Position numbers and translations under genes: made by a program
Notes under the pieces: generated by a model
What the model was told of the DNA's origin: nothing
The model's input: only the letters and a program-made list of their open reading frames with translations
Databases searched by the model: none
Source of the DNA: Desulfosudis oleivorans
Lineage (GTDB): Bacteria; Desulfobacterota; Desulfobacteria; Desulfobacterales; SURF-7
NCBI GenBank assembly: GCA_020723325.1
Contig: DYJD01000005.1
Location: 124,001 to 188,000, forward strand
DNA: 64,000 nucleotides
Reading direction: 5' to 3'
Part shown: one piece after another, positions 1 to 64,000 of the stretch
How the letters are laid out: each line of letters opens with the position of its first letter
How positions within the stretch are numbered: the stretch's first letter is position 1

Positions 1-233
1 TGCTCGGCCAGGGAGGGGAAAATTTCCAGATCGCCGCCGGTGCAAAAGGCCTTTTCACCGGCGCCGGCCAGCACCACTACCCCTACTTCGGCCTCGTCCC
101 GGACTTGACGGAAGGCCCGGATCAATTCCGCAGCCATCAGCCGGTTGATGGCATTGCGTTTTTCCGGACGGTTCAGGGTGATCCGGCAGACCGTCTCGTT
201 GATCTTATATAAAATGGTTTGATAGTCGCTCAT
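1..233 (-). CDS. Enoyl-CoA hydratase/isomerase family protein, N-terminal part (runs off the window)
   Basis: Only the first 77 codons lie in the window. The start ATG at 233-231 has a strong ribosome site (GGAGGTGA) just upstream. The translation begins MSDYQTILYKINETVCRIT and continues with LNRPEKRNAI and then VVLAGAGEKAFCTGGDL. These are the crotonase-fold hallmarks: the N-terminal NRPxxxNA strand and the AFCxGGDL oxyanion-hole segment that binds the thioester carbonyl. By family it would hydrate or isomerise an enoyl-CoA in the cytoplasm. It is the third gene of a minus-strand operon behind a thiolase and a DUF35 protein, 11 bases after the DUF35 stop. That supports a role in a CoA-ester degradation pathway. 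The exact substrate cannot be read from the sequence. Confidence 0.9.
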   Translation of the reverse strand, partial: MSDYQTILYKINETVCRITLNRPEKRNAINRLMAAELIRAFRQVRDEAEVGVVVLAGAGEKAFCTGGDLEIFPSLAE

Positions 234-244
234 CTTCACCTCCT

Positions 245-655
245 CTAACCCTTCACCGGCCGAAAATAGGGCAAATGAAATTCATCATTGAGCTTGTGAA
301 AAACGACTTCCACCTCCATATCCATGTGGATGTCCTCGGGCCGGCAGTCCACGATGCGGGTCATCATGCGCACACCTTCCTCCAGATCCACATAAGCGAT
401 GGTATACGGCAGGTCTTCCCAGAAACGCGGCTCCACCATGTCATAGGCAGTGGAGAATGTATGAATTCTGCCCCGGCCGCCGGCTTCAATCCAATTGAGA
501 TTACCGGACCAGCATTCCGGGCAGAATTTGCGCGGGTAGAAAATGTTATTCTGACAATCCTGGCAGCGCTGGATCAGCAAGCAGCCTTCCCGGCAGCCTT
601 CCCAAAATTTTTTCGACCATGGCTGGGTCAATGGCATCGGTCTTGTGGTATCCAT
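245..655 (-). CDS. DUF35 Zn-ribbon/OB-fold protein, thiolase partner
   Basis: This 136-residue protein starts at ATG 655, one base after the thiolase stop; a longer upstream reading would run into the thiolase gene and is not needed. The N-terminal third holds a rubredoxin-like zinc ribbon with CQDC and CPEC pairs, followed by an OB-fold-like beta domain (GRIHTFSTAY, PYTIAYVDLEEGVRMMTRI). This is the DUF35 architecture. Members form stable complexes with thiolase-superfamily enzymes, as in archaeal acetoacetyl-CoA thiolase/HMG-CoA synthase and BbsA-BbsB of anaerobic toluene degradation. The OB domain is thought to help bind CoA. Tight coupling to the upstream thiolase gene strongly suggests the two form one enzyme. 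Which acyl-CoA is cleaved is unknown. Confidence 0.9.
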   Translation of the reverse strand: MDTTRPMPLTQPWSKKFWEGCREGCLLIQRCQDCQNNIFYPRKFCPECWSGNLNWIEAGGRGRIHTFSTAYDMVEPRFWEDLPYTIAYVDLEEGVRMMTRIVDCRPEDIHMDMEVEVVFHKLNDEFHLPYFRPVKG

Positions 656-656
656 A

Positions 657-1838
657 TTACACCTCCCTCCCCCAAATGGTGGCGATGTTGTTGAAACCGG
701 AGCCGCCCGAAGTGTTCTGGAAAACATAAAGGCAATCCTTAACCTGGCGTTCACCGGCCTTGCCCATGAGCTGCCGGGCGGTTTCTACATACGTGGCCGC
801 GCTGACCCCGGAACCCGTATGACCGCGACCTGGGGCGTCCCCCATGGTGGACCAGGGAATATCCCCGCCAAAAGCCATACGGCCTTGGGCAAAATACTCC
901 CCTCCCCGGCCCTCCGGTGCCACCCCCAGCATTTCGGCCATCAAGGGATGGGCCAGGGGATAGGCCAGATAGCAGTTCCAAATATTGACATCCCCACGGC
1001 TGATGCCGGCCTGGGCCAGGGCCTCCTCAGCGGTACTGCGCAGGCCGTCCTTGACCTGATCGAAATTCCGCAAGACCGGCGTGCCGCTGAAGTAGCGCAC
1101 TGCTTCCCCCAGTTTGTAGGCCGCCGGCTTCTTCATTTTACGGGCGTCCGCCGCCGACACCACCACCATGGCGCTGCCGCCGTCGGCCAGCCGATTGCTC
1201 TCACGCTTGTGCAAGGGAGTGTTGATCATGGCGGAAGCCAGCACCTTTTCCACGGACGGCACTTCCTTGCCGTAAAACAGGGAATGGGGGTCTTTCACGG
1301 CCCAGGAGCGCAGAGAAGTAACAACCGCCGCCATTTGCTCAGGAGTACACCCGCTTTCGTGCATATAGCGGTTGGCCATGAGCCCCATGATGAGGTTGTA
1401 GGTGGAACCGAAGGGATACTCCCATTGCATATCCACCCCGGCCCTGGCAAAGAAATTGATGGTATCCTCCATGGGGATGTCCGAGTGGACGGTGACATGG
1501 GGGATGAGCACGGCCCGGGCCACTCCTGAATGGATATACTGCTCTGCCAGGCGCAGGCAATTGCTGGTGCCGGCGCCGCCGGCGTTACAAATGCAATTGT
1601 CCTTACAGCCCTTCAACCCCAGTTCCTCCGGCAATTTTCCAAAGGCCAGCTCCGCGGCGATGACCGGCTGGGCCTGGGGTGATGTGGCGATCACCCCTTC
1701 GATATCGTTCTTGTGCAGTCCGGCATCCCGGATGGCCTCCATACACACCTCATAGAGAATATCCCAACGGGTTCTCTCCGGCATGATACGGGTGGGTACT
1801 TCACCGATTCCGATGATGGCAAGGTTTGGTTGCGCCAT
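657..1838 (-). CDS. Thiolase-superfamily protein (SCP2/BbsB-like acetyl-CoA acyltransferase)
   Basis: The protein has 393 residues, starting at ATG 1838 behind AGAGGAGG; in-frame codons further upstream lack such a site. The N-terminus (MAQPNLAIIGIGEVPT) and the nucleophile segment CICNAGGAGTSN (probable catalytic Cys84) match the non-decarboxylating thiolases that pair with DUF35 proteins. A conserved His is in APGRGHTGSG. Near the C-terminus, where degradative thiolases carry a second catalytic cysteine (CxGGG), this protein reads NTSGGSGFNN. The classical second cysteine is therefore absent, as is common in SCP2-type thiolases. It is first in an operon with the DUF35 protein and an enoyl-CoA hydratase. 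A beta-ketoacyl-CoA cleaving role is likely; a condensing role is the alternative. Confidence 0.88.
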   Translation of the reverse strand: MAQPNLAIIGIGEVPTRIMPERTRWDILYEVCMEAIRDAGLHKNDIEGVIATSPQAQPVIAAELAFGKLPEELGLKGCKDNCICNAGGAGTSNCLRLAEQYIHSGVARAVLIPHVTVHSDIPMEDTINFFARAGVDMQWEYPFGSTYNLIMGLMANRYMHESGCTPEQMAAVVTSLRSWAVKDPHSLFYGKEVPSVEKVLASAMINTPLHKRESNRLADGGSAMVVVSAADARKMKKPAAYKLGEAVRYFSGTPVLRNFDQVKDGLRSTAEEALAQAGISRGDVNIWNCYLAYPLAHPLMAEMLGVAPEGRGGEYFAQGRMAFGGDIPWSTMGDAPGRGHTGSGVSAATYVETARQLMGKAGERQVKDCLYVFQNTSGGSGFNNIATIWGREV

Positions 1839-2146
1839 TTTTCCTCCTCTTGGTCTCCCTGCCGGCCCCGCGGCAGAGTTCATACTGATGTCATTCTTTT
1901 TGTGGTGACCCATGACCATTATAATTTATAGATCTGAATGACACCTCATTTTTTGTTTACAATTATAAATCACTTCTGTCAACAAATTTTTAAAAAAATA
2001 TATACTTTTAATCTACAGTTGATATATAATTATGACATGATCGTCACTTTTGGTAAGCAAACCACTTGAATATTTTTATTTTTCAGCTAATCTCACGTAT
2101 ACCCATCGGGAAGCGCTGACACTTCATTTGATCAAGAGGGCAGATT
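1839..2146. promoter_or_regulatory. Divergent intergenic region with candidate operators
   Basis: This AT-rich stretch separates the thiolase operon (minus) from the MerR-TetR fusion gene (plus) and must hold both promoters. Two candidate protein-binding sites are visible. At 2033-2046 there is a TGAC-N6-GTCA inverted repeat. At 1935-1952, TGAATGA-N4-TCATTTT resembles the TGAATGA-N4-TCATTCA operator known for Bacillus FadR (a TetR protein), with two mismatches in the right arm. The arrangement suggests the fusion regulator controls itself and the thiolase operon. No -35/-10 pair is clear enough to assign. Confidence 0.4.
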
Positions 2147-3022
2147 TTGAAAAAAGAAAAATACATGCGCATCAGCGAATTGGCGGCCCGTTCCGGCATT
2201 CCGCGCTCCACCATTCATTTTTATACCCGCAAGGGACTGCTGCCGCCGCCGGTGAAGACCGGCGAAACCATGGCCTATTATGATGAAAGCCATCTGGACC
2301 GGTTGCGCACCATCCAGAAAATGAAAATGGACATGCGCATGCCCATCGCCTTCATTCAAAAGCAAATCGATGAATTTCAAAACGCGGAGTCCGGTGAGAA
2401 GAAACCGCTTGCCGGAAATGGAGAAGCACCGGACCCCTTGCCGCCCAAAGACCAACGGCGTATGGAGATCGTTCGAGCGGCTATTAGAATATTTTCCCAG
2501 AACGGTTACCATCGCACCAAAGTCGCCGACATCACGGAAGCCCTGGGCATTTCCACCGGCACGTTCTATCTCTACTTCAGCAACAAGCGGGATTTATTCA
2601 TCGAAGTGATCGAAGACGTGGTACGGAACATCGTCGGCGATGCCGCCAAGGGGATCAAGGGAGAAAAAGATTTAGTGAAACGCCTGGAAATCCGAGCCCG
2701 GGTTTTCCACGAAAATTATATCCGATACAATGAGATACTCAACCAACTGCGGGCCGAGATCGCTGGAGAGGAAAGTTGGCCAAGGGAAAAAATCCGCCAC
2801 ATTTATCATGAGCTGACCCAGCCGGTGATCCGGGAAATACAGGAGGCTGTTGAGCAGGGCATCCTCCGAAAAATCGATCCGGATTTGGCGGCCTATGCCC
2901 TGACCGGCCTGATCGAAATGATGTCCTTTCGGATGTCCATGGACGACAGGTACAATTTTGGGGATGTATTCCGGTTTCTGACGGAATTGTTGTCCGATCT
3001 TCTCATCAAAAAAGGCAAATAA
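2147..3022 (+). CDS. MerR-TetR fusion transcriptional regulator
   Basis: This 291-residue protein joins two DNA-binding modules. Residues 7-76 are a MerR-type winged helix (MRISELAARSGIPRSTIHFY, then KGLLPPP). After a polar linker (about 77-102), residues 103-150 are a TetR N-terminal helix-turn-helix (IVRAAIRIFSQNGY, TKVADITEALGISTGTFYLYF), followed by a helical TetR ligand/dimer domain. The chosen start is TTG 2147, which has AAGAGGG about seven bases upstream; ATG 2165, at the natural MerR start, is possible but has a weak site. The gene is divergent from the thiolase/DUF35/hydratase operon, so an acyl-CoA responsive repressor is a reasonable inference. Neither the effector nor the operator is demonstrated. 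Confidence 0.88.
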   Translation: MKKEKYMRISELAARSGIPRSTIHFYTRKGLLPPPVKTGETMAYYDESHLDRLRTIQKMKMDMRMPIAFIQKQIDEFQNAESGEKKPLAGNGEAPDPLPPKDQRRMEIVRAAIRIFSQNGYHRTKVADITEALGISTGTFYLYFSNKRDLFIEVIEDVVRNIVGDAAKGIKGEKDLVKRLEIRARVFHENYIRYNEILNQLRAEIAGEESWPREKIRHIYHELTQPVIREIQEAVEQGILRKIDPDLAAYALTGLIEMMSFRMSMDDRYNFGDVFRFLTELLSDLLIKKGK

Positions 3023-3162
3023 TCCTTGGAACGGATGAGAGAAAAACAATTTTACCAGGCGCAACCGGAAAAAACTCCGTGTCGTGTACTCCAGCGCAGC
3101 GGGAGGTAGAGCAAACAAAATCCTTTCGGTAGTGACGGAAACGAGCGAAAAGGAGACTCGTT

Positions 3163-3780
3163 ATGAAAACAGATCAAAATAACATGAACATATTGAAGAC
3201 GCCCAGATTGGCCGATTTGGCGCTGCCGGTAAAGGTTCTGATCACGGCGGTTATCGTTACATTGTCCCTGGCCATGGTGGGCGCCCTGGGACAAATCATC
3301 GTCCATGATATTATTCCCACCTTCGAGGAAGCAGAATCAATGGCCGGCCCGGCACCCGCCGCATCTCCCGGGCCGGATTCACCGGATACACATAAAGGGA
3401 TACATATGACGGGCGATCATGGCGATCTGTTCGCGAAGGCGGCGGCCCCGGCTCAGCCCCAGGCAAAGCCGCCGCTCCACAAAACCGAACAATTTGTCTG
3501 GCTCTTGAAATGGACTCATATCCATATTTTTAGCATGAACATGATTTTTTTCTTCATGGGCGCCATCACTTGCATGCTCAGTCTGTCTGCGCGTGTTCGA
3601 ACCCTGCTGGTGGCCTTGCCATTTATGGGCGTGTTAGCGGATATTGCCGCAGTGTGGCTTAAAACTTATGTGTCGCCGCTGTTCTTCTGGTTGCATGCGC
3701 CCGCGGGAAGCCTGTTTGGTGGAATTTTCGCTTTCGTGGCGCTGCGCGCCCTGTGGGAGTTGTGGTCCCAGCAGGAGTGA
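3163..3780 (+). CDS. Integral membrane protein of unknown function
   Basis: 205 residues with a good ribosome site (AAGGAG) before ATG 3163. The first membrane helix is near residues 24-50 (VKVLITAVIVTLSLAMVGAL). A Pro/Ala-rich and His-containing loop of about 55 residues follows, and then three more hydrophobic helices. Helix 2 begins with closely spaced histidines (KWTHIHIFSMNMIFFFMG). The HxH at the membrane boundary plus a further His in the last loop (FWLHAPAGSLFGG) could be metal or haem ligands, but that is speculation. I recognise no family. It lies alone on the plus strand, convergent with the downstream hydroxylase gene. Confidence 0.75.
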   Translation: MKTDQNNMNILKTPRLADLALPVKVLITAVIVTLSLAMVGALGQIIVHDIIPTFEEAESMAGPAPAASPGPDSPDTHKGIHMTGDHGDLFAKAAAPAQPQAKPPLHKTEQFVWLLKWTHIHIFSMNMIFFFMGAITCMLSLSARVRTLLVALPFMGVLADIAAVWLKTYVSPLFFWLHAPAGSLFGGIFAFVALRALWELWSQQE

Positions 3781-3835
3781 GCGATTGAATCTTATATTGA
3801 GGCAAACCAAGGTTGTGCCAAAAGCAGTTCCCTAT

Positions 3836-4630
3836 TTACCCATCCTTTTTCAAAAACGGCAGCTTGATCAGCCGCCCCAGACCCAACAATTTGGAATCTC
3901 GAAAACGGGCCAGGCCGATGACCATGTCCGCATGGCCTTTCAGCGGCTGATCCCGGTATGTTCCCAGCAAACGGTCCCACCAGGGAACATTGAAACCAAA
4001 ATTGCTGTTAGTCTCCTTGAGAATGACCGAATGGTGCACCCGGTGCATATCCGGGGTGACCACCAGCAACCGCAGCCATTCATCCACCGCAAGCGGCACG
4101 GCGACATTGCTATGACTGAACATGGCGGTGGCATTCAGGACCGTTTCAAAAACAAGGACTGCTGCCGGAGCAGGCCCGAGTGCGCCCACGACTACCAGCT
4201 TAATGCCCATGGACAAGATAATCTCCAGGGGATGAAACCTCAACCCGCTGGTCACATCCAGATCCAGATCCGCATGGTGCACCATGTGCAGCCGCCAGAG
4301 CACGGGGATGGCGTGGAAAAAAACATGCTGCAAATAAATGATGAAGTCCAATAGAAGCAAACCGATGATTATTTCGGCCCATGTCGGAAGCATGACCTGG
4401 TTGAGCAGGCCCCAACCGCGCTCTTGGGCGATCCATGCCAGGCCCACGGGCAAGACGGGAAAAGTCAACCGCACCGCCACCGGATTCAAAGCCAGAATCG
4501 CCAAATTGCAAAACCAGCGCTTGCTTTTGGAAGTAGTCAAAGCCCGCCGCGGTGCGACCAGCTCCCAGGTGGCCATGAAGGCGAACACCCCCAGGAAGGC
4601 CCCCAGACGAATATAGGCCTCATGCTCCAT
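3836..4630 (-). CDS. Fatty acid hydroxylase/sterol desaturase superfamily protein
   Basis: 264 residues; ATG 4630 is preceded by AAGGAT, while the upstream in-frame TTG at 4723 has no ribosome site. Hydrophobic helices surround the three histidine clusters that bind the di-iron centre of this family: HVFFH (from residue 102), HMVHH (from 115) and HRVHH (from 196), with an extra conserved-looking FSHSN at about 173. These membrane enzymes use O2 to hydroxylate or desaturate lipids. That is notable in an otherwise anaerobe-like gene set and suggests tolerance of, or response to, microoxic conditions, or hopanoid/lipid modification. The gene stands alone; the substrate cannot be deduced. Confidence 0.9.
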   Translation of the reverse strand: MEHEAYIRLGAFLGVFAFMATWELVAPRRALTTSKSKRWFCNLAILALNPVAVRLTFPVLPVGLAWIAQERGWGLLNQVMLPTWAEIIIGLLLLDFIIYLQHVFFHAIPVLWRLHMVHHADLDLDVTSGLRFHPLEIILSMGIKLVVVGALGPAPAAVLVFETVLNATAMFSHSNVAVPLAVDEWLRLLVVTPDMHRVHHSVILKETNSNFGFNVPWWDRLLGTYRDQPLKGHADMVIGLARFRDSKLLGLGRLIKLPFLKKDG

Positions 4631-4847
4631 ACTTGGATCCTTTGGTTGAAATGCGGAAGAAAGAATACCAGGAAACATCAGCGCAGTAAACGAATAAATC
4701 AAGATAGCCGCTTCGCTGAGCAAGCATGCTGCGGTAAATCAATATTTTCGACCTCCCTTCAGACTTGTTGAGTGGTTGAATCGATATCAATATGGTGATA
4801 ATAAAATATGAAAGGATTAAGAAAGCATTGGATGGATGGAGTAATAA

Positions 4848-5348
4848 ATGCCATTATCGGCACGTTCCAAAAAAGCGCACTATGGGATCGCCATAGGAAT
4901 AGCAATCATCTTTGCGGCTGTCTCCCCGGCTTCAGCAATCAAAGATAACTCGTCGGAATCGAATTCCGTGAACTACCAGGATCTGATCCGCAGCGTAAAG
5001 TGGATCCTCGTGACAGTGGAAAACCTGGACCCGGAAACGGAAAAGCCCCACAAATTGATAGAGCAAATCCGCAATGATGCGCAGCTTAAGCTGAGCCAAT
5101 ATTCCATCCAGGCCCGCATGACCGAAAAGGCGGATCAAATCCCGGCGAAAAGCTACCTCTGGGTGCGGGTGCGCAAGATCCATCTGGAGCGCACCGTGTA
5201 CCTGAACTCCCTTGAACTGGTTGTTAAAGGGGATGAATCCAAGACGGAAACTCCGCCCAAATACACACGGGTATCCAACCAACTATACACCGTGCGGCAG
5301 AAAATAGGCTATCTGCTGAATGATTTGATCCGCGATTACCTCCGGTGA
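4848..5348 (+). CDS. Small exported protein of unknown function
   Basis: 166 residues starting at ATG 4848 with GGAG nearby. A Sec signal peptide is evident: basic N-terminus (SARSKKAHYG), hydrophobic core (IAIGIAIIFAAVS) and PASA cleavage region near residue 30. The mature part is charged and probably mixed alpha/beta (YQDLIRSVKWILVTVENLDP, LWVRVRKIHLERTVYLNSLE, then YTVRQKIGYLLNDLIRDYL). No enzyme motif is visible. It lies just before the distal end of the CRISPR array and reads towards it, but nothing links it to CRISPR function. A periplasmic location is the only inference I would make. Confidence 0.75.
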   Translation: MPLSARSKKAHYGIAIGIAIIFAAVSPASAIKDNSSESNSVNYQDLIRSVKWILVTVENLDPETEKPHKLIEQIRNDAQLKLSQYSIQARMTEKADQIPAKSYLWVRVRKIHLERTVYLNSLELVVKGDESKTETPPKYTRVSNQLYTVRQKIGYLLNDLIRDYLR

Positions 5349-5503
5349 AAAAGCAAGCGCTTTCCTTATTGCACCCACCGGATGGAATTGATTCAGCGGC
5401 CCCACATCAATATGCACCTTGCCCATCCCAAGGATTGACTGTAAAAGGGTGTGTACAATTGATACACATCCTTCGAAAGGGTGGGGCAATTTGCCACCCA
5501 CCT

Positions 5504-5556
5504 TACACCATGATGGTGTATGAAGCTTTAGTTGTCGACAAAAAGTCGACAACTAA
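5504..5556. other. Palindromes beyond the CRISPR trailer end
   Basis: Two strong dyads lie between the exported-protein gene and the last CRISPR repeat. At 5504-5520, TACACCAT and ATGGTGTA flank one base. At 5528-5539 and 5545-5556, TTAGTTGTCGAC and GTCGACAACTAA form perfect 12-bp arms around a five-A loop. A weaker one (GTGTA-N7-TACAC) is at 5451-5467. They could end transcription of the array (minus strand) or of the upstream gene, although no clear T-run follows on either strand. Confidence 0.5.
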
Positions 5557-5579
5557 TTCCTGCTTGATCTGCTTCTCTT

Positions 5580-7589
<2,010 letters not shown>

Positions 7590-7773
7590 TGTTACACAAG
7601 AACTATTAAGAATACTTGCTGATTATTATCGGCTTTCGCGAACCGGTAATATCAGCTTTCAATTACCCCCTCCTTTCTTTTCATTTTTATGTAACCAATT
7701 GTTGTTAATATATATTTAATGTACGCGAAGCCACCCGGAAATTCATGACAGCTTCCGGTTCGCGCGAGCCCAA
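7590..7773 (-). promoter_or_regulatory. CRISPR leader
   Basis: This 184-bp AT-rich segment lies between the cas2 stop and the first (newest) repeat. Repeat orientation and the degenerate repeat at the far end both place the leader here. It should carry the array promoter on the minus strand and the integration signals for Cas1-Cas2. A 15-bp imperfect inverted repeat (13 of 15 matches), with the perfect core CGCGAACCGG/CCGGTTCGCG, sits at 7632-7646 and 7755-7769, spanning most of the leader. Confidence 0.8.
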
Positions 7774-8064
7774 CTACACAATAAGCGGCCCCGACATATC
7801 GACCGCCGGCTTAGCGCCGATATGCTCAACCCGCCGCTTCCAGTTCGATCCCAGAAAATAAAACCGCAAACTGTCCTTTTCCAGATCCACTTCTCGGATC
7901 AGCCTTTGCTTCAAAAAGGTCCATTTGGCCGGATCCACCTCACACTCAAAAACCGAGTACTGCACCCTCTGTCCATAATCCCGGCAGGCCTTGGCCACGC
8001 GCCGGAGCCGCCGCTGGCCCCCTTCTTCAGTTGTGGCCACGTCGTAACTAACCAGAACCATCAT
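7774..8064 (-). CDS. cas2: CRISPR-associated endoribonuclease-fold protein Cas2 (type I-C)
   Basis: 96 residues, the usual Cas2 length. The ferredoxin-like fold starts MMVLVSYDVATTEEGGQRR, with the conserved Asp (SYDV) at the end of strand 1, and continues with YGQRVQYSVFECEVDPAKW and LRFYFLG. Cas2 dimers bridge two Cas1 dimers in the adaptation complex that inserts new spacers. The start ATG (8064, with a second ATG directly after) follows GGAGGGATTC. It is the last gene of the cas operon, 12 bases after cas1, and is followed by the leader and array. Confidence 0.98.
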   Translation of the reverse strand: MMVLVSYDVATTEEGGQRRLRRVAKACRDYGQRVQYSVFECEVDPAKWTFLKQRLIREVDLEKDSLRFYFLGSNWKRRVEHIGAKPAVDMSGPLIV

Positions 8065-8076
8065 AAAGAATCCCTC

Positions 8077-9108
8077 CTACCGCCAGATAAAAGGCGGATA
8101 CGCATCCAAATCGCCCCGCAAAAACCGGGCAAGCAACAGGGCCTGCACATGAAACAACAGGCCGATGGTCACCTTTTCATTCAAAAAAGGATGAAGGATC
8201 TCATCCTGCTTGCGTTGCTGATAGGTAACCAGCAAGGTCTTGCGGGTCTCGTCATTCATCAGCACTGCGCCGGTCTCCATGCGGGTAAACCCCTTCTTAT
8301 TGACCTGGGTTAGATTGATCAGGGACAGGGCCAGACGATCCGCAAAAAAAGGTCGAAACTCCTCCATCATGTCTAGGGCCAGTCCCGGCCGGCCTGGCCG
8401 GTCCCGGTGCAGGAATCCCACCTGGGGATCAAGACCCACCGATTCAAGGGCCGACCGGACATCATGGGCCAGCATCGTGTATAGAAACGACAACAGGCAG
8501 TTGACATTGTCCAGAGGCGGCCGGCGGTTGCGGCCGTTGAAAACAAAGTCCTCTTTTTGGGACACGATCAAATGATCAAACACGTCAAAATAGATTCTGG
8601 CCGTGTCACCCTCGATGCCCCGGATCGTGTTCAAGTCGTTCTCATCCGGCAGACGCTTCAATGCCGCACCCATCATCTGAACGGCCCGCTGTATCGGGGC
8701 CTGTTCTATCTTGTCCCCATGGTCCCGTAACGACCGCTGTAATACAGTGCGGCAATTGGCCAGCTTGCCGATGAGAACCGACCGGGCGATCTGGGCCGAC
8801 GCAGCAGGGTCGTCGGACCGCCGGAACTGCTCCTTGCGCAGCATCACATTGCCGGACACCGGCCCCTGCACACGGGCCAGAAACCGGCCGTATTCGGTCA
8901 GAAAACTCACCGCCACATCCTTTTCCGCGCAAAACCCCATCAGAAAGGGACTGGCCAACACATTGCCGAAACATACAATCCCGCCGAGGGTGTGAATGGG
9001 AATCCGCAGTTTGACCTCCTGTTCCACCTTGACCGTCACGGTCTCCCCATCCTTAGAGAGGTAGGCGCCCTGGGTGGTGACAAACAGAGTATTTAAATGT
9101 TTTTTCAT
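8077..9108 (-). CDS. cas1: CRISPR integrase Cas1 (type I-C)
   Basis: 343 residues, full length for a type I-C Cas1. It has an N-terminal beta domain and a helical catalytic domain. The expected metal ligands are visible: Glu166 in GIEGDTA, His234 in GFLHRDRPGR, and Glu249/250 in DMMEEFRP. Cas1 integrates prespacers at the leader-repeat junction together with Cas2. Its ATG overlaps the end of cas4 by four bases (ATGA), showing translational coupling, and it precedes cas2 by 12 bases. Nothing suggests inactivation. Confidence 0.98.
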   Translation of the reverse strand: MKKHLNTLFVTTQGAYLSKDGETVTVKVEQEVKLRIPIHTLGGIVCFGNVLASPFLMGFCAEKDVAVSFLTEYGRFLARVQGPVSGNVMLRKEQFRRSDDPAASAQIARSVLIGKLANCRTVLQRSLRDHGDKIEQAPIQRAVQMMGAALKRLPDENDLNTIRGIEGDTARIYFDVFDHLIVSQKEDFVFNGRNRRPPLDNVNCLLSFLYTMLAHDVRSALESVGLDPQVGFLHRDRPGRPGLALDMMEEFRPFFADRLALSLINLTQVNKKGFTRMETGAVLMNDETRKTLLVTYQQRKQDEILHPFLNEKVTIGLLFHVQALLLARFLRGDLDAYPPFIWR

Positions 9109-9755
9109 TCGCCTTCCAGTACTTTTGCCAGATATCGTTTAACCGCCTGTTTTTTACTTACCGCCTTGGGAAGACAAAGGCTTATTAAAGAACAGCTTTC
9201 GCATTTTTTGGAATAGACGGGCTCAGGGGTTATCCCGGATTCGATAATCCCCCGTACCTGCACGGCTGTTTCTTCGGTTCGCCGGCGAAGCGACTCATCA
9301 AAGGAGACATCTAATCTTCGACGCGTTTTACCATAGAAAAGCGCACCCGCCGGAATCTCCACCTTCAGCATCTCCTCAAGACAAAGGGCCTGGGCGCAAA
9401 GCTGCACCATGTCGCTTTCGTCCGGCTTAGGCTTGCCCAGTTTGTACTCCACCGGAAACGGCAGCCAAATGCCGTCCGCCCGACGGTGAAACTCCACCAC
9501 GTCGGCCTTGCCCGTCAGCCCCAGCCGTATCGAGCACAGAGGCACGCCGCGTTCGATGCGCACATCGCCCCGAGATTCCCGCCCCTCCTCATGCACGCGC
9601 TCATGCATGACACGGCCCTGGGCTGTAAAAAAATTTTCCGTCCATAGCTGCTCGACATGGATCAGAGCGCAACGGCGTCGGCAATACAGAAAATGATTTA
9701 AGGCGGAGATGGAAAGTAATTCTTCGTCCGTATACATTATTCCATTCCTTTCCAT
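9105..9755 (-). CDS. cas4: CRISPR adaptation exonuclease Cas4 (type I-C)
   Basis: 216 residues of the RecB-nuclease-like Cas4 family. Four cysteines for a 4Fe-4S cluster are in place: Cys25 near the N-terminus (HFLYCRRRC) and Cys185, Cys188 and Cys194 near the C-terminus (KKCESCSLISLC). The nuclease residues are Asp85 (GKADVVEF) and Glu103/Lys105 (PVEYKLG). Cas4 trims prespacers and helps choose PAM-proximal ends and orientation. The start at 9755 overlaps the cas3 stop (TAATG); an alternative ATG at 9737 would remove six residues and lies behind AAAGGAAT. It is coupled downstream to cas1 by a four-base overlap. Confidence 0.97.
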   Translation of the reverse strand: MERNGIMYTDEELLSISALNHFLYCRRRCALIHVEQLWTENFFTAQGRVMHERVHEEGRESRGDVRIERGVPLCSIRLGLTGKADVVEFHRRADGIWLPFPVEYKLGKPKPDESDMVQLCAQALCLEEMLKVEIPAGALFYGKTRRRLDVSFDESLRRRTEETAVQVRGIIESGITPEPVYSKKCESCSLISLCLPKAVSKKQAVKRYLAKVLEGE

Positions 9756-11932
9756 TATAGGATTGCAAAGCCGTCTTTATCTATTTTTTTCAGTTTTAAT
9801 ACCGCTTCCATATAACCAAGAAATGTCGAGTATTCGGCATCCCAAAGCCAGAGGCCTGGATACCTGCGCGATTCCTGGATGGCGAGGTTTTTGAGTATCT
9901 TTTCACGGACACGGACACTGCCATTTTGAATTTCGCGCCATGAAACATTTTCGTAATTTTGAATCTTTTGAATGATCTGTTTATCAACTATCGCCAGTTG
10001 AGACTGGTCTTCAATGACCTTGAATTTCTCCTCAACAGTTTTAAAACCATAAATGCTTTCTTGTTTTACCAGTTCTGCAGATATGCCTGCGCTTTCACGG
10101 ACTTCACGTTGCATGGCTTCCGTACATAGGGCCGGAGAAATTGCCATTTTTTGATCAAAAAAATCATGCAGGATACGCGAGGAAATGTCAAAAGCGGGAT
10201 TCCTGGTAACGCCGCTGTCGTTGGCATTGAGCATGATTGTCCAGACATCCGCTTCTTTATATTCTGAATTTCGATTCACCCGCCCGGCAAGTTGCAGCAA
10301 TGAAAGCAGCGAAGCGCATTCGCGCACACCTGTCCTGAACGATAAATCCACGCCGGCCTCCACGCAGGAGGTCGCAAACAGACACCATCTTGAGTTTGCC
10401 CTTTTTTGCAGCCGCGTTCTCACCGATGCAAGCGTGGCTTCGCGGTCTTTCGGCATCAGAGCGGTCGAGAGATGCATGACATTCTCTTCCCCGAATACGG
10501 CTACCGCCGCCTGCGCAGCCGCCGCCGCAGTGTGCACGGTATTCAGCACGACGATTACCGGACCTTCCAACATCACGAGCCATTCAGCCAGATCGTCAAG
10601 GGTCATGGCGTTCGGGTGAATGCGATGTTGGACGCGCACAACTTCAAAATCGTGTAACTGCTCTCTTTGACCGGCTGGGATTATATTGGATAAGCTAATT
10701 GGGTTTCCGAATTCCTCCAATTTCCAGAAATGACAGAGAGAACCAGATGCCAACACCCAGTGACACGACCAGGCCGAAGCGGCATGTTGAATCCACTGCC
10801 AGGCCAGCGGCAACAGTTTTGCAGGCAGCATGGCATGGGCTTCGTCCAGAAAAACCGCGCTTCCCGGCAGATTCTGCAAGCGCCGCAAGGTTGAAGGGGT
10901 GGCGGAAGCCAGCGTCTCGAAAAACGTAACGGCAGTTGTAACCACAATCGGCGCATCCCAAAGCGCGGTGAGTTTGCGGCTCGCTATATTCCCAAAGTCG
11001 GCGCGGTGATGAATTTCCGCCACCACATCCTCGCCGCGTTCACCAGGCAACGTTAGGGCTTTGCGATAAATCCGTACCGATTGCGTAATGATATTGGTAA
11101 ACGGTAAAATCACGAAGATTCGCCGCAGGCCGTGGTATTCCGCCGTAGATAGTAAACTCGCCATTACAGCCGTGGTCTTGCCCGTTCCAACCGGCGCGTC
11201 GCAAATACTAATAGGGCTGTCATGATGACCACCGGCACATGCCGCGAAAAATGCGGTGCGCAACCGGTTTCGGTCGGTATCATCATTTTCGGATTCCAAT
11301 CCGTCCACATAACGGCGTAAAGCCTCCAAACGTTCAGCAGTGCGTAACCTTGGAGGCTCAACCCATTGCGGCTCCTCATTTGAAGCACGGGCCGCATCAC
11401 CATGATCGGCATGAGTCAGGCAGGAAAAAAGGACTCGGACATCGGGAGGCTTTAATTCCGGCGTATCTTTTGCCGACGTTTTAACCATGATATTCGAACG
11501 GACACTTGTCTCGTGACGTTCCAGATATTCCGGCAGAACGCTATCCACATGCTGCTGGATTTTCTTGTTGCGCATGTCGTCTATATCGTTGCAATCAGGC
11601 AACCCGATATGATGGGAAAATACCAGAAGTGCGGATGTGGGAGCATCCTGCGCAAGCAAATGGGCGACGCCCGCGTCGGCATGAGGTATCCGTAACCGCG
11701 AAGCTTTATTATAGCCTGCCAGTATGTTCTGATTTTCATTATCGAGCTTACCGAGGTCGTGGTATTCCGCCGCGAGATCGAAAATGCTGCGGATTGCCTT
11801 GGCGTCCCAATGCTGCGCGTAGTAAAGTACTTTATTCAAGTAGCACCGTCCCCGCTCCAGAACATGCAGAACATGTTCCCAATAGGGTTGGCGGGGAGCG
11901 GTTTCAGATGCGCTTCTTGCGTAATAAATCAT
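9755..11932 (-). CDS. cas3: CRISPR effector helicase-nuclease Cas3 with HD domain (type I-C)
   Basis: 725 residues. The N-terminal HD nuclease domain shows His20, the HD pair His58-Asp59 (YHDLGK), an HH pair in FSHHIGLP and THADHGD. The SF2 helicase domain has Walker A APVGTGKTT (Lys252), the DEAH box at about 363, the motif VEAGVDLSF and the arginine-bearing QLAGRVNRN. It unwinds and degrades DNA marked by Cascade. Start ATG 11932 follows GAGGGTATGAT, one base after the cas7 stop. Placement is odd: in standard type I-C loci cas3 comes first, whereas here it lies between cas7 and cas4. All catalytic motifs look intact. Confidence 0.97.
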   Translation of the reverse strand: MIYYARSASETAPRQPYWEHVLHVLERGRCYLNKVLYYAQHWDAKAIRSIFDLAAEYHDLGKLDNENQNILAGYNKASRLRIPHADAGVAHLLAQDAPTSALLVFSHHIGLPDCNDIDDMRNKKIQQHVDSVLPEYLERHETSVRSNIMVKTSAKDTPELKPPDVRVLFSCLTHADHGDAARASNEEPQWVEPPRLRTAERLEALRRYVDGLESENDDTDRNRLRTAFFAACAGGHHDSPISICDAPVGTGKTTAVMASLLSTAEYHGLRRIFVILPFTNIITQSVRIYRKALTLPGERGEDVVAEIHHRADFGNIASRKLTALWDAPIVVTTAVTFFETLASATPSTLRRLQNLPGSAVFLDEAHAMLPAKLLPLAWQWIQHAASAWSCHWVLASGSLCHFWKLEEFGNPISLSNIIPAGQREQLHDFEVVRVQHRIHPNAMTLDDLAEWLVMLEGPVIVVLNTVHTAAAAAQAAVAVFGEENVMHLSTALMPKDREATLASVRTRLQKRANSRWCLFATSCVEAGVDLSFRTGVRECASLLSLLQLAGRVNRNSEYKEADVWTIMLNANDSGVTRNPAFDISSRILHDFFDQKMAISPALCTEAMQREVRESAGISAELVKQESIYGFKTVEEKFKVIEDQSQLAIVDKQIIQKIQNYENVSWREIQNGSVRVREKILKNLAIQESRRYPGLWLWDAEYSTFLGYMEAVLKLKKIDKDGFAIL

Positions 11933-11933
11933 A

Positions 11934-12824
11934 TCATACCCTCATCAGGTCTTTGCAGGGGGGGAGCTTTATCTCTAGTTCGTCCGGCAGTTTTTCCGGA
12001 ACGTCATAATCCACCCATGATTCGGAAGGAGCCATTGGATCATCACCTTTACGCTTCGGCGTTAAAGCATCAATCAAAAGAAAGTCCGGACAACTTCCTA
12101 ATGGATCCTTGTGTTCCATCCACCATGCATGACGGATGCGCACATCGGGACGGATTGCAGAGCGCGTATGGTCGAAAGCATAAGGAATCAGACGTTTCAG
12201 CAATTCAATGTCACAGGGCTTGCATCCTGATTTCCAGGCCAGTGAGGGATTGATAAAAAATGGCATTACATAAACACCGTGCTGCACCACGCGGTAGGCA
12301 AGCGGTGCCATCCCTTGACTCTTGCCTTCCTGCACGCCAGCCTTATTTGTATTTGTATGACGCTGGATGATGACTGGCGAAATGGAAAGCCCCATGCCGA
12401 ACTGAACAATACCGGTCTTGATATATCCTTTATGTCCGCCATCCTCAAGAAAGGTATTGCCGAACAATCGTGCATCCCAATACTTCTTGACGAACTCACT
12501 TTGTAGATATTTCCCCTCATTATAATTTCTGATATCACCCATCTCCCTGGAAATAGCTTGGCGGTCACGCCCACGCGACTCCAATATCCCGAAGGTATAT
12601 CCATCGGGGACATCCGATAGACTCTTAGTCACGGTTTGATACACAGGGCCTTCCGTCATTTCCATCAGATCACGGAGTTTGCGTTTGAACGAAACCGGAG
12701 AAATCTCTCCCTGTCCGTTATCGCGGACACGCGGATCACTTTCCTGATCGGGATTCCCGTTCGGATTGGAGTTTACCGCCTCAATAATCAACAAACCTGT
12801 CACACGCTTAATTTCATTAGTCAT
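11934..12824 (-). CDS. cas7: Cascade backbone protein Cas7 (Csd2, type I-C)
   Basis: 296 residues of the Csd2/Cas7 family. The signature N-terminus (GLLIIEAVNSNPNGNPDQES, then DPRVRDNGQGEISPVSFKRK) and the later sequence match I-C Cas7 proteins. Multiple copies polymerise along the crRNA to form the Cascade backbone. ATG 12824 is preceded by GGGAGATG, and the gene begins 11 bases after the cas8c stop. It is followed by cas3 rather than cas4, the point where the operon departs from the usual order. Confidence 0.97.
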   Translation of the reverse strand: MTNEIKRVTGLLIIEAVNSNPNGNPDQESDPRVRDNGQGEISPVSFKRKLRDLMEMTEGPVYQTVTKSLSDVPDGYTFGILESRGRDRQAISREMGDIRNYNEGKYLQSEFVKKYWDARLFGNTFLEDGGHKGYIKTGIVQFGMGLSISPVIIQRHTNTNKAGVQEGKSQGMAPLAYRVVQHGVYVMPFFINPSLAWKSGCKPCDIELLKRLIPYAFDHTRSAIRPDVRIRHAWWMEHKDPLGSCPDFLLIDALTPKRKGDDPMAPSESWVDYDVPEKLPDELEIKLPPCKDLMRV

Positions 12825-12835
12825 TTTTCATCTCC

Positions 12836-13246
12836 CTATTTGGTCGTATTGTCAGAATCAGTCTGATTGTCATCGGTTTTTCCACTCTTGGGGAAAGAAG
12901 CCAAATAGCCCAAAAATATTTGGGCGCGCTCTTCCGGTATTAAACGTTTTGGCCATGTCAGCGTGTGAAGTTGGTCGGCAATCACTTCCCATTGTTTAAG
13001 CCAATACCAAACCAATCCGCTTTTATCTCCTTTTTCGCTACCGCCCCGCGCCCACTTTATATAGGGGGCGGAACGCATAGCAAGTTGACTCAGGGTTGTA
13101 ACCGGCGACTCCATCATGCTGACGAGCAACGAACTCCCGCAAAGTTCCGGCGGAAGGTCTTTCTTTCGCACCACCTCGCAGTACAACCGATGAATTTCAT
13201 CGGTGATCCGCAGGCTGCGTCCCAACAGAAATGCGCTTTCCTTCAT
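12836..13246 (-). CDS. cas11: Cas11c small subunit from an internal start in cas8c
   Basis: In-frame ATG 13246 (codon 504 of cas8c) has a near-perfect Shine-Dalgarno GAAGGAGGA (13251-13259) five bases upstream. That is stronger than many true gene starts here and unexpected inside a coding region. The product is 136 residues, begins MKESAFLLGRSLRITDEI, and is largely helical with a polar C-terminal tail. Independent translation of a Cas11-type small subunit from the 3' part of cas8 is established for type I-C, where it is required for Cascade assembly. The length and position match. The assignment rests on the ribosome site and known I-C biology. Confidence 0.85.
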   Translation of the reverse strand: MKESAFLLGRSLRITDEIHRLYCEVVRKKDLPPELCGSSLLVSMMESPVTTLSQLAMRSAPYIKWARGGSEKGDKSGLVWYWLKQWEVIADQLHTLTWPKRLIPEERAQIFLGYLASFPKSGKTDDNQTDSDNTTK

Positions 13247-14755
13247 GAAATCCTCCTTCTTTTTCCCTAATTTGCATAGTATCAATCCCAATATGCCCGG
13301 ATATATTTGTTTTTCAGGCAACGATGCAATTTCATGTTTTCCCGTACTGCGGCAAAGGGTGAGGAAATACCCTTGGGCGTGTCGCATGAATCGCTCCATC
13401 ATGTTCGCAGCTATGGCATTACCATGTGTATCCAGCAACAAGCGTAAACCATCCGCCGGCTGGAAAATTTTGACTTTACCGGCCTGCACACCTTTGCTTT
13501 TTTCTTTTCCATCTCGTTTCCAAACTGTATTCAGATAACCATGGAGTTTAACGGGGAAGGCAGTTAATCCTTCAACGGTAATCGGATATGATTTCCCTGT
13601 TTTTTCTTTCTTATCTTCACTCCAATCCCTCACGTCCAGAGTAGGGATATTCTGACAACCTTCATGCCATAAGGCGGATGCCTTCTCCAGAGACTCCACT
13701 GTAGCGTTGCGGTAATAGACAACCTTGGTTCGGGCCTTATCCATTTTACGCAAAGAAAAAATTTCCAGCAGTTGTCTATCTGAAAACGTTTTCCCCATAC
13801 CTTTCAACTGTTCGATAACGCTCTTTGCAAGTTGTTCAAATTTATCTTCTTTATGATACGAATCGCTTTTTTGCGCTCCAAACAGTTTGGCCAGCGGAAT
13901 TTTATCTTCCGGAATAACACACGGATAGGCGAACAGCAGTTCCTTGTCTCCGGCGACACCAAAGGTTTCCCCATTGCGCTCAGGATTGGATAGCCATTCT
14001 AATGCGCGTTTCGTCCGTTTGCGTGATTCCAAACCGGTAGGAAAAGTGATACTCTCACAGCAAGTATAACGTTTTTGAGCTGGAATAACTTTCACCTGAG
14101 AACGCAATTTAATGTTGCCTAATAAAGGTAAACTAACTTGCGGATAAAGATCTTCCAACCCTTTCTCATGCGGACTATATGCATCTGAATATTTTGTATT
14201 TTTAGGTATATACGATAGCCATAGCAATTCACTCAATCGTTCCATCGTCTTCAAGCTTGACACTGGATAATTGTGATATTCATACAAATCTAAGAAGATA
14301 GATGGTTTAGCATTCTTTTTAAATAGGTTATCCGCAATGTCTTTAGAAAATGTTCCATGAACTTTATTCTCGAATTCATTTTGAAAAACATTTATATCAA
14401 TTTTTCTTACCGCTTTTAAAAATAGTTGTAATGTTTCACCTTCTTCAAGATTATCCAGGCAATATTTTTCTAACTCTCCACATACTTTATCAAAAATATT
14501 TAATAAATTAGGTGGGAAATAATTGAATCCTGGAAGTGAATACCCGTTGTTTGGTTCAAATTTCCATAATTGCCAAATCTGTTTTTCATCTATCAAATCA
14601 ACTGTTCGTATATTTCCATCTGGCATCAGCCATATTCTTACACAAGGCGCCTCTTTTGATACCTTCGGCAAGCGATTTAATTTTGGAAACCAGTCCGGAG
14701 ATATGATGCCCGCCTTATCCATCGCGTTTGCTGCTTTTACTAATTCATCAATCAT
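12836..14755 (-). CDS. cas8c: Cascade large subunit Cas8c (Csd1, type I-C)
   Basis: 639 residues, typical for Csd1. The N-terminus (MIDELVKAANAMDKAG) and conserved blocks such as YTCCESITFPTGLESRKRTK and KVVYYRNATVESLEKASALWHEG are characteristic. Cas8c recognises the PAM and contacts the non-target strand. Its ATG overlaps the end of cas5 by eight bases. The C-terminal 136 codons are also read as Cas11c from an internal ribosome site. The stop is 11 bases before cas7. GC content is somewhat lower than in the flanking metabolic genes, as is common for cas effector genes. Confidence 0.96.
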   Translation of the reverse strand: MIDELVKAANAMDKAGIISPDWFPKLNRLPKVSKEAPCVRIWLMPDGNIRTVDLIDEKQIWQLWKFEPNNGYSLPGFNYFPPNLLNIFDKVCGELEKYCLDNLEEGETLQLFLKAVRKIDINVFQNEFENKVHGTFSKDIADNLFKKNAKPSIFLDLYEYHNYPVSSLKTMERLSELLWLSYIPKNTKYSDAYSPHEKGLEDLYPQVSLPLLGNIKLRSQVKVIPAQKRYTCCESITFPTGLESRKRTKRALEWLSNPERNGETFGVAGDKELLFAYPCVIPEDKIPLAKLFGAQKSDSYHKEDKFEQLAKSVIEQLKGMGKTFSDRQLLEIFSLRKMDKARTKVVYYRNATVESLEKASALWHEGCQNIPTLDVRDWSEDKKEKTGKSYPITVEGLTAFPVKLHGYLNTVWKRDGKEKSKGVQAGKVKIFQPADGLRLLLDTHGNAIAANMMERFMRHAQGYFLTLCRSTGKHEIASLPEKQIYPGILGLILCKLGKKKEDFMKESAFLLGRSLRITDEIHRLYCEVVRKKDLPPELCGSSLLVSMMESPVTTLSQLAMRSAPYIKWARGGSEKGDKSGLVWYWLKQWEVIADQLHTLTWPKRLIPEERAQIFLGYLASFPKSGKTDDNQTDSDNTTK

Positions 14756-15410
14756 TCCCCACCTCCAGCTCCTTGAGCGGATAGGTCAGAATGCCGCGCT
14801 CAATCGAGACATTCTGGTCATACGTGAATTGGACTTTGGAGTTGTATCCGTCCGGGAAAACTTCCCGCAGCATCGAGGGCAGCACGGTGCTGATATCTTC
14901 TTGAACCTTTGTTCCGTCACGGAAGGGTCCTACATAAGACGGCGTAAACTCCTTCCATCCCAGACACGGTAGCGTGAACCACTGCCCCCGTTTGAGACGG
15001 CGCTTGAAAATCGCGGCATAGGCGTGTCCAGGTGAAGTCGTTTTACTGTCCCAGGCCTTGGCTTTATCGTCCAACCTATTCTTATGCCGCGCTGGATAGA
15101 CATAGGCATACATCTGGTAACAAACATCCGTCAGTACCGTTGCAAAAAACTGATAAGCTCCGTCGGTCCCGCTTTTCCGCAAAGGACCGTTGTAATTTGT
15201 GGCGTAACCGTGGAAACGCAGCGGTTTGCATATTTCAACTCTGAACGGTACAATTTCTACCGCCGGCCCCCAAAGAATGGATTCAAAAATGCCTTTTACC
15301 GCCGAATATGTCGGAGCAGGATAACTTACAGGACAATCACCGGTATCCGGCCTTGTCCACATTGCCGTATTCCCTGATAGCTCCATTTCAATAATATATT
15401 TATTTATCAT
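14748..15410 (-). CDS. cas5: Cas5c crRNA endonuclease and Cascade subunit (type I-C)
   Basis: 220 residues of the Cas5d/Cas5c family, beginning MINKYIIEMELSGNTAMW with the RAMP fold and the conserved segment YPAPTYSAVKGIFESILWGP. Type I-C lacks Cas6, and Cas5c itself cuts the repeat hairpin of the precursor RNA and then caps the 5' handle. The start (ATG 15410) has AAGGAGGA about ten bases upstream. It is the first gene of the operon here, because cas3 has moved downstream. The operon promoter should therefore lie in 15411-15580. Confidence 0.97.
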   Translation of the reverse strand: MINKYIIEMELSGNTAMWTRPDTGDCPVSYPAPTYSAVKGIFESILWGPAVEIVPFRVEICKPLRFHGYATNYNGPLRKSGTDGAYQFFATVLTDVCYQMYAYVYPARHKNRLDDKAKAWDSKTTSPGHAYAAIFKRRLKRGQWFTLPCLGWKEFTPSYVGPFRDGTKVQEDISTVLPSMLREVFPDGYNSKVQFTYDQNVSIERGILTYPLKELEVGND

Positions 15411-15650
15411 TGTAATGCGTTCCTCCTTTATTACCTTTTTGTTTCAAATCAGAACCGCACTTTTCCATCATTCAATTTAATCTTCTAACCTTTAACCATC
15501 CCTAATGATCCCTTTAATAATCATCTCCTTGATGGTTTTATCCAGTAAACTCCTTCTGCACTTCATATGGCGGCATGGAACCGCCAGATTTGAGATTTGA
15601 GATTTGAAATTTGAGATTCAAAAGCATGGCTTTCAAATCTCAAATCCCCC
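15411..15650 (-). repeat. Upstream region of the cas operon, with inverted GATTTGA heptads
   Basis: 15411-15580 must contain the cas operon promoter, but no -35/-10 pair stands out. From about 15585 a tract of GATTTGA-type heptads begins. Around 15630-15647 the reverse complement (TTTCAAATCTCAAATC) occurs, so a 16-bp perfect inverted repeat brackets the stop of the four-helix-bundle gene at 15640. It may serve as a terminator between that gene and the cas operon. Confidence 0.55.
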
Positions 15651-16290
15651 TGCGGGCTTTTCGCAGGGGATGATCCGGCGGCAGATGGTCCAGAAGTTCT
15701 TGTTCAAAGGCTTGCACCTCCTTTTGGGCAACGTAACGGTTTTTGGTTTTTTGGTTCAGATGACGCTGGCCGGTGATTTCGGAGTTCTGCAAATGATCGG
15801 CCCAGGCGCGAAGCTGGCGGGAGCAGCTTTCCGCCAGGGATTTGAGATTTGAAATTTGAGATTGGAGATCCGGAACTGAAGATTTGAGATTTGAGATTCC
15901 AGATTTGAGATCGGTGGATTCAATTGATTTCGGATTTGAAATTTGAGATTTGAAATTGGTGGATTTGGCTTTTTGATCCGCTGCTTTTGATTTCAAATTT
16001 GAAATCTCAAATCTCAAATCCCCATACCTACGTTCGATGAAACAAAGCATGGAGCGGACCTCGCCGGCCGAGCCCCGGGCGATGTAAAGAAACGCGAGCA
16101 ATTCTTTGGTGGTGCCGCGTTCAAAGCCTTCGGCGATATTGTTGGAAACAGAAAGAGCGGCGCGTTCGATCTGGTCCCGCAGACTTCTATTGCCCGACCA
16201 TTGGCGATTTTCAGTAAGCTCATAGACGCCTTCGGCGAGGCGCATGGCATCCTGCCAAACCGGAACTTCTTCAAAGCGTGCGTAGGTCAT
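15640..16290 (-). CDS. Four-helix-bundle protein with a repeat-derived insertion
   Basis: 216 residues. The N-terminal 90 (FEEVPVWQDAMRLAEGVYEL, then DQIERAALSVSNNIAEGFER and LYIARGSAGEVRSML) are a clear match to the four-helix-bundle family related to proteins encoded in 23S rRNA intervening sequences. Residues of about 92-152 are an insertion of imperfect repeats (ISNLKS, SQISN, NFKS) encoded by GATTTGAGATTTGAA-type DNA. The C-terminal 60 residues resume a helical sequence ending DHPLRKARRGI. Start ATG 16290 follows AAGGTGAT. The family's function is unknown, though such genes are often near repeats and mobile DNA. The frame stays open through the repeats because their unit changes keep triplet phase. 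Confidence 0.85.
   Translation of the reverse strand: MTYARFEEVPVWQDAMRLAEGVYELTENRQWSGNRSLRDQIERAALSVSNNIAEGFERGTTKELLAFLYIARGSAGEVRSMLCFIERRYGDLRFEISNLKSKAADQKAKSTNFKSQISNPKSIESTDLKSGISNLKSSVPDLQSQISNLKSLAESCSRQLRAWADHLQNSEITGQRHLNQKTKNRYVAQKEVQAFEQELLDHLPPDHPLRKARRGI
15839..16020. repeat. GATTTGA heptad minisatellite inside a coding region
   Basis: Blocks of (GATTTGA/AATTTGA)n occur at about 15839-15867, 15886-15915 and 15929-15957, with a facing reverse-complement block (TTTCAAATTTGAAATCTC...) at about 15990-16020. All lie within the four-helix-bundle gene and encode its SNLKS-like repeats. The same unit recurs just outside the gene end at 15585-15647. Confidence 0.85.
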
Positions 16291-16305
16291 GGGATCACCT
16301 TTTTA

Positions 16306-16352
16306 TGAAGAGTGAAGAGTGAAGGGTGAAGGGTGAAGGGTGAAGGGTGAAA
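16306..16352. repeat. GAAGGGT heptad array
   Basis: About six tandem copies of a seven-base unit (GAAGAGT/GAAGGGT) between the two four-helix-bundle genes. It faces a complementary (CCTTCAC/TCTTCAC) array on the other side of the 16372-16734 gene, so the gene is bracketed by inverted heptad arrays. Confidence 0.85.
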
Positions 16353-16371
16353 AGAGGATGATATTCCATTA

Positions 16372-16734
16372 TTATTTTTCCTTTAGCTTTTTCACAATTG
16401 CGGTCAGAATCGATATTATTTCATTGGCTTCGGCTATGAGATCTTTCAGGTAGTTTTCAGCGACAATATCTGTCGCAACAAGTAGCCGCAGCCAATAATG
16501 CGTTTCCCGTGCCTCTTTTAATGAGATGCTATATTTGCTCAAAAAATCAGCCCGGCTTTGCGCCGCCTGTCCTTCTTCAACATTGGCTCCAATTGATGTC
16601 CCCGAGCGTAATAACTGATTCGCCATAGTGCGCGATACACCGGCGGTTTGATCCAACTTACGACATAACCGCACAATACATTTGGCAAACTCAAAAGTTC
16701 GTTTAGTCAAATCACGCTTTTCCCCCACATGCAT
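16372..16734 (-). CDS. Four-helix-bundle protein (23S rRNA intervening-sequence protein family)
   Basis: 120 residues from ATG 16734, which follows GGAGGAGGGAGAA; the longer reading from 16779 would translate the heptad array and is unlikely. The family pattern is plain: LTKRTFEFAKCIVRLCRKL, then QLLRSGTSIGANVEEGQAAQ, KYSISLKEARETHYWLRLL and ANEIISILTAIVKKL, giving four amphipathic helices. Members are small, of unknown function, and often encoded inside rRNA insertions or beside repeats and mobile DNA. This one lies between two facing heptad arrays. It differs from the neighbouring bundle protein (15640-16290), so the two are not a recent duplication. Confidence 0.88.
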   Translation of the reverse strand: MHVGEKRDLTKRTFEFAKCIVRLCRKLDQTAGVSRTMANQLLRSGTSIGANVEEGQAAQSRADFLSKYSISLKEARETHYWLRLLVATDIVAENYLKDLIAEANEIISILTAIVKKLKEK

Positions 16735-16753
16735 TTCTCCCTCCTCCCCTTTT

Positions 16754-16837
16754 TTCACCCTTCCCACTTCTCTCTTCACCCTTCCCTCTTCTCACTTCTC
16801 CCCTTTTTCTCTCTTCTCACTTCTCACTTCTCTCTTC
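16754..16837. repeat. CCTTCAC/TCTTCTC heptad array
   Basis: A pyrimidine-rich array of seven-base units (TTCACCC, TTCTCAC, TTCTCTC) running up to the stop codon of the XRE gene. It is the inverted partner of the GAAGGGT array at 16306-16352. Facing arrays could form a large hairpin that encloses the small gene between them. Confidence 0.8.
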
Positions 16838-17987
16838 AAATCTTCTGGACATCATAATTTCTCAAGATCTCCTCCATCTCTTGAATCTCTTGGTCGTCCG
16901 GCATTGTCTGTCGCGCCGCCATCACCAAATCCCACAACCGGCCGTTGGGTGTGAGCAGGCGGCGGGAGCAGTCAGGCTCGCAATAATCGGTGGCCGAATA
17001 GTATTGTTTGATTCTTTCGTCGAAAGTGTCCTTCAGCAATGGTGCTATAAGGCCCAGTTCCTCCAGGCGGTAGAGGAAGGCTTGGGAAGAAATGCCGAAG
17101 CGGTGCTTGATGCGCAGCAGGAGTTCATAGGACCACTGGTCGGGCCGGATGCCGAGCTGGAGCACGGTTTCCCGGACCGCCGGGGCGGGCATGAGAAAGC
17201 AGGCGGCAAAACGCCGGGCCGCGCGATGGGCGGTGAATACTTTTGCATTGGCGGAAAGTTCGTTTTCAGCGCTCGCGGCTTCCATGGGAAAAGGGTCGCC
17301 CCCTTGTTGCAGGGTGGCGGTGAGGATCAGGACCTGGCCGAATTCGTAGACCAACTTAAAGAGCTGGCGCTCGGGATTGAGCCGGGAATTCAAAAAATAA
17401 AAGGCGTTCTGGTTCGGGCGGTCATAATAGGAAAAGCTTTCAATGGTTTTGGGCAGGCGCAGGACGATGACGCGGAAACCAGTGTTTTCAAAAAGCTCGA
17501 AATAATCGAATACCACACCGTTTTCAATGCCCATGTAGCGCCGCACGGCATGGGCCAGATTTTCCATGCCGGCTGGGTCCGGCGCGAATGGGATGAACAA
17601 AGGGATCTTGGCATGCTTGTGGGCCTTGCAGATATCTTCCAGACTGCAAAAAGCCTGGATCAGGCCGGCGGCCTTGGCGCGGATTTTAGGCGGCAGAAGT
17701 TTTTTCTGCTCCGGCCCCAGGGTGCAGACAAAAGGCTCATTGCTCTCGTCGGCCTGGAGCACCAGGCGCTGGCGGTCTGTTTCGGAAAACAGCATGTCCA
17801 CGGACACGCCCAGAGCTTGCGACAACCCGTGGAGGGCCGCCGCCGACGGCGCGTTTTCACCACGCTCCATGCGGCCCAGGGGCACCTCGCCCACTCGCGC
17901 CTTCCTTGCCAGCTCCGCCATGGTCCAGCCGCGCTGGCGCCGCAGGAAACGAATATTCCGGCCGATGAAGCTTAAGTCGCTGCTCAT
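16836..17987 (-). CDS. XRE regulator with a degenerate ImmA/IrrE-like domain
   Basis: 383 residues starting at ATG 17987 behind GAGGAG. Residues 8-65 form a Cro/CI helix-turn-helix (IGRNIRFLRRQRGWTMAELA, then ALGVSVDMLFSE). The rest resembles the ImmA/IrrE (DUF955) peptidase domain seen in prophage and stress regulators: RQLFKLVYEFGQVLIL and RRFAACFLMPAPAV align with the usual HExxH helix and the FAaxLLMP helix. Here the zinc motif reads YEFGQ, so both metal histidines are replaced and only the glutamate remains. The domain is probably a sensor or dimer module rather than an active protease. A nearby inverted repeat (18054-18094) may be its operator. Confidence 0.85.
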   Translation of the reverse strand: MSSDLSFIGRNIRFLRRQRGWTMAELARKARVGEVPLGRMERGENAPSAAALHGLSQALGVSVDMLFSETDRQRLVLQADESNEPFVCTLGPEQKKLLPPKIRAKAAGLIQAFCSLEDICKAHKHAKIPLFIPFAPDPAGMENLAHAVRRYMGIENGVVFDYFELFENTGFRVIVLRLPKTIESFSYYDRPNQNAFYFLNSRLNPERQLFKLVYEFGQVLILTATLQQGGDPFPMEAASAENELSANAKVFTAHRAARRFAACFLMPAPAVRETVLQLGIRPDQWSYELLLRIKHRFGISSQAFLYRLEELGLIAPLLKDTFDERIKQYYSATDYCEPDCSRRLLTPNGRLWDLVMAARQTMPDDQEIQEMEEILRNYDVQKI

Positions 17988-18268
17988 TTTTTGCTCCTCG
18001 ACTTTGGACGATATTGAGATATAGCCGTGTTTCTGCGATATATCTAAATGATTATATTTTTGTCAATATTTTTATAAAAAATAAACAAAAATATCTAAAA
18101 ATAGTTATTTGGGCAACCCCGACTCCGAGATGGGAGATTTCTTGACACTCCCAAGGGCTTGGCATATGTTCGGCAACTATGAAAATCAGGGATTTGCTCA
18201 GGAAAATAGACCGAAGGCTGCAAACCGACGGTCAGGGATGTTGAATACGAATTCGGCTGACAAATAAT
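17988..18268. promoter_or_regulatory. Divergent intergenic region; putative promoter and operator of the XRE gene
   Basis: Very AT-rich near the XRE gene. A perfect 10-bp inverted repeat (ATATTTTTGT at 18054-18063, ACAAAAATAT at 18085-18094) overlaps a minus-strand TTGACA (complement of 18061-18066) that could be a -35 element. That would fit autoregulation by the XRE protein. Closer to the esterase gene (18095-18268) nothing specific is visible. Confidence 0.4.
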
Positions 18269-20146
18269 ATGGCACATGGAAAAGCGACATTTACAATATT
18301 GGTACTGATCTGCCTGTGCGCAGTAAGTCTTCAACCCGGCTGTGCAACGCCGGTGGGTGTGCGGCACCTTTCGCCCCAGGAAGCCCAGCGCAATCTCACC
18401 CGGAATATTCTGGCCGGCGAAGATCCCAGCGCGCCCACCATGCAGATTCTGAACCGGACGGGCCTGGCAGAGGATTTCGAGGAACGGCCGGCGGAAGTTA
18501 TCGCCGCCCTTCATCAGAGCCGGCCCACCATCAGTGATCCGGAGCGCCTGTTTGCCCTGGCGGAACTGTCCTTTCTGCATGCCGCCGGCAGCGGCGAGCG
18601 TTCGTATTATCTGGCAGCCGCGGTTTACGCCTATGCCTTTCTCTTTCCCCAAAACCGTCAGCACTTGCCCGAGGCCCTGGACCCGCGGCTGCGCACCGCG
18701 GTGGATCTTTACAATCAAGGGCTGGCCCAGGGATTCAGCGCCGGCGATCCCAAACGGGTAGTGTTCAAAGCCGGCACCCACCCGCTGCCCTTCGGCGAAC
18801 TGATGCTGGATATGGATCCGGAGGAATTCCGCTGGGGGCCCTTCCGGCTCGGGAATTTCATTGATGCCGCTGAACTGGACGTGCGCGGCTTGCGCAACGA
18901 CTACCGCTGGCCCGGCGTGGGCACGGCCCTGGTGGGGAGCCTGAAACATATTTCCGGCGCCCACGAGCGGGATTTTGCCCGGGTCCCCGCCATCCTGAAA
19001 GTGCCGGTCACCGCTTTCCTGTATTTGAACGATGTGGAGAATGGATTGCGGGAGGGCCGTTTGCAAGGCCGCTTGAATCTTTTCACAGCCCAGGAAGGCG
19101 CATCAATTACCATAAACGGCCATGAAGCGCCCCTGGAATTCCGGCCCACTTCGGCCCTGGCCTATACCCTGGAAGGCTCCCAGGTTTATGCCCTGGAGCT
19201 CAAGGGCCTGCTTTCCGGCGATCTGGCCCTGATCAAAAAAACAGCCCGGTTCAAGGACAATGTTTTTCTCATGACGCCGTATCGTCCGGGTCTGATACCG
19301 CTGGTGCTGGTGCACGGCACTGCTTCCAGTCCGGCCCGCTGGGCCCAGATGCTCAATGAAATCATCAATGACCGGGAACTGCGCCGGCGCTACCAGATCT
19401 GGCTCTTTACCTATAACACCGGCAATCCGATCTTGTACTCCGGCGGCATTCTCACCCAGGGCCTGCGCCAGGTAGTGGCGGAGCTGGACCCTGAGGGCCG
19501 GGATGCGGCCTTGCGCAAGATGGTGGTGATCGGTCACAGTCAAGGTGGACTCCTGACCAAACTCACCGCCATCGACAGCGGCGAACGCTTTTGGGAAACC
19601 ACTTTCAAGCTGCCCTTGGATCAACTGGATGTTTCACCCGAGACCCGGGCCTTGCTCAAACGCAGTCTCTTTTTTGAGCCCCTGCCCTTTGTTCGGCGGA
19701 TCATTTTCATCGCCACCCCCCACCAGGGCAGTTTTCTGGTGGGCGGCCGCCTGCGCTATCTTATGCGGGACCTGATTACCTTGCCTTTGGAACTGCTCAA
19801 TCCCTTACAGGAAGTGTTCCAGCGCAGCCCCGAGGCCATCGCCACCCACACTTTACAGGATGGCATCCCCCGCAGCATCGACAACATGGCCCCGGACAGC
19901 TCCTTTATTAAAACCTTCGCCGCCATCCCTATCGCGCCGGGGATCAAGGCCCATTCCATCATTGCCGTAAAAAATCCCGAAGATCCCAAGGAGGAGTGGG
20001 ATGACGGTGTGGTGACTTATAACAGCGCGCATATACCCGGCGCGGCCTCGGAGCTTATCGTGCATTCCGACCACTCCACCCAGGAGGCGCCCCAAACCAT
20101 TGAAGAGGTGCGGCGGATTCTCATGGAAAACCTACAGGAGCCGTGA
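18269..20146 (+). CDS. Predicted lipoprotein, alpha/beta-hydrolase (esterase/lipase-like)
   Basis: 625 residues. The hydrophobic N-terminus (TFTILVLICLCAVSLQPGCA) looks like a lipoprotein signal with Cys25, although QPGC is not an ideal lipobox. The N-terminal half is helical and unassigned. The C-terminal half is an alpha/beta-hydrolase: LVLVHGTASSPARW oxyanion region, nucleophile elbow GHSQGG, a DDGVV segment for the acid and HSDHS for the histidine. It probably cleaves an ester or lipid at the cell surface or in the periplasm. The gene is followed after ten bases by a DUF4105 membrane protein, suggesting a two-gene unit. The ribosome site before ATG 18269 is poor, so the start is not fully certain. 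Confidence 0.85.
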   Translation: MAHGKATFTILVLICLCAVSLQPGCATPVGVRHLSPQEAQRNLTRNILAGEDPSAPTMQILNRTGLAEDFEERPAEVIAALHQSRPTISDPERLFALAELSFLHAAGSGERSYYLAAAVYAYAFLFPQNRQHLPEALDPRLRTAVDLYNQGLAQGFSAGDPKRVVFKAGTHPLPFGELMLDMDPEEFRWGPFRLGNFIDAAELDVRGLRNDYRWPGVGTALVGSLKHISGAHERDFARVPAILKVPVTAFLYLNDVENGLREGRLQGRLNLFTAQEGASITINGHEAPLEFRPTSALAYTLEGSQVYALELKGLLSGDLALIKKTARFKDNVFLMTPYRPGLIPLVLVHGTASSPARWAQMLNEIINDRELRRRYQIWLFTYNTGNPILYSGGILTQGLRQVVAELDPEGRDAALRKMVVIGHSQGGLLTKLTAIDSGERFWETTFKLPLDQLDVSPETRALLKRSLFFEPLPFVRRIIFIATPHQGSFLVGGRLRYLMRDLITLPLELLNPLQEVFQRSPEAIATHTLQDGIPRSIDNMAPDSSFIKTFAAIPIAPGIKAHSIIAVKNPEDPKEEWDDGVVTYNSAHIPGAASELIVHSDHSTQEAPQTIEEVRRILMENLQEP

Positions 20147-20156
20147 ACGGAAGACC

Positions 20157-21152
20157 ATGCGGCAGATTCTAAGCTTCAGCATGAAACTGTTTTGCATTTT
20201 GGTGGTGATGGGCGCCACTGCCTGGGCCGCCACAGCCATTTATTATTCGAATCTGCCCGGTGGTTTCCTGCGCCTGGGACTGGCGGCGGGCTTTGCAGCG
20301 GCGACTTTCCTGGCCTTCTTGCTGCTGCCCAACCGCAAGCGCACCCTGGGCGGATTCCTGCTGATTTTTGCCGCCGTCGTGGTTTGGTGGCTGGGCATCC
20401 CGGCTTCCAATATCCGCGACTGGCAGAAAGAAGTGGCGCGCCCGGCCTGGGCCGACATCCGCGGCGACCTCATCACCATCCACAATATCCGCAATTTTCT
20501 TTACCGCACTGAGACGGATTTTGATGCCAACTACTATGACAAAACCTTTGACCTCAAGCGCCTGAACAGTGTGGATCTCATCGCCGTATACTGGATGGGC
20601 GAGGCCGTGGCCCATATCATGCTCAGCTTTGGATTTGCCGGCGAGGATTTTGTGACCTTTTCCATTGAAACCCGCAAGGAAGTGGGTGAGGACTACTCCA
20701 CCATCAAAGGATTTTTCAAGCAGTACGAGCTCCTTTACATCGTGGGGGATGAGCGCGATCTGATCCGGGTGCGCACGGATTTTCGCACGCCCCAGGAGGA
20801 TGTCTATCTTTTCCAGGTGCGGATGTCCCCGGAAAACATACGCCGCTTTTTCATGGAATATATCCATCAAATCAATTCCATGAAAGCCGCGCCGGAATGG
20901 TACAACACCCTGACCACCAACTGCACCACCAATGTGTTGGGCCACATCCGCGCCTTTGGCGGAAAGGTGAAATACGATTGGAAAGTGCTGTTGTCCGGCT
21001 ATGCCCCCCAGTACGCCTACGAACTGGGCGCCCTTGACACCGGCCTGCCTTTTCCGGAGCTCAAGCGGCGCGGTTATATCAATCCCAAGGCCCATGCCCT
21101 GGGGGATGACCCGGCTTTTTCCCGCAAGATCCGGGAAGGAATCACGCAGTAA
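20157..21152 (+). CDS. DUF4105 (Lnb N-terminal periplasmic domain-like) membrane protein
   Basis: 331 residues from ATG 20157; an upstream in-frame start would overlap the previous gene by 47 bases and has no ribosome site. Three hydrophobic helices fill residues 5-80. The periplasmic part follows and carries the DUF4105 pattern: DLITIHNIRNFLYRTETDFD, VDLIAVYWMGEAVAHIMLSF and the conserved cysteine block LTTNCTTNVLGHIRA. Cys and His in this family resemble a papain-like (NlpC/P60-like) catalytic pair, but the reaction is unproven. The tight link with the upstream lipoprotein esterase suggests both act on the envelope. Confidence 0.88.
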   Translation: MRQILSFSMKLFCILVVMGATAWAATAIYYSNLPGGFLRLGLAAGFAAATFLAFLLLPNRKRTLGGFLLIFAAVVVWWLGIPASNIRDWQKEVARPAWADIRGDLITIHNIRNFLYRTETDFDANYYDKTFDLKRLNSVDLIAVYWMGEAVAHIMLSFGFAGEDFVTFSIETRKEVGEDYSTIKGFFKQYELLYIVGDERDLIRVRTDFRTPQEDVYLFQVRMSPENIRRFFMEYIHQINSMKAAPEWYNTLTTNCTTNVLGHIRAFGGKVKYDWKVLLSGYAPQYAYELGALDTGLPFPELKRRGYINPKAHALGDDPAFSRKIREGITQ

Positions 21153-21169
21153 CTTTTCAGGTTCTTAGA

Positions 21170-21203
21170 CTGAAGGCTGAAGGTTGAAGGCTGAAGGCTG
21201 AAG
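21170..21203. repeat. GAAGGCT heptad array
   Basis: Four to five tandem units of TGAAGGC/TGAAGGT between the convergent DUF4105 gene and the histidine kinase gene. It belongs to the same family as the arrays at 26811-26861 and 54121-54146. Confidence 0.8.
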
Positions 21204-21231
21204 TTCTACATGGATTCGGGCAATGGCACCA

Positions 21232-24200
21232 TCAACCAGCGCCCAGCACTTCCCGGAGTTTGACGGCAAAATCCTTTAAGGAAAAGGGCTTTTGAATGAA
21301 ATGAACGTCTATCTCCAATACCCCGTGATGGGCGATGATGTCCGCCGTATAACCGGACATGAACAGACATTTGAGATGGGGCTGGTACTGCAGCAGTTTT
21401 TCCGCTAGATCATGGCCGTTCATCTCGGGCATGACTACATCGGTAACCAGCAGGTGAATCTCCCCCGGATACTCCTTTGCCAGTCGGAGCGCCTCAGCAG
21501 GTGTGCCGGCAATCAGCAGGGTGTACCCTAGTCTTTCCAGAATTAATTTTGCCAGGTCTAAAATTTCCGGCTCGTCTTCAACCAGCAGCACTGTCTCCGT
21601 ACCAGTGGGAAGTTTTGCCGGCACGGCGGCTTCAGCCGGCACTGCCGGCTCCGCCGCCCCTTCCAAACGGTAGCGGGGCATGTAAGTTCTGAAAGTGGTG
21701 CCGTGGCCGGGCTCGCTGTATACATTAATAAAGCCTTCGTTCTGTCTGATAATGCCGTATATGGTGGACAAGCCGAGTCCGGTGCCTTTACCCAGCCCCT
21801 TGGTGGTGAAAAAAGGTTCGAAAATGTTGGCTAGCATTTCCTGGTCCATGCCCATACCGTCGTCGCTCACGGCAAGCTGCACATACTCCCCGGGGGTGTA
21901 ACCGCTGTGGACGGCGCAATATTCCCCGTCGAACTCCGCATTGGAAGTCTCAATGACCACTTTGCCCGTTGCTTTGATTGCATCCCGGGCGTTGACAATG
22001 AGATTGGTCAGAATCTGATCGATCTGGATCGGGTCCATTTTCACCATCCATAGATCGGTGGCGGGTTTCCAGAGCAGGTGAATATGTTCGCCGATCAGCC
22101 GCCGCAGCATCTTGAGCATGCTTTCAATGGTGTCGTTGAGATTGAGAACCCTGGGGGCGATGGTCTGCTTGCGGGCAAAGGCCAGAAGCTGACGGGTAAG
22201 ATCCGCCGAGCGGTTGGCCACCGCCTCGATGTCGCGCATATCCTTATAAAGCGGGTCGGATGGCGGCAGGTTCATGAGGGCCAACTCCGCCTTGCCGATG
22301 ATGATGGACAGCATATTGTTGAAGTCATGGGCCACGCCGCCCGCCAGCCGGCCGATGGATTCCATGCGCTGGGACTGAAGCAGTTGCTCCTGCAATTTCC
22401 GCTTTTCCGCTTCAGCGTACTTGCGCTGGGTGATGTCGCGCAAATTAATGAGTATTCCGCCCGCGTCCTTGTCCTTCAGCAGATTGATGGCATCAGCCTC
22501 GAAATCCAGCCAGGAACCGTTCTTATGGGCATACCGATATTCCGCCCGCACAATTGCATCTTCAGTCCGGACAAAGGCCTCGAAGCGCTCGCGGAAGCGG
22601 GCAAGATCATCCCCATGAACTTTTTCAAAAACATTGGAACCCTCCAGTTCCGCCGGGGCATAGCCGGCGATACGTTCGATGGAGGGGCTGATATAGCGGA
22701 TAATTCCCCGGGCATCAATGGTCAAAATCACATCGCTTGAATTCTGCACCAGGAAACGGTGGCGTGCCTCGCTTTCCCGCAGGGCTTTTTCAGCACGCTT
22801 AGCCTTGAGGATCTTCCACAAACCGTCCATGAGCAGGGTCAATTGCTCCACATCCGCGTTTCCATAAGGCTCCTCCTTGTTGCCCACCCCTGCCACCAGC
22901 ACGATTTTTCCGCCGTCAAAAAGGGGGATGTTCATGTGCCGCCTTATGGGCACATGACCTGCGGGATAGCCTTTTTTCAATGGATTTTCCGCTGCGTAGT
23001 CGTTGGTTATAACGGGCCGGCCTTGTCTTACCGCCTCGCCCCACAGGCCGGTTTCACCCACCGGGCATTTGACGGGTTTGTTGGTAATGGTGCATTCCTT
23101 CATGGCGGTGTTTGAATATGAATGCAGCCGGAGCATGCTTTCGTCGGCGGAGGTGAAGGCCAGGTAGCCGATGGTGCTTCCGGTCAGTTCAATGGCTTTA
23201 TCCAGGGCAAAGTCGGTCAACTCTTTTTCCGATCCCGCCGCCATGCGGGACAGCTCCAGGAGCCCTGCCAGACGGGTTTCATTCAGCCGCAGGATGTCCT
23301 CCACGGCTTCCCGTTTTTTCTGCTCCTGGACGATGGTCATGACCTTTAAAAAATAGTAGACGAAAATGGAACTGAAAAGAAGCAGAACCATGCTGATGAG
23401 AACGAGCCGTTTTTGAAAGCCCGCCAAAATGGCCAGGACTTCATCCTCCGGAGTGGCCACCACGATGGACCAGAAGGTATTGGCGATCCTGACAGGCAGG
23501 TAGACGGCGTGTTTCAGTAGTGTCTCTTTTTTTTCATCACGAATACGATCAAAATAATAGGTGGTGACGCCTTCCTTGCCTTCCAGCATCCTTTGGGCCA
23601 TGGCGAGAATGTCCGGAAAAGCCTTGCAGGTTTCATAAACGCTTTTGCCCACATGGCCGGGAACAGGGCAGTAGATCTCGATGCCTTTGGCGCTGATCAG
23701 CCAGGCATAACCGCTCTGCCCGATGCGGATATCCTCAAGAAATTCCTTTGCCAGCCGATCAAAGGAGAGCAGGCAGGCGATGGTGCCGTCATATCGTTCC
23801 GCCTTGAAGACCGGGACATGGACAGCCACAGTTTCATACCCTTGCACGGCCTGAAAAACTTCACTGATGACGGGTTGGCGGGTCTGCATGACGATGCGCA
23901 TATGATCCTGAAAGGAAATATCCCGCCCGACATCATCCGCCTGATAGGGAACCGTATGGACAATCCGCCCAAGGGCGTCGGTGCGCGTCAAGGCCTTGAT
24001 TTCCTCGGTATGGTTCTTCCAAAAGTCGCCCATTTCTTCACGGCCCTGGTCATCCATTTGAATGATGCTCTTTTGGGCTGCAAGGTGTTTCAATAACTCG
24101 ATGAAATGCTCAAATTGTTTCTGGATGCCTTTGGCAGCCTGTCTGGCATGGACGAACTGGCGGGCGTTCAGGTCGTTGATGGTTTTCTTTTTAACTTCGT

Positions 24201-24276
24201 TGTAAATCGCCCCCAGGACCGTGCTGAAGGAAACCAGCAGAAGCACAAGCAGGATCATGTATTTTCGATATCTCAT
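21232..24276 (-). CDS. Membrane hybrid histidine kinase (dCache-GAF-PAS-HisKA-HATPase-REC)
   Basis: 1014 residues. A first membrane helix (MILLVLLLVSFSTVLGAIY) is followed by a periplasmic dCache-like sensor to about residue 285 and a second helix (LVLISMVLLLFSSIFVYYFL). Inside the cell come a GAF domain (LDKAIELTGSTIGYLAFTSA), a PAS domain (ILTIDARGIIRYISPSIERI), HisKA with the phospho-accepting His in GGVAHDFNNMLS, HATPase with GKGTGLGLSTIYG, and a C-terminal receiver (VLLVEDEPEILDLA, phospho-acceptor Asp in LLVTDVVMPEMNG). No output regulator gene is adjacent, so it probably signals to a distant partner or works by phosphorelay. Its ligand is unknown. Confidence 0.95.
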   Translation of the reverse strand: MRYRKYMILLVLLLVSFSTVLGAIYNEVKKKTINDLNARQFVHARQAAKGIQKQFEHFIELLKHLAAQKSIIQMDDQGREEMGDFWKNHTEEIKALTRTDALGRIVHTVPYQADDVGRDISFQDHMRIVMQTRQPVISEVFQAVQGYETVAVHVPVFKAERYDGTIACLLSFDRLAKEFLEDIRIGQSGYAWLISAKGIEIYCPVPGHVGKSVYETCKAFPDILAMAQRMLEGKEGVTTYYFDRIRDEKKETLLKHAVYLPVRIANTFWSIVVATPEDEVLAILAGFQKRLVLISMVLLLFSSIFVYYFLKVMTIVQEQKKREAVEDILRLNETRLAGLLELSRMAAGSEKELTDFALDKAIELTGSTIGYLAFTSADESMLRLHSYSNTAMKECTITNKPVKCPVGETGLWGEAVRQGRPVITNDYAAENPLKKGYPAGHVPIRRHMNIPLFDGGKIVLVAGVGNKEEPYGNADVEQLTLLMDGLWKILKAKRAEKALRESEARHRFLVQNSSDVILTIDARGIIRYISPSIERIAGYAPAELEGSNVFEKVHGDDLARFRERFEAFVRTEDAIVRAEYRYAHKNGSWLDFEADAINLLKDKDAGGILINLRDITQRKYAEAEKRKLQEQLLQSQRMESIGRLAGGVAHDFNNMLSIIIGKAELALMNLPPSDPLYKDMRDIEAVANRSADLTRQLLAFARKQTIAPRVLNLNDTIESMLKMLRRLIGEHIHLLWKPATDLWMVKMDPIQIDQILTNLIVNARDAIKATGKVVIETSNAEFDGEYCAVHSGYTPGEYVQLAVSDDGMGMDQEMLANIFEPFFTTKGLGKGTGLGLSTIYGIIRQNEGFINVYSEPGHGTTFRTYMPRYRLEGAAEPAVPAEAAVPAKLPTGTETVLLVEDEPEILDLAKLILERLGYTLLIAGTPAEALRLAKEYPGEIHLLVTDVVMPEMNGHDLAEKLLQYQPHLKCLFMSGYTADIIAHHGVLEIDVHFIQKPFSLKDFAVKLREVLGAG

Positions 24277-24449
24277 AATCTTACTTTGCCCAAGCTCCCT
24301 TCAACTATGCTTTGACGGTTTTTGGATGATTGAAAAAATGAAGCCGGGCCGAATGGGAATTCATGATTCTTGTGAGTATATCCAATAGCCCCCGGCGAGT
24401 CAAGAATAGCTTAAAATTTATTGAAATTCCGCTCATGACCAGCGGGTTT

Positions 24450-25166
24450 TCAATCCGGGTTGTTCTTTGGAATCCCAGGGGATCTTTCCGCGTGTTTGAA
24501 GACCCCGTATTCCAGAAAATGCAGGGTTTGGGCAATGGCCAGATTGTTTTTCATGATCAAGGGGTGGACGGCATGGACGATGATAAAATCCCGCATGCCT
24601 TCCAGTTTGGCGTTTTCCACGGAAACCTTGCCGTCATTGGGGCCGCTGATCAGGGTGGACAGAAAGAGGTTGATGGAACGGTCGCCGGTGATGATGCCCA
24701 ATTCAAAGGTCGCCGGCCCAAGACGTTTGGGCTGGCTTTCCTTGCCTGTTCCCAGCTCGCGTCCCGCCGGCCCGTTGAGGATTTTGAAAAGCCGTAAATT
24801 TCCCAGGGCATCCACGACTTGACTGCCTTGATTGGGCGGACTCAGCATCACCACCCGGCCGAATGAAAAACCGGTTTTGCGACGAGCCAGGGCCCGTACG
24901 ATGATGCCGCCCATGGAATGGGTCACAAAACGAATGGGCTCATTGCGGCTGCCGAAACGGGCGACGATGGCCGGTAAAACGAATTCATCCGCCAACCGGT
25001 CGATGGTATACCGGGTGGAAGGATAGGCCAGGTTGAAGGTCTCATACCCTTCCGCCGACAGCCTCCGCTCCATCTTGGCCATGGATCGATGGGTGCGCGC
25101 AAGCCCGTGGAGCAATACCAACGGTTTGGATTTTCCAATTGTGAAACCGGTTGCCGGCATTTTCAT
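24450..25166 (-). CDS. Alpha/beta-hydrolase (lipase/esterase-like)
   Basis: 238 residues from ATG 25166, preceded by AGGAGAGG at good spacing; the in-frame GTG at 25175 is too close to that site. Motifs: PLVLLHGLARTHRSM (oxyanion region), nucleophile elbow THSMGG, acid in SGPNDGKVSVENAK and a late histidine in HAVHPLIM. There is no signal peptide, so it is probably cytoplasmic. It resembles short triacylglycerol-lipase-like proteins (LipA/PGAP1-type). It stands alone between the histidine kinase and the sigma-54 activator; the substrate is unknown. Confidence 0.88.
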   Translation of the reverse strand: MKMPATGFTIGKSKPLVLLHGLARTHRSMAKMERRLSAEGYETFNLAYPSTRYTIDRLADEFVLPAIVARFGSRNEPIRFVTHSMGGIIVRALARRKTGFSFGRVVMLSPPNQGSQVVDALGNLRLFKILNGPAGRELGTGKESQPKRLGPATFELGIITGDRSINLFLSTLISGPNDGKVSVENAKLEGMRDFIIVHAVHPLIMKNNLAIAQTLHFLEYGVFKHAERSPGIPKNNPD

Positions 25167-25236
25167 TATCGACACCTCTCCTGCTCCATTAGCTTGCTGA
25201 GCGGTTTAGGTCAAGGGATTCCCATTGTTTTTCCTG

Positions 25237-25266
25237 TTGACGTTTCATGCGCATTTAAAATAGATT
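25237..25266 (+). promoter_or_regulatory. Candidate sigma-70-type promoter of the sigma-54 activator gene
   Basis: TTGACG (25237-25242) and TAGATT (25261-25266) are separated by 18 bases. Transcription would start near 25273, upstream of ATG 25304 but downstream of an alternative ATG at 25268. This favours 25304 as the translation start. Confidence 0.45.
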
Positions 25267-25303
25267 AATGTATACAATTTATGCACATCAATCTGGTGAT
25301 CCC

Positions 25304-26803
25304 ATGACCAAACTCCTCCAGCTCAGCAGTGAAGAACGCCGGTTTTTTGCATTGGTCAGCCAGGCGGCCATGAGCAACCCTTTCAGTACTGAACGGGCCG
25401 GCCTGGATCTCAGCATCGGCGGCCCTTTCCCCGAAGTTCGGGAAATAAAACAAGTGGATCGCGCCATAGCCGAAGTGCGCGGACGCATTGCCGCCCTTGA
25501 GCAAAAGGGCTTGGGGCACTTGGGGGCCTGCGGGGAAAAGGACCGGGTCATCCTGCGCAACGCCTTTCTCTTTGATTTTTTTCACTTGTTTGTGGAGCAA
25601 TTCGACGGGCACATTCTCGATCAAATCCAGGCCGGCACAGGGCCGCTCAAGGTCGACTTTGCCCGCAAGGCCCTTGCCTTTCTCAAACACCGCGGCTTTG
25701 CAGACGAGGAGAGTCTGCGCTATTTTGCCATGAGTTTTCAACTCCGCCGGGCCTTTTATTTCATCAACCAGGGATTGGTGGGACGCTCCGCCGGCATGCG
25801 CCGCTTGCGGGAAAAACTTTGGAACAATGTTTTTACGGCGGATATCAATCTGTATAACGACCATCTCTGGAATCGCATGGAGGATTTTGCCACCCTTATC
25901 CTGGGGGAAACCGGGACCGGCAAAGGCACGGCGGCCATGGCCATCGGCCGCTCCGGCTTTATCCCCTTTGATCCCCAACGGGAACGTTTTGTGGAGAGCT
26001 TTACCCAGAGTTTTATTTCCTTGAATCTGTCCCAGTTTCCCCAGACCCTGATTGAATCCGAGCTGTTCGGCCACCAAAAAGGCGCCTTTACCGGCGCGGT
26101 CAATGACCACCAGGGTATTTTTCAGCAATGCAGCCCCCATGGCGCCATTTTTCTGGATGAAATCGGCGAAGTGGCCATTCCGGTCCAGATCAAATTGCTC
26201 AAAGTCCTGGAAGAACGTTCCTATTGCCCGGTGGGCAGCCATAAGGAAAACCGTTTCCAGGGCCGCATCATCACCGCCACCAACCGGGAAATCAAGGACC
26301 TGCGGCGCAACAACATTCTGCGGGAGGACTTTTTCTACCGGCTGTGCTCGGATATCATTGTGGTCCCGCCCCTGCGCCGCCGCATAGCGGAAGACCCGGC
26401 CGAGCTGAATGATCTCCTGGAATTCACCGTGACCAAAATTGTCGGCCGGCCCTCCCCGGACTTGTGCGGCATGGTCCGCGCCGCCATCCGGCAACAGCCT
26501 GGTGACAACTATTCCTGGCCGGGTAATGTGCGGGAGCTGGGCCAGTGCGTGCGCCGCATTCTGCTCAACCGGGAATACAATCCCTTTGCGGAAGATACCA
26601 TTGAAGGCCGCAGCTCGGACAGGATGGTTACCGCAGGCCCGGCCGCGGAAATGGACGCCCAAAGCCTGGTAAAGCAATATTGTCACCAGCTTTATTGCAA
26701 ATACGGCACATACGGCGAGGTCGCCCGCTGCACCCGCCTGGACCGGCGCACGGTCAAAAAATACATTGAGGAATGGCAGGGCCGATCACCTGAAGGCGGA
26801 TGA
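25304..26803 (+). CDS. Sigma-54-dependent transcriptional activator (AAA+)
   Basis: 499 residues. The N-terminal 180 residues form a helical domain with no receiver or PAS motif (LSSEERRFFALVSQAAMSNP, LFDFFHLFVEQFDGHILDQI). The AAA+ core has Walker A GETGTGKG (about residue 200), an intact GAFTGA loop (about 259) that contacts sigma-54, Walker B AIFLDEIGEV and the arginine-finger region LREDFFYRL. A C-terminal helix-turn-helix (YGEVARCTRLDRRTVKKYIE) binds DNA. It activates RNA polymerase-sigma-54. The next gene, 300 bases downstream on the same strand, has a canonical -24/-12 promoter, making it the likely target. The signal sensed by the N-domain is unknown. Confidence 0.93.
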   Translation: MTKLLQLSSEERRFFALVSQAAMSNPFSTERAGLDLSIGGPFPEVREIKQVDRAIAEVRGRIAALEQKGLGHLGACGEKDRVILRNAFLFDFFHLFVEQFDGHILDQIQAGTGPLKVDFARKALAFLKHRGFADEESLRYFAMSFQLRRAFYFINQGLVGRSAGMRRLREKLWNNVFTADINLYNDHLWNRMEDFATLILGETGTGKGTAAMAIGRSGFIPFDPQRERFVESFTQSFISLNLSQFPQTLIESELFGHQKGAFTGAVNDHQGIFQQCSPHGAIFLDEIGEVAIPVQIKLLKVLEERSYCPVGSHKENRFQGRIITATNREIKDLRRNNILREDFFYRLCSDIIVVPPLRRRIAEDPAELNDLLEFTVTKIVGRPSPDLCGMVRAAIRQQPGDNYSWPGNVRELGQCVRRILLNREYNPFAEDTIEGRSSDRMVTAGPAAEMDAQSLVKQYCHQLYCKYGTYGEVARCTRLDRRTVKKYIEEWQGRSPEGG

Positions 26804-26810
26804 TAGAACT

Positions 26811-26861
26811 CCAGGCTGAAGGCCCAAAAAACCGAAAATCCTTCAGCCTTCAGCCTTCGGA
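26811..26861 (+). repeat. Heptad repeats forming a hairpin after the activator gene
   Basis: GGCTGAAGG (26814-26822) and CCTTCAGCC (26840-26848) form perfect 9-bp arms, with an extra CTTCAGC unit after. It is a facing pair of the GAAGGCT heptad family just past the stop codon. It could act as a weak terminator, although no T-run follows. Confidence 0.6.
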
Positions 26862-27018
26862 CTATTCACCTGAGCAGTCACAAATAATATACAGGGTCTT
26901 TTTTTGGATACAGCCCCGGGGCCGGCCGCCGCCTGGGGCGCACGGCCCCGCCCGGTAAAACCGTTTTAATTTTATCGAAAATCAAATTCCTTCCGAATTT
27001 TTATCAATTGTCAAAGGT

Positions 27019-27036
27019 TTGGTATGTCCTTTGCTG
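27019..27036 (+). promoter_or_regulatory. Sigma-54 (-24/-12) promoter of the papain-like protease gene
   Basis: The sequence TTGGTATGTCCTTTGCTG has GG at 27021-27022 and GC at 27033-27034, exactly ten bases apart as required. It matches TTGGYAYG-N4-TTGCW closely. It lies 67-84 bases upstream of ATG 27103. Upstream inverted repeats that could bind the activator are CGGGGCCG/CGGCCCCG (26917-26950) and CGGT-AAA-ACCG (26953-26963). The gene-free stretch 26804-27102 otherwise holds only the heptad hairpin. Confidence 0.75.
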
Positions 27037-27102
27037 AAGGCTATTGGTCGTCAGCATGCTCTATAATTGATCTTCCCTTTGCCGATTGAAAGGAGTCAGG
27101 AC

Positions 27103-29256
27103 ATGATCGGAAGTAAATCCCAGGAAAAAAGAATTTCCTTTACCATGGTCCTCATGGCGGTTTTCATCATGGGACTATCCCCCGCCCTACACGCCAAAGA
27201 AGATAATGATCCCCATATGACCGGCCTGCCGGAAATCACCAAGCAAGAACTCGAATGGCAGAACAAGCACATGCTGCGGGTGAAAAAAGTGCATGTCAAC
27301 AGAATGGGCCTGGATCGCATCAATGCGGCCCGGAAACAAAAAGGTCTGGAAGAACTGAGCGATGCAGAGGCCGGTCTGGTTGAAAAAGGCCAAGAAGTGG
27401 AAGGGACTGTGGGCGTCACAGGTCCGACCGCCACTAGCAGTGAAGCGGCTCCCATGGTTCTGCCGAACTCGGTGAACAACAGCACCCTGAAATATTTCCC
27501 GCCCATTCGCTCCCAGGGCGCCATTGGTTCCTGCGGCAGTTTCAGCGGTGTCTATTATGCCATGACCTATATGAACGCCCTGGCCCGGGATCTGGATGCC
27601 AAGACCGGCGGCGACACCTACCGCTTCAGCCCCAAATGGGCCTACAACATGGTCAACGGCGGGTCGGACAGCGGCAGTTGGTATTATTGGGCCTATGACA
27701 TCGGCCTCAAGCACGGCTGCGCCACCTGGGCCGACTTTCCCTATGACGGTAATTACCGCGCCTGGCCCTTGACGGAAAACATCTGGCGCAACGCCGTCAA
27801 CTACCGCTTCGACAAGTACGGATATGTGGACAACACCAACCAGGCCGGCGGCATCGATCTGGTCAAGCAAATGCTGGTGAACGGTTATATCCTGAACTTT
27901 CCGACTTATATCTATTCCTGGCAATGGACCACCATCACTGATGACCCCGCCACCAGCGCCGACGATGCCTATACCGGCAAAAGATGCGTTTACTATGTCA
28001 ACGGTTCTTCCGGCTACCATGCCATGACCGTAGTGGGTTACAACGACGATATCTGGGTGGACATCAACAAAAACGGGGTTGTGGATGCCGGTGAAAAAGG
28101 CGCCTTCCGCATCGCCAACTCCTGGGGCACGGGTTGGGAGGAGAGCGGTTTCTGCTGGATGGCCTATGATGCCTTGAAAAATCCTTCGGCTGTCGCCGGC
28201 GGGCCGGCCACCGGCAGGATCACCGGCTGGTCGCCGGCCCGGGCCCATTGGGTAACGGCCCGCCCGTCCTACCAGCCCACCATGCTGGCGGTTTTCACCC
28301 TCAACCACCTGACCCGCAATCAACTGCGCATGGGCCTGGGGATTTCCGATATCACCCAGTCCGTCCCCACCACCGTCTGGTATCCCAAAATGATTTCCGG
28401 CCAGGGGGGCGCCTATGCCTTTGACGGGACCACCACCGCCGTGGACGGCACTTTTGTTTTTGATTTCTCCGACATTGTCTCCTCCTCCGCGGTGGAAAAA
28501 CGTTATTACCTGGAGATGAACGACAGCACGGCCGGCAACATGGCCTTCATCAAGTCCTTCCGCCTCATTGATGTATTTAACGGCGGCCTTGTCACGGATT
28601 GCGTCACCGTACCCAAGACCTGCGACGCCGGCAAAGTGTATGGCGATATCGATTATGCTTATTATGACGGCAACACCCCGCCCAATGCAGTGCTTACGGC
28701 CACCCCCCTGTCCGGCCAGGCCCCCTTGCAGGTGCAATTCGACGGCACAACCTCCTATGACCCGGACGGCAGCATTGTAACCTACACCTGGAATTTCGGC
28801 GACGGCGGCACTGCCGACGGCCCCACAGCTACCCATTCGTACAGCCAGGCCGGCACATACACCGGTTCCCTGAGGGTTACCGACAACCAGGGGGCTTCCG
28901 ACTCCGCGGCCTTCACCATTCAAGTGTTGCCGGATCCCAGCAAGCTTGCCTTTGTGGGTGAAATGGCCATCTCTTGCGTGACCTCCAAAGGCGGGACCGT
29001 TGTCCAAGCGGCAGTATTTATCCGCAACACGGAAAAGCTGCCGGTGGCCGGCGCCCTGGTGCAGGGCTCCTGGGGAGGGGTACTGACCGGCACAAGCTCA
29101 AAAACCACCAGTGCCGACGGCACGGTTTTCATCAGCTCCAAGAAGACCACCAAGAAAGGCCTGGTATCCTTTACGGTGAACAATGTCACGGCAGCCGGAT
29201 ATACTTATGATCCCAAGCAGAATGTGCAGACCACGGTTTCCATGACCATCCCGTGA
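27103..29256 (+). CDS. Exported papain-like (C1) cysteine protease with PKD domain
   Basis: 717 residues from ATG 27103, which follows AAAGGAG. The signal peptide ends near SPALHA (about residue 31). A pro-region precedes the C1 catalytic domain, which has RSQGAIGSCGSF (Cys144, with an oxyanion Gln at 138), YHAMTVVGYND (His306) and IANSWGTGW (Asn339). An EF-hand-like loop, DINKNGVVDAGE, is inserted after the histidine. Residues of about 526-608 form a PKD domain (PLQVQFDGTTSYDPDGSI, then WNFGDGG). A final beta domain resembles an invasin/Ig-like module. It should be secreted or surface-bound and degrade proteins. Sigma-54 control is indicated by the upstream promoter and adjacent activator. 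Confidence 0.93.
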   Translation: MIGSKSQEKRISFTMVLMAVFIMGLSPALHAKEDNDPHMTGLPEITKQELEWQNKHMLRVKKVHVNRMGLDRINAARKQKGLEELSDAEAGLVEKGQEVEGTVGVTGPTATSSEAAPMVLPNSVNNSTLKYFPPIRSQGAIGSCGSFSGVYYAMTYMNALARDLDAKTGGDTYRFSPKWAYNMVNGGSDSGSWYYWAYDIGLKHGCATWADFPYDGNYRAWPLTENIWRNAVNYRFDKYGYVDNTNQAGGIDLVKQMLVNGYILNFPTYIYSWQWTTITDDPATSADDAYTGKRCVYYVNGSSGYHAMTVVGYNDDIWVDINKNGVVDAGEKGAFRIANSWGTGWEESGFCWMAYDALKNPSAVAGGPATGRITGWSPARAHWVTARPSYQPTMLAVFTLNHLTRNQLRMGLGISDITQSVPTTVWYPKMISGQGGAYAFDGTTTAVDGTFVFDFSDIVSSSAVEKRYYLEMNDSTAGNMAFIKSFRLIDVFNGGLVTDCVTVPKTCDAGKVYGDIDYAYYDGNTPPNAVLTATPLSGQAPLQVQFDGTTSYDPDGSIVTYTWNFGDGGTADGPTATHSYSQAGTYTGSLRVTDNQGASDSAAFTIQVLPDPSKLAFVGEMAISCVTSKGGTVVQAAVFIRNTEKLPVAGALVQGSWGGVLTGTSSKTTSADGTVFISSKKTTKKGLVSFTVNNVTAAGYTYDPKQNVQTTVSMTIP

Positions 29257-29300
29257 CAGAAACCGCGGGTCGACGCCCCTTCCGCCCGTGGTCTCAACAG

Positions 29301-29383
29301 AGCGGCTTCCAAAACCGCGCAAAAAGGTTGCGACAATGCCCCCAACCTTATTTGCGCCTGGAAGCCGCTTCTATTTTTTTTCC
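29301..29383 (+). terminator. Long two-part hairpin terminator after the protease gene
   Basis: The outer arms AGCGGCTTCCA (29301-29311) and TGGAAGCCGCT (29359-29369) enclose an inner stem, GCGCAAAAAGGTTG (29317-29330) with CAACCTTATTTGCGC (29343-29357, one bulge). A T-rich run follows at 29374-29381. It reads as a plus-strand rho-independent terminator. The outer arm shares the GCGGCTTCCA core with the REP-like elements elsewhere in this window. Confidence 0.8.
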
Positions 29384-29504
29384 CCTGAATTTTTAAAATT
29401 TAGGGTTCGGGAACTGCCGCAAAACAGCATCCCGTGGAATTCATCCACGACTATTTGGTGGACAGGTGCTCCCGGATGGAATCTAGTCGCTGCTGAGGAA
29501 AGCC

Positions 29505-30305
29505 TTATCCGCGGAAACTTTCGCATTTTTCTTTGGCGATCAGGGCGGCCCCCAGTGCCCCCACCGTATCCGGTTGGGGCGGAACTAGAACGGCCACCCC
29601 ACCCAAGGCAGCGCTGATGGCACGGACAACTCCGGCATTATGGGCGACCCCGCCCGACATGGCCACCGGCAGTCCGGCGGGATTTGCGACAATCCGCTTG
29701 ACCAGTGCCAGGGTCCGGGTGGCGATGGCGCGGTTCAGGCCTTGTACGATTTCATTCACAGGTTTTCCATCGGCGATCAGTGATACCACTTCACTTTCAG
29801 CAAAAACCGTGCACATGCTGCTGATGGTCAATCCACCCTGGGCGCCCAGGTCCAGATTCGCCATTTCATCAATATCCACTTGCAAGGCCCTGGCCATGGC
29901 TTCCAGAAAGCGTCCCGTGCCGGCCGCGCATTTGTCGTTCATGGCGAAATCCATCACCTTTTGCTCGGCATCCAGCAGAATGGCTTTGCTGTCCTGACCG
30001 CCGATATCGATCAATACTCGGGCTTCCGGCTTCAGGGCCGCGATGCCCCGTGCATGGCAGGTGATTTCCGTAACAGCCCCGATGCGTTCTTGCACACGCT
30101 CACGGCCGTAGCCGGTGGAGACGATGCCTTTCACATCCTTTTTCGGAATCCCTGTCTTGTGCAGCACATTTTCAGTGACCCGGGCGATGGCCTCCAGGTT
30201 GCGGGCACCGGTGGGGACCACCGCCGTGGCCAGGATGGCTTCCTCATGATCGATCAAAACCGCGTCGCAGGAAAGACTGCCGATATCGATTCCCAAATAG
30301 AACAT
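29505..30305 (-). CDS. 2-hydroxyacyl-CoA dehydratase activator (HgdC/BadF-type ATPase)
   Basis: 266 residues, matching HgdC-type activators. It has the ASKHA ATPase fold with the phosphate loop FYLGIDIGSLSCDAVL, phosphate 2 LIDIGGQDSKAI and adenosine motif AMSGGVAHNAG. Cys126 (NDKCAAGTGRF) and Cys165 (SSMCTVFAESE) would ligate the single 4Fe-4S cluster shared by the homodimer. It drives one electron into the dehydratase at the cost of ATP, which lets the radical dehydration begin; the chemistry is extremely oxygen-sensitive. It is last in a four-gene operon behind marR and both dehydratase subunits. Confidence 0.95.
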   Translation of the reverse strand: MFYLGIDIGSLSCDAVLIDHEEAILATAVVPTGARNLEAIARVTENVLHKTGIPKKDVKGIVSTGYGRERVQERIGAVTEITCHARGIAALKPEARVLIDIGGQDSKAILLDAEQKVMDFAMNDKCAAGTGRFLEAMARALQVDIDEMANLDLGAQGGLTISSMCTVFAESEVVSLIADGKPVNEIVQGLNRAIATRTLALVKRIVANPAGLPVAMSGGVAHNAGVVRAISAALGGVAVLVPPQPDTVGALGAALIAKEKCESFRG

Positions 30306-30332
30306 GCAACCACACTCCTTCTTTCATTTGGA

Positions 30333-31547
30333 TTATTTGCGGCTTTCCACCATTTCCAAAAATGCTTCAATACGCGTCTTGACCTGACCCTCGGTGAATT
30401 TGCGCGGATCCACACAATCCACTTCCAGATTGAGAACCGGTATACCGACGGCCTTGAAGCCTTCCTCAATCATGCCGCGTGCGCCGGTTCCCTGGCGGCA
30501 GCCCCAGTTGCATGGATTGATGGCGCCGTCAATCCGGTAGTCTTGGGCCAGTTTTTGAAGATGGGTGATCCGTTTTTGAATACTGCCGTTGAACGGAATG
30601 GAAATCGAACGTCTGGCCAAACCTTCATAAATATCACCGTTATCGATGGGATCCCAGGTAATGTCATTCAGTTCATCAATGACGATCTTGGCCCCGTATT
30701 CCTGCTCCAGGAGATTTTCAATGGGATTTTTGAATTGAATGCGATTTTGGACCCATAGCAGCCTGATTTTTTCCTTGGCAGGATTCGATCCCATGGACTG
30801 CGTTCGTTTCTGCAGTTCTTCCAGATAGGTCTCGGCAATAGTCACCCCTGCATCCGTACCCAAAAACAAGGCCATGACAATGCCGAAATTGCTCAGTTCT
30901 TTACTGTTGATGGGCGAGGGGACCTGCCTGGCCAAGGCATACACCTGGGTTATGATTTCACGGGTCCGGTTGGTTTTACCAATGGCGGACTTCAATTTAT
31001 CCGGATCCAGGGGGACACCGGTGATTTTACTTACAAAGCTTGTCATGGCACGCATTTGTTCCGCCAGGTGGCGAACTTCTTCCCGAGATTCATTTTGGGG
31101 GATATGCAACACAAACAACTGCTTTTCGAAATGAGCGGCCAGATGTTCAATGACCGCCAGACCGCCGGAGCAAGGGCAAGTGGTCCCGATCAAAAATTCC
31201 GGTTTGGGCATCAGGCCTTTCATGGCCGCGCCGCTCACAGCCCGGTGGTAACTGCAGGAGTCCGAGGAATAACCGATTTGCTCGGTGGCCTCAATGAAGT
31301 CACCCACGATTCCGGTGGAAGCCAGCATGGCACCGATGAATTCCACGAAACAAGAAGTGACTTCCATGGCGTTTAAAAGGTCGTATGGGGCCGCGATTCC
31401 GCACCAGGCCACCTTGTGTTCCCCCGAATACAACCGTTGGCCGAGCCTGGCAAGTTCCAGGGAATATGTTTTTCGCGGGCTGCCCTTGCCTTGGGCAATG
31501 GCGGACTGGAGACCGGATTCAAGACTGTCGAAGTATTCTTTCATCAT
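30333..31547 (-). CDS. 2-hydroxyacyl-CoA dehydratase subunit (HgdA/FldB-like)
   Basis: 404 residues from ATG 31547 behind GAGGTGA; the longer open frame upstream overlaps the preceding gene and is discounted. Family features are VAWCGIAAPYDLLNAMEVTS, the cysteine-bearing YSSDSCSYHRA, LIGTTCPCSGGLAV, and the C-terminal NPCNWGCRQGTGARGM with VLNLEVDCVDPRKFTEGQ. Conserved cysteines ligate a 4Fe-4S cluster in each subunit of the heterodimer. With its partner (31553-32614) it removes water from a 2-hydroxyacyl-CoA to give the 2-enoyl-CoA. The presence of one HgdC-type activator favours a dehydratase over a benzoyl-CoA reductase. The substrate is unknown. Confidence 0.93.
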   Translation of the reverse strand: MMKEYFDSLESGLQSAIAQGKGSPRKTYSLELARLGQRLYSGEHKVAWCGIAAPYDLLNAMEVTSCFVEFIGAMLASTGIVGDFIEATEQIGYSSDSCSYHRAVSGAAMKGLMPKPEFLIGTTCPCSGGLAVIEHLAAHFEKQLFVLHIPQNESREEVRHLAEQMRAMTSFVSKITGVPLDPDKLKSAIGKTNRTREIITQVYALARQVPSPINSKELSNFGIVMALFLGTDAGVTIAETYLEELQKRTQSMGSNPAKEKIRLLWVQNRIQFKNPIENLLEQEYGAKIVIDELNDITWDPIDNGDIYEGLARRSISIPFNGSIQKRITHLQKLAQDYRIDGAINPCNWGCRQGTGARGMIEEGFKAVGIPVLNLEVDCVDPRKFTEGQVKTRIEAFLEMVESRK

Positions 31548-31552
31548 ATGAT

Positions 31553-32614
31553 TCACCTCAGCATTTCCGTAAAGGCTTCTATCCTGGTTTTTTGTTGACC
31601 CATGGTACGGACAGTGCAATCCCCTTCCAATAAAAGGAACGGGATACCTTCCTGCTTGAGCGCGGCCCGAATGCCCGGCATTCTCGCGATATAGGGATCG
31701 CAAAATTTGACCGTATACCCGATCACACCCCTGGCCTGATGACGTCTTGCAGCAGCCACAATATCCTCTGCCATTTTGCCCGGCTGGGCCTCGCAAAGGG
31801 TTCGGGCGCAGGGCTGACGTTGAAGCAGCCCTTTTGCGTAAGCAGCCAGCATTTCTCCGGGCTTCTTAAAATCCATTTTGACTTCAGCAAACGCGCGGGA
31901 ACCCGTACATAGATCCTCCGCCACGATCCTGGCCCCGCTGGCTTCAAACAAGGCAAAGGCTTCGAGATCCGGCAGCACATTGCCGAAAAGATACATGGGG
32001 ATCATATCGGATTTCTGCTCCTGGTCTTTTTCCGTAAGGAGCATTTTCAACCGGCTCAGCATAGCTTGCGGCTCGGTGCAGGCGGCCTGAAGATAGGCTT
32101 CCTGTAGTAAAACCGCGCCATTCCGCATGACACCTTGCTGAACTCGGCTGCGCATCCGCTCAAAAGCATTCGCCAGCTCGTTGTAAAGTCTGAGACTTTC
32201 CATCAGATTCTCGGGTTGCAGCGGCCGGCCGTACCAGTCGCCCAGCGTACCGGCCAGTTTCTTCAGCTCGGATTCGAAAACGGGAATATCTTTTTCAGAA
32301 GTGGTGGTGGGAAGATCCACGCAAATGGTGGCCATATCCGGACATACCACGCGCCAGGCATCGGCCAGACGGCGCATGGCATCGCAACTGTTCATGAACA
32401 CCATGCCGGCCAGATCCGGCAATTGCTTGCTCATGGCCCGATCAAGGATACGCTTGACATGCGGGCAGAGGTTGTCATGCAGGAGCCGGCCGGCCTGGTC
32501 CGGGCAGTCCAAATTCGGCAGGATGCGATACGGTCGGAATCCGGTGGCATGGATCAATGCCAATGGCGTATAGGCGCAGGCATATCCGATGGTTTTGTGA
32601 TTATCCATGGTCAT
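31553..32614 (-). CDS. 2-hydroxyacyl-CoA dehydratase subunit (HgdB/FldC-like)
   Basis: 353 residues starting at ATG 32614, which overlaps the marR stop by four bases (ATGA) and has AAGGAATG upstream. Typical blocks are IGYACAYTPLALIHATGFRP, MVFMNSCDAMRRLADAW, YLFGNVLPDLEAFALFEAS, VIGYTVKFCDPYIARMPG and the end motif LEGDCTVRTMGQQKTRIEAF. Three separated cysteines (NSC, KFCD, EGDC) suit cluster binding. It pairs with the 404-residue subunit downstream. The overlap with marR shows that regulator and enzyme are translated together. Confidence 0.93.
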   Translation of the reverse strand: MTMDNHKTIGYACAYTPLALIHATGFRPYRILPNLDCPDQAGRLLHDNLCPHVKRILDRAMSKQLPDLAGMVFMNSCDAMRRLADAWRVVCPDMATICVDLPTTTSEKDIPVFESELKKLAGTLGDWYGRPLQPENLMESLRLYNELANAFERMRSRVQQGVMRNGAVLLQEAYLQAACTEPQAMLSRLKMLLTEKDQEQKSDMIPMYLFGNVLPDLEAFALFEASGARIVAEDLCTGSRAFAEVKMDFKKPGEMLAAYAKGLLQRQPCARTLCEAQPGKMAEDIVAAARRHQARGVIGYTVKFCDPYIARMPGIRAALKQEGIPFLLLEGDCTVRTMGQQKTRIEAFTEMLR

Positions 32615-33099
32615 ATCATTCCTTTATTGGTATTGGTCAACACTTTTCTGAGAACTTTTTGAACGATTTCCATCTCTGCCGGTTCAATATCGGCAAATGC
32701 TTCCTTGAGCATCAGATCCACGGCTTGGAATACCTTGTCGCGGATCAACCCGCCTTTTTCCGTCAAATTGATTTTTTGCGCCCGCCGGTCTTGGGGATCA
32801 CTAGCGCGAAATACGAGACCATCACGTTCCATGCGGTCGATCAGGCCGGTCATGGTGGAGGGCTCAAGCCCGGCACAGCGGCCCAATTCAATGAGCTTCA
32901 GCCCATCTTCACTGCCGAATTTGCTCAGCAGTTCATCCATGCCCTGGCCGACCCAAAGGCACATCAGCACCCCCAAATAGGCGGGCTTGACATCCGGCAG
33001 TCCGATTTTGGACAATTCTTTTTTCAAAAGTCCGGTAACCGACAGGGAAGCCTTGGTAATCAAATAATACGGACAATCCGCAGGCGCGAAAGATTTCAT
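32611..33099 (-). CDS. MarR-family regulator of the dehydratase operon
   Basis: 162 residues from ATG 33099, preceded by AAAGGAGA; an upstream extension has no ribosome site. The MarR winged helix is visible: LIELGRCAGLEPSTMTGLID, then RMERDGLVFRASDPQDRRAQ and INLTEKGGLIRD, flanked by dimerisation helices. MarR proteins repress until a ligand, often an aromatic or CoA compound, binds. Its stop overlaps the start of the first dehydratase subunit. Autoregulation of the four-gene operon is likely, with AT-rich dyads upstream as candidate operators. Confidence 0.92.
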   Translation of the reverse strand: MKSFAPADCPYYLITKASLSVTGLLKKELSKIGLPDVKPAYLGVLMCLWVGQGMDELLSKFGSEDGLKLIELGRCAGLEPSTMTGLIDRMERDGLVFRASDPQDRRAQKINLTEKGGLIRDKVFQAVDLMLKEAFADIEPAEMEIVQKVLRKVLTNTNKGMI

Positions 33100-33174
33100 G
33101 GTTCTCCTTTCTATTTTTATTCTGTTCAATAATTTTATTATGCATATATTATGGATCAATAATTTTTGCAAGCA

Positions 33175-33206
33175 AATATTTATTCCGCTTTGGCGGAATA
33201 AATATT
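33175..33206. promoter_or_regulatory. Perfect 14-bp inverted repeat upstream of marR
   Basis: AATATTTATTCCGC (33175-33188) and GCGGAATAAATATT (33193-33206) flank a TTTG loop. It lies 76 bases upstream of the marR start and 38 bases past the stop of the methyltransferase-like gene on the same strand. Either a terminator of that gene, lacking an immediate T-run, or an operator for the marR operon would fit. Confidence 0.6.
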
Positions 33207-33243
33207 CATACAAAAATTTTTTTCGATTTGGGTAAATCCGGGT

Positions 33244-33933
33244 TTATAAAACGGGACCGGAGAGTTTCCCGAGATAGATTACATGTCTTGGTCCGCCGTG
33301 GCCTTCCCGGGTGCTGGTGACGGCAAAACCCGCCGCCCGCAAGCGTTTGTCAAAGCCGGTGTCAAAGTCTTCACCCCACACGGCGAAAACACCGCCGGGT
33401 TTCAGGGCCGCCTTGACATGCTCGATGGCCTTGCTGCCGTAGAGAGGATCATTGTGTTTGTGGTTTTGGCCACTGGGGCCGTTATACAAATCCAGCACGA
33501 CGGCGTCGTATTTGGGCCTTTGGGCCGCCAATCCGCATTGCCGGATCAAATGGGCCACATCGCTGATGACCACCGTCACGCGCTCATCCGCCGCCGCACC
33601 TTGGGTCAGGCCGGCCAGGGGGCCACGGCACCAGGCCGACACCTTTGGATTCAATTCAGCCACAATTACTTGTGCTTTTATCGGCAGGCAGTCCAAAACC
33701 GCCCGGAGGGTGAACCCCATGCCGAGGCCCCCCACCAGCACCCGTGGCTGGGTATACTTACGTAGATGCCCACAGGCCATACGCCCCAACGCCGCCTCGG
33801 ATTGATACGCCTTGCTGTTCATCAGCACACGGCCGGCCACAGTGATGAGGAAATCCTTGTCTCCGCGCCTGCGCAGCTCCAGCAGGCCTTCTTCCGTGTC
33901 GACACTGTCGATGATCTGAAACGGCAGGGGCAT
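33244..33933 (-). CDS. Spermidine synthase-like protein (SAM-dependent aminopropyl/methyltransferase fold)
   Basis: 229 residues; AAAGGAGAT lies about 11 bases before ATG 33933. The Rossmann core is clear: RVLVGGLGMGFTLRAVLD (SAM-binding glycine loop), VIVAELNPKVSAWC (acidic residue binding ribose), then DVAHLI and YDAVVLDLYNGPSG (spermidine-synthase-like catalytic Asp region). It resembles the short SpeE-like proteins common in proteobacteria that are not proven polyamine synthases. No speD or other polyamine gene is nearby. It is a single gene between the marR operon and a GNAT gene. Confidence 0.85.
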   Translation of the reverse strand: MPLPFQIIDSVDTEEGLLELRRRGDKDFLITVAGRVLMNSKAYQSEAALGRMACGHLRKYTQPRVLVGGLGMGFTLRAVLDCLPIKAQVIVAELNPKVSAWCRGPLAGLTQGAAADERVTVVISDVAHLIRQCGLAAQRPKYDAVVLDLYNGPSGQNHKHNDPLYGSKAIEHVKAALKPGGVFAVWGEDFDTGFDKRLRAAGFAVTSTREGHGGPRHVIYLGKLSGPVL

Positions 33934-34085
33934 CTATCGAAAATCTCCTTTTTTTAACAGATTGAAAAATAGTTTAATATCATGCTATGCAATTCCATGA
34001 GATGTATCAACGCTAAAAATAAGCAGTATAACATTTTTCAACCGATCGGACTCATAACATTGTGCTACATGTATGCGGCGGCACT

Positions 34086-34553
34086 ATGAATATAAAGATT
34101 TGCCAAGCAAAAACATCCCAACAAATAGCTCTCACTCTGGCATTGTTTGAAGAGTATGCCGCCTGGCTCGGATTTGACCTGTCTTTCCAAGATTTTGCCG
34201 CGGAGCTGCTCGCTCTGCCCGGCCATTATGCCCCACCCCAGGGACGACTGCTTTTGGCTTTAGTTGACGAGGAGATTGCGGGCTGTGCTGCCTTGCGACC
34301 TTTGAAGGATGGTATTTGCGAGATGAAACGCCTGTTTGTTCGCCCGGCTTTTCGCGGGAAGGGCATTGGCAAATTGCTCACAGAGCGGATTATAAAAGAG
34401 GCCCGCGCCATTGGTTATTTGACCATGAGGCTGGATACCCTGCCGATCATGCAAGCAGCCGTTCATCTCTATCAAACCCTCGGGTTTACTCAGTGTGGGG
34501 CCTATTACAAGACTCCCTTGCCGGACAGTATTTTTATGGAGTTGAAATTGTGA
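34086..34553 (+). CDS. GNAT-family N-acetyltransferase
   Basis: 155 residues from ATG 34086; an in-frame GTG at 34062 is possible but adds an unlikely leader. The acetyl-CoA binding loop is explicit (RPAFRGKGIGKLL, a Q/RxxGxG/A motif). It is flanked by the usual strand CEMKRLFV and the late AAVHLYQTLGFTQCGAYY motif. These enzymes acetylate amines on small molecules or proteins; the acceptor here is unknown. It lies 91 bases before the isoprenylcysteine-methyltransferase-like gene on the same strand. Confidence 0.9.
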   Translation: MNIKICQAKTSQQIALTLALFEEYAAWLGFDLSFQDFAAELLALPGHYAPPQGRLLLALVDEEIAGCAALRPLKDGICEMKRLFVRPAFRGKGIGKLLTERIIKEARAIGYLTMRLDTLPIMQAAVHLYQTLGFTQCGAYYKTPLPDSIFMELKL

Positions 34554-34644
34554 GCATGCAACCCGACGATAGTATGAAAGTGACTGTGATTTTACACTTT
34601 CTTTAAAAACCTCAAAATAAAAACCGACTGAAAGGATGAACAGA

Positions 34645-35121
34645 ATGGATAAACCCAAAAAAGACCGAGCCGACATCATCGCCCTGCCGCCCATGCTTTT
34701 TTTCATTTGCTTGAGTGCCGGAGCTGTTTTCAGCAGTTTGTTTCCCGGAAGTACTATTCAGGGTTCCTGGGCCTATCGAATCATTCCCGGATTTGTTTTG
34801 TTCGGCCTGGCAGGACTGATTGCTTTTTTGACCTTCCGCCTGTTCAAAACCCATCAGACCCCCTTTGACCCTTACAAAACCACAAAAAGCTTGATTCAGG
34901 CCGGGCCTTTTCGCTTTACCCGCAATCCGTTGTATCTGGCTCTTATGCTGGCGTTTGCCGGATTCGTCCTTTTATTGGCTTCGCTCTGGATGGTGTTGTT
35001 CATCGCAGTATTTTTTCTGCTGTTGGTTTACGGCGTCATCCAGCCGGAAGAACGCTATCTGGAAGAAAAATTCGGCGAGGAATACCTGACCTATAAAAAG
35101 TCCGTGCGGCGCTGGTTGTAA
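34645..35121 (+). CDS. Isoprenylcysteine carboxyl methyltransferase (ICMT)-family membrane protein
   Basis: 158 residues from ATG 34645, with AAAGGA eight bases upstream. Four hydrophobic helices are visible. The C-terminal SAM-binding signature of ICMT/PEMT-like enzymes is complete: AGPFRFTRNPLYLALMLAF, then QPEERYLEEKFGEEYLTYKK. Bacterial members methylate various lipophilic substrates and the true substrate here is unknown. The end of the gene overlaps the end of the convergent tetR gene (35091-35729) by 31 bases. Confidence 0.9.
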   Translation: MDKPKKDRADIIALPPMLFFICLSAGAVFSSLFPGSTIQGSWAYRIIPGFVLFGLAGLIAFLTFRLFKTHQTPFDPYKTTKSLIQAGPFRFTRNPLYLALMLAFAGFVLLLASLWMVLFIAVFFLLLVYGVIQPEERYLEEKFGEEYLTYKKSVRRWL

Positions 35122-35729
35122 TATGGAAGGTCTTTTCCGAAGATTTCAGCCACAAGACCGGCCAGGCGCACGGTGTGGCGCCGGATTTCCGCCTGGCTGC
35201 GGCCGGGATAGCGGGCATAGCTGATCATGATGCCGTTCAGGGCCGAAAATAGCGTGTGGGCCGTGAGCCGCACATCCGGGTAAATGCCCACGGCTTCAAC
35301 GGCATTTACAATGCGATCCATGAGGGGCTTCATGACCTTGTTGAGTTTATGGGTGGCCTCGGCGGACATCTCACCCCCCAGCATGAAATGCCCCATCATC
35401 TGATAAAAGGTCATATTGTCGTTCAGATAGGTGATATACAGGCTGCACAAATGTTTCAGGTCAGGCGGGCCGTTGCTGCTTTCCGCATCCAGGATGCGGG
35501 TGATCTCCTCCGCATGCCCTAAAAAAATATCCAAGAAAAGTTCGGTGAGATTGGTATAGTAATTGTAGATCGTGCCGATGCTCGTGCCCGCGGCCTTGGC
35601 GATTTCCCGGACAGTGACGCTACGGAAATCCTTTTGGGCAAAGAGCTGCCCGGCGGCATCCAAAATCAATTTCCGCCGGGCATCCTTTTCCTGCAGTTTT
35701 AAACCCACCAATTTATTTTGTGCGACCAA
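35091..35729 (-). CDS. TetR-family regulator linked to acyl-CoA dehydrogenase
   Basis: 212 residues with a TTG start at 35729 behind AGAGGATC. The N-terminal helix-turn-helix is RKLILDAAGQLFAQKDFRSV followed by TVREIAKAAGTSIGTIYNYY. The C-terminal part is a helical ligand domain like those of FadR/PsrA-type acyl-CoA sensors. It starts 16 bases after the acyl-CoA dehydrogenase stop, so the two form an operon. The promoter region of that operon holds tandem 19-bp operator-like repeats, so autorepression relieved by an acyl-CoA is a good inference. Confidence 0.9.
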   Translation of the reverse strand: MVAQNKLVGLKLQEKDARRKLILDAAGQLFAQKDFRSVTVREIAKAAGTSIGTIYNYYTNLTELFLDIFLGHAEEITRILDAESSNGPPDLKHLCSLYITYLNDNMTFYQMMGHFMLGGEMSAEATHKLNKVMKPLMDRIVNAVEAVGIYPDVRLTAHTLFSALNGIMISYARYPGRSQAEIRRHTVRLAGLVAEIFGKDLPYYNQRRTDFL

Positions 35730-35745
35730 GTGTGAGATCCTCTAT

Positions 35746-37020
35746 TTACCTAATGCCCTTACCTTCAAAGACTTTTAACATGTCTTCATCGGTAAAGCAA
35801 CGCTCGCTTGCATCCGGATTAGAGGCATCGTCTTCCATCTGCCGGCGGTCATAGGACGGGTCCAGGACCTGGTTGTAATATTCATGCTGAATGAGCAGGT
35901 TCATGATTTCGGTGGTGCCGGTCCAGATCATGCCCAGGCGCATGTCCCGCAAGGCGCGCTCAATGGGATAGACATCCGTGTAACCGATCCCGCCCATGAT
36001 CTGCATGGAATTGTTGACGATGTCCCAGGCCGCTTCAGTGGCAAAACGTTTGGCCTCGCTTACCAGCCGTCTGACATTGGGGTAGTTTTCGTCCACGGCG
36101 CGGGCCGCCATGTACGTCAAGGCCCGGGCAGCATCCAGTTGAGTGATGGAATCCGCCACCTTGAAACTGACGGCCTGGTATTTGCGGATCTCCTTGCCGA
36201 AGGTGCGCCGCCGGTTGGAATAGCGCACGGCCAGATCCAGGGCAGCCCAGACCCCCAGGGTGCCGGCCGCGGAAGTCAAACGTTCCGGAATCATCATTTG
36301 ATGAAAGCACAAGGCGCCGCCGTGCAATTCACCCACCAGGTTTTCCTTGGGCACCTTGACATCCCGGAACACCAAGCGGCCGGTACCGCCGCCCCGGCAG
36401 CCCAGCAGGCCGTAAAGATATTCGGTTTCCACGCCGGGTCCGCGCTCCACGATGAACAGGCTGAGGCGTTGATATTTGTGGGCCTTTTCATCAAAATTGG
36501 TGCGGCAATACACCAGGAAAAAGTCGGCGCCCTCAGCCCCCACCACAAAGCGCTTCATGCCGTTGAGTATGAAATGATCGCCGCGCTGCTCGGCCCGGGT
36601 CATGGCGCCGAAGAAATCCGATCCGCCCCGGGGCTCGGTGAGGGCTTCGGCCGCCACCAGCTTGCCTTGGATATAGGGCTTGAGATATTTTTGCTTTTGT
36701 TCTTCGGTGCCGAACATGTTCAGGGCTTCCCCCACAATGGAAGGCATGACAAAGGCGCAACCCAGGGCACACCCCAGGCAACTGATTTCTTCCGTGGCCG
36801 CCACTTCCGCCACCCAGCTCATTTCCCGGCCGCCGTATTTTTTCGGAAAGCGGATGCCGCGCAGGTTCAGGGCCGCCAGCTTTTCCACGAACTCGCGTGG
36901 GTAAACGATCTCGTCCTTGTCCATTTTCCGCAGAAAATCGCTGCTGATTTCCTCGCGTACGAATTTGCGGACCTGTTGTTTCAATTCCCGTTCTGCGGGT
37001 GATAATAAGAAATCATACAT
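35746..37020 (-). CDS. Acyl-CoA dehydrogenase
   Basis: 424 residues from ATG 37020, which follows AGGAGGC. The acyl-CoA dehydrogenase fold is complete: an N-terminal helical domain (ERELKQQVRKFVREEI), a middle beta domain with the FAD signature TEPRGGSDFFGAM, and a C-terminal domain with YSNRRRTFGKEIRKYQAVSF and the flavin-contacting QIMGGIGYTDVYPIERALRD. It introduces the 2,3 double bond into an acyl-CoA, passing electrons to ETF. It is transcribed with the tetR gene from a recognisable promoter at 37079-37107. Chain-length preference cannot be read with confidence. Confidence 0.96.
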   Translation of the reverse strand: MYDFLLSPAERELKQQVRKFVREEISSDFLRKMDKDEIVYPREFVEKLAALNLRGIRFPKKYGGREMSWVAEVAATEEISCLGCALGCAFVMPSIVGEALNMFGTEEQKQKYLKPYIQGKLVAAEALTEPRGGSDFFGAMTRAEQRGDHFILNGMKRFVVGAEGADFFLVYCRTNFDEKAHKYQRLSLFIVERGPGVETEYLYGLLGCRGGGTGRLVFRDVKVPKENLVGELHGGALCFHQMMIPERLTSAAGTLGVWAALDLAVRYSNRRRTFGKEIRKYQAVSFKVADSITQLDAARALTYMAARAVDENYPNVRRLVSEAKRFATEAAWDIVNNSMQIMGGIGYTDVYPIERALRDMRLGMIWTGTTEIMNLLIQHEYYNQVLDPSYDRRQMEDDASNPDASERCFTDEDMLKVFEGKGIR

Positions 37021-37061
37021 GGCTGCCTCCTGATATGTGGGTTTTGGGGTAATGAAAAACC

Positions 37062-37107
37062 AAATATGAACGATGCTCAAAATATTGAACATTGCTCAAT
37101 TTGTCAA
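37062..37107 (-). promoter_or_regulatory. Promoter with tandem operators for the acyl-CoA dehydrogenase/tetR operon
   Basis: On the minus strand, TTGACA (complement of 37102-37107) and TATTTT (complement of 37079-37084) are spaced by exactly 17 bases. Two 19-bp repeats, 37062-37080 and 37081-37099 (AAATATGAACGATGCTCAA and AATATTGAACATTGCTCAA, 15 of 19 identical), cover the spacer, the -10 and the start region. Each has TGAAC/GCTCA dyad symmetry. This is a textbook layout for repression by the TetR protein of the operon. Confidence 0.72.
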
Positions 37108-37123
37108 GTCAAAACAACACAGA

Positions 37124-37199
37124 CCTTGATCATCGTTGCGGCCATCCTCCATTGTGGGAGCAGCTTCCAGCCGCGATAAGGCCGGAACGATGACCAAGG
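37124..37199. repeat. REP/MITE-like 76-bp palindromic element, copy A
   Basis: Terminal inverted repeats CCTTGATCATCGTT and AACGATGACCAAGG (13 of 14 matching) bracket a core containing GTGGGAGCAGCTTCCAGCCG, itself a dyad. A close relative lies in reverse orientation at 51450-51526, and a partial copy at 47778-47822. No transposase is encoded. It sits between the acyl-CoA dehydrogenase promoter and the radical SAM gene. Confidence 0.75.
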
Positions 37200-37228
37200 C
37201 CACAACACACCGGATTTCCCGCTTGAAA

Positions 37229-39133
37229 TCAATCAGCCGGGAGAGTTTTCAGCACGTATTGATCCGCCATGGTCAATTCCAGCCATCTTTGCTGATGCTT
37301 TGTCCTGGCAAAGCAAACCGGCGGCAGATCCGGAGCAATGGGCGCCATGGAATTCTGCCAAGCGGCTATGGTTTGGGAAGGCCCGTCGCTGTCCATCAGG
37401 ATGCCGTCCAGGTGATCAAAGGCTTTCAACTCCTTCTGATCCGGCAGTTGGGGCCTCTGCCACCAGAAGATTTGGCGCTGCATTTCTTCTTGAAAGCAGG
37501 CCGAGCTGTTTACGGACAGGAGGGTGAAAAGCACGGCGCGATTGCCCGGATCAGGGTACAGAAAGCGCAGGTCATTATCCAGGTAATGGGGCAGGGCGAG
37601 TTGCACAGACCTGAGCAATGCGGCCGGACGCGGCAAAACAGCGGGTTCGATGAAAACCAGTTCAAATGGTGTAAAGGGATTGGCGCTGGTAAGGATTTCA
37701 AGGGCGCCACCGATCAGGGACGGATCTTCCATATCCGCCGGGATTAAAATCTGGTAGGGATTTGTCAAGACCCCGGCAGTTTCGGCCAGTTCGGATAGAT
37801 TGCGCCGCGGGTGGAGGAACAGCCGGTAAAGATATTTTCGGTCCCCCAGGCAAACCCATTGATCACTGAAACGGACTTGATCCGTGGCGGAATTCCGCAG
37901 GCAGATATTCAGATGGGGAACCGGGAACAAAGCCGTATCCAACTGTGCTTCGGCTTTTTCAAAGGCCAGCATAATATCCTCGCTGGAAAAAGTCGGCGTA
38001 CTTACCACCGTGTAGGGCGGCGCGGGAGTAAATGCAAGTCCCAGTTTCCTACTGTTTTGCCGGAAGTCCGTGCCTGGAAGGAGCGATAAGGGAAAAATCT
38101 GGACATCATCATAGAGCTCATGCTGCTGCACAAAGTCCAGGGAACGCTGAAAACCTTGGGGTGTATCCCCGGGTAAGCCTACAATCAAATCAATGCGCGG
38201 AACAATGCCCCTTTCCTTTAACAGCCGGACACCTTCAAGAAAACGTTTGGGATCGGTTGCCCGTTGCATGATCTCCAGGGCCGCAGGCGTGATGGTCTGA
38301 AGGCCGATTTCAAAGCTGGTAAAACCGGCAGCACTGAACAGCTCCGTCAGGCTAGCGTCTATGGCCTCGGCTCGGATTTCGGCGCTGAGGGCGAGCGCCC
38401 GGTCTGGGTTCAGCCCGGCGATTTCCCGCAGAAGTTTTTTAAGTCCAGGCCGGATGTTCAACGATGGGTCCACCAGGGAAAGTTCTCCGATTCCGTGGGC
38501 AAGGGTCCATTGCACGATTTCCAACACCTTTTCATCGCGCACAAAAACCGGTTTGTGATTGGATTTGTTATAGTAGCAGAAACCGCAGCGATAGGGGCAG
38601 CCGCGCTGACTTTCAAAATAAACCATATTGTCGATGCCCGGTTCCAGCAGATCCAGAAGATAGGGACTGGATGCGGATTGAAAAACGGCATGGGCCGGTG
38701 GGATGCCGTGGTTATGCGCTGTTTTTTTCAAGGGGCCGAGGATTTCCTGCCAGGCGTTTTCCCCAGGTCCGAAAACCAGTTGATCCACGGTGTTGTTGAT
38801 GATCCTCGGATTATCCGGCGTAACCTCCGGCCCGCCAAAGACAATGCGGGGATTATAGGCTTGTTTCAATTTTTCCGCCACGTACAGGCTGCGATCCAGA
38901 TTCCAGTTGAATATTGAAAAGCCGATCACATCCGGCTGCCTTACAAGAATCGTGCGGATCAGGGCCGCATCCCCCAGATAGGAAACCAGGCTCTCGGGCA
39001 GAAGATCGATGCGGACATCGGCGAGAAAAGCACCAGCCTGTTTCAGGCATGCGGCTGCCAATGGGATATTGCCGGTCTTTAGGCCGTAGTTGAGCTGGGG
39101 AATGGGTAGTTGAGTAAGAAGTATGTGGCTCAT
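37229..39133 (-). CDS. B12-binding-domain radical SAM protein
   Basis: 634 residues. The N-terminal 150 residues have a cobalamin-binding-like Rossmann fold (LAAACLKQAGAFLADVRID, PDVIGFSIFNWNLDRSLYVA, RIVFGGPEVTPDNP). The radical SAM core follows with CxxxCxxC in QRGCPYRCGFCYYNK (about residues 174-187), then SAEIRAEAID, FEIGLQTITPAALEIMQRAT and RIDLIVGLPGDTPQGFQRSL. It resembles uncharacterised B12-radical SAM proteins (DUF4080-like). Many such enzymes methylate or rearrange unactivated carbon. The histidine that would hold cobalamin in a DxHxxG motif is not evident, so B12 binding is uncertain. It is a single gene with a weak ribosome site. Confidence 0.88.
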   Translation of the reverse strand: MSHILLTQLPIPQLNYGLKTGNIPLAAACLKQAGAFLADVRIDLLPESLVSYLGDAALIRTILVRQPDVIGFSIFNWNLDRSLYVAEKLKQAYNPRIVFGGPEVTPDNPRIINNTVDQLVFGPGENAWQEILGPLKKTAHNHGIPPAHAVFQSASSPYLLDLLEPGIDNMVYFESQRGCPYRCGFCYYNKSNHKPVFVRDEKVLEIVQWTLAHGIGELSLVDPSLNIRPGLKKLLREIAGLNPDRALALSAEIRAEAIDASLTELFSAAGFTSFEIGLQTITPAALEIMQRATDPKRFLEGVRLLKERGIVPRIDLIVGLPGDTPQGFQRSLDFVQQHELYDDVQIFPLSLLPGTDFRQNSRKLGLAFTPAPPYTVVSTPTFSSEDIMLAFEKAEAQLDTALFPVPHLNICLRNSATDQVRFSDQWVCLGDRKYLYRLFLHPRRNLSELAETAGVLTNPYQILIPADMEDPSLIGGALEILTSANPFTPFELVFIEPAVLPRPAALLRSVQLALPHYLDNDLRFLYPDPGNRAVLFTLLSVNSSACFQEEMQRQIFWWQRPQLPDQKELKAFDHLDGILMDSDGPSQTIAAWQNSMAPIAPDLPPVCFARTKHQQRWLELTMADQYVLKTLPAD

Positions 39134-39357
39134 ATCATGAAATCATAAGTTATTCATATTGTCTGATTGAAAACCCATGCCCTATTGCCAATTGCAATGG
39201 AGTTCGATAAAATCGCCCTTGAAATACCGGGGATTGGAAATACAAGGCCATTCGGTTCTTCGGTTTTCGTTCTGATCAAACTGCTTTGCGTCCATGATGT
39301 CAACTCAAAAAAACAAGGAAACCCAAGCCAAGGGAGTGCTTCTCAAAGGATTCGACC

Positions 39358-41616
39358 ATGAAAAAATATTGTTACCGCGGATTCTGGTTTCCATTGGTTT
39401 TATTGTGGAGCCTGATGGCGGGCCATACGGCGACACCATCCACCCATGACCATGGGGAAAAAAGCCCGGATATCAGCCTTGCTCAAACAGTGCAGCATGC
39501 CCAAGGACAAGTTGCGGAATTTTCTTCGTACCTTGCCCGCCTGGATGGGGCCTTTGCCGGAATCAATCACCGTCTGAAGGGATTCATAGCGAACATCCCG
39601 GCCATACCCGGCCATCTGCAGGCTGCCTATGCAAGCCTGACGGAAGACAGCGCGGGCTTCCGGATCATCGCCCTGCTGTCTCTTTCCATCGCCGCCATTG
39701 TATTCGGCTTCGCTATTGAAGCCATCGCCCGCAACGTCACCGGCAATTTCCGCCGGCATCTTACAATTTCATCCCAACTGAATGGGCTGCAAAAACTGGG
39801 CGGGCTGGTGTTGCGATTTCTCCTCGATCTCATGGGCGTGACACTGTTTGCCGGTTCCAGTTTGCTTTGCTTCTTATTGATTCCCGGCTATCAATCAGCC
39901 TTTGCTCGGCATGTCTTTCTATGTATTTGGGTGCCGGTGCTGCTGGCCCGGACAGCCGCCGCTTTTGCCCTGGTCTTATTCGCGCCGGATCAACCCGCCC
40001 TGCGTCTATTGCAGTTGCCAGATCGGACGGCTGTCTATTTGCATGGCCGTACCATCTGGCTGACAGCCTATATGGCCGTGACCTATAGCTGTTATGCCGA
40101 GCTGAATCATTTGAATATACCACGGTATACAGTGGAATTTTTCGGATTTGTTTTCGGCAGCGGTCTGGTAGCCATGATCGTGGTGCTGATCGGGAGACAC
40201 CGCGAGAGCATCACGTCCTTCTTGTTCGGGGATAGGCAGGCTGCCGGAACACCTTTGGAATGGTTGCACGACCAGATTGCGGCCACCTGGCATTGGCTGG
40301 CCTTTGGTTATCTTTTTCTGGTCTGGCTGTTGTGGAGCCACCATCTGATCATCAGTGAAACCCATGCCCGGTCGGCCTTTCTGATCAGTCTGCTGATCGG
40401 TCCCATTTTCTTGATCCTGGACCAGACCGGCCAATGGCTGATCAAAACCGCCGTGGGCAGATTCAAGGACGACCATGGTCAAACCTGCGGTGATGATCCC
40501 ACACAGGATGCCGGCCGGAATCGTTACATGGCCGCAGCAAGCCGGGTGGTCCGCTGGCTCCTGGCCCTGGCATTGATCTTCTGGTTGTGCGATCTGTGGG
40601 ATTTCAGGATTCCCTTTGGCGAGGCCATAGTCCGGGGGGCTTTCACCATTTTCGTTACTTTGTTTCTGGCCCATATCCTCTGGATGGCTACTGAAAAATT
40701 CATCAATACGCGCTTGCTGAAAAGTCTGCCCCCGGAACCGCTCGAAACAGATCACGGCAGCGACGAATGGGGCCTTGCCGCAGCCGCCGATCGCCGTTAC
40801 ACGCTGCTGCCCATGCTGAAAAAATTTCTAGGCTCCGTGATCATCGTCATTACCACGTTGATCGTGTTGTCCGCCCTTGGAGTTGATATCGGACCGCTCA
40901 TGGCCGGCGCCGGTGTGATCGGCCTGGCCATCGGCTTCGGCGCTCAGAAACTGGTGCATGATGTGCTTTCCGGAATTTTCTTCTTGCTGGATGATGCTTT
41001 TCGCATTGGTGAATATATTGAAGCCGGCAAGGCCTCAGGAGTAGTGGAAGCCATCACGCTGCGCAACATCAAGCTGCGACACCATCGCGGCATGCTGCAG
41101 ATCATCCCCTATAGTGATTTAGGTCCTGTAACCAACTACATGCGCGGCGGCATTGTGGTGAAATTCAATATTGAACTTCCCTACGGCACGGATACCGATA
41201 AAGTAAGGAAAATCGTCAAAAAAGTCGGTCAGGCCATGCTGGAAGACAGGGAATTGGGGCCTGATTTTATCAAGCCATTAAAATCACAGGGTATTCGAAG
41301 TGTGGGGGATTCGGTTATGACCTTCCGGGTGAAGTTCACGGCCAAACCCGGCAGGCATTTTATCATCCGCCGGGAAGCCTTCCGGCTCATCACCGAAGCC
41401 CTGGCCCGGCAAGGCATTTACTATGCCCATCGCAAAGTGATCGTGGACCTGCCGGAGAGTTTGAAAGACGCAGAAACTTTCCGCAACCTGCCGGAAGCTG
41501 CGGAAAACGACGCTCCGGTGATTTCCCATCAGGCGGTTGCCGCCGCCGGTGCCGCAGCCGCCCGGGCAGTCATCAACCGAGCAGATCAAGCCGGCGCAAA
41601 AACGTTAAATGAGTGA
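39358..41616 (+). CDS. Large mechanosensitive ion channel of the MscS family
   Basis: 752 residues from ATG 39358, preceded by AAAGGATT. A signal-peptide-like start (WFPLVLLWSLMAG) and a short periplasmic helical segment precede about eight to ten membrane helices. The MscS core follows: a glycine/alanine-rich pore helix (VIGLAIGFGAQKLVHDVLSG), the beta domain (YIEAGKASGVVEAITLRNIK, QIIPYSDLGPVTNYMR) and the cytoplasmic vestibule (FNIELPYGTDTDKVRKIVKK). It opens under membrane tension to release solutes during osmotic downshock. The extra N-terminal helices place it with the large YbiO/MscK-like members. It is convergent with the beta-oxidation operon, with a shared terminator between them. 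Confidence 0.94.
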   Translation: MKKYCYRGFWFPLVLLWSLMAGHTATPSTHDHGEKSPDISLAQTVQHAQGQVAEFSSYLARLDGAFAGINHRLKGFIANIPAIPGHLQAAYASLTEDSAGFRIIALLSLSIAAIVFGFAIEAIARNVTGNFRRHLTISSQLNGLQKLGGLVLRFLLDLMGVTLFAGSSLLCFLLIPGYQSAFARHVFLCIWVPVLLARTAAAFALVLFAPDQPALRLLQLPDRTAVYLHGRTIWLTAYMAVTYSCYAELNHLNIPRYTVEFFGFVFGSGLVAMIVVLIGRHRESITSFLFGDRQAAGTPLEWLHDQIAATWHWLAFGYLFLVWLLWSHHLIISETHARSAFLISLLIGPIFLILDQTGQWLIKTAVGRFKDDHGQTCGDDPTQDAGRNRYMAAASRVVRWLLALALIFWLCDLWDFRIPFGEAIVRGAFTIFVTLFLAHILWMATEKFINTRLLKSLPPEPLETDHGSDEWGLAAAADRRYTLLPMLKKFLGSVIIVITTLIVLSALGVDIGPLMAGAGVIGLAIGFGAQKLVHDVLSGIFFLLDDAFRIGEYIEAGKASGVVEAITLRNIKLRHHRGMLQIIPYSDLGPVTNYMRGGIVVKFNIELPYGTDTDKVRKIVKKVGQAMLEDRELGPDFIKPLKSQGIRSVGDSVMTFRVKFTAKPGRHFIIRREAFRLITEALARQGIYYAHRKVIVDLPESLKDAETFRNLPEAAENDAPVISHQAVAAAGAAAARAVINRADQAGAKTLNE

Positions 41617-41701
41617 CATGGCCACTGTCTTATAAATATTTTTACCTTCAGACTTTAGAGACTTGGAAAAGTCCAATTTTCCGTTTTTTCGTGTCCGCGT
41701 T

Positions 41702-41830
41702 CGTGCTCTTGCTCGTAATCGTAATCGAATCGAACGACAGAGTTTGAATAGCACATTAGCAGACGATTATGAGTACGATTACGAGTAGGAGTAAGAGTAA
41801 GAGCAAGAGCAAGAAAAAGAGCAAGAAAAA
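41702..41830. repeat. Inverted pair of hexameric arrays
   Basis: Left array 41702-41736 (units such as GCTCTT, GCTCGT, AATCGT, AATCGA) faces right array 41763-41830 (GATTAT, GAGTAC, GATTAC, GAGTAG, GAGTAA, GAGCAA, GAAAAA). The two are imperfect reverse complements with a six-base period. This fills the gap 41617-41830 after the mscS stop. It is the A/T-richer relative of the TCGNNN arrays at 47553, 51576 and 53352. Confidence 0.75.
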
Positions 41831-41862
41831 GAGGGGAAGCCCTGGGGCTTCCCCTCTTTTTT
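41831..41862. terminator. Bidirectional rho-independent terminator
   Basis: Perfect 12-bp stem GAGGGGAAGCCC (41831-41842) with GGGCTTCCCCTC (41845-41856), then TTTTTT on the plus strand; the minus strand also has a T-run after the stem. It separates the convergent mscS gene and the thiolase/FadN operon and should serve both. Confidence 0.92.
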
Positions 41863-41902
41863 ATTGCAAAGAAAAAACGCTGGTCTTTGTGCTATCTTCA
41901 GC

Positions 41903-43108
41903 CTAGTCGCACAGCTCGAAAATGGCTGCCGCGCCCATGCCGCCGCCGATGCACATGGACTCCACGCCGTATTTGGCGCCGCGTTCGCGCATGCCGTTCA
42001 CCAGTTGCGCGCACAGCTTGGCACCGGTGCATCCCAGGGGATGGCCCAGGGCGATGGCGCCGCCGTTCACGTTGACAATGCGCTTGTCGCTGTCGGCGCT
42101 CCACAGCTCTTTCTTGTCATAGATACCGAGCTGCTGCATGCTGTAAATCACCTGGGAAGCAAAGGCTTCGTTGAGTTCGAACAGACCGATGTCTTCCACT
42201 TTCAGACCGGCCATCTTCAAGGCCTTGGGAACCGCATAAGCCGGTCCCACGCCCATTTCATCCGCCCGGCAACCGGCCACGGTATAGCATTTCACCTTGG
42301 CAATGGGTTTGACGCCGAACTTCTTCACGGCGGCTTCGCTCATGATCAGGGTGGCGGCGGCGCCGTCGGTTGTCTGGGAGGAGTTGCCGGCGGTTACCGA
42401 GCCCATGGCGGCAAAAACCGGCCGCAATTTGGTCAGGCCTTCCATGGTGGTTTCGCGGATACCGTCATCAAATGTCTGGACAAAGGTCTCTTTTACCCAG
42501 CGGCCGTTTTTCTCAACATATCTGGCGGCAGTGGTGGGCACGATTTCCTTGAACAGATTTTTGGCCTTGGCATTGCCGGCCTTTGCCTGTGAATGGAAAG
42601 CAAATTCATCCTGCATGGCCCGGGTGATCTTGTAGCGGTTGGCCACGTTTTCCGCGGTGACACCCATGGACATGTAAACATCCGGGTTTTCCTTGGCCCA
42701 ATCCGGATGAGGCCGGGGCATGTTGCCGCCCATGGGCACGATGGACATGGATTCCAGGCCGCCGCCGATGGCCACTTCGCACCAGCCGGCCTTGATGCGC
42801 ATGGCCTGCAGGGCGATGGCTTCCAGACCCGAGGAGCAGAAACGGTTGACCACCGCGCCGCAGGTGTCATCCGGGAAACCGGCCATCTGGGCCACAATGC
42901 GGCCCACGTTCAGGCCTTGTTCGGCTTCCGGAAAAGCGCAGCCGATGAGGATATCTTCCACATCCTTTTTTCCCACGCCCGGGGTTTGTTCGATAACGGC
43001 GGAAAGTACGGTCTTGAGCAGATCTTCCGGCCTGGTCTGGGCAAAAGCCCCTTTTCCCCTTCTGCATCCGGGGGTTCTAAGCGATGTAACAATATATGCT
43101 TCAGTCAT
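41903..43108 (-). CDS. Acetyl-CoA acyltransferase (degradative thiolase, FadA-like)
   Basis: 401 residues; ATG 43108 follows AGGAGGAACGA. All thiolase catalytic elements are present: nucleophile Cys91 in NRFCSSGLEAIALQ, NEAF in FELNEAFASQ, His in GGAIALGHPLGCTGAK and the second cysteine in ESMCIGGGMGAA. It performs the last step of fatty acid beta-oxidation, releasing acetyl-CoA. It lies 29 bases after the FadN-like gene and is clearly co-transcribed. It differs from the SCP2-type thiolase at 657-1838, which lacks the second cysteine, so the two serve different pathways. Confidence 0.97.
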   Translation of the reverse strand: MTEAYIVTSLRTPGCRRGKGAFAQTRPEDLLKTVLSAVIEQTPGVGKKDVEDILIGCAFPEAEQGLNVGRIVAQMAGFPDDTCGAVVNRFCSSGLEAIALQAMRIKAGWCEVAIGGGLESMSIVPMGGNMPRPHPDWAKENPDVYMSMGVTAENVANRYKITRAMQDEFAFHSQAKAGNAKAKNLFKEIVPTTAARYVEKNGRWVKETFVQTFDDGIRETTMEGLTKLRPVFAAMGSVTAGNSSQTTDGAAATLIMSEAAVKKFGVKPIAKVKCYTVAGCRADEMGVGPAYAVPKALKMAGLKVEDIGLFELNEAFASQVIYSMQQLGIYDKKELWSADSDKRIVNVNGGAIALGHPLGCTGAKLCAQLVNGMRERGAKYGVESMCIGGGMGAAAIFELCD

Positions 43109-43137
43109 GAGTCGTTCCTCCTAAATAAACGGTTTGC

Positions 43138-45543
43138 TTACAGCATTAAGGGTTTGCCGGTGTTCATGATATGCTCGGCCATCTTCTGTGTGTTCTCGGT
43201 CTTCCACAGATCGACGAACGCTTCCCTTTCCAGGGTCATCAGGTATTCCTCATCCACGAGGGTTCCCTGGGGGACATCGCCACCGGACATGCAGTAAGCC
43301 GCTTTCTTGGCGATGAATTCCATATGCGGTGTGATGAAACCGCCGGATTTCATGTTGAGCATTTCAGACCACAGCATGCCGTGCGCTTCCCGTCCAAACA
43401 CAGGAATTTTATTTTTACGCGGGGGGGCGTAGCCGTCATCCAGCATCTTCAAGACTTCTTTTTTGGCCTCGCCGATCAGGAGGTCTTTGTTGAAAACAAT
43501 CCGGTCCTGGGGACCCAGGAAACCGTTCTTGCGGGCCTGGGAGGCGGACATGGAAACCTTGGCCTGGGCCACGTTCATGAAAGCCGGAATAAAAAAGGCG
43601 CCCAGATCCGTAACTTTGGCGCTCTCGGGCACTGAATCCATGAATTTGCGCCACAGGTTGATCATGCCGCAGCCGCCGGGAACCAGACCGGCGCCGATTT
43701 CCACCAGCCCCATGAAAAGCTCCGTATGAGCCACGATCCGGTCAGCGGAAAGACAGACTTCGCAACCGCCGCCCAGGGTCATGCCGTAGGGTGCCGCCAC
43801 TACAGGATAGGGGGCATAACGGGTACCCATGATGCCTTTGTGAACATTTTTGATGAAAGCGTCGATCTCATCGAATTTGCCGGCCCGGGCCAGACCCAGC
43901 ATGAAGGCCAGGTCGCCGCCGGCCGAGAAGGCGCCGGGCATGCCGGGGGCCTGGTTGCCGATGACCATGCCCACACCATTGTTCAGAACGTATTCACCGG
44001 CTTCCATCATGAAGTCCACCATGTCTTTGTTGATGGCGTTCATTTTGGAATGGAACTCCAGGTTGAAGACACCGTCGCCGATGTCGATCAAGGAGCAGGA
44101 CGGATTGGACAGCACGACTTTTTTCTGGGCTTTGAAATTTTCCAGCACCAGACATTTTTCGCTGACTTCAATGGCTTTATAACTGCCGGAGGCAAAATCA
44201 AAAAACATTTTTTTGCCGCCTTCCAGCTTGTAGAAGGAAGTATTGCCGGCGGCCAGCATTTTCTTGACATTGGCCGGAACGGTCATGCCGTCTTTTTCCA
44301 TCTTGGCCACAGACTCTTTCACGCCGATGGCATCCCAGGTCTCAAAAGGCCCCATGTCAAAATTATAGCCCCATTTCATGGCATTGTCGATTTCCACGAT
44401 GGTGTCGGAAATCTCGGGGATACGGTTGGCGGAATAAATAAAACCGGCGGCTGCCACTTTCCAGGCATATTTGGCGCCTTTGTCGTCGCCATAGACAACG
44501 GCTTTCAATTTGTCGGCCGGGGTCTTGGCGTTCTTGGCCGCTTCCAGACAGGGGAATTCCACCTTGCCGTATTCTTCATATTCACCGGTCTTGGGATTGA
44601 CGACCTTGCGGATTTTCTTCCATTCCGGGGTCAGCTCGCTCTTGTAGAAACCGGCCTTGGTTTTGTCGCCCAGTTGTTTGTTTTCCACCATTTTCTTGAC
44701 GAATTCGGGCACGATGAAGGTATTGCGCTCCTCATCCGCGGTGCAGAGCTGATAGGTGTTGTCGGTGACATGCTTCATGGTGTCCAGCCCCACCAGGTCC
44801 GAAGTCTTGAAGATGGCGGTTTTGGGGCGTCCCATGGGCGGACCGAACAGGGCGTCGACTTCCGGAATGGTCAGGCCGTCTTCCAGCATGACCTGCATGG
44901 CTTTGCCGATGCCGTGGATGCCGATGCGGTTGCCGATGAAATTGGGGGTGTCCTTGGCCCAGACAATACCTTTGCCCAGGGTTTTTTCGCCGAAGTCGGC
45001 CATGAACTTGAGGATTTCAGGCAGGGTTTCCGCGCCCGGGATGATTTCCAAAAGATGCATGTAGCGCACGGGATTGAAAAAATGGGTGCCCAGGAAATGC
45101 TGCTTGAAGCCCTTGGAAAGGCCTTCGGACATGTCCTTCAACGGAATGCCGGAGGTGTTGGAAGAAATGATGGTATCCGGTTTGCGGATGCCCTCAATGC
45201 GTTTGAACAGCGCCTGCTTGATTTTCAGGTTTTCCACCACGACTTCGCAGATCCAGTCGCAATCCGCGAGTTTGTTGAAGTCATCTTCCAGGTTGCCGGT
45301 CTGAATCAGCGCCGCGTCTTTCTTATCGAAAAACAGCGCCGGTTTGGCCTTGAGGGCATTTTCCAGGCCGGCGGTAACGATGCGGTTTCGTGCCTTGGGA
45401 TCTTTTTTTTCCTCGTCTTTCAAATCAAACGGAACAATGTCGAGCAACAAAGTCGGTATCCCGGCCCCGGCCAGCAAAGCGGCAATACCGCCGCCCATGA
45501 TTCCAGAACCGATTACCGCTGCCTTTCTGATCTTCCTAGCCAT
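43138..45543 (-). CDS. 3-hydroxyacyl-CoA dehydrogenase/enoyl-CoA hydratase fusion (FadN-like)
   Basis: 801 residues from ATG 45543 behind CAGGAGGAG; the upstream extension has no support. The NAD-binding 3-hydroxyacyl-CoA dehydrogenase comes first (AAVIGSGIMGGGIAALLAGA, then FLGTHFFNPVRYMHLLEIIP and PNFIGNRIGIHGIGKAM). The crotonase domain comes last (MPGAFSAGGDLAFMLGLARA, then LVEIGAGLVPGGCGMINLW). This order is the reverse of E. coli FadB and matches Bacillus FadN. It catalyses hydration and dehydrogenation in beta-oxidation. With the thiolase downstream it forms a compact beta-oxidation operon, with its promoter and an operator-like palindrome at 45594-45636. Confidence 0.96.
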   Translation of the reverse strand: MARKIRKAAVIGSGIMGGGIAALLAGAGIPTLLLDIVPFDLKDEEKKDPKARNRIVTAGLENALKAKPALFFDKKDAALIQTGNLEDDFNKLADCDWICEVVVENLKIKQALFKRIEGIRKPDTIISSNTSGIPLKDMSEGLSKGFKQHFLGTHFFNPVRYMHLLEIIPGAETLPEILKFMADFGEKTLGKGIVWAKDTPNFIGNRIGIHGIGKAMQVMLEDGLTIPEVDALFGPPMGRPKTAIFKTSDLVGLDTMKHVTDNTYQLCTADEERNTFIVPEFVKKMVENKQLGDKTKAGFYKSELTPEWKKIRKVVNPKTGEYEEYGKVEFPCLEAAKNAKTPADKLKAVVYGDDKGAKYAWKVAAAGFIYSANRIPEISDTIVEIDNAMKWGYNFDMGPFETWDAIGVKESVAKMEKDGMTVPANVKKMLAAGNTSFYKLEGGKKMFFDFASGSYKAIEVSEKCLVLENFKAQKKVVLSNPSCSLIDIGDGVFNLEFHSKMNAINKDMVDFMMEAGEYVLNNGVGMVIGNQAPGMPGAFSAGGDLAFMLGLARAGKFDEIDAFIKNVHKGIMGTRYAPYPVVAAPYGMTLGGGCEVCLSADRIVAHTELFMGLVEIGAGLVPGGCGMINLWRKFMDSVPESAKVTDLGAFFIPAFMNVAQAKVSMSASQARKNGFLGPQDRIVFNKDLLIGEAKKEVLKMLDDGYAPPRKNKIPVFGREAHGMLWSEMLNMKSGGFITPHMEFIAKKAAYCMSGGDVPQGTLVDEEYLMTLEREAFVDLWKTENTQKMAEHIMNTGKPLML

Positions 45544-45593
45544 AATCTCCTCCTGTATATGATTAATTGAAAACAACAACTTGGATTCGTAGA

Positions 45594-45636
45594 TGAATGA
45601 GCATTCACTGTTAACAGAGACCATATTTATAGTCAA
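45594..45636 (-). promoter_or_regulatory. Promoter and operator of the fadN-thiolase operon
   Basis: On the minus strand TTGACT (complement of 45631-45636) and TAACAG (complement of 45608-45613) are 17 bases apart. Directly downstream, covering the transcription start, is a perfect palindrome TGAATG-AG-CATTCA (45594-45607). The half-site equals that of Bacillus FadR, a TetR-type repressor of fatty acid degradation. Repression by an acyl-CoA sensor is likely. Confidence 0.7.
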
Positions 45637-45774
45637 GAAAAATTCATTTCAAGCCTAAGTTAAAAATGGGTATGATTTAACTTTTTGAATCTGCATAACT
45701 TTTTTTTATTACAAGAGACGCAATTTCGTCTCGGAGCCTTTTTTGGCAATTGCCGGGCACCTTTACAGAAAAAC

Positions 45775-45788
45775 TGAATGTTCATTCA
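45775..45788. promoter_or_regulatory. Second TGAATG-N2-CATTCA operator-like palindrome
   Basis: TGAATG-TT-CATTCA, with the same perfect six-base arms as the site at 45594-45607, lies 181 bases away and 153 bases upstream of the lipoprotein protease gene. The gene-free stretch 45544-45940 holds both sites. The remainder is AT-rich and shows no other structure. Confidence 0.6.
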
Positions 45789-45940
45789 TTGGCAATGATT
45801 TTTGTCTGGTGATATTCCCCTGTTCGGCTATGGGGGCCAAATTGATTTTTGGGTGGATAAATGTTACCAGCACTCAAGAAATTTTATCACGGATTTAAAA
45901 TCCGACGGACTACCTTGGAAGCAGGGAACAGGAGTACCAA

Positions 45941-47503
45941 ATGAATCTTTGGAACACAAAAGGATTTCTTTTAATTTTATCAACGGCAATTCTGACCCTT
46001 TCCGCCTGCGGCTCGGATCGTAGCGAGGTGATCCGGCACATGGGCGGAAACGAAAAATATCCGGGCTTTGCGAATCTGTTGGAGGCGCCGGCGGCGGTTC
46101 AGAATTCCGGCCAGGCCGTGGTGCGCCTGGAAAACGGCACCGGCATTTTTGTCACCTATGCCGGCAAGAATTATTTGATGACCAATGAACATGTTTTCGG
46201 AACCAAGGACTGCGCCAGGGAAGGCGCCTATATTGAAGCTTACGTGGACTTTCAAAAAGGCAAAAATTATAGAATTCAGAACTTGCATGTATTCCCCCAG
46301 GCTGCGGACAAGGATGTGGATGTGGCTTTTTACCGTTTTGAAGGACTGGATGACAATGGAATCAAAAACAATTTTCAGCCGGCCAGGGTCCTGGAATTGA
46401 AACCGGTCACGGCCCAGGCATTGGCCGACAAGCAAATTCATATCATTGGCCACCCTTACCGCTCCATCAAAAAATGGACCAGCGGTGTGGTGCTGCGCTC
46501 GGAAAACGGCTATTCCGTGAACACGGTCCTCACCGCCGCCGGCAACAGCGGCTCGGCTGTGGTGAATGACAACGGCGAACTGGTGGCCATCCACCACAGC
46601 AGCAACCAGCGGGTGGGTGAACTCACCATGGATGATTTCCTGGTCATGGGCTATGATTCGCCCACGGAACTTCTGATTACCGTGCTGGAAGACGGCCTAT
46701 ACAACGCCGGCCATCTGGATCGGTTTACCAGTATTACAACGTCCATGGTTTCCCTGGAGGATTTTCTGCCGGCTTCCACACTGTATCTGAATGCCCATCA
46801 GCGGCCGGTTCTTTCAGGCAACCAGGATCCGGTGGAAGCCTTGCTGCAAGGCGCTGAAGCCGAACTGAACAGTTGGACCACCGGCAACAGTGAAGACTTC
46901 ATGGAGCACGCCCTTGCCTTGCAGGCTGCCAATGATTGGTTCCAATGCAACCGCAAGAATGACGAGATGCATTTGTACTGCCTGAATCAAGAGCAACGCT
47001 CCCGCTGGCTGGAACTGTCACGCAATTTACAGGAGGTGCTGGATCAATTTCCCGGCAATAATTTCCTGGAACCCGTCACCTGGAATGTTTATGAGCAATT
47101 CCAGGATGAAAACGACGGCTGCCGGGAAGCCCTCAGCCAACTGGAAGACTATCTTCACCAAAGCAACCGGGAACTGGACTTCACCATTGCCGGTCTGTTG
47201 GCCCGCTTTGCCGCTTCCACGGACCCGGTTTACGGTAATATTCACCTTTCCGATTTCCTGGAAAATTACTCCCAGCAGGACTACTACTGGTATGACATGA
47301 GCAATCTCATCTATGCCGTGGGCCTCATGACCTACCGGGCCTATGAACTCGAAACCGCCATGGGAATCCCCGCAAATCAGCGCAGCTCCCTTCAACGCAT
47401 CGCAAGGATTTACTCCCGGATTGCCCAGGATGAAAACCTCAGCGTGGGCGCCCGATTGACCCTGGATCGTTTTGCCTATGCCTGGAATGTTTTGCAGTGG
47501 TAG
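45941..47503 (+). CDS. Lipoprotein with trypsin-like serine protease domain
   Basis: 520 residues from ATG 45941, with AGGAG at good spacing. The signal peptide ends in a lipobox, TLSAC (Cys23), so it is probably lipid-anchored. A chymotrypsin-fold protease follows with the catalytic triad in order: His84 (LMTNEHVFG), Asp127 (DKDVDVAFYRF) and Ser203 (AAGNSGSAVV). This is close to the GNSGS form seen in V8/DegP-like proteases. No PDZ domain is seen. The C-terminal 250 residues are helical and unassigned, ending in DRFAYAWNVLQW. The role may be envelope protein processing. An operator-like palindrome upstream (45775-45788) hints at shared control with fatty acid oxidation, which would be unusual. 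Confidence 0.9.
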   Translation: MNLWNTKGFLLILSTAILTLSACGSDRSEVIRHMGGNEKYPGFANLLEAPAAVQNSGQAVVRLENGTGIFVTYAGKNYLMTNEHVFGTKDCAREGAYIEAYVDFQKGKNYRIQNLHVFPQAADKDVDVAFYRFEGLDDNGIKNNFQPARVLELKPVTAQALADKQIHIIGHPYRSIKKWTSGVVLRSENGYSVNTVLTAAGNSGSAVVNDNGELVAIHHSSNQRVGELTMDDFLVMGYDSPTELLITVLEDGLYNAGHLDRFTSITTSMVSLEDFLPASTLYLNAHQRPVLSGNQDPVEALLQGAEAELNSWTTGNSEDFMEHALALQAANDWFQCNRKNDEMHLYCLNQEQRSRWLELSRNLQEVLDQFPGNNFLEPVTWNVYEQFQDENDGCREALSQLEDYLHQSNRELDFTIAGLLARFAASTDPVYGNIHLSDFLENYSQQDYYWYDMSNLIYAVGLMTYRAYELETAMGIPANQRSSLQRIARIYSRIAQDENLSVGARLTLDRFAYAWNVLQW

Positions 47504-47517
47504 TTGTTCTTCCGCAA

Positions 47518-47546
47518 GTTGTTCTTCCGCCCGCCGGAAGAACAAC
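47518..47546 (+). terminator. Hairpin after the lipoprotein protease gene
   Basis: GTTGTTCTTCCG (47518-47529) and CGGAAGAACAAC (47535-47546) form perfect 12-bp arms with a five-base loop, 15 bases past the stop. There is no T-run, so termination is only probable. The left arm is partly duplicated just upstream (47504-47513). Confidence 0.55.
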
Positions 47547-47552
47547 AATCGC

Positions 47553-47680
47553 CGTCGGGGTCGCTATCGGGATCGGGGTCGGAAAGAAAAGCTGTTTCGG
47601 AACAGGCAGAGCAAACCGATCGTAAGCGCCATACAAAAAACCATTTCGATACCGATTCCGATAGCGACTCCGACCCCGAT
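47553..47680. repeat. Inverted pair of TCGNNN hexamer arrays
   Basis: Array 47553-47582 (TCGGGG TCGCTA TCGGGA TCGGGG) faces its reverse complement at 47647-47680 (CGATACCGATTCCGATAGCG, then ACTCCGACCCCGAT). A spacer of about 64 bases lies between. The same unit occurs at 51576-51610, 51784-51820 and 53352-53387. With the hairpin before it and the REP-like core after it, this accounts for most of the gene-free stretch 47504-47894. Confidence 0.8.
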
Positions 47681-47777
47681 AAAAAACAGTGTGGATGGGT
47701 GATAGGCGCTATGCGAATCCCTTATTGCGGCCCCCTTGCTTTGGTGTCAATTGCGGCCCTTTCACTATGCCTCTCAC

Positions 47778-47822
47778 TGTGGGAGCGGCTTCCAGCCGCG
47801 ATTGGGTCGCGAACCACGCTCA
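47778..47822. repeat. Partial REP-like element
   Basis: TGTGGGAGCGGCTTCCAGCC followed by GCGATT repeats the core of the 76-bp elements at 37124-37199 and 51450-51526. It continues with a diverged right half ending CTCAAGGC. The left terminal repeat is missing. Confidence 0.65.
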
Positions 47823-47894
47823 AGGCTTTTTTATTGATCGCCCGGGCCCATCTCTTTTCCGGCTTTTCGTGCAAAGGGCCAAAGGGTAAAAGGG

Positions 47895-48005
47895 TTAAAT
47901 CCTGGCGCAACGAAACCCCACGAAGAAGTACCAGAAATCGGTGTGATTTAATAAGCGCGCTGCGCAACGGCAGTTGTTGGAACCGTCGACCCACGACCCG
48001 CCGCG
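47895..48005 (-). other. Putative DGR variable region (VR) at the 3' end of the NACHT-FGE gene
   Basis: The last 37 codons begin RGGSW and end GFRCARI. Between these blocks many codons are NNC or NNT: GTC GAC GGT TCC AAC AAC after the Trp, and AAT CAC ACC GAT TTC before TGG TAC TTC TTC. That is what A-directed mutagenesis of AAC/AAT codons produces. The position (extreme C-terminus of an FGE/C-type-lectin domain) is the classic site of DGR variability. No template repeat or reverse transcriptase was found in the window, so a DGR would have to act in trans or be lost. Confidence 0.6.
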
Positions 48006-51000
48006 CAAGACTGGGATCGGACGTTCCTTTTCATTACGCAAATTAAAATATTCTTGTATTTTATTCTCATGCCAGAGCTTTAGAAAAACCGGATCAAAAT
48101 AAAAATCATCCCGCTCAATCCGCGCATGATAATCGGACTTTGTCCATTCCTCCACATTGCCGATCAAATCAAAAACCCCCTCATGGGTTTGACCGGTCTT
48201 AAAAACACCGACCGCGGAAGTCTTGTTCAATTCAATCTCACTATTATTGCACGCCTTCTTGTGCCATTTATTGCCCCAGGGAAAAGCCCGTCCTTCTTTT
48301 CCGGCCGCAGCCGCCTGCCATTCCTTTTCCGTGGGAAGACGGTAGCAAAAACCATCCCGCCTGGTCATGGTCAACCAGCGGCAAAAAGCATCCGCCTCAT
48401 ACCAGCAAATACCCACCACCGGAGCATTGGGGCATTTCCATTTGCGGTCGTCCCAATATCCCGGTTGCCGGGTGGCGGTGGCCTGAAGCCATTTCCAGCC
48501 TTCAGGGCTCCAGAATTCACGGCTATCGTATCCCCTGCCCTGCTCCTTGAATTCCTCATACCATTTGTTGGTCACCGGATATTTGCCCAGTTGAAAGGGA
48601 GCAAGCTCCACCCTGCCGATTTCCTCCAATTCATATACGCCGCCTTCTATTTTCACAAAAGCCCGCAGATCCCTGGGATCACCGAGCCATCCCAGTGCTT
48701 CACCGCTGTCGGCCAGAACCTGGGGCTCTTTTTCTTTTTCCACAATCTCCAATAAACGTTGCCGGGTTTGCTCAACAACGCTGTCGATGCGGCGGTCCTT
48801 GTGAATGTCCAGCATGGCCCAGGCCGCCAGACGCCAGCGCCGGAAAGGCGACTTGTCCTTTCCAGCCACGGCATAGGTGATGAGGTCGTTGGCGGTCTGC
48901 TTTTGCTCAATACTCAGGTAGCCGATATACAGTTCCAGCATCTCCCGGTGCCAGTCGTCATTCCAATAGGGCTCCACGGCCTTGATTCGATCCGAGTAAT
49001 TGTCCACAATATGATCGGCGGCCAGAAATTCCTGAAAGGTCAGATGCCAAAAATTGTATTGCCCGCCCTCGCATTTCAGCAGGCCGCTCTTGGGCTCCAG
49101 ATCATTGAAAATGTCCGACAACCTTTGGCGAAAATCTTTTTCCGGTTCATCCGCCTGTTGTTTATAAACTTCCCCCAAAACCCGCACAGCAAAATCCCGA
49201 TCCACAGCCCGCAACCGATGGGTGTGCATTTGAAAAGCCAAAGCCCGCAGATAGGTATGGACTTTGGTGGAATCGTCAAAACGCCGGTACAACAGGTTGT
49301 CGATGAACTTCTTATACAACTCGGCCCGCTGCCCGGGCAATTCCTTGCCGTCATGGTAGAGAATACAGATGGCGGTCAGCATCAGGGGATTGCCGATGAG
49401 ATTGTCAATGGCCGGATGAACCCTGATCTCATTGATCATGGCCAGGGCGTTCTTATTGCCGATGCCGGTGCTGCCGGGATACAGATAAGCAAACCATTTA
49501 CGGATGAAGGTTTCCACCTGCGCCATATTCAGCGGAAGAATGGTTGCCTGCCGCTTGCCGAGGCGTTTCACCACCGTTCCATCAATTCCATGGGGCCTGC
49601 CGGTGAAAATGATCCGGCACCCATCGTTTCTGATGCGCCAATCCGCCAAGGCCTTTACCGCAAGTTCCCTGGACTGGGGCGACAACTCATCCAGGCCGTC
49701 TATCAACAACAAGACCTTGCCGGCTTTGGAATACTGCCCAAGGGTCTCCATGCTCAACACACTGTCCATGGGCCCGGCAAGGTACCAGGCCAGAAGTTCC
49801 TCGGCCTTCACTGCTTTCGGAACTTTATCAAAGGCGCTGAAAAAGCCGTGGAGGTCCTTGAGCATGATCAACAATGGTAAAAATCCCTTTATTTCACTGG
49901 CGGGAATATCTCCTCCATTCTCCTTGGCGAGCTGATAGGTCAAATGCTTCAATAATGTGGTCTTGCCGGAACCGGCATGGCCCGCGATAACCAGGGAATC
50001 GCTCCTGGCGATGAGTTCCTCCAGATTAACCGGCTCCTGTTTTTCTCCCGGCCCGCGCATTTTTTCCGGCTTTTGCTCCGGCTCATGGGCATACAGTGGA
50101 ATGAAAATTTCCGGCAGACTCAGGGGAAAGGCCTGGCCCTTGCCATACAACTTATCTGCATCCACATGGCCGAAATTTTCATCAATCCATTTGAAATAGG
50201 TCCCAGGCCGCGGCAGCTTCACGGGTGCTGCTGTACGGGCCTTTTTCTTTGAGCTGGGGGTAGTTTTTCTCTTTTCCGCAGTCATCATTTCAAATCGTTT
50301 GCAGCCGTCATCCCCCACACTCGCGTCCAGGCTCCATTTGCGTTGGGCCTTTACAAAGCTCCGAAAATCAAGTTGAATGAGATTTTCCTCCCAGTCGAAT
50401 GTAATATAATGAAACCGCGCCGGCCAATTCGCTTCGCTGCCCAGGTAAAGCCCGCCGGCCTGAAACTGATAAAGCTCGCCGTCCAAATCCCGGCTCCATC
50501 CACCGGCACTGTCATGCAGATGGCCGGTAAGCAGCACCCTGCTGTTATAATACCCGCGGCAGCGGCTGACATCCTCGGGCCAAAGCCAGGATAAAGGGTG
50601 ATGCAGCAAATTGAGGCGCAAATGGGTTTTGCCGAGTCTGGCCAGGGCCTCCATGGCAATCTTGATCTGATACTCCCCCACAGCGATCTCACGTTCGTCC
50701 GGCGATTTCCGGCACATCCAGGCCGAGTTCAAGCCCACGATTCCGATCTTCTTACCGCATTCCGCCTTATAAACATGCACAAAGGGCACGAGATTGTTGT
50801 CCATAGCTTTGAGATGGGGGTAGTTGATTTTTACAAACTCAAAATAATCCGTCAAACCCTTGAACAGGTCGTCCCGGTATTCCGGATTCTCAAGTTCCGT
50901 ATTCAGCTCCTGTGCATTGTCATAAGCCGGAATATCTTTTGGACGATATTTTTTCCGGTTCACATCATGATTGCCGGGAATAAGGAAAATTCTATTCTGG

Positions 51001-51242
51001 CCAAGCCCTAAACATTTCAACAGACGATCAAAGAATTCCTTGGCCGCCGCATATTCCTTCTTAACACCTTTGTATGCAATATCACCTGTAACCACCACAA
51101 TCTCCGGTTTCAAGCCTTTTTCATAGTCCGCTTTGGCCCGCTCCAGTAACGGATCAAGTACTACCGAGCGGTCGAAATTCTGTTCGGTGTTCACATGCAG
51201 GTCGGAAATATGCAGAACTTGAAATTTCTTGGATTTGGGCAT
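47895..51242 (-). CDS. Metallophosphoesterase-NACHT-FGE/C-type-lectin fusion, putative DGR target and immune NTPase
   Basis: 1115 residues from ATG 51242 behind AGGATG. Residues 7-300 form a calcineurin-like metallophosphoesterase with every metal motif: SDLHV, TGDIAYKG, PGNHDVN, LLHHPLSW and LTGHLHDS. A linker leads to a NACHT-type STAND NTPase with Walker A GHAGSGKTT (Lys427), Walker B LLLIDGLDEL and sensor FTGRPHG, then a helical region with NLIGNPLMLTAICILY. From about 861 to the end is an FGE-sulfatase/C-type-lectin-fold domain (YRLPTEKEWQAAAAG, GNVEEWTKSDY, LRGGSWVDGS, VGFRCARI). NACHT proteins use a variable sensor to trigger an N-terminal effector; here the effector would be a phosphoesterase or nuclease and the sensor the lectin-fold end. 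Repeat-rich DNA flanks the gene on both sides. The immune role is inferred. Confidence 0.9.
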   Translation of the reverse strand: MPKSKKFQVLHISDLHVNTEQNFDRSVVLDPLLERAKADYEKGLKPEIVVVTGDIAYKGVKKEYAAAKEFFDRLLKCLGLGQNRIFLIPGNHDVNRKKYRPKDIPAYDNAQELNTELENPEYRDDLFKGLTDYFEFVKINYPHLKAMDNNLVPFVHVYKAECGKKIGIVGLNSAWMCRKSPDEREIAVGEYQIKIAMEALARLGKTHLRLNLLHHPLSWLWPEDVSRCRGYYNSRVLLTGHLHDSAGGWSRDLDGELYQFQAGGLYLGSEANWPARFHYITFDWEENLIQLDFRSFVKAQRKWSLDASVGDDGCKRFEMMTAEKRKTTPSSKKKARTAAPVKLPRPGTYFKWIDENFGHVDADKLYGKGQAFPLSLPEIFIPLYAHEPEQKPEKMRGPGEKQEPVNLEELIARSDSLVIAGHAGSGKTTLLKHLTYQLAKENGGDIPASEIKGFLPLLIMLKDLHGFFSAFDKVPKAVKAEELLAWYLAGPMDSVLSMETLGQYSKAGKVLLLIDGLDELSPQSRELAVKALADWRIRNDGCRIIFTGRPHGIDGTVVKRLGKRQATILPLNMAQVETFIRKWFAYLYPGSTGIGNKNALAMINEIRVHPAIDNLIGNPLMLTAICILYHDGKELPGQRAELYKKFIDNLLYRRFDDSTKVHTYLRALAFQMHTHRLRAVDRDFAVRVLGEVYKQQADEPEKDFRQRLSDIFNDLEPKSGLLKCEGGQYNFWHLTFQEFLAADHIVDNYSDRIKAVEPYWNDDWHREMLELYIGYLSIEQKQTANDLITYAVAGKDKSPFRRWRLAAWAMLDIHKDRRIDSVVEQTRQRLLEIVEKEKEPQVLADSGEALGWLGDPRDLRAFVKIEGGVYELEEIGRVELAPFQLGKYPVTNKWYEEFKEQGRGYDSREFWSPEGWKWLQATATRQPGYWDDRKWKCPNAPVVGICWYEADAFCRWLTMTRRDGFCYRLPTEKEWQAAAAGKEGRAFPWGNKWHKKACNNSEIELNKTSAVGVFKTGQTHEGVFDLIGNVEEWTKSDYHARIERDDFYFDPVFLKLWHENKIQEYFNLRNEKERPIPVLRGGSWVDGSNNCRCAARLLNHTDFWYFFVGFRCARI

Positions 51243-51449
51243 GGTCTGTTCATCCTGCTTATCAGTGGGGAAAATTGTTCATGGTAATGGGAATTATTAT
51301 TTTCCGACCATAGCCGGATTTGGTTGTGAATTTTAAGTGAATTTCCTTTTGTACCCAGGGACTCGCATGTAAACTTAACGCGGAATATACGGCCATCAAT
51401 TGCCAACATTTCACCCAACCAACACTTTTGCCCGCCAAGACAAAGCGGG

Positions 51450-51526
51450 CCTTGATCATCGTCTCGACCGCATCGCGGCTGGAAGCCGCTCCCACCGTGG
51501 AGGATGACCGAAATGATGATCAAGCC
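51450..51526. repeat. REP/MITE-like element, copy B (reverse orientation)
   Basis: The reverse complement of the 37124-37199 element: CCTTGATCATCGT at one end, GATGATCAAG at the other, and core CGCGGCTGGAAGCCGCTCCC. It lies in the gene-free stretch 51243-51838 upstream of the NACHT-FGE gene. Confidence 0.75.
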
Positions 51527-51575
51527 CACAAAGCAATTCGTGAACGCTTGGGTTTTGTCTCTGCCATCCAACCTC

Positions 51576-51820
51576 TCGGGGTCGGGGTCGGTATCGGAAT
51601 CGGTATCGAATTTTTTTCCCCCAAAGGCAATTCGCCAACGGGACGGAACGGGGTGGCCTGCAGATGTGCAGGGGCGGTTCGCGAACCGCCCCTACGGAAA
51701 GGCCATGGTGTTGGATCTTGGGGTCAGCAGGGAAAACGAGCTGGTTTTTCAGGGGCGGGGTCCATCAAATTATTTTTTTCTGACGATACCGATCCCGATA
51801 CCGACCCCGACCCCGAAAAA
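51576..51820. repeat. Inverted TCGNNN hexamer arrays around a 24-bp palindrome
   Basis: Array 51576-51610 (TCGGGG TCGGGG TCGGTA TCGGAA) faces 51784-51820 (CGATACCGATCCCGATACCG, then ACCCCGACCCCG). Between them, at 51670-51693, is a perfect 24-bp palindrome with halves AGGGGCGGTTCG and CGAACCGCCCCT. Together with the REP-like element it fills most of 51243-51838; no gene is visible there. The right array ends about 20 bases before the MFS stop codon. Confidence 0.8.
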
Positions 51821-51838
51821 GACAAGGCCGATTTGCAA

Positions 51839-53248
51839 CTACTTTTTCCGGCCGCGGCCCAAGGAAAGCAGCATTCCCAGGCAGGAGAAAACAGAGAAGC
51901 ATAAAAGTCCCACCCGCATGCTCAGCAGAAAGGCCGGCTGGGTGGCCGGGGTGACGGCGGAGGAACCCATGAAAAGGGAGAAAATCAGGGAAACCGTGGT
52001 CATGCTGGCGGCCATGCCCAGGGTCCGCATGGCGCCGATCATGCCCGAGGCCAGGCCGAAGCGCCGGCGTTCCACGCTGGCCATGATGGCGGTGGAATTG
52101 GGGGTGATGAAAATACCGAAACCAAAACCGATAAAAATCAGCTCCAGGGCCACGATCCACAAAGGGACTTGGGCGCTGATGGTCAGGGCCGCCAGCAACA
52201 AGCCGGCGGAACTGACCAGCATGCCCACCGTGGCCAGGCGGGCCGGCTCAAAACGATCAGAGAGGCGGCCGGCGGGCGGCGAGGCCAGCACCTGCATCAG
52301 GGGCTGCAGCAGAAGCAGCAGTCCGGCCTCCCGGGGGGATAACCCCTTTACAAATTGCAGAAAAAGACTCATGAAAAACGTGACACCGAAAGTGGCGGCG
52401 TAATTGCCCATGGCGGCAAGACAACTCCAGGTGAAAAAACGGTTGCCGGCCAGCAGGCCCACGTCCAGCAGCGGACTTTCGGAACGGGCCTCCATGCGGT
52501 AAAAGAGAATGAAGCCTAAAATCCCCGCCCCGATCATGGCCGGCCCCACGAGGACCTCCCTGGCATGGGCGGCTCCCAACATGATCAAGCCGGCGCTGAG
52601 GCCGTAAGCCAGCGCCCCTTTCCAATCCATGCGCTCGCCCGAGGCATTGCGCGGCATTTCGGTCATGCCGAAGATGCAGGCGGTGATGGCGCAAAGTCCC
52701 GGCGGGACCACCATCAAAAAGACGCTGCGCCAGCCAAAATGATTGGTAACATAGCCACCGATGACCGGACCGGTGGAAAGCCCGATGTAAGTGCAGGCCG
52801 AAACCAGGCCGATTTTGCGGCCACGCACTTCCGGCGGATAGGCCGCCGCCACCAGGGCCAGACTGCCGGAAAGCATCATGGCCGCCCCCAGGCCCTGAAA
52901 AAAGCGCAGGGTTATGACCATTTTAATACTGATGCTGAACCCCACCGTGAAAGTCATGAAGGTGAAAACCAGCAGCCCGGCCAAAAAAATCCGGCGCTGG
53001 CCCACAATATCCCCCAACCGGCCGAAGGTCAGCATGACCATGGCCACGGACAAAACATAGAGCTGCTCCACCAGTCCGAGCTGGACCGCCGAGGCCCCCA
53101 GGTCCCGGCCCAGGGAAGGCAGGGCCACCCCCACGGACGTGAGCATGAAGGGTGCCATGAACTGGGCAATACAAATAGTGACAAACGTCATGGCCGCTGA
53201 GCCGGCCTTGATCCCGGAGCCGGTTGGTGAATGTGAATCCCTTTCCAT
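51839..53248 (-). CDS. MFS transporter (DHA2-like drug/proton antiporter)
   Basis: 469 residues, rich in hydrophobic helices (about 13-14). The major facilitator signature between helices 2 and 3 is present (FGRLGDIVGQRRIFLAG). The antiporter motif C of DHA-type exporters is also present (SACTYIGLSTGPVIGGYVTN), as is a second-half GRLSDRFEPARL. It probably exports a drug or toxic metabolite using the proton gradient. The start ATG 53248 is preceded by GGGGGAGG at rather long spacing. It stands alone, separated from neighbours by repeat-rich DNA; no regulator gene is adjacent. Confidence 0.92.
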   Translation of the reverse strand: MERDSHSPTGSGIKAGSAAMTFVTICIAQFMAPFMLTSVGVALPSLGRDLGASAVQLGLVEQLYVLSVAMVMLTFGRLGDIVGQRRIFLAGLLVFTFMTFTVGFSISIKMVITLRFFQGLGAAMMLSGSLALVAAAYPPEVRGRKIGLVSACTYIGLSTGPVIGGYVTNHFGWRSVFLMVVPPGLCAITACIFGMTEMPRNASGERMDWKGALAYGLSAGLIMLGAAHAREVLVGPAMIGAGILGFILFYRMEARSESPLLDVGLLAGNRFFTWSCLAAMGNYAATFGVTFFMSLFLQFVKGLSPREAGLLLLLQPLMQVLASPPAGRLSDRFEPARLATVGMLVSSAGLLLAALTISAQVPLWIVALELIFIGFGFGIFITPNSTAIMASVERRRFGLASGMIGAMRTLGMAASMTTVSLIFSLFMGSSAVTPATQPAFLLSMRVGLLCFSVFSCLGMLLSLGRGRKK

Positions 53249-53351
53249 TAAAATGCAAAACCTCCCCCATTGTGCTGAAACTCAGCTCAATAGATTCTAT
53301 AAAATGGAAGATTTTGTCAACCTTCTACGGCTGATGGGTTTCGCATTCATT

Positions 53352-53387
53352 TCGGGGTCGGGGTCGCTATCGGTATCGGGGTCGATG
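53352..53387. repeat. TCGNNN hexamer array
   Basis: TCGGGG TCGGGG TCGCTA TCGGTA TCGGGG TCGATG: six units between the MFS gene and the toxin-antitoxin promoter. No facing partner is seen nearby. Confidence 0.8.
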
Positions 53388-53394
53388 GTGTTTC

Positions 53395-53454
53395 TTGATT
53401 GACAATCAATTCGATTCTCCTTACTATAAAGTAAGAAATAAATATATAGTAAGG
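53395..53454 (+). promoter_or_regulatory. Promoter and operators of the AbrB/PIN toxin-antitoxin operon
   Basis: TTGACA (53399-53404) and TACTAT (53422-53427) are 17 bases apart. A palindrome TTGATT-GAC-AATCAA (53395-53409) covers the -35. A perfect inverted repeat CCTTACTATA (53419-53428)/TATAGTAAGG (53445-53454) covers the -10 and the ribosome site AAGGAAAT. This fits autoregulation by the antitoxin or the antitoxin-toxin complex. Confidence 0.78.
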
Positions 53455-53464
53455 AAATCGAATC

Positions 53465-53713
53465 ATGACCCTGGCAACGATGACCTCCAAAGGCCAAATC
53501 ACTATTCCCAAAGAAATACGGGATTCCCTGAAATTGAGTACCGGCGATAAAATTGAATTCATTCTTACAAATAGCCGGGAAGCACTCCTCCGGCCTGTTT
53601 CCAAAAAGGTCGACGAAGTCTTTGGAAGGCTGTATCAGCCCAATAGAAATCCGGCTTCTATAGAGGAAATGAATGCCGCCATTGCAAAAAGGATAAGGGC
53701 GCGGATTAAATGA
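53465..53713 (+). CDS. AbrB/MazE-family antitoxin
   Basis: 82 residues from ATG 53465, behind AAGGAAAT. The SpoVT-AbrB swapped-hairpin DNA-binding domain is plain: LATMTSKGQITIPKEIRDSL followed by LSTGDKIEFILTNSREALLR. The C-terminal tail (about 48-82) would wrap and inhibit the toxin. It overlaps the PIN toxin gene by four bases (ATGA), giving coupled translation. It probably binds the inverted repeat that overlaps its own promoter and ribosome site. Confidence 0.95.
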   Translation: MTLATMTSKGQITIPKEIRDSLKLSTGDKIEFILTNSREALLRPVSKKVDEVFGRLYQPNRNPASIEEMNAAIAKRIRARIK

Positions 53714-54105
53714 AGGCGATTGACACCAATGTGTTGGTTCGTTTCCTTGTGAAGGACGATGAAAAACAGGCGACCACGGTTTTCAACCTGTTTAAGCACG
53801 CCGAGGCTGAAAACAACCCCTTGGTGGTGCCGCTCCCGGTGGTGCTGGAAACCTTGTGGGTATTGGAGACGGTATATCAGATTCCCAGTAAGGAAATCCT
53901 GGCTGTGATTGAAGAGTTGATCCTTATGCCGGCGTTGAAATTCAGTAACCAGTCTACCATCCAACATTTTCTATCCCTTGCCCGCGAAACCAAAACCGAC
54001 TTATCTGATATCCTAATAGCCGCTGCTGCTAAATCAGCGGGCTGCAAAGCCGTGCTGACTTTTGATAAGGCCGCGGCCCGGATGGATTTTTTTGAGCTTT
54101 TGTAA
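53710..54105 (+). CDS. PIN-domain ribonuclease toxin
   Basis: 131 residues with the PIN nuclease acidic set: Asp5 (MKAIDTNVLVRFL), Glu47 (VVLETLWVLE), Asp97/Asp100 (KTDLSDILIAA) and Asp119 (VLTFDKAAARM). It probably cleaves RNA and stops growth when freed from the AbrB-type antitoxin encoded upstream with a four-base overlap. Both genes look intact. AbrB/PIN pairs of this layout are common in proteobacteria and often lie in repeat-rich accessory DNA, as here. Confidence 0.95.
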   Translation: MKAIDTNVLVRFLVKDDEKQATTVFNLFKHAEAENNPLVVPLPVVLETLWVLETVYQIPSKEILAVIEELILMPALKFSNQSTIQHFLSLARETKTDLSDILIAAAAKSAGCKAVLTFDKAAARMDFFELL

Positions 54106-54120
54106 CCGCCCAAATTCGGA

Positions 54121-54146
54121 AAAACCTTCAACCTTCAACCTTTTCA
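54121..54146. repeat. ACCTTCA heptad array
   Basis: About three units (ACCTTCA ACCTTCA ACCTTTT) just after the toxin gene. It is the reverse complement of the GAAGGTT/GAAGGCT arrays found at 21170 and 26811. Confidence 0.65.
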
Positions 54147-54295
54147 GCAGTGCTGGGCTTTGAGACTTAATCATCAATCATCATCTGTTGACTTATTCAC
54201 AGATCTGGCCTACACTTATTCTAAACGATTGATTCACAAAAAAAATTACGGACACACCAGACCACGAACAATTCAGCAAAAGAGATGGGTTGAAA

Positions 54296-55210
54296 ATGCT
54301 ACGGGTTTACGCGCTATCAGAACGGAAGGTCGTGGAATTGCAAGAGCAGATCGGACCGATCATGGTTTTTGTAGCGCCCAATGAAGAGGAACGTCGCCGC
54401 CTGATCAGTGAGTTCAAGATCGATGAGCATACCCTGACCTCCTCCCTTGACCCTGACGAACTGGCCCGGCTGGAATTTGAACCGGATCATGCCGCGATCA
54501 TCTACAAGCGACCCAAAAATTATTATTCCGAGCAGGGCTTGGCCTTTCGGGTAGCCTCCAGCGGCATCTTTCTTTTCAAGGAACGCCTTATTGTCGTGCA
54601 ACCGGAAGACATCAACCTCTTTGATGGCAAACATTTCAATCGGATCAGTACACTGCGGGAGACCTTATTAAAGCTCATCTATCGCTCCTTGCTGCATTTC
54701 CTCGAACACCTGAAGATCATCAACTCCATTTCCGAGGAAGTAGAACACCAGATCAATACTTCCATGGAGAACAGCTTCCTGATCAATCTGTTCGCCCTGG
54801 AAAAAAGCCTGGTCTACTACCTGAACGCCCTCAATACTAACGGCGTGCTATTGGAGCGGCTGCGCAACAACGCCGTAAAAATGGAATTCAATCAGGATGA
54901 TCAGGAGTATCTAGATGATCTCATCGTGGAAAATTCCCAGTGCTACCGCCAGGCTGAAATTTATTCCAACATTCTCGCCAGCCTGATGGACGCGCGGGCC
55001 TCCATCGTGGGCAACAACCTGAATGTGCTCATGAAAAGGCTGAATATCATCACCATCGGCATCATGGTGCCCACCTTTGTTGTATCCGCCTTTTCCATGA
55101 ACATAAAAATCCCTCTCTCCACCCACCCCTATGCTTTTTGGATTATTATGGGCATGGCGGTGGTTTCAGTGGCCGGCTTCATGGTTTTTTGGCGCAGCGG
55201 CAAACGCTAG
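54296..55210 (+). CDS. CorA-like divalent cation transporter
   Basis: 304 residues from ATG 54296; an in-frame TTG six bases earlier is possible. The N-terminal alpha/beta cytoplasmic domain is followed by long helices (LLKLIYRSLLHFLEHLKIIN, YSNILASLMDARASIVGNNL) and two C-terminal membrane helices, the CorA layout. The pore-entrance motif, normally YGMN, reads FSMNIKIPL, so the GMN glycine is Ser; such variants occur in divergent 2-TM-GxN proteins. It probably moves Mg2+ or another divalent ion as a pentamer. There is no obvious operon partner. Confidence 0.9.
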   Translation: MLRVYALSERKVVELQEQIGPIMVFVAPNEEERRRLISEFKIDEHTLTSSLDPDELARLEFEPDHAAIIYKRPKNYYSEQGLAFRVASSGIFLFKERLIVVQPEDINLFDGKHFNRISTLRETLLKLIYRSLLHFLEHLKIINSISEEVEHQINTSMENSFLINLFALEKSLVYYLNALNTNGVLLERLRNNAVKMEFNQDDQEYLDDLIVENSQCYRQAEIYSNILASLMDARASIVGNNLNVLMKRLNIITIGIMVPTFVVSAFSMNIKIPLSTHPYAFWIIMGMAVVSVAGFMVFWRSGKR

Positions 55211-55221
55211 CGATTATTTGC

Positions 55222-55422
55222 TCATTGAACCGTGGGTCTCTTCTCCCCCTCCACATAAGCCATATTGCTATAGTCGACCATCGGGTCCTGCTTGCTTACA
55301 TGGTCGCCGGCAAAGCAAGCGGAGCACAAAAAATATCCATAGATGGGTGTAAATGCATCCAAACCGATGATGATGCCACGCTGACACTTGCTGCAAATCA
55401 AATCCGCCTTTGTCTTTTCCAT
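55222..55422 (-). CDS. Zinc-ribbon microprotein
   Basis: 66 residues from ATG 55422, with a strong GAGGGGG site just upstream, which supports real translation. Two CxxC knuckles, CSKC (from residue 10) and CSAC (from about 33), should bind one zinc or iron. No further domain is present. The function is unknown; such proteins are often adaptors or regulators. It converges on the CorA-like gene, with stops 12 bases apart. Confidence 0.75.
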   Translation of the reverse strand: MEKTKADLICSKCQRGIIIGLDAFTPIYGYFLCSACFAGDHVSKQDPMVDYSNMAYVEGEKRPTVQ

Positions 55423-55788
55423 TTTTCCCCCTCTGTTGGTTAGGTACGACTAGATGAAGTGAAAAAGTACTACATCGGCGCCCGCCACCAAAAGCTTTCC
55501 ATGCTTTCACGGCTGCTTAGTTTGCGGCGGCATCTGCTGCACTTGCTGCAGGTTGAATGTAAAAAATGAAAATAAAAATTCACCTTGGTTTGTCATTCTT
55601 CCCCTAAAAACAAACCCAGGCATCTCTTGCCGGCTACAGGAGCGGTGCGTTCATCCGAATACAACAGTACGTAGGCTGGTGTCTTTTTCGTATGCAGTCT
55701 GCAGAAAAAAGTATTTAATCCCTATCAAAACGATATGATTTTGTCAATCCCAATTAAATGGATTTTTTCAGTGGATATTTTTCTCCAA
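55423..55788. other. Gene-free stretch between zinc-ribbon and kinase genes
   Basis: It should carry the promoter of the zinc-ribbon gene. I see no convincing coding frame: short frames here lack ribosome sites and recognisable protein features. No strong dyad or tandem repeat is present. The part next to the kinase stop is AT-rich. Confidence 0.4.
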
Positions 55789-57774
55789 TTATCCTTTTTT
55801 CAGGATTTGCTGCAGGACCTCGGCCAGTTCCTGAACCGCCACCGGTTTTTTTAATATCTTGCAAATTCCTGCGGCGGCAGTGTTTTCCGGGGTCACCGCG
55901 CGATTGAATCCGGTGCACAGCACCACCGGAATACCCGGCCGAAGACGGGTGATTTCCCGCGCCAATTGCAAACCGGTCATTTGGGGCATGGTCATATCCG
56001 TAATCACCAGATCATACCAGGCGGCATTCTCGGCGAATTCCAACAAAGCCTCTTTTGGGTTGTGGTAACAGCGTGCGGTATATTGCATCATCTCCAGCAT
56101 GTGCTTGCCCACATCCACAAGGTCTTCCTCATCATCCACAAATAAAATCCTGCCGGAGCCTTTGGCCGGCGGCAGCAGCTTGGCCCTAACTTCAGCCAGC
56201 TCCCTTTCTTCGGCAATGCAAGGGAAATATACGTGAAAAGCAGTCCCCTGGCCCGGCCGGCTTTCCACTTGAATGGCGCCACCGTGATTTTCCATGATAC
56301 CGTGCACCACCGCCAGCCCCAACCCCGTACCTTCACCAACTTCCTTGGTGGTAAAATAGGGTTCAAAAATGTGCGCCAGGATTTGCTCGTCCATACCGCA
56401 GCCGGTATCCACAACGGAAAGCTTGAGATATTTTCCAGGATGCAGGGATTTATTCTTTTGACTTATATCTTCGTTAGTATCGATATAAGCGTCATGGATC
56501 CTGATTTCAAGGATTCCTCCGTCCGCCCTCATGGCGTGAAACGCATTGGCACATAAATTCATCAGCACTTGATGGATCTGGGTGGGATCTGCCAGGACAA
56601 TGCCCAAATGCCTTTGAATATCGGTTCTGATTTGGATGCTGGACGGCAACGAAGCCCGCAACAGCTTCAAGGCCTCCTTTGTGATTACGGCAAGATCAAG
56701 GGGTTGCTTTTCCGGTTTGCTTTGGCGGCTGAAAGCCAATATTTGCTGCACCAAATCCCTGGCGCGTTTTCCGGCCTTCTCGATGCCTGCAAGGTAATTT
56801 TGCACTTTGGTGTTTTCCGGGATTTCAAATTGGGCCAACTGGGTATAGCCCAAAATTCCGGCTAAAATATTGTTGAAATCATGGGCAATTCCACCGGCCA
56901 GGGTTCCCAGGGCTTCCATCTTTTGGGCCTGATTCAATCGGGCCTCCAGGGCCGCCTTCTTCTCTTCCGCCCGGCTACGTTCCGTGATATCGCGATCAAA
57001 GGCGAAAATATAACGACGGCCTTCCAGTTCAATCAAGCCGGCGCTGATCTCCACCGGAAACTCACTGCCGTCTTTCTTGCGATGACGAATTTCAGCCTTG
57101 ATCCAATGGCCGTCCAGCATTTGACGGATACGTTCCGGCGCTGCCGCCGCTGCGTCCGGTGTATCCAAATCCTGGATGCATTTTTCGCAAAGTTCCGCGA
57201 TGCTGTAACCATGCATGTCCGCCGCCGCTTGATTGGCGTCCAGTATTTTCCCAGTCTCTTGACCATCGGTGCCCAATATGAAAATGGCGTCCCCGGCTTT
57301 TTCAAAAAGCGTTCGATACCGCTTCTCGCTTTCCCGCAGTCCTGCCTCGGCTTGTTTTTGTTTGGTGATATCGCGGAACATCACAACATTGATGTCGGTT
57401 TCGGCAACGGATTTTAAATGGATTTCCACATCAATATATATCCCGTCTTTGCGGCGGTAACGCCGCTGCGCCTGCACGCCTCCGGGAAAATCAGCGATAT
57501 CCTTCCAGGAGCAGATGGGCTGGTCTTTCACATCATCCGGATGGATCAGGTCCTGGACTGTAAGCCCCAGGAGCTCCATGCGGGAATAACCGAGAAGCCG
57601 ACAGGCTTTGGCATTCACATCGATGATGACATTGTGAAAATCAGCCAGGAAAATGCCGTAGGGTGCTTCCTCAAAAAACAATTGAAAAAACATGTTCTGT
57701 CTGGAGGATGAAGTCGATTCCTCCGGGCTTTCTTTCCCAGGATCTGTTTGCCGAGAATTATTATATGACGACAT
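55789..57774 (-). CDS. Soluble hybrid histidine kinase (PAS-PAS-HisKA-HATPase-REC)
   Basis: 661 residues with no membrane helix. Two PAS domains come first (APYGIFLADFHNVIIDVNAK, and AGDAIFILGTDGQETGKILD), and the second is followed by a PAC-like motif. HisKA has the phospho-His in GGIAHDFNNILAGI. HATPase has the N box LMNLCANAFHAM and G box GEGTGLGLAVVHG. A C-terminal receiver has DDEEDLVD and phospho-acceptor Asp in LVITDMTMPQMTGL. It shares its domain plan with the membrane kinase at 21232-24276 but senses an internal signal. There is no adjacent response regulator or output gene. Start ATG 57774 has GGAGT upstream. Confidence 0.95.
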   Translation of the reverse strand: MSSYNNSRQTDPGKESPEESTSSSRQNMFFQLFFEEAPYGIFLADFHNVIIDVNAKACRLLGYSRMELLGLTVQDLIHPDDVKDQPICSWKDIADFPGGVQAQRRYRRKDGIYIDVEIHLKSVAETDINVVMFRDITKQKQAEAGLRESEKRYRTLFEKAGDAIFILGTDGQETGKILDANQAAADMHGYSIAELCEKCIQDLDTPDAAAAAPERIRQMLDGHWIKAEIRHRKKDGSEFPVEISAGLIELEGRRYIFAFDRDITERSRAEEKKAALEARLNQAQKMEALGTLAGGIAHDFNNILAGILGYTQLAQFEIPENTKVQNYLAGIEKAGKRARDLVQQILAFSRQSKPEKQPLDLAVITKEALKLLRASLPSSIQIRTDIQRHLGIVLADPTQIHQVLMNLCANAFHAMRADGGILEIRIHDAYIDTNEDISQKNKSLHPGKYLKLSVVDTGCGMDEQILAHIFEPYFTTKEVGEGTGLGLAVVHGIMENHGGAIQVESRPGQGTAFHVYFPCIAEERELAEVRAKLLPPAKGSGRILFVDDEEDLVDVGKHMLEMMQYTARCYHNPKEALLEFAENAAWYDLVITDMTMPQMTGLQLAREITRLRPGIPVVLCTGFNRAVTPENTAAAGICKILKKPVAVQELAEVLQQILKKG

Positions 57775-57944
57775 GGGCAGGACTCCGCTGAAAGGAATTC
57801 TATATAGAAAGAATAAACAATATCCGGAAAATTATCAAGCGGGCGGAAGTTTGAAACCTGCCAAAGATTTGCCATGGTGTTGTATATTTGACAGTGGGGC
57901 AGCGGCCCAAGCAACTGCAAGAGCGCTAATCGCATGCCAACACA

Positions 57945-57988
57945 TTGATAAAAAATGTCTTATCAAATCTCGCGCGATTTGGTATAAT
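57945..57988 (+). promoter_or_regulatory. Candidate promoter and dyad upstream of the actin-like gene
   Basis: TATAAT at 57983-57988 has TTATCA at 57960-57965, 17 bases upstream. The -35 is the right arm of an inverted repeat TTGATAA (57945-57951)/TTATCAA (57960-57966), a possible regulator site. Apart from this, the gene-free stretch 57775-58117 shows nothing I can name; it must also hold the kinase promoter on the minus strand. Confidence 0.5.
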
Positions 57989-58117
57989 TGCTGCATAACC
58001 ATTCTGGGTGAAAACTCCCCCTGTCCATCAACCCCAACCCGTTAAACCCAATACGGAAAACTGATTTTTACGAATTGTGATGTCAATAAAAAATCATAAA
58101 GAGAGGAGGATTGAATC

Positions 58118-59209
58118 ATGGTAGACAAGAACAAGAAGCCTTTTAAGAAGGACAATCCTGAAATGGTGGAAGCTTTTGAGCAGATTCTGAAGGCCCCGGA
58201 GGCAAACTCGGAGCTGACCCAAAACGCCATCGGTGTGGATATCGGCACATCCAAGACCGTTTTTGCAATGAACGGCAAAGGCAACGGCCACAAGGATTAT
58301 TTTTCCCAATTAAATGCCTTTATTGCGGTTCCCTATTCCCGCTTCACGGAAAACATTCTGAAACAAAACAAAATTCATCATTATAAACTAGCGGATTCTT
58401 TGATCGTTTATGGCGACGGGGCCGAGGTTTTTGCCAACATGTTGAACACTGAAACAAGACGGCCCATGCGCAACGGCCTGCTGAACGCCAAGGAAGCCAA
58501 TGCCATTGAAATCATGAAAGGCATTTTAAATGACATGATTCCGTCAGCCCCCTTTCCCAACACCCCCCTGTGTTTCTCCATCCCGGGGGTGCCCAAGGAT
58601 GCGGCCACGGATATCATCTATCATGAGGCCATTCTGAAGCGCCATCTGGATGAGAAAGGCTTTAAATCCCGCAGCATCAACGAAGGCATGGCCATCATTT
58701 TTTCAGAACTTGAAAGGGAAAACTTCACGGGCTTCGGCGTGAGCTGCGGCGGCGGCATGTGCAACGTTTGCCTTTCCTATCTTTCCATTCCCCACATTAC
58801 CTTCAGCATCACCAAAGGTGGCGATCATATCGATGACGCCGTGGCCTCGGTTACCAATGAGGTGAATACCCGCATCCGGGATATCAAAGAAAACCAGCTT
58901 GATCTTCTTGCCAATCCGGATAATGAAATTGAAGATGCTCTGCAGATTTACTATGATGACCTGATCCGCACCCTCATCCGGACCATGAAGGAAAGCATTG
59001 AACAAACGTCGAAAATTCCCAAGGTGGATGCCCCCATCCCCATTGTTCTCAGCGGCGGCACGGCCAAACCCAACGGATTTAAGGAACGTTTTGAAAATTG
59101 TCTCAAGGAGGTCAATTTCCCGCTGGAAATCAGTGAGGTCAGGCTGGCCAAAGATCCGCTGCGAGCCACGGCCAATGGCGCCCTGATCGCCGCCATGTTT
59201 GAAGGCTGA
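58118..59209 (+). CDS. Actin-like/Hsp70-like (ASKHA) ATPase of unknown role
   Basis: 363 residues from ATG 58118 behind GAGGAGG. After 35 polar residues the actin-fold motifs appear in order: phosphate 1 IGVDIGTSKTVFA (about residue 38), phosphate 2 GFGVSCGGGMCNVCL (about 207) and adenosine PIVLSGGTAKPNGFKE (about 310). It is close in length to MreB, ParM and MamK but not obviously one of them, and no peptide-binding domain of DnaK is present. It could form filaments or act as a switch. The next genes encode a membrane-anchored peptidoglycan amidase and an AMIN-domain protein, so a cell-wall function is a reasonable guess. Confidence 0.85.
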   Translation: MVDKNKKPFKKDNPEMVEAFEQILKAPEANSELTQNAIGVDIGTSKTVFAMNGKGNGHKDYFSQLNAFIAVPYSRFTENILKQNKIHHYKLADSLIVYGDGAEVFANMLNTETRRPMRNGLLNAKEANAIEIMKGILNDMIPSAPFPNTPLCFSIPGVPKDAATDIIYHEAILKRHLDEKGFKSRSINEGMAIIFSELERENFTGFGVSCGGGMCNVCLSYLSIPHITFSITKGGDHIDDAVASVTNEVNTRIRDIKENQLDLLANPDNEIEDALQIYYDDLIRTLIRTMKESIEQTSKIPKVDAPIPIVLSGGTAKPNGFKERFENCLKEVNFPLEISEVRLAKDPLRATANGALIAAMFEG

Positions 59210-59267
59210 GAATACCAGTGTTTCAGGCGTGAACCCATTCTCAGCGCCCATGGGCCTTAGGGCCCAT
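59205..59267 (+). other. Two intercistronic hairpins
   Basis: GCTGAGAAT (59205-59213, overlapping the stop codon) pairs with ATTCTCAGC (59237-59245). ATGGGCC (59250-59256) pairs with GGCCCAT (59261-59267). No T-run follows, so read-through into the amidase gene is possible. They may set mRNA stability or partial termination between the two genes. Confidence 0.5.
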
Positions 59268-59316
59268 CTGGGATAACCTTGCAGCAGATGGGAATTAATA
59301 GGGATTTGAGGAAGTC

Positions 59317-60684
59317 ATGGCCGAACTTTTCGAGCCCGAAAAGCTGCCGCCGAAATCCTACCGGCTGCGAATCGAAAAACTGGCGGAACAAATCACCGAT
59401 CCGGTACAGAAACTGAAATTTTTAAACAAGGCCCTTGCGGATTACAACCGGGAAAAAGACCAACAAATTGAATTTGTTGAATTGCCCATGGGCAACGGCC
59501 GCCGTCGCACTTTTTTCATGGTAATTTTGGGCTTGGCTGCCCTTGCGGGTGGCGTAGGGGCCTTTGTGGCATTTTCCCAGGGAAAGATAAAGCTTACTAT
59601 TGCCCGGCATTTTCAAACCAGGACCGAACAGATGGTCTATCACCCCATGGCCGACACTACAATTGAAACCGCTGCGATCGAGCCGTTGCCTGAGAAGGGC
59701 CCTGAAGTTCATCAGCCGGAGACGGCTGTATTTCCTGAATATCCGGATACACTGGTTTGGATGATCGAAAAAACAAACGAAAGCGAATACTACAGCAACC
59801 GCTTACGGATTTTTACGAGCCAGACAATTGAAAACATTCCCAGAAACTACCAGCAGATTCCCCTTGCCGCCACCGACCCGCCCCAAACCCCGGGGATGAC
59901 CGACAAGGTGGCAGGCATACTTTTTCATGCCTCGGAAAGCGACATTTACGCCTTTCAGCCGGAAATGACCCAATCCATCAAGGAATACAGCCGCCTGTTG
60001 ATCCGCTATATACGCGAGAAAAAAGCCTACCATTATTTCATTGACCGCTTCGGCCAGGTTTATCGGCTCGTGCGTGAAGATCATGCGGCTTTTCATGCCG
60101 GGAATTCCATCTGGACCGACACCGAGTCCATTTATCTTGACCTGAATCATGCCTTTATCGGGATTTGTTTTGAGGGCAAGGATTTCAAGAACAATCACCG
60201 CCGCAAGGGCCGAACCAATGGAAACGGGAATTCCACCCACATCGTCCCCATGGACAAATCTTCCATCAGTGAAACCCAGTTGCGCTCCGGCAAGGAACTG
60301 ACCGACTGGCTGCGGGTAAAATATGGAATTCCCCAAGGAAATTGCGTGCCCCATTGTCTGGTGTCGGTGAATCCCTATGACCTGCTGATCGGTCATCATC
60401 TGGACTTGTCTTATGACTTTCCCTTTGATATGTTCGGACTGAGCAATAAATATCAGGAACGGATTCCCGCCATAACCGAATTCGGTTTTTCATATAACAA
60501 TTATTTTACCGAAATCATGAAGGGACGTATCTGGCCGGGTATAGCCCTTTCTGAAGAAGACCTGAAAAAGCGCGCGGATGAACGCAAAATGCCCCTCAAG
60601 GAGTATCGCCGACTTCTGAACAATCAGTTTAAAAAACTATTCGAACAGCAAAAAGGCAGGAACCACACCAAAATCGAATCGTGA
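59317..60684 (+). CDS. Membrane-anchored N-acetylmuramoyl-L-alanine amidase-like protein
   Basis: 455 residues from ATG 59317 behind GAGGAAG. A cytoplasmic N-terminus of about 63 residues precedes one membrane helix (FFMVILGLAALAGGVGAFVA), leaving a large periplasmic part. From about residue 205 it has an Amidase_2/PGRP fold: AGILFHASESD (first zinc His), AYHYFIDRFGQVYRLV, AFHAGNSIW, HAFIGICFEGKD and LLIGHHLDLSYDFPFDMFG (second zinc His). It probably cuts the amide between MurNAc and L-Ala. The cytoplasmic tail could contact the actin-like ATPase encoded upstream. The AMIN-domain protein follows 40 bases later. Confidence 0.86.
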   Translation: MAELFEPEKLPPKSYRLRIEKLAEQITDPVQKLKFLNKALADYNREKDQQIEFVELPMGNGRRRTFFMVILGLAALAGGVGAFVAFSQGKIKLTIARHFQTRTEQMVYHPMADTTIETAAIEPLPEKGPEVHQPETAVFPEYPDTLVWMIEKTNESEYYSNRLRIFTSQTIENIPRNYQQIPLAATDPPQTPGMTDKVAGILFHASESDIYAFQPEMTQSIKEYSRLLIRYIREKKAYHYFIDRFGQVYRLVREDHAAFHAGNSIWTDTESIYLDLNHAFIGICFEGKDFKNNHRRKGRTNGNGNSTHIVPMDKSSISETQLRSGKELTDWLRVKYGIPQGNCVPHCLVSVNPYDLLIGHHLDLSYDFPFDMFGLSNKYQERIPAITEFGFSYNNYFTEIMKGRIWPGIALSEEDLKKRADERKMPLKEYRRLLNNQFKKLFEQQKGRNHTKIES

Positions 60685-60724
60685 TCAGGCCCTTGAATCA
60701 CTACCAACCCATGGAGCCGCTGTG

Positions 60725-61576
60725 ATGAATACTCAAAAAATAAATTGTCCGAAATGCCGGAGCGAAAAAACCGCACCCATACCTATGAATGCCCTGCGCC
60801 GGATTACGGGCTATGTGTATCCCCGCAAGTCCTATCTATGCCTGGATTGCCGAGCGCATTTCAGCCGTTTTGCAAATCCCTTCCAAAGCCGTTTCTCCAA
60901 GTTCGGCGCAGGTGCCGTGGTTGCAACCGTCCTTTTATGCCTTGCCCTTCTGATTCTATGGAAAGGCCGGCACGGATCGGTTCAGGACAATGCCCCGGCG
61001 ATGAAGATCAGCGAGCCCCAGGCAGGATCCCCGCGGATGTCCATTCCCAAAATGCCTCCCCCTGAAACCCAAGATACGGCCGCAGCCTCCCGGAGTGAAA
61101 CGGATACGTCATCTGCGGCGGCCGCCGCCACTGCCGCGCCACCCCCGGAACAAGCACCGCCGGAGCAGGCAAAAACCGCGAAAGATGAAAAAGTACAAGG
61201 GGCTTCCACTTCTCCGGCACCCGCAGCTTCTTTGACTCCCATGTCCGCAAACCAATTGAGAAAGCTTTTTGATGTCACCATCAATCCCGCCAACGGCCTG
61301 GCCGGTATTCAGATCCAGGCCGACGGCCCCATTCAAGATTATCGCTCCTTCATGTTGACCGATCCACACCGCCTGGTCATCGACCTTGCCGGCCGCTGGG
61401 AAAAGCCGCGTGCTTACAGCATTGAAACCGGCAATCAAGTGGTTACAAAAATCCGGCTCTGGAAATATGATAACAAGCTGCGCATCGTGGGGGATTTGCA
61501 GGCCGATCAAAAAATCACCGCGGTCTTTCAAACAACCGCCGACGGCCTGGTAGCTCGGTTGGAATCAGCCCCTTAA
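60725..61576 (+). CDS. Zinc-ribbon/TM/AMIN-domain protein
   Basis: 283 residues from ATG 60725; an in-frame GTG at 60722 shares the GGAG site. The order is unusual. A cytoplasmic zinc ribbon comes first (CPKC at 8-11, CLDC at about 38-41), then one membrane helix (AGAVVATVLLCLALLILW). A low-complexity Pro/Ala/Gln linker of about 100 residues follows, then a C-terminal AMIN domain (LAGIQIQADGPIQDYRSFML, then RLVIDLAGRWEK and VTKIRLWKYDNKLRIVGDL). AMIN domains bind peptidoglycan and localise amidases and pilus secretins. Directly after an amidase gene, it may position or regulate that enzyme, with the ribbon as an inner signal module. Confidence 0.85.
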   Translation: MNTQKINCPKCRSEKTAPIPMNALRRITGYVYPRKSYLCLDCRAHFSRFANPFQSRFSKFGAGAVVATVLLCLALLILWKGRHGSVQDNAPAMKISEPQAGSPRMSIPKMPPPETQDTAAASRSETDTSSAAAAATAAPPPEQAPPEQAKTAKDEKVQGASTSPAPAASLTPMSANQLRKLFDVTINPANGLAGIQIQADGPIQDYRSFMLTDPHRLVIDLAGRWEKPRAYSIETGNQVVTKIRLWKYDNKLRIVGDLQADQKITAVFQTTADGLVARLESAP

Positions 61577-61720
61577 ATCCCGTGTGGCAGCATATCCTTG
61601 CAGTTGCCTGACTGCTATGCTATCGTCAATACCGGCGTGGGTACTAAAACCGGTATTCGGCGCAAGCACCTCGCATAATCTTGCTCAGCAATCGATGATG
61701 ATGACCTGGATGAGGAGAAA

Positions 61721-63211
61721 ATGACAGCAATCATACCCAGAAATGACAAGGCTCAGGCAGTACGGGTCTCACGCCAGTTAATGGCCGATGCTTTTTTTGT
61801 GATCTGTTTCATCGTGGTTTTTATTGCCGCCCGCGTGGGTTTGGTGGCCATGACTTTCGGCCAACTGGCTTTTTTCTTTTTTGCCGTGACCTTCACCCAA
61901 GCCGCCTTTTTCATTATCCTGCGCACCGGCATGAACAAGGGATTCAAGGATCCCAGTCTTACCATGGCGCAGATCACGTCAGCCATCATCTTCATCACCT
62001 ATTTTTTATATTTTGTTCAGGAAGTCCGGGGCGGAATCATCATTTTATATTTTCTGACCATTTTATTCGGCGCTTTTCAGCTCACCCTAAAAGGCTTTAT
62101 CTTTGTATCCCTGGTAGCCATTTGCGGCTATGGAATGGTAATCATCTTGAACGTTATTTACAATCCGCCCGGATTCAACTTGGCCTCCAATATCGTGCTA
62201 TGGACAATCTGCGCCCTGGGTTTGGGCTGGCTTTCTTTCATCGGCAGTTATTTGAATCGCATACGGGACAAATTAAAATCAAGGGAAAGCGAATTGCAGG
62301 CAAGTAAAACCAGATTGTATGAAGCCATTTTGGAAATCAAGAAGCACGCGGAAATATTGAACACCTCATCAGAAGGGCTCACCGGCCTCTCCACCCAGAT
62401 GTCCGGAGGCGCCGCTGATATGTCCGACATCTCTGACAATGTGGCCGCCGCCTATGGAAAATTCAATGACAATACCAAATCCGTGGCCGCCTCCATGGAG
62501 CAGCTCTCCAACAATGCCAACATGGTGGCGGCTTCCGTGGAGCAAATGACCGGCACCATCAATGAAATCGCCCAAAACACTAACAGCGCCCAAAAAATAG
62601 CCCTGGAGTCCGTTTCCCAATCCAAAAGTGTTTCAGAAAAAGTCCACCGGCTGGGGAAATCAGCCCAGGAAGTCGGCAACGTCACCGAAGCCATCAAGGA
62701 TATTTCCGAGCAAACCAATCTCTTGGCCCTCAACGCCACCATTGAAGCAGCCAGGGCCGGTGAGGCGGGTAAAGGCTTTTCGGTGGTGGCCAATGAAATC
62801 AAGGAGCTGGCCAGGCAGACCTCCACCGCCACCCAGCGGATCAAGGAACAGATTGAAGGGATTCAGGATGCCACGGCCGAAACCGTGCGTGAAATCAGTC
62901 AAATAACCGACATCATCAATCAACTGAATGATTTCGTCACCATTATCGCCTCGGCCGTGGAGGAACAATCCGCCACTACCAAGGAAATTGCCGGCAATAT
63001 GGCCCAAGCCTCCATTGGTATTGCCGGGATCAATACCAGCATGGCCCAGAGCTCGGTGGCGGCCCAGGAAATTTCCAGGGACATCTCGGAAGTCAATCAG
63101 GCTGCCGGCAATATGGCTGCCCAAAGCAATCAAGTCAATGTAAGCGTCCAACAACTCATGGAGCTTTCCAAGCAGTTGAACGATATGGTGGCGCGTTTCA
63201 GTGCCATGTAA
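61721..63211 (+). CDS. Methyl-accepting chemotaxis protein with a multi-helix membrane domain
   Basis: 496 residues from ATG 61721 behind GAGGAGA. About six hydrophobic helices occupy residues 20-185, with no large periplasmic sensor. A coiled region and the signalling domain follow, including the near-invariant hairpin tip [20 protein letters not shown] followed by [20 protein letters not shown]. The tip contacts CheA and CheW. The sensor may detect a membrane or lipid-soluble signal, or membrane energy state. No other che genes are in the window. It ends the plus-strand cluster that starts with the actin-like gene, 144 bases after the AMIN gene. Confidence 0.95.
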
Positions 63212-63758
63212 TCTTCGGTCTTCACAGAGCAGATGTTCGGTAATCTGAATCCTCCGAAAATCTGGCCGTTCTGAATACGCATCCATCTAATGCTGGTAGC
63301 CATAGCTATACATATTAATTCAGCAGCGCCAATTAACTGAATAATCTGGTAACTGTTACGATCAGCGCCCAAAAAATCTCCGATATATCGCCATTGATTT
63401 AATGCGATAAAAAAATTCCATGGCTTCACTAAGGAAAGGGCTTGGAATTTAAATTCGGATTTGCTATAGAGGCTAAATCGATCCAGCGATCAACATTAAG
63501 GATTGCCGCTTTGGATCCCTAAATTCATCCGGCTGCGGCAGTCCTCCGGCATCCCGGCGATCATGTATACACAACCGCATTCTGTCTGATCCTTCACGGG
63601 CTTCACGTGCTGTATCATTTTCCGGGATGGGCATTCGCCGGACTCGGTCACGCTTTTTATCCATTCAAGAATAAGGCAGCAACGGTCAACAATCGCCGTC
63701 GCCTGACACATGAAACAGGCGCGGTTTTCAACTCGGCACTAAAAAGTAAGGATGGTCT
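63212..63758. other. Gene-free stretch after the chemoreceptor
   Basis: 547 bases with no convincing gene. Minus-strand frames at 63473-63664 and 63496-63711 overlap each other in different phases, lack ribosome sites and show no recognisable motif. No tandem repeat or clear terminator is visible. The right end should hold the promoter of the gene starting at 63759. Confidence 0.4.
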
Positions 63759-64000
63759 ATGACCCAAAATAAATCCGATGTTTTCGAATCTTCGGCCATG
63801 CCGGCTGATTGGCTGAAATCCATGGTAGGCCTGTGGGAAGGGTTACCGCGCTTGTGGTTTGAATTGAGTAAAAACAAACCCAACGAGCCAGGGCCTGAAA
63901 AAGGCAACGGCCAGAACTTCAAGGCCTCGGCAGATGCGGCCCTAAAAAGCTGGCAGGCTGTTGCCGCCGCCGTAAGCGCGCCCGAATCCGTTCACACGGC
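63759..64000 (+). CDS. N-terminal fragment of an unidentified protein (runs off the window)
   Basis: ATG 63759 follows AAGGATG at suitable spacing, and the frame stays open for 80 codons to the window end. It begins MTQNKSDVFESSAMPADWLK and includes WEGLPRLWFELSKNKP and AADAALKSWQAVAAAV-like helical sequence. There is no signal peptide. The amphipathic, Trp-containing helices recall polyhydroxyalkanoate-associated proteins, but too little is visible to assign a family. Confidence 0.6.
   Translation, partial: MTQNKSDVFESSAMPADWLKSMVGLWEGLPRLWFELSKNKPNEPGPEKGNGQNFKASADAALKSWQAVAAAVSAPESVHT

Follow-up and report, generated by a model that had tools for sequence, protein, structure and literature searches.

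Conserved pairing of a bacterial volactin gene with a membrane amidase gene suggests a possible undescribed cytoskeleton that directs wall cutting

Whether an actin-like protein inside the cell can be coupled to local cutting of the wall outside the membrane is the question raised by three consecutive genes in the window, i.e., the 64,000 nucleotides at positions 124001 to 188000 of the contig, which belongs to the 7.2-Mb genome of a sulfate reducer. The close relatives of the window by sequence are metagenome-assembled genomes (MAGs) of Desulfobacterales, such as Desulfosudis and Desulfobacterium. The open reading frames named in the original prediction, here called act, ami, and amin, were confirmed at 58118-59209, 59317-60684, and 60722-61576 (start codon GTG at 60722 or ATG at 60725), respectively; these genes and all features described below lie on the forward strand. 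They encode 363, 455, and 284 residues, are separated by gaps of 107 nt (act-ami) and 37 nt (ami-amin), and constitute an apparent operon. A promoter and terminator scan returned promoter-like sites no more commonly than in shuffled sequence. A divergent histidine kinase gene is located upstream of the three genes, and a methyl-accepting chemotaxis protein gene is located downstream of amin; the latter does not adjoin the module in the relatives examined.

The product of act has no transmembrane segment and matches the Pfam family Volactin (PF25216; E = 1.6e-77, 261.6 bits; cut-off, 35) from position 2 to 321 of the 321-position profile, and the same family is matched by all 26 aligned act homologues. 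The protein had been predicted as an actin-fold ATPase of no particular family; the fold stood, but act is more specifically a bacterial member of the Volactin family, the namesake of which is the cell-shape actin VolA of Haloferax volcanii (HVO_2015) (PMC10869688). Homologues from Haloarcula and Natrinema share 37% identity with act over 89% of the protein. The AF2 model (pLDDT 87, pTM 0.85) places act in the actin superfamily by predicted fold, with MamK (Z = 28.6), BeeR (27.8), and MreB (25.9) as the nearest solved folds in Foldseek. That act is itself an MreB was ruled out, as its score is under the MreB cut-off (PF06723; 24.3 vs. 27 bits) and a genuine MreB, which scores 498 bits and whose gene precedes an mreC-like gene, is encoded separately in the host genome. 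The protein is also below the cut-off of the MamK model (NF040964; 36.5 vs. 400 bits), and the PilM Pfam model gave no match to the window act at E values up to 1 and a weak match in one of the 26 volactins.

The phosphate-1 motif GVDIGTSK spans residues 39 to 46 (58232-58255), in which Gly39, Asp41, and Gly43 are invariant in the 26 homologues, and the adenosine motif SGGTAKPNG spans residues 312 to 320 (59051-59077), in which Gly313 and Gly314 are invariant and Gly320 is nearly so. In the phosphate-2 loop (GxxSxGGGMxN), the usual actin Asp is replaced by Ser209 (58742-58744), the putative phosphate-2 residue of act. This serine is invariant in 26 of 26 aligned bacterial volactins and is also Ser in the Natrinema protein; judged from the sequences, the replacement looks like a signature of the Volactin family. 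Because it is family-wide, ATP turnover by act may differ from that by MreB.

The second gene encodes a single-pass membrane N-acetylmuramoyl-L-alanine amidase of the AmpD/AmiD/T7 lysozyme fold. Amidase_2 was found in the window protein (E = 1.8e-15, 57.9 bits; cut-off, 26) and in all 26 homologues, and the best Foldseek match is AmpD (E = 2.6e-6), with AmiD and T7 lysozyme also matched. The transmembrane helix (residues 64 to 88; 59506-59580) was assigned from hydropathy and from flank charges over the 26 homologues, which favor an N-in topology in 21 of them and are balanced in the window ami itself. Since the helix starts at residue 64, the predicted cytoplasmic tail of 63 residues was exact in length. 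Residues 9 to 51 of this tail (59341-59469) are modeled by AF2 as a hairpin of two helices (residues 13 to 23 and 29 to 51; pLDDT approximately 92 over residues 11 to 40), which is a candidate docking domain for act. The mean pairwise identity in the hairpin is 0.31 vs. 0.12 to 0.17 in the flanking spacer, transmembrane helix, and linker.

The periplasmic amidase domain of ami (residues 144 to 400; 59746-60516) contains a predicted zinc triad of His204, His346, and Asp363, which are invariant in the 26 homologues and coincide with the positions of the zinc ligands in AmiD and AmpD from E. coli (HMM and MAFFT, i.e., sequence alignment only). The third ligand is beyond the reach of the Pfam and PDB profile alignments; Asp363 was assigned by aligning ami with these two E. 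coli proteins in MAFFT, where it is preceded by a 7-residue insertion. The catalytic residues Glu116 and Lys162 of AmpD are not kept in the ami homologues, which have Cys or Ala at the former position and His361, located two residues ahead of the ligand Asp, at the latter. The window ami has Cys at the Glu position (GICFEG), and the solved amidase 7f5i likewise has Cys (GVCFEG), so that ami is likely to be active as an amidase.

The original prediction staked itself on the co-occurrence of its genes in other genomes, and act and ami do occur together. Volactin-like matches are present in 24 of 194 Desulfobacterales genomes, and nine of these matches, at 60% identity or more, belong to genomes of the clade described below; ami is encoded in nine of these nine genomes vs. 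0 of the remaining 15 with a volactin-like match. Among 199 Acidobacteriota genomes, seven encode a volactin and six a strong amidase match; five encode both, adjacent in every case, and the remaining amidase gene is at the end of a contig. The hypergeometric probabilities of co-occurrence are 1e-15 for Desulfobacterales and 5e-8 for Acidobacteriota, values that are nominal because genomes are treated as independent, most being MAGs and related genomes not being independent counts.

A tree of 102 volactins with outgroups, built by a quick, unbootstrapped search, confines ami neighbors to one clade of 44 members from Desulfobacterales and Acidobacteriota (SH-aLRT 97); of the 56 bacterial rows elsewhere in the tree, none has ami beside act. 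This tree is a sample, because the scan of genome contigs was limited to two sequence patterns and to the best 80 of 200 relatives. All 44 clade members have ami, which adjoins act in 39 and is encoded elsewhere in the genome in the remaining five. In most Acidobacteriota, the gene order is reversed (ami-act) and the pair is still kept. The distance matrices of act and ami correlate with r = 0.94 over 29 pairs and with r = 0.81 and 0.95 within two groups, and none of 5,000 permutations gave within-group correlations as high; such congruence is also expected from vertical co-inheritance. The adjacency is beyond chance because it recurs in two phyla, and the act-ami pair is a real conserved module. 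One locus considered as an act-ami fusion (L167) was ruled out, since a stop codon separates its two open reading frames. Another locus (L124) has a long frame of 681 amino acids of the same kind, for which no fusion is claimed.

The third gene follows a different pattern. The product of amin has a periplasmic AMIN domain (PF11741; E = 5.2e-9, 36.6 bits; cut-off, 20.5) at residues 184 to 276 (61271-61549) and one transmembrane segment at residues 58 to 84, both as predicted. The predicted zinc ribbon precedes this segment as two CxxC pairs at residues 9 to 12 and 40 to 43 (CPKC...CLDC; 60746-60850), a motif common to locus L067; the ribbon call rests on these pairs because no Pfam model scored above its cut-off, and they likely form a cytoplasmic ribbon. 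Other resemblances of amin are weak (GltJ model, 22 bits with a cut-off of 450; PilQ, a weak PDB match). An AMIN protein gene stands after ami, at position +2, in six loci, each belonging to the family of the window, and some related loci, e.g., L066, L069, and L071, do not have it; two of the six proteins (window and L067) carry the ribbon, and the other four lack it. In seven Acidobacteriota loci, a gene for a protein with a zinc ribbon, a transmembrane segment, and a SPOR domain (ZnR-TM-SPOR) precedes ami-act in the stead of amin. Thus, the idea that an internal actin is coupled to local cutting of the wall gained strong comparative support for act and ami, but the fixed triad of the original prediction did not hold, as the AMIN protein was found in one family only; amin is an accessory specific to its lineage and lies outside the conserved core. 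AMIN, SPOR, and LysM domains target the denuded wall produced by amidases (PMC5285504), and a further paper describes amidase-processed peptidoglycan as bound by SPOR (PMC7822825).

Outside the ami clade, the gene after act encodes a receiver-like protein that matches response regulators by profile (E = 9e-8). It occurs either by itself or as a fusion with a class A penicillin-binding protein (PBP) that has transglycosylase and transpeptidase domains; the receiver-like domain of the fusion is the same domain that stands alone at other loci. In Desulfobulbales, act is flanked by genes for an HrpA-like helicase and a ribbon-TM-pentapeptide protein, and a class A PBP gene is usually found two or three genes beyond act. 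Bacterial volactins are therefore accompanied by wall enzymes in two independent arrangements, i.e., in the ami clade and in its PBP-linked sisters. The haloarchaeal volactin genes examined had no amidase or other such wall-enzyme neighbor.

Coupling of act and ami is well supported by these genomic data, and the mechanism is what we infer from them. Some form of cooperation between the two proteins is very probable. Direct positioning or control of the amidase by act, a reading in which polymerization, contact, and the direction of control are all conjectural, is somewhat favored. Volactin of Haloferax forms dynamic filaments in vivo, the tips of which bind the membrane, and affects cell shape (PMC10869688). 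By analogy with this protein from an archaeon without peptidoglycan, act would be a cytoplasmic polymer or a nucleotide-dependent switch and would form filaments or patches at the membrane. The ami hairpin would dock on act, which would gather or position the enzyme, and stem peptides would be removed from the wall solely at sites where filament and membrane meet, the cutting being confined or activated there. The lineage-specific partner (ZnR-TM-AMIN here and ZnR-TM-SPOR in some Acidobacteriota) might bind processed wall on the outside and the machinery on the inside, marking cut wall and retaining the complex where it acts. The cellular purpose may be shape, division, or local thinning of the wall.

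An indirect link would explain the pair without contact: act might organize a position in the envelope, as MamK, Mad28, and Bbp do, with ami as a co-regulated enzyme that makes room. MamK is the closest solved fold to act, and operons often group the genes of one process whose products do not touch, as might hold for act and ami, whose contact is conjectural. However, catalysis does not account for the conservation of the cytoplasmic hairpin of ami, and five genomes retain both genes though they are unlinked; we consider an indirect link unlikely. An additional division or elongation module, in which act replaces or assists MreB or FtsA and ami serves as a divisome amidase, draws on the AMIN and SPOR domains, which target septal wall in other systems, but an MreB is already encoded in the genome, ahead of the mreC-like gene, and act-ami is present in only nine of the 194 Desulfobacterales genomes and is therefore not a core division function. 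This explanation is improbable.

Two further origins can be given very little weight. A phage-derived or defense cassette, pairing a partition-like actin with an endolysin, is suggested by weak PHROG matches to a partition protein and endolysins and by divergent volactins in two huge uncultured phage records. Nevertheless, ami has no match among 50,697 phage records, neither act nor ami has a PADLOC match (the one PADLOC match, of 17.7 bits, lies over the amin transmembrane segment and low-complexity linker), and act and ami co-diverge over two phyla, which makes such a cassette highly improbable. It is equally hard to credit a type IV pilus or gliding module built from a PilM-like actin with a PilQ-like AMIN protein or a GltJ-like ribbon protein. 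The AMIN domain also occurs in PilQ, to which the weak PDB match points, and the GltJ model gives its 22 bits, which is far under the cut-off of 450; all 26 volactins match Volactin, one of them also weakly PilM, the window act has no PilM match, and no pilus or gliding genes were recognized among the recurrent neighbors, most of which are unannotated.

Direct positioning or control of ami by act would belong to an undescribed system, and the data point to an inner skeleton that steers wall cutting. The original prediction knew of no described system with this combination, and our literature search of open-licence PMC papers agrees, as it found no description of an actin-amidase cluster or of a bacterial volactin. 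The fullest form of the proposal, which we put forward tentatively as a possibility, is that a volactin-family actin directly controls a hydrolase through the docking hairpin of ami, with a ZnR-TM-AMIN or ZnR-TM-SPOR protein as sensor of cut wall, and that bacterial volactins at large are a wall-remodeling actin family whose sister branches work with receiver-domain class A PBPs. Those bacterial actins with a known action on the wall (MreB) guide its synthesis. Actin-directed wall remodeling is already known, and here a hydrolase would replace the synthase. If the proposal is true, a filament can steer wall cutting too, not only synthesis, and an archaeal cell-shape actin family becomes linked to bacteria with peptidoglycan. 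Act and the ami hairpin also form a defined, testable pair for the study of volactin function.

Compared with known systems, act is closest in family to Haloferax VolA, with which it shares the Pfam family and the signature GxxSxGxGM(C/T)N, whereas VolA belongs to an archaeon without peptidoglycan and has a described role in the change from rod to disk shape. Bbp, MamK, and Mad28 are likewise additional actins in Desulfobacterota, with MamK as the closest solved fold. Bbp of giant bacteria falls between MamK and MreB and is encoded in an operon with hypothetical and Kelch genes, with amidase unmentioned (PMC10580974). It is by this published description, rather than by sequence comparison, that act is set apart from Bbp; from MamK, it is set apart by its score relative to the MamK cut-off. 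AmiC and the FtsEX-EnvC-AmiA/B system would resemble the module in that a wall amidase is controlled from inside and AMIN serves in targeting. AmiC and AmiA/B are of the Amidase_3 type, soluble, and activated by LytM proteins, whereas ami is a membrane-tethered Amidase_2 enzyme and the AMIN domain is on a separate protein. The MreB-RodZ-MreC elongasome ties a cytoplasmic actin-fold protein to wall enzymes via membrane proteins, much as is proposed for act; the MreB of this genome is encoded separately, with the mreC-like gene, and the partner of act is a hydrolase, not a synthase.

A receiver-like protein of the CheY fold adjoins volactin in two forms, i.e., as a stand-alone protein (loci L072-L077, L079, L096, L153, and L165) and as the N-terminal portion of a fusion with a class A PBP (L074, L080-L083, and L147), which suggests that this protein is an adaptor linking volactin with a wall synthase. 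The stand-alone form is often accompanied by a ParA/MinD ATPase. In the Desulfobulbales loci (L086-L090 and L130-L174), an HrpA-like helicase on the opposite strand is near-invariant at position -1 of volactin, and position +1 is often occupied by a zinc ribbon-TM-pentapeptide-repeat protein. The amidase of two Acidobacteriota loci (L119 and L120) is adjoined by two volactin genes in tandem, the products of which possibly form a two-protein filament.

The volactin of L084, a Desulfobacterales locus, clusters with the two haloarchaeal volactins (SH-aLRT 99), and this grouping hints at inter-domain transfer. Volactin homologues (31-33% identity) are also present in two uncultured phage records of 485 kb (LR745208.1, 337417-338403) and 595 kb (LR756511.1, 548798-549796).

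The window's genome encodes MreB and volactin, plus a second, divergent MreB-like protein (L189; G000:C101:70739-71692) that is adjoined by a histidine kinase. Across the bacterial volactins (position 58742-58744 in the window) and in that of Natrinema (L099), the phosphate-2 Asp of actins is replaced by Ser; this active site is unusual for an actin.
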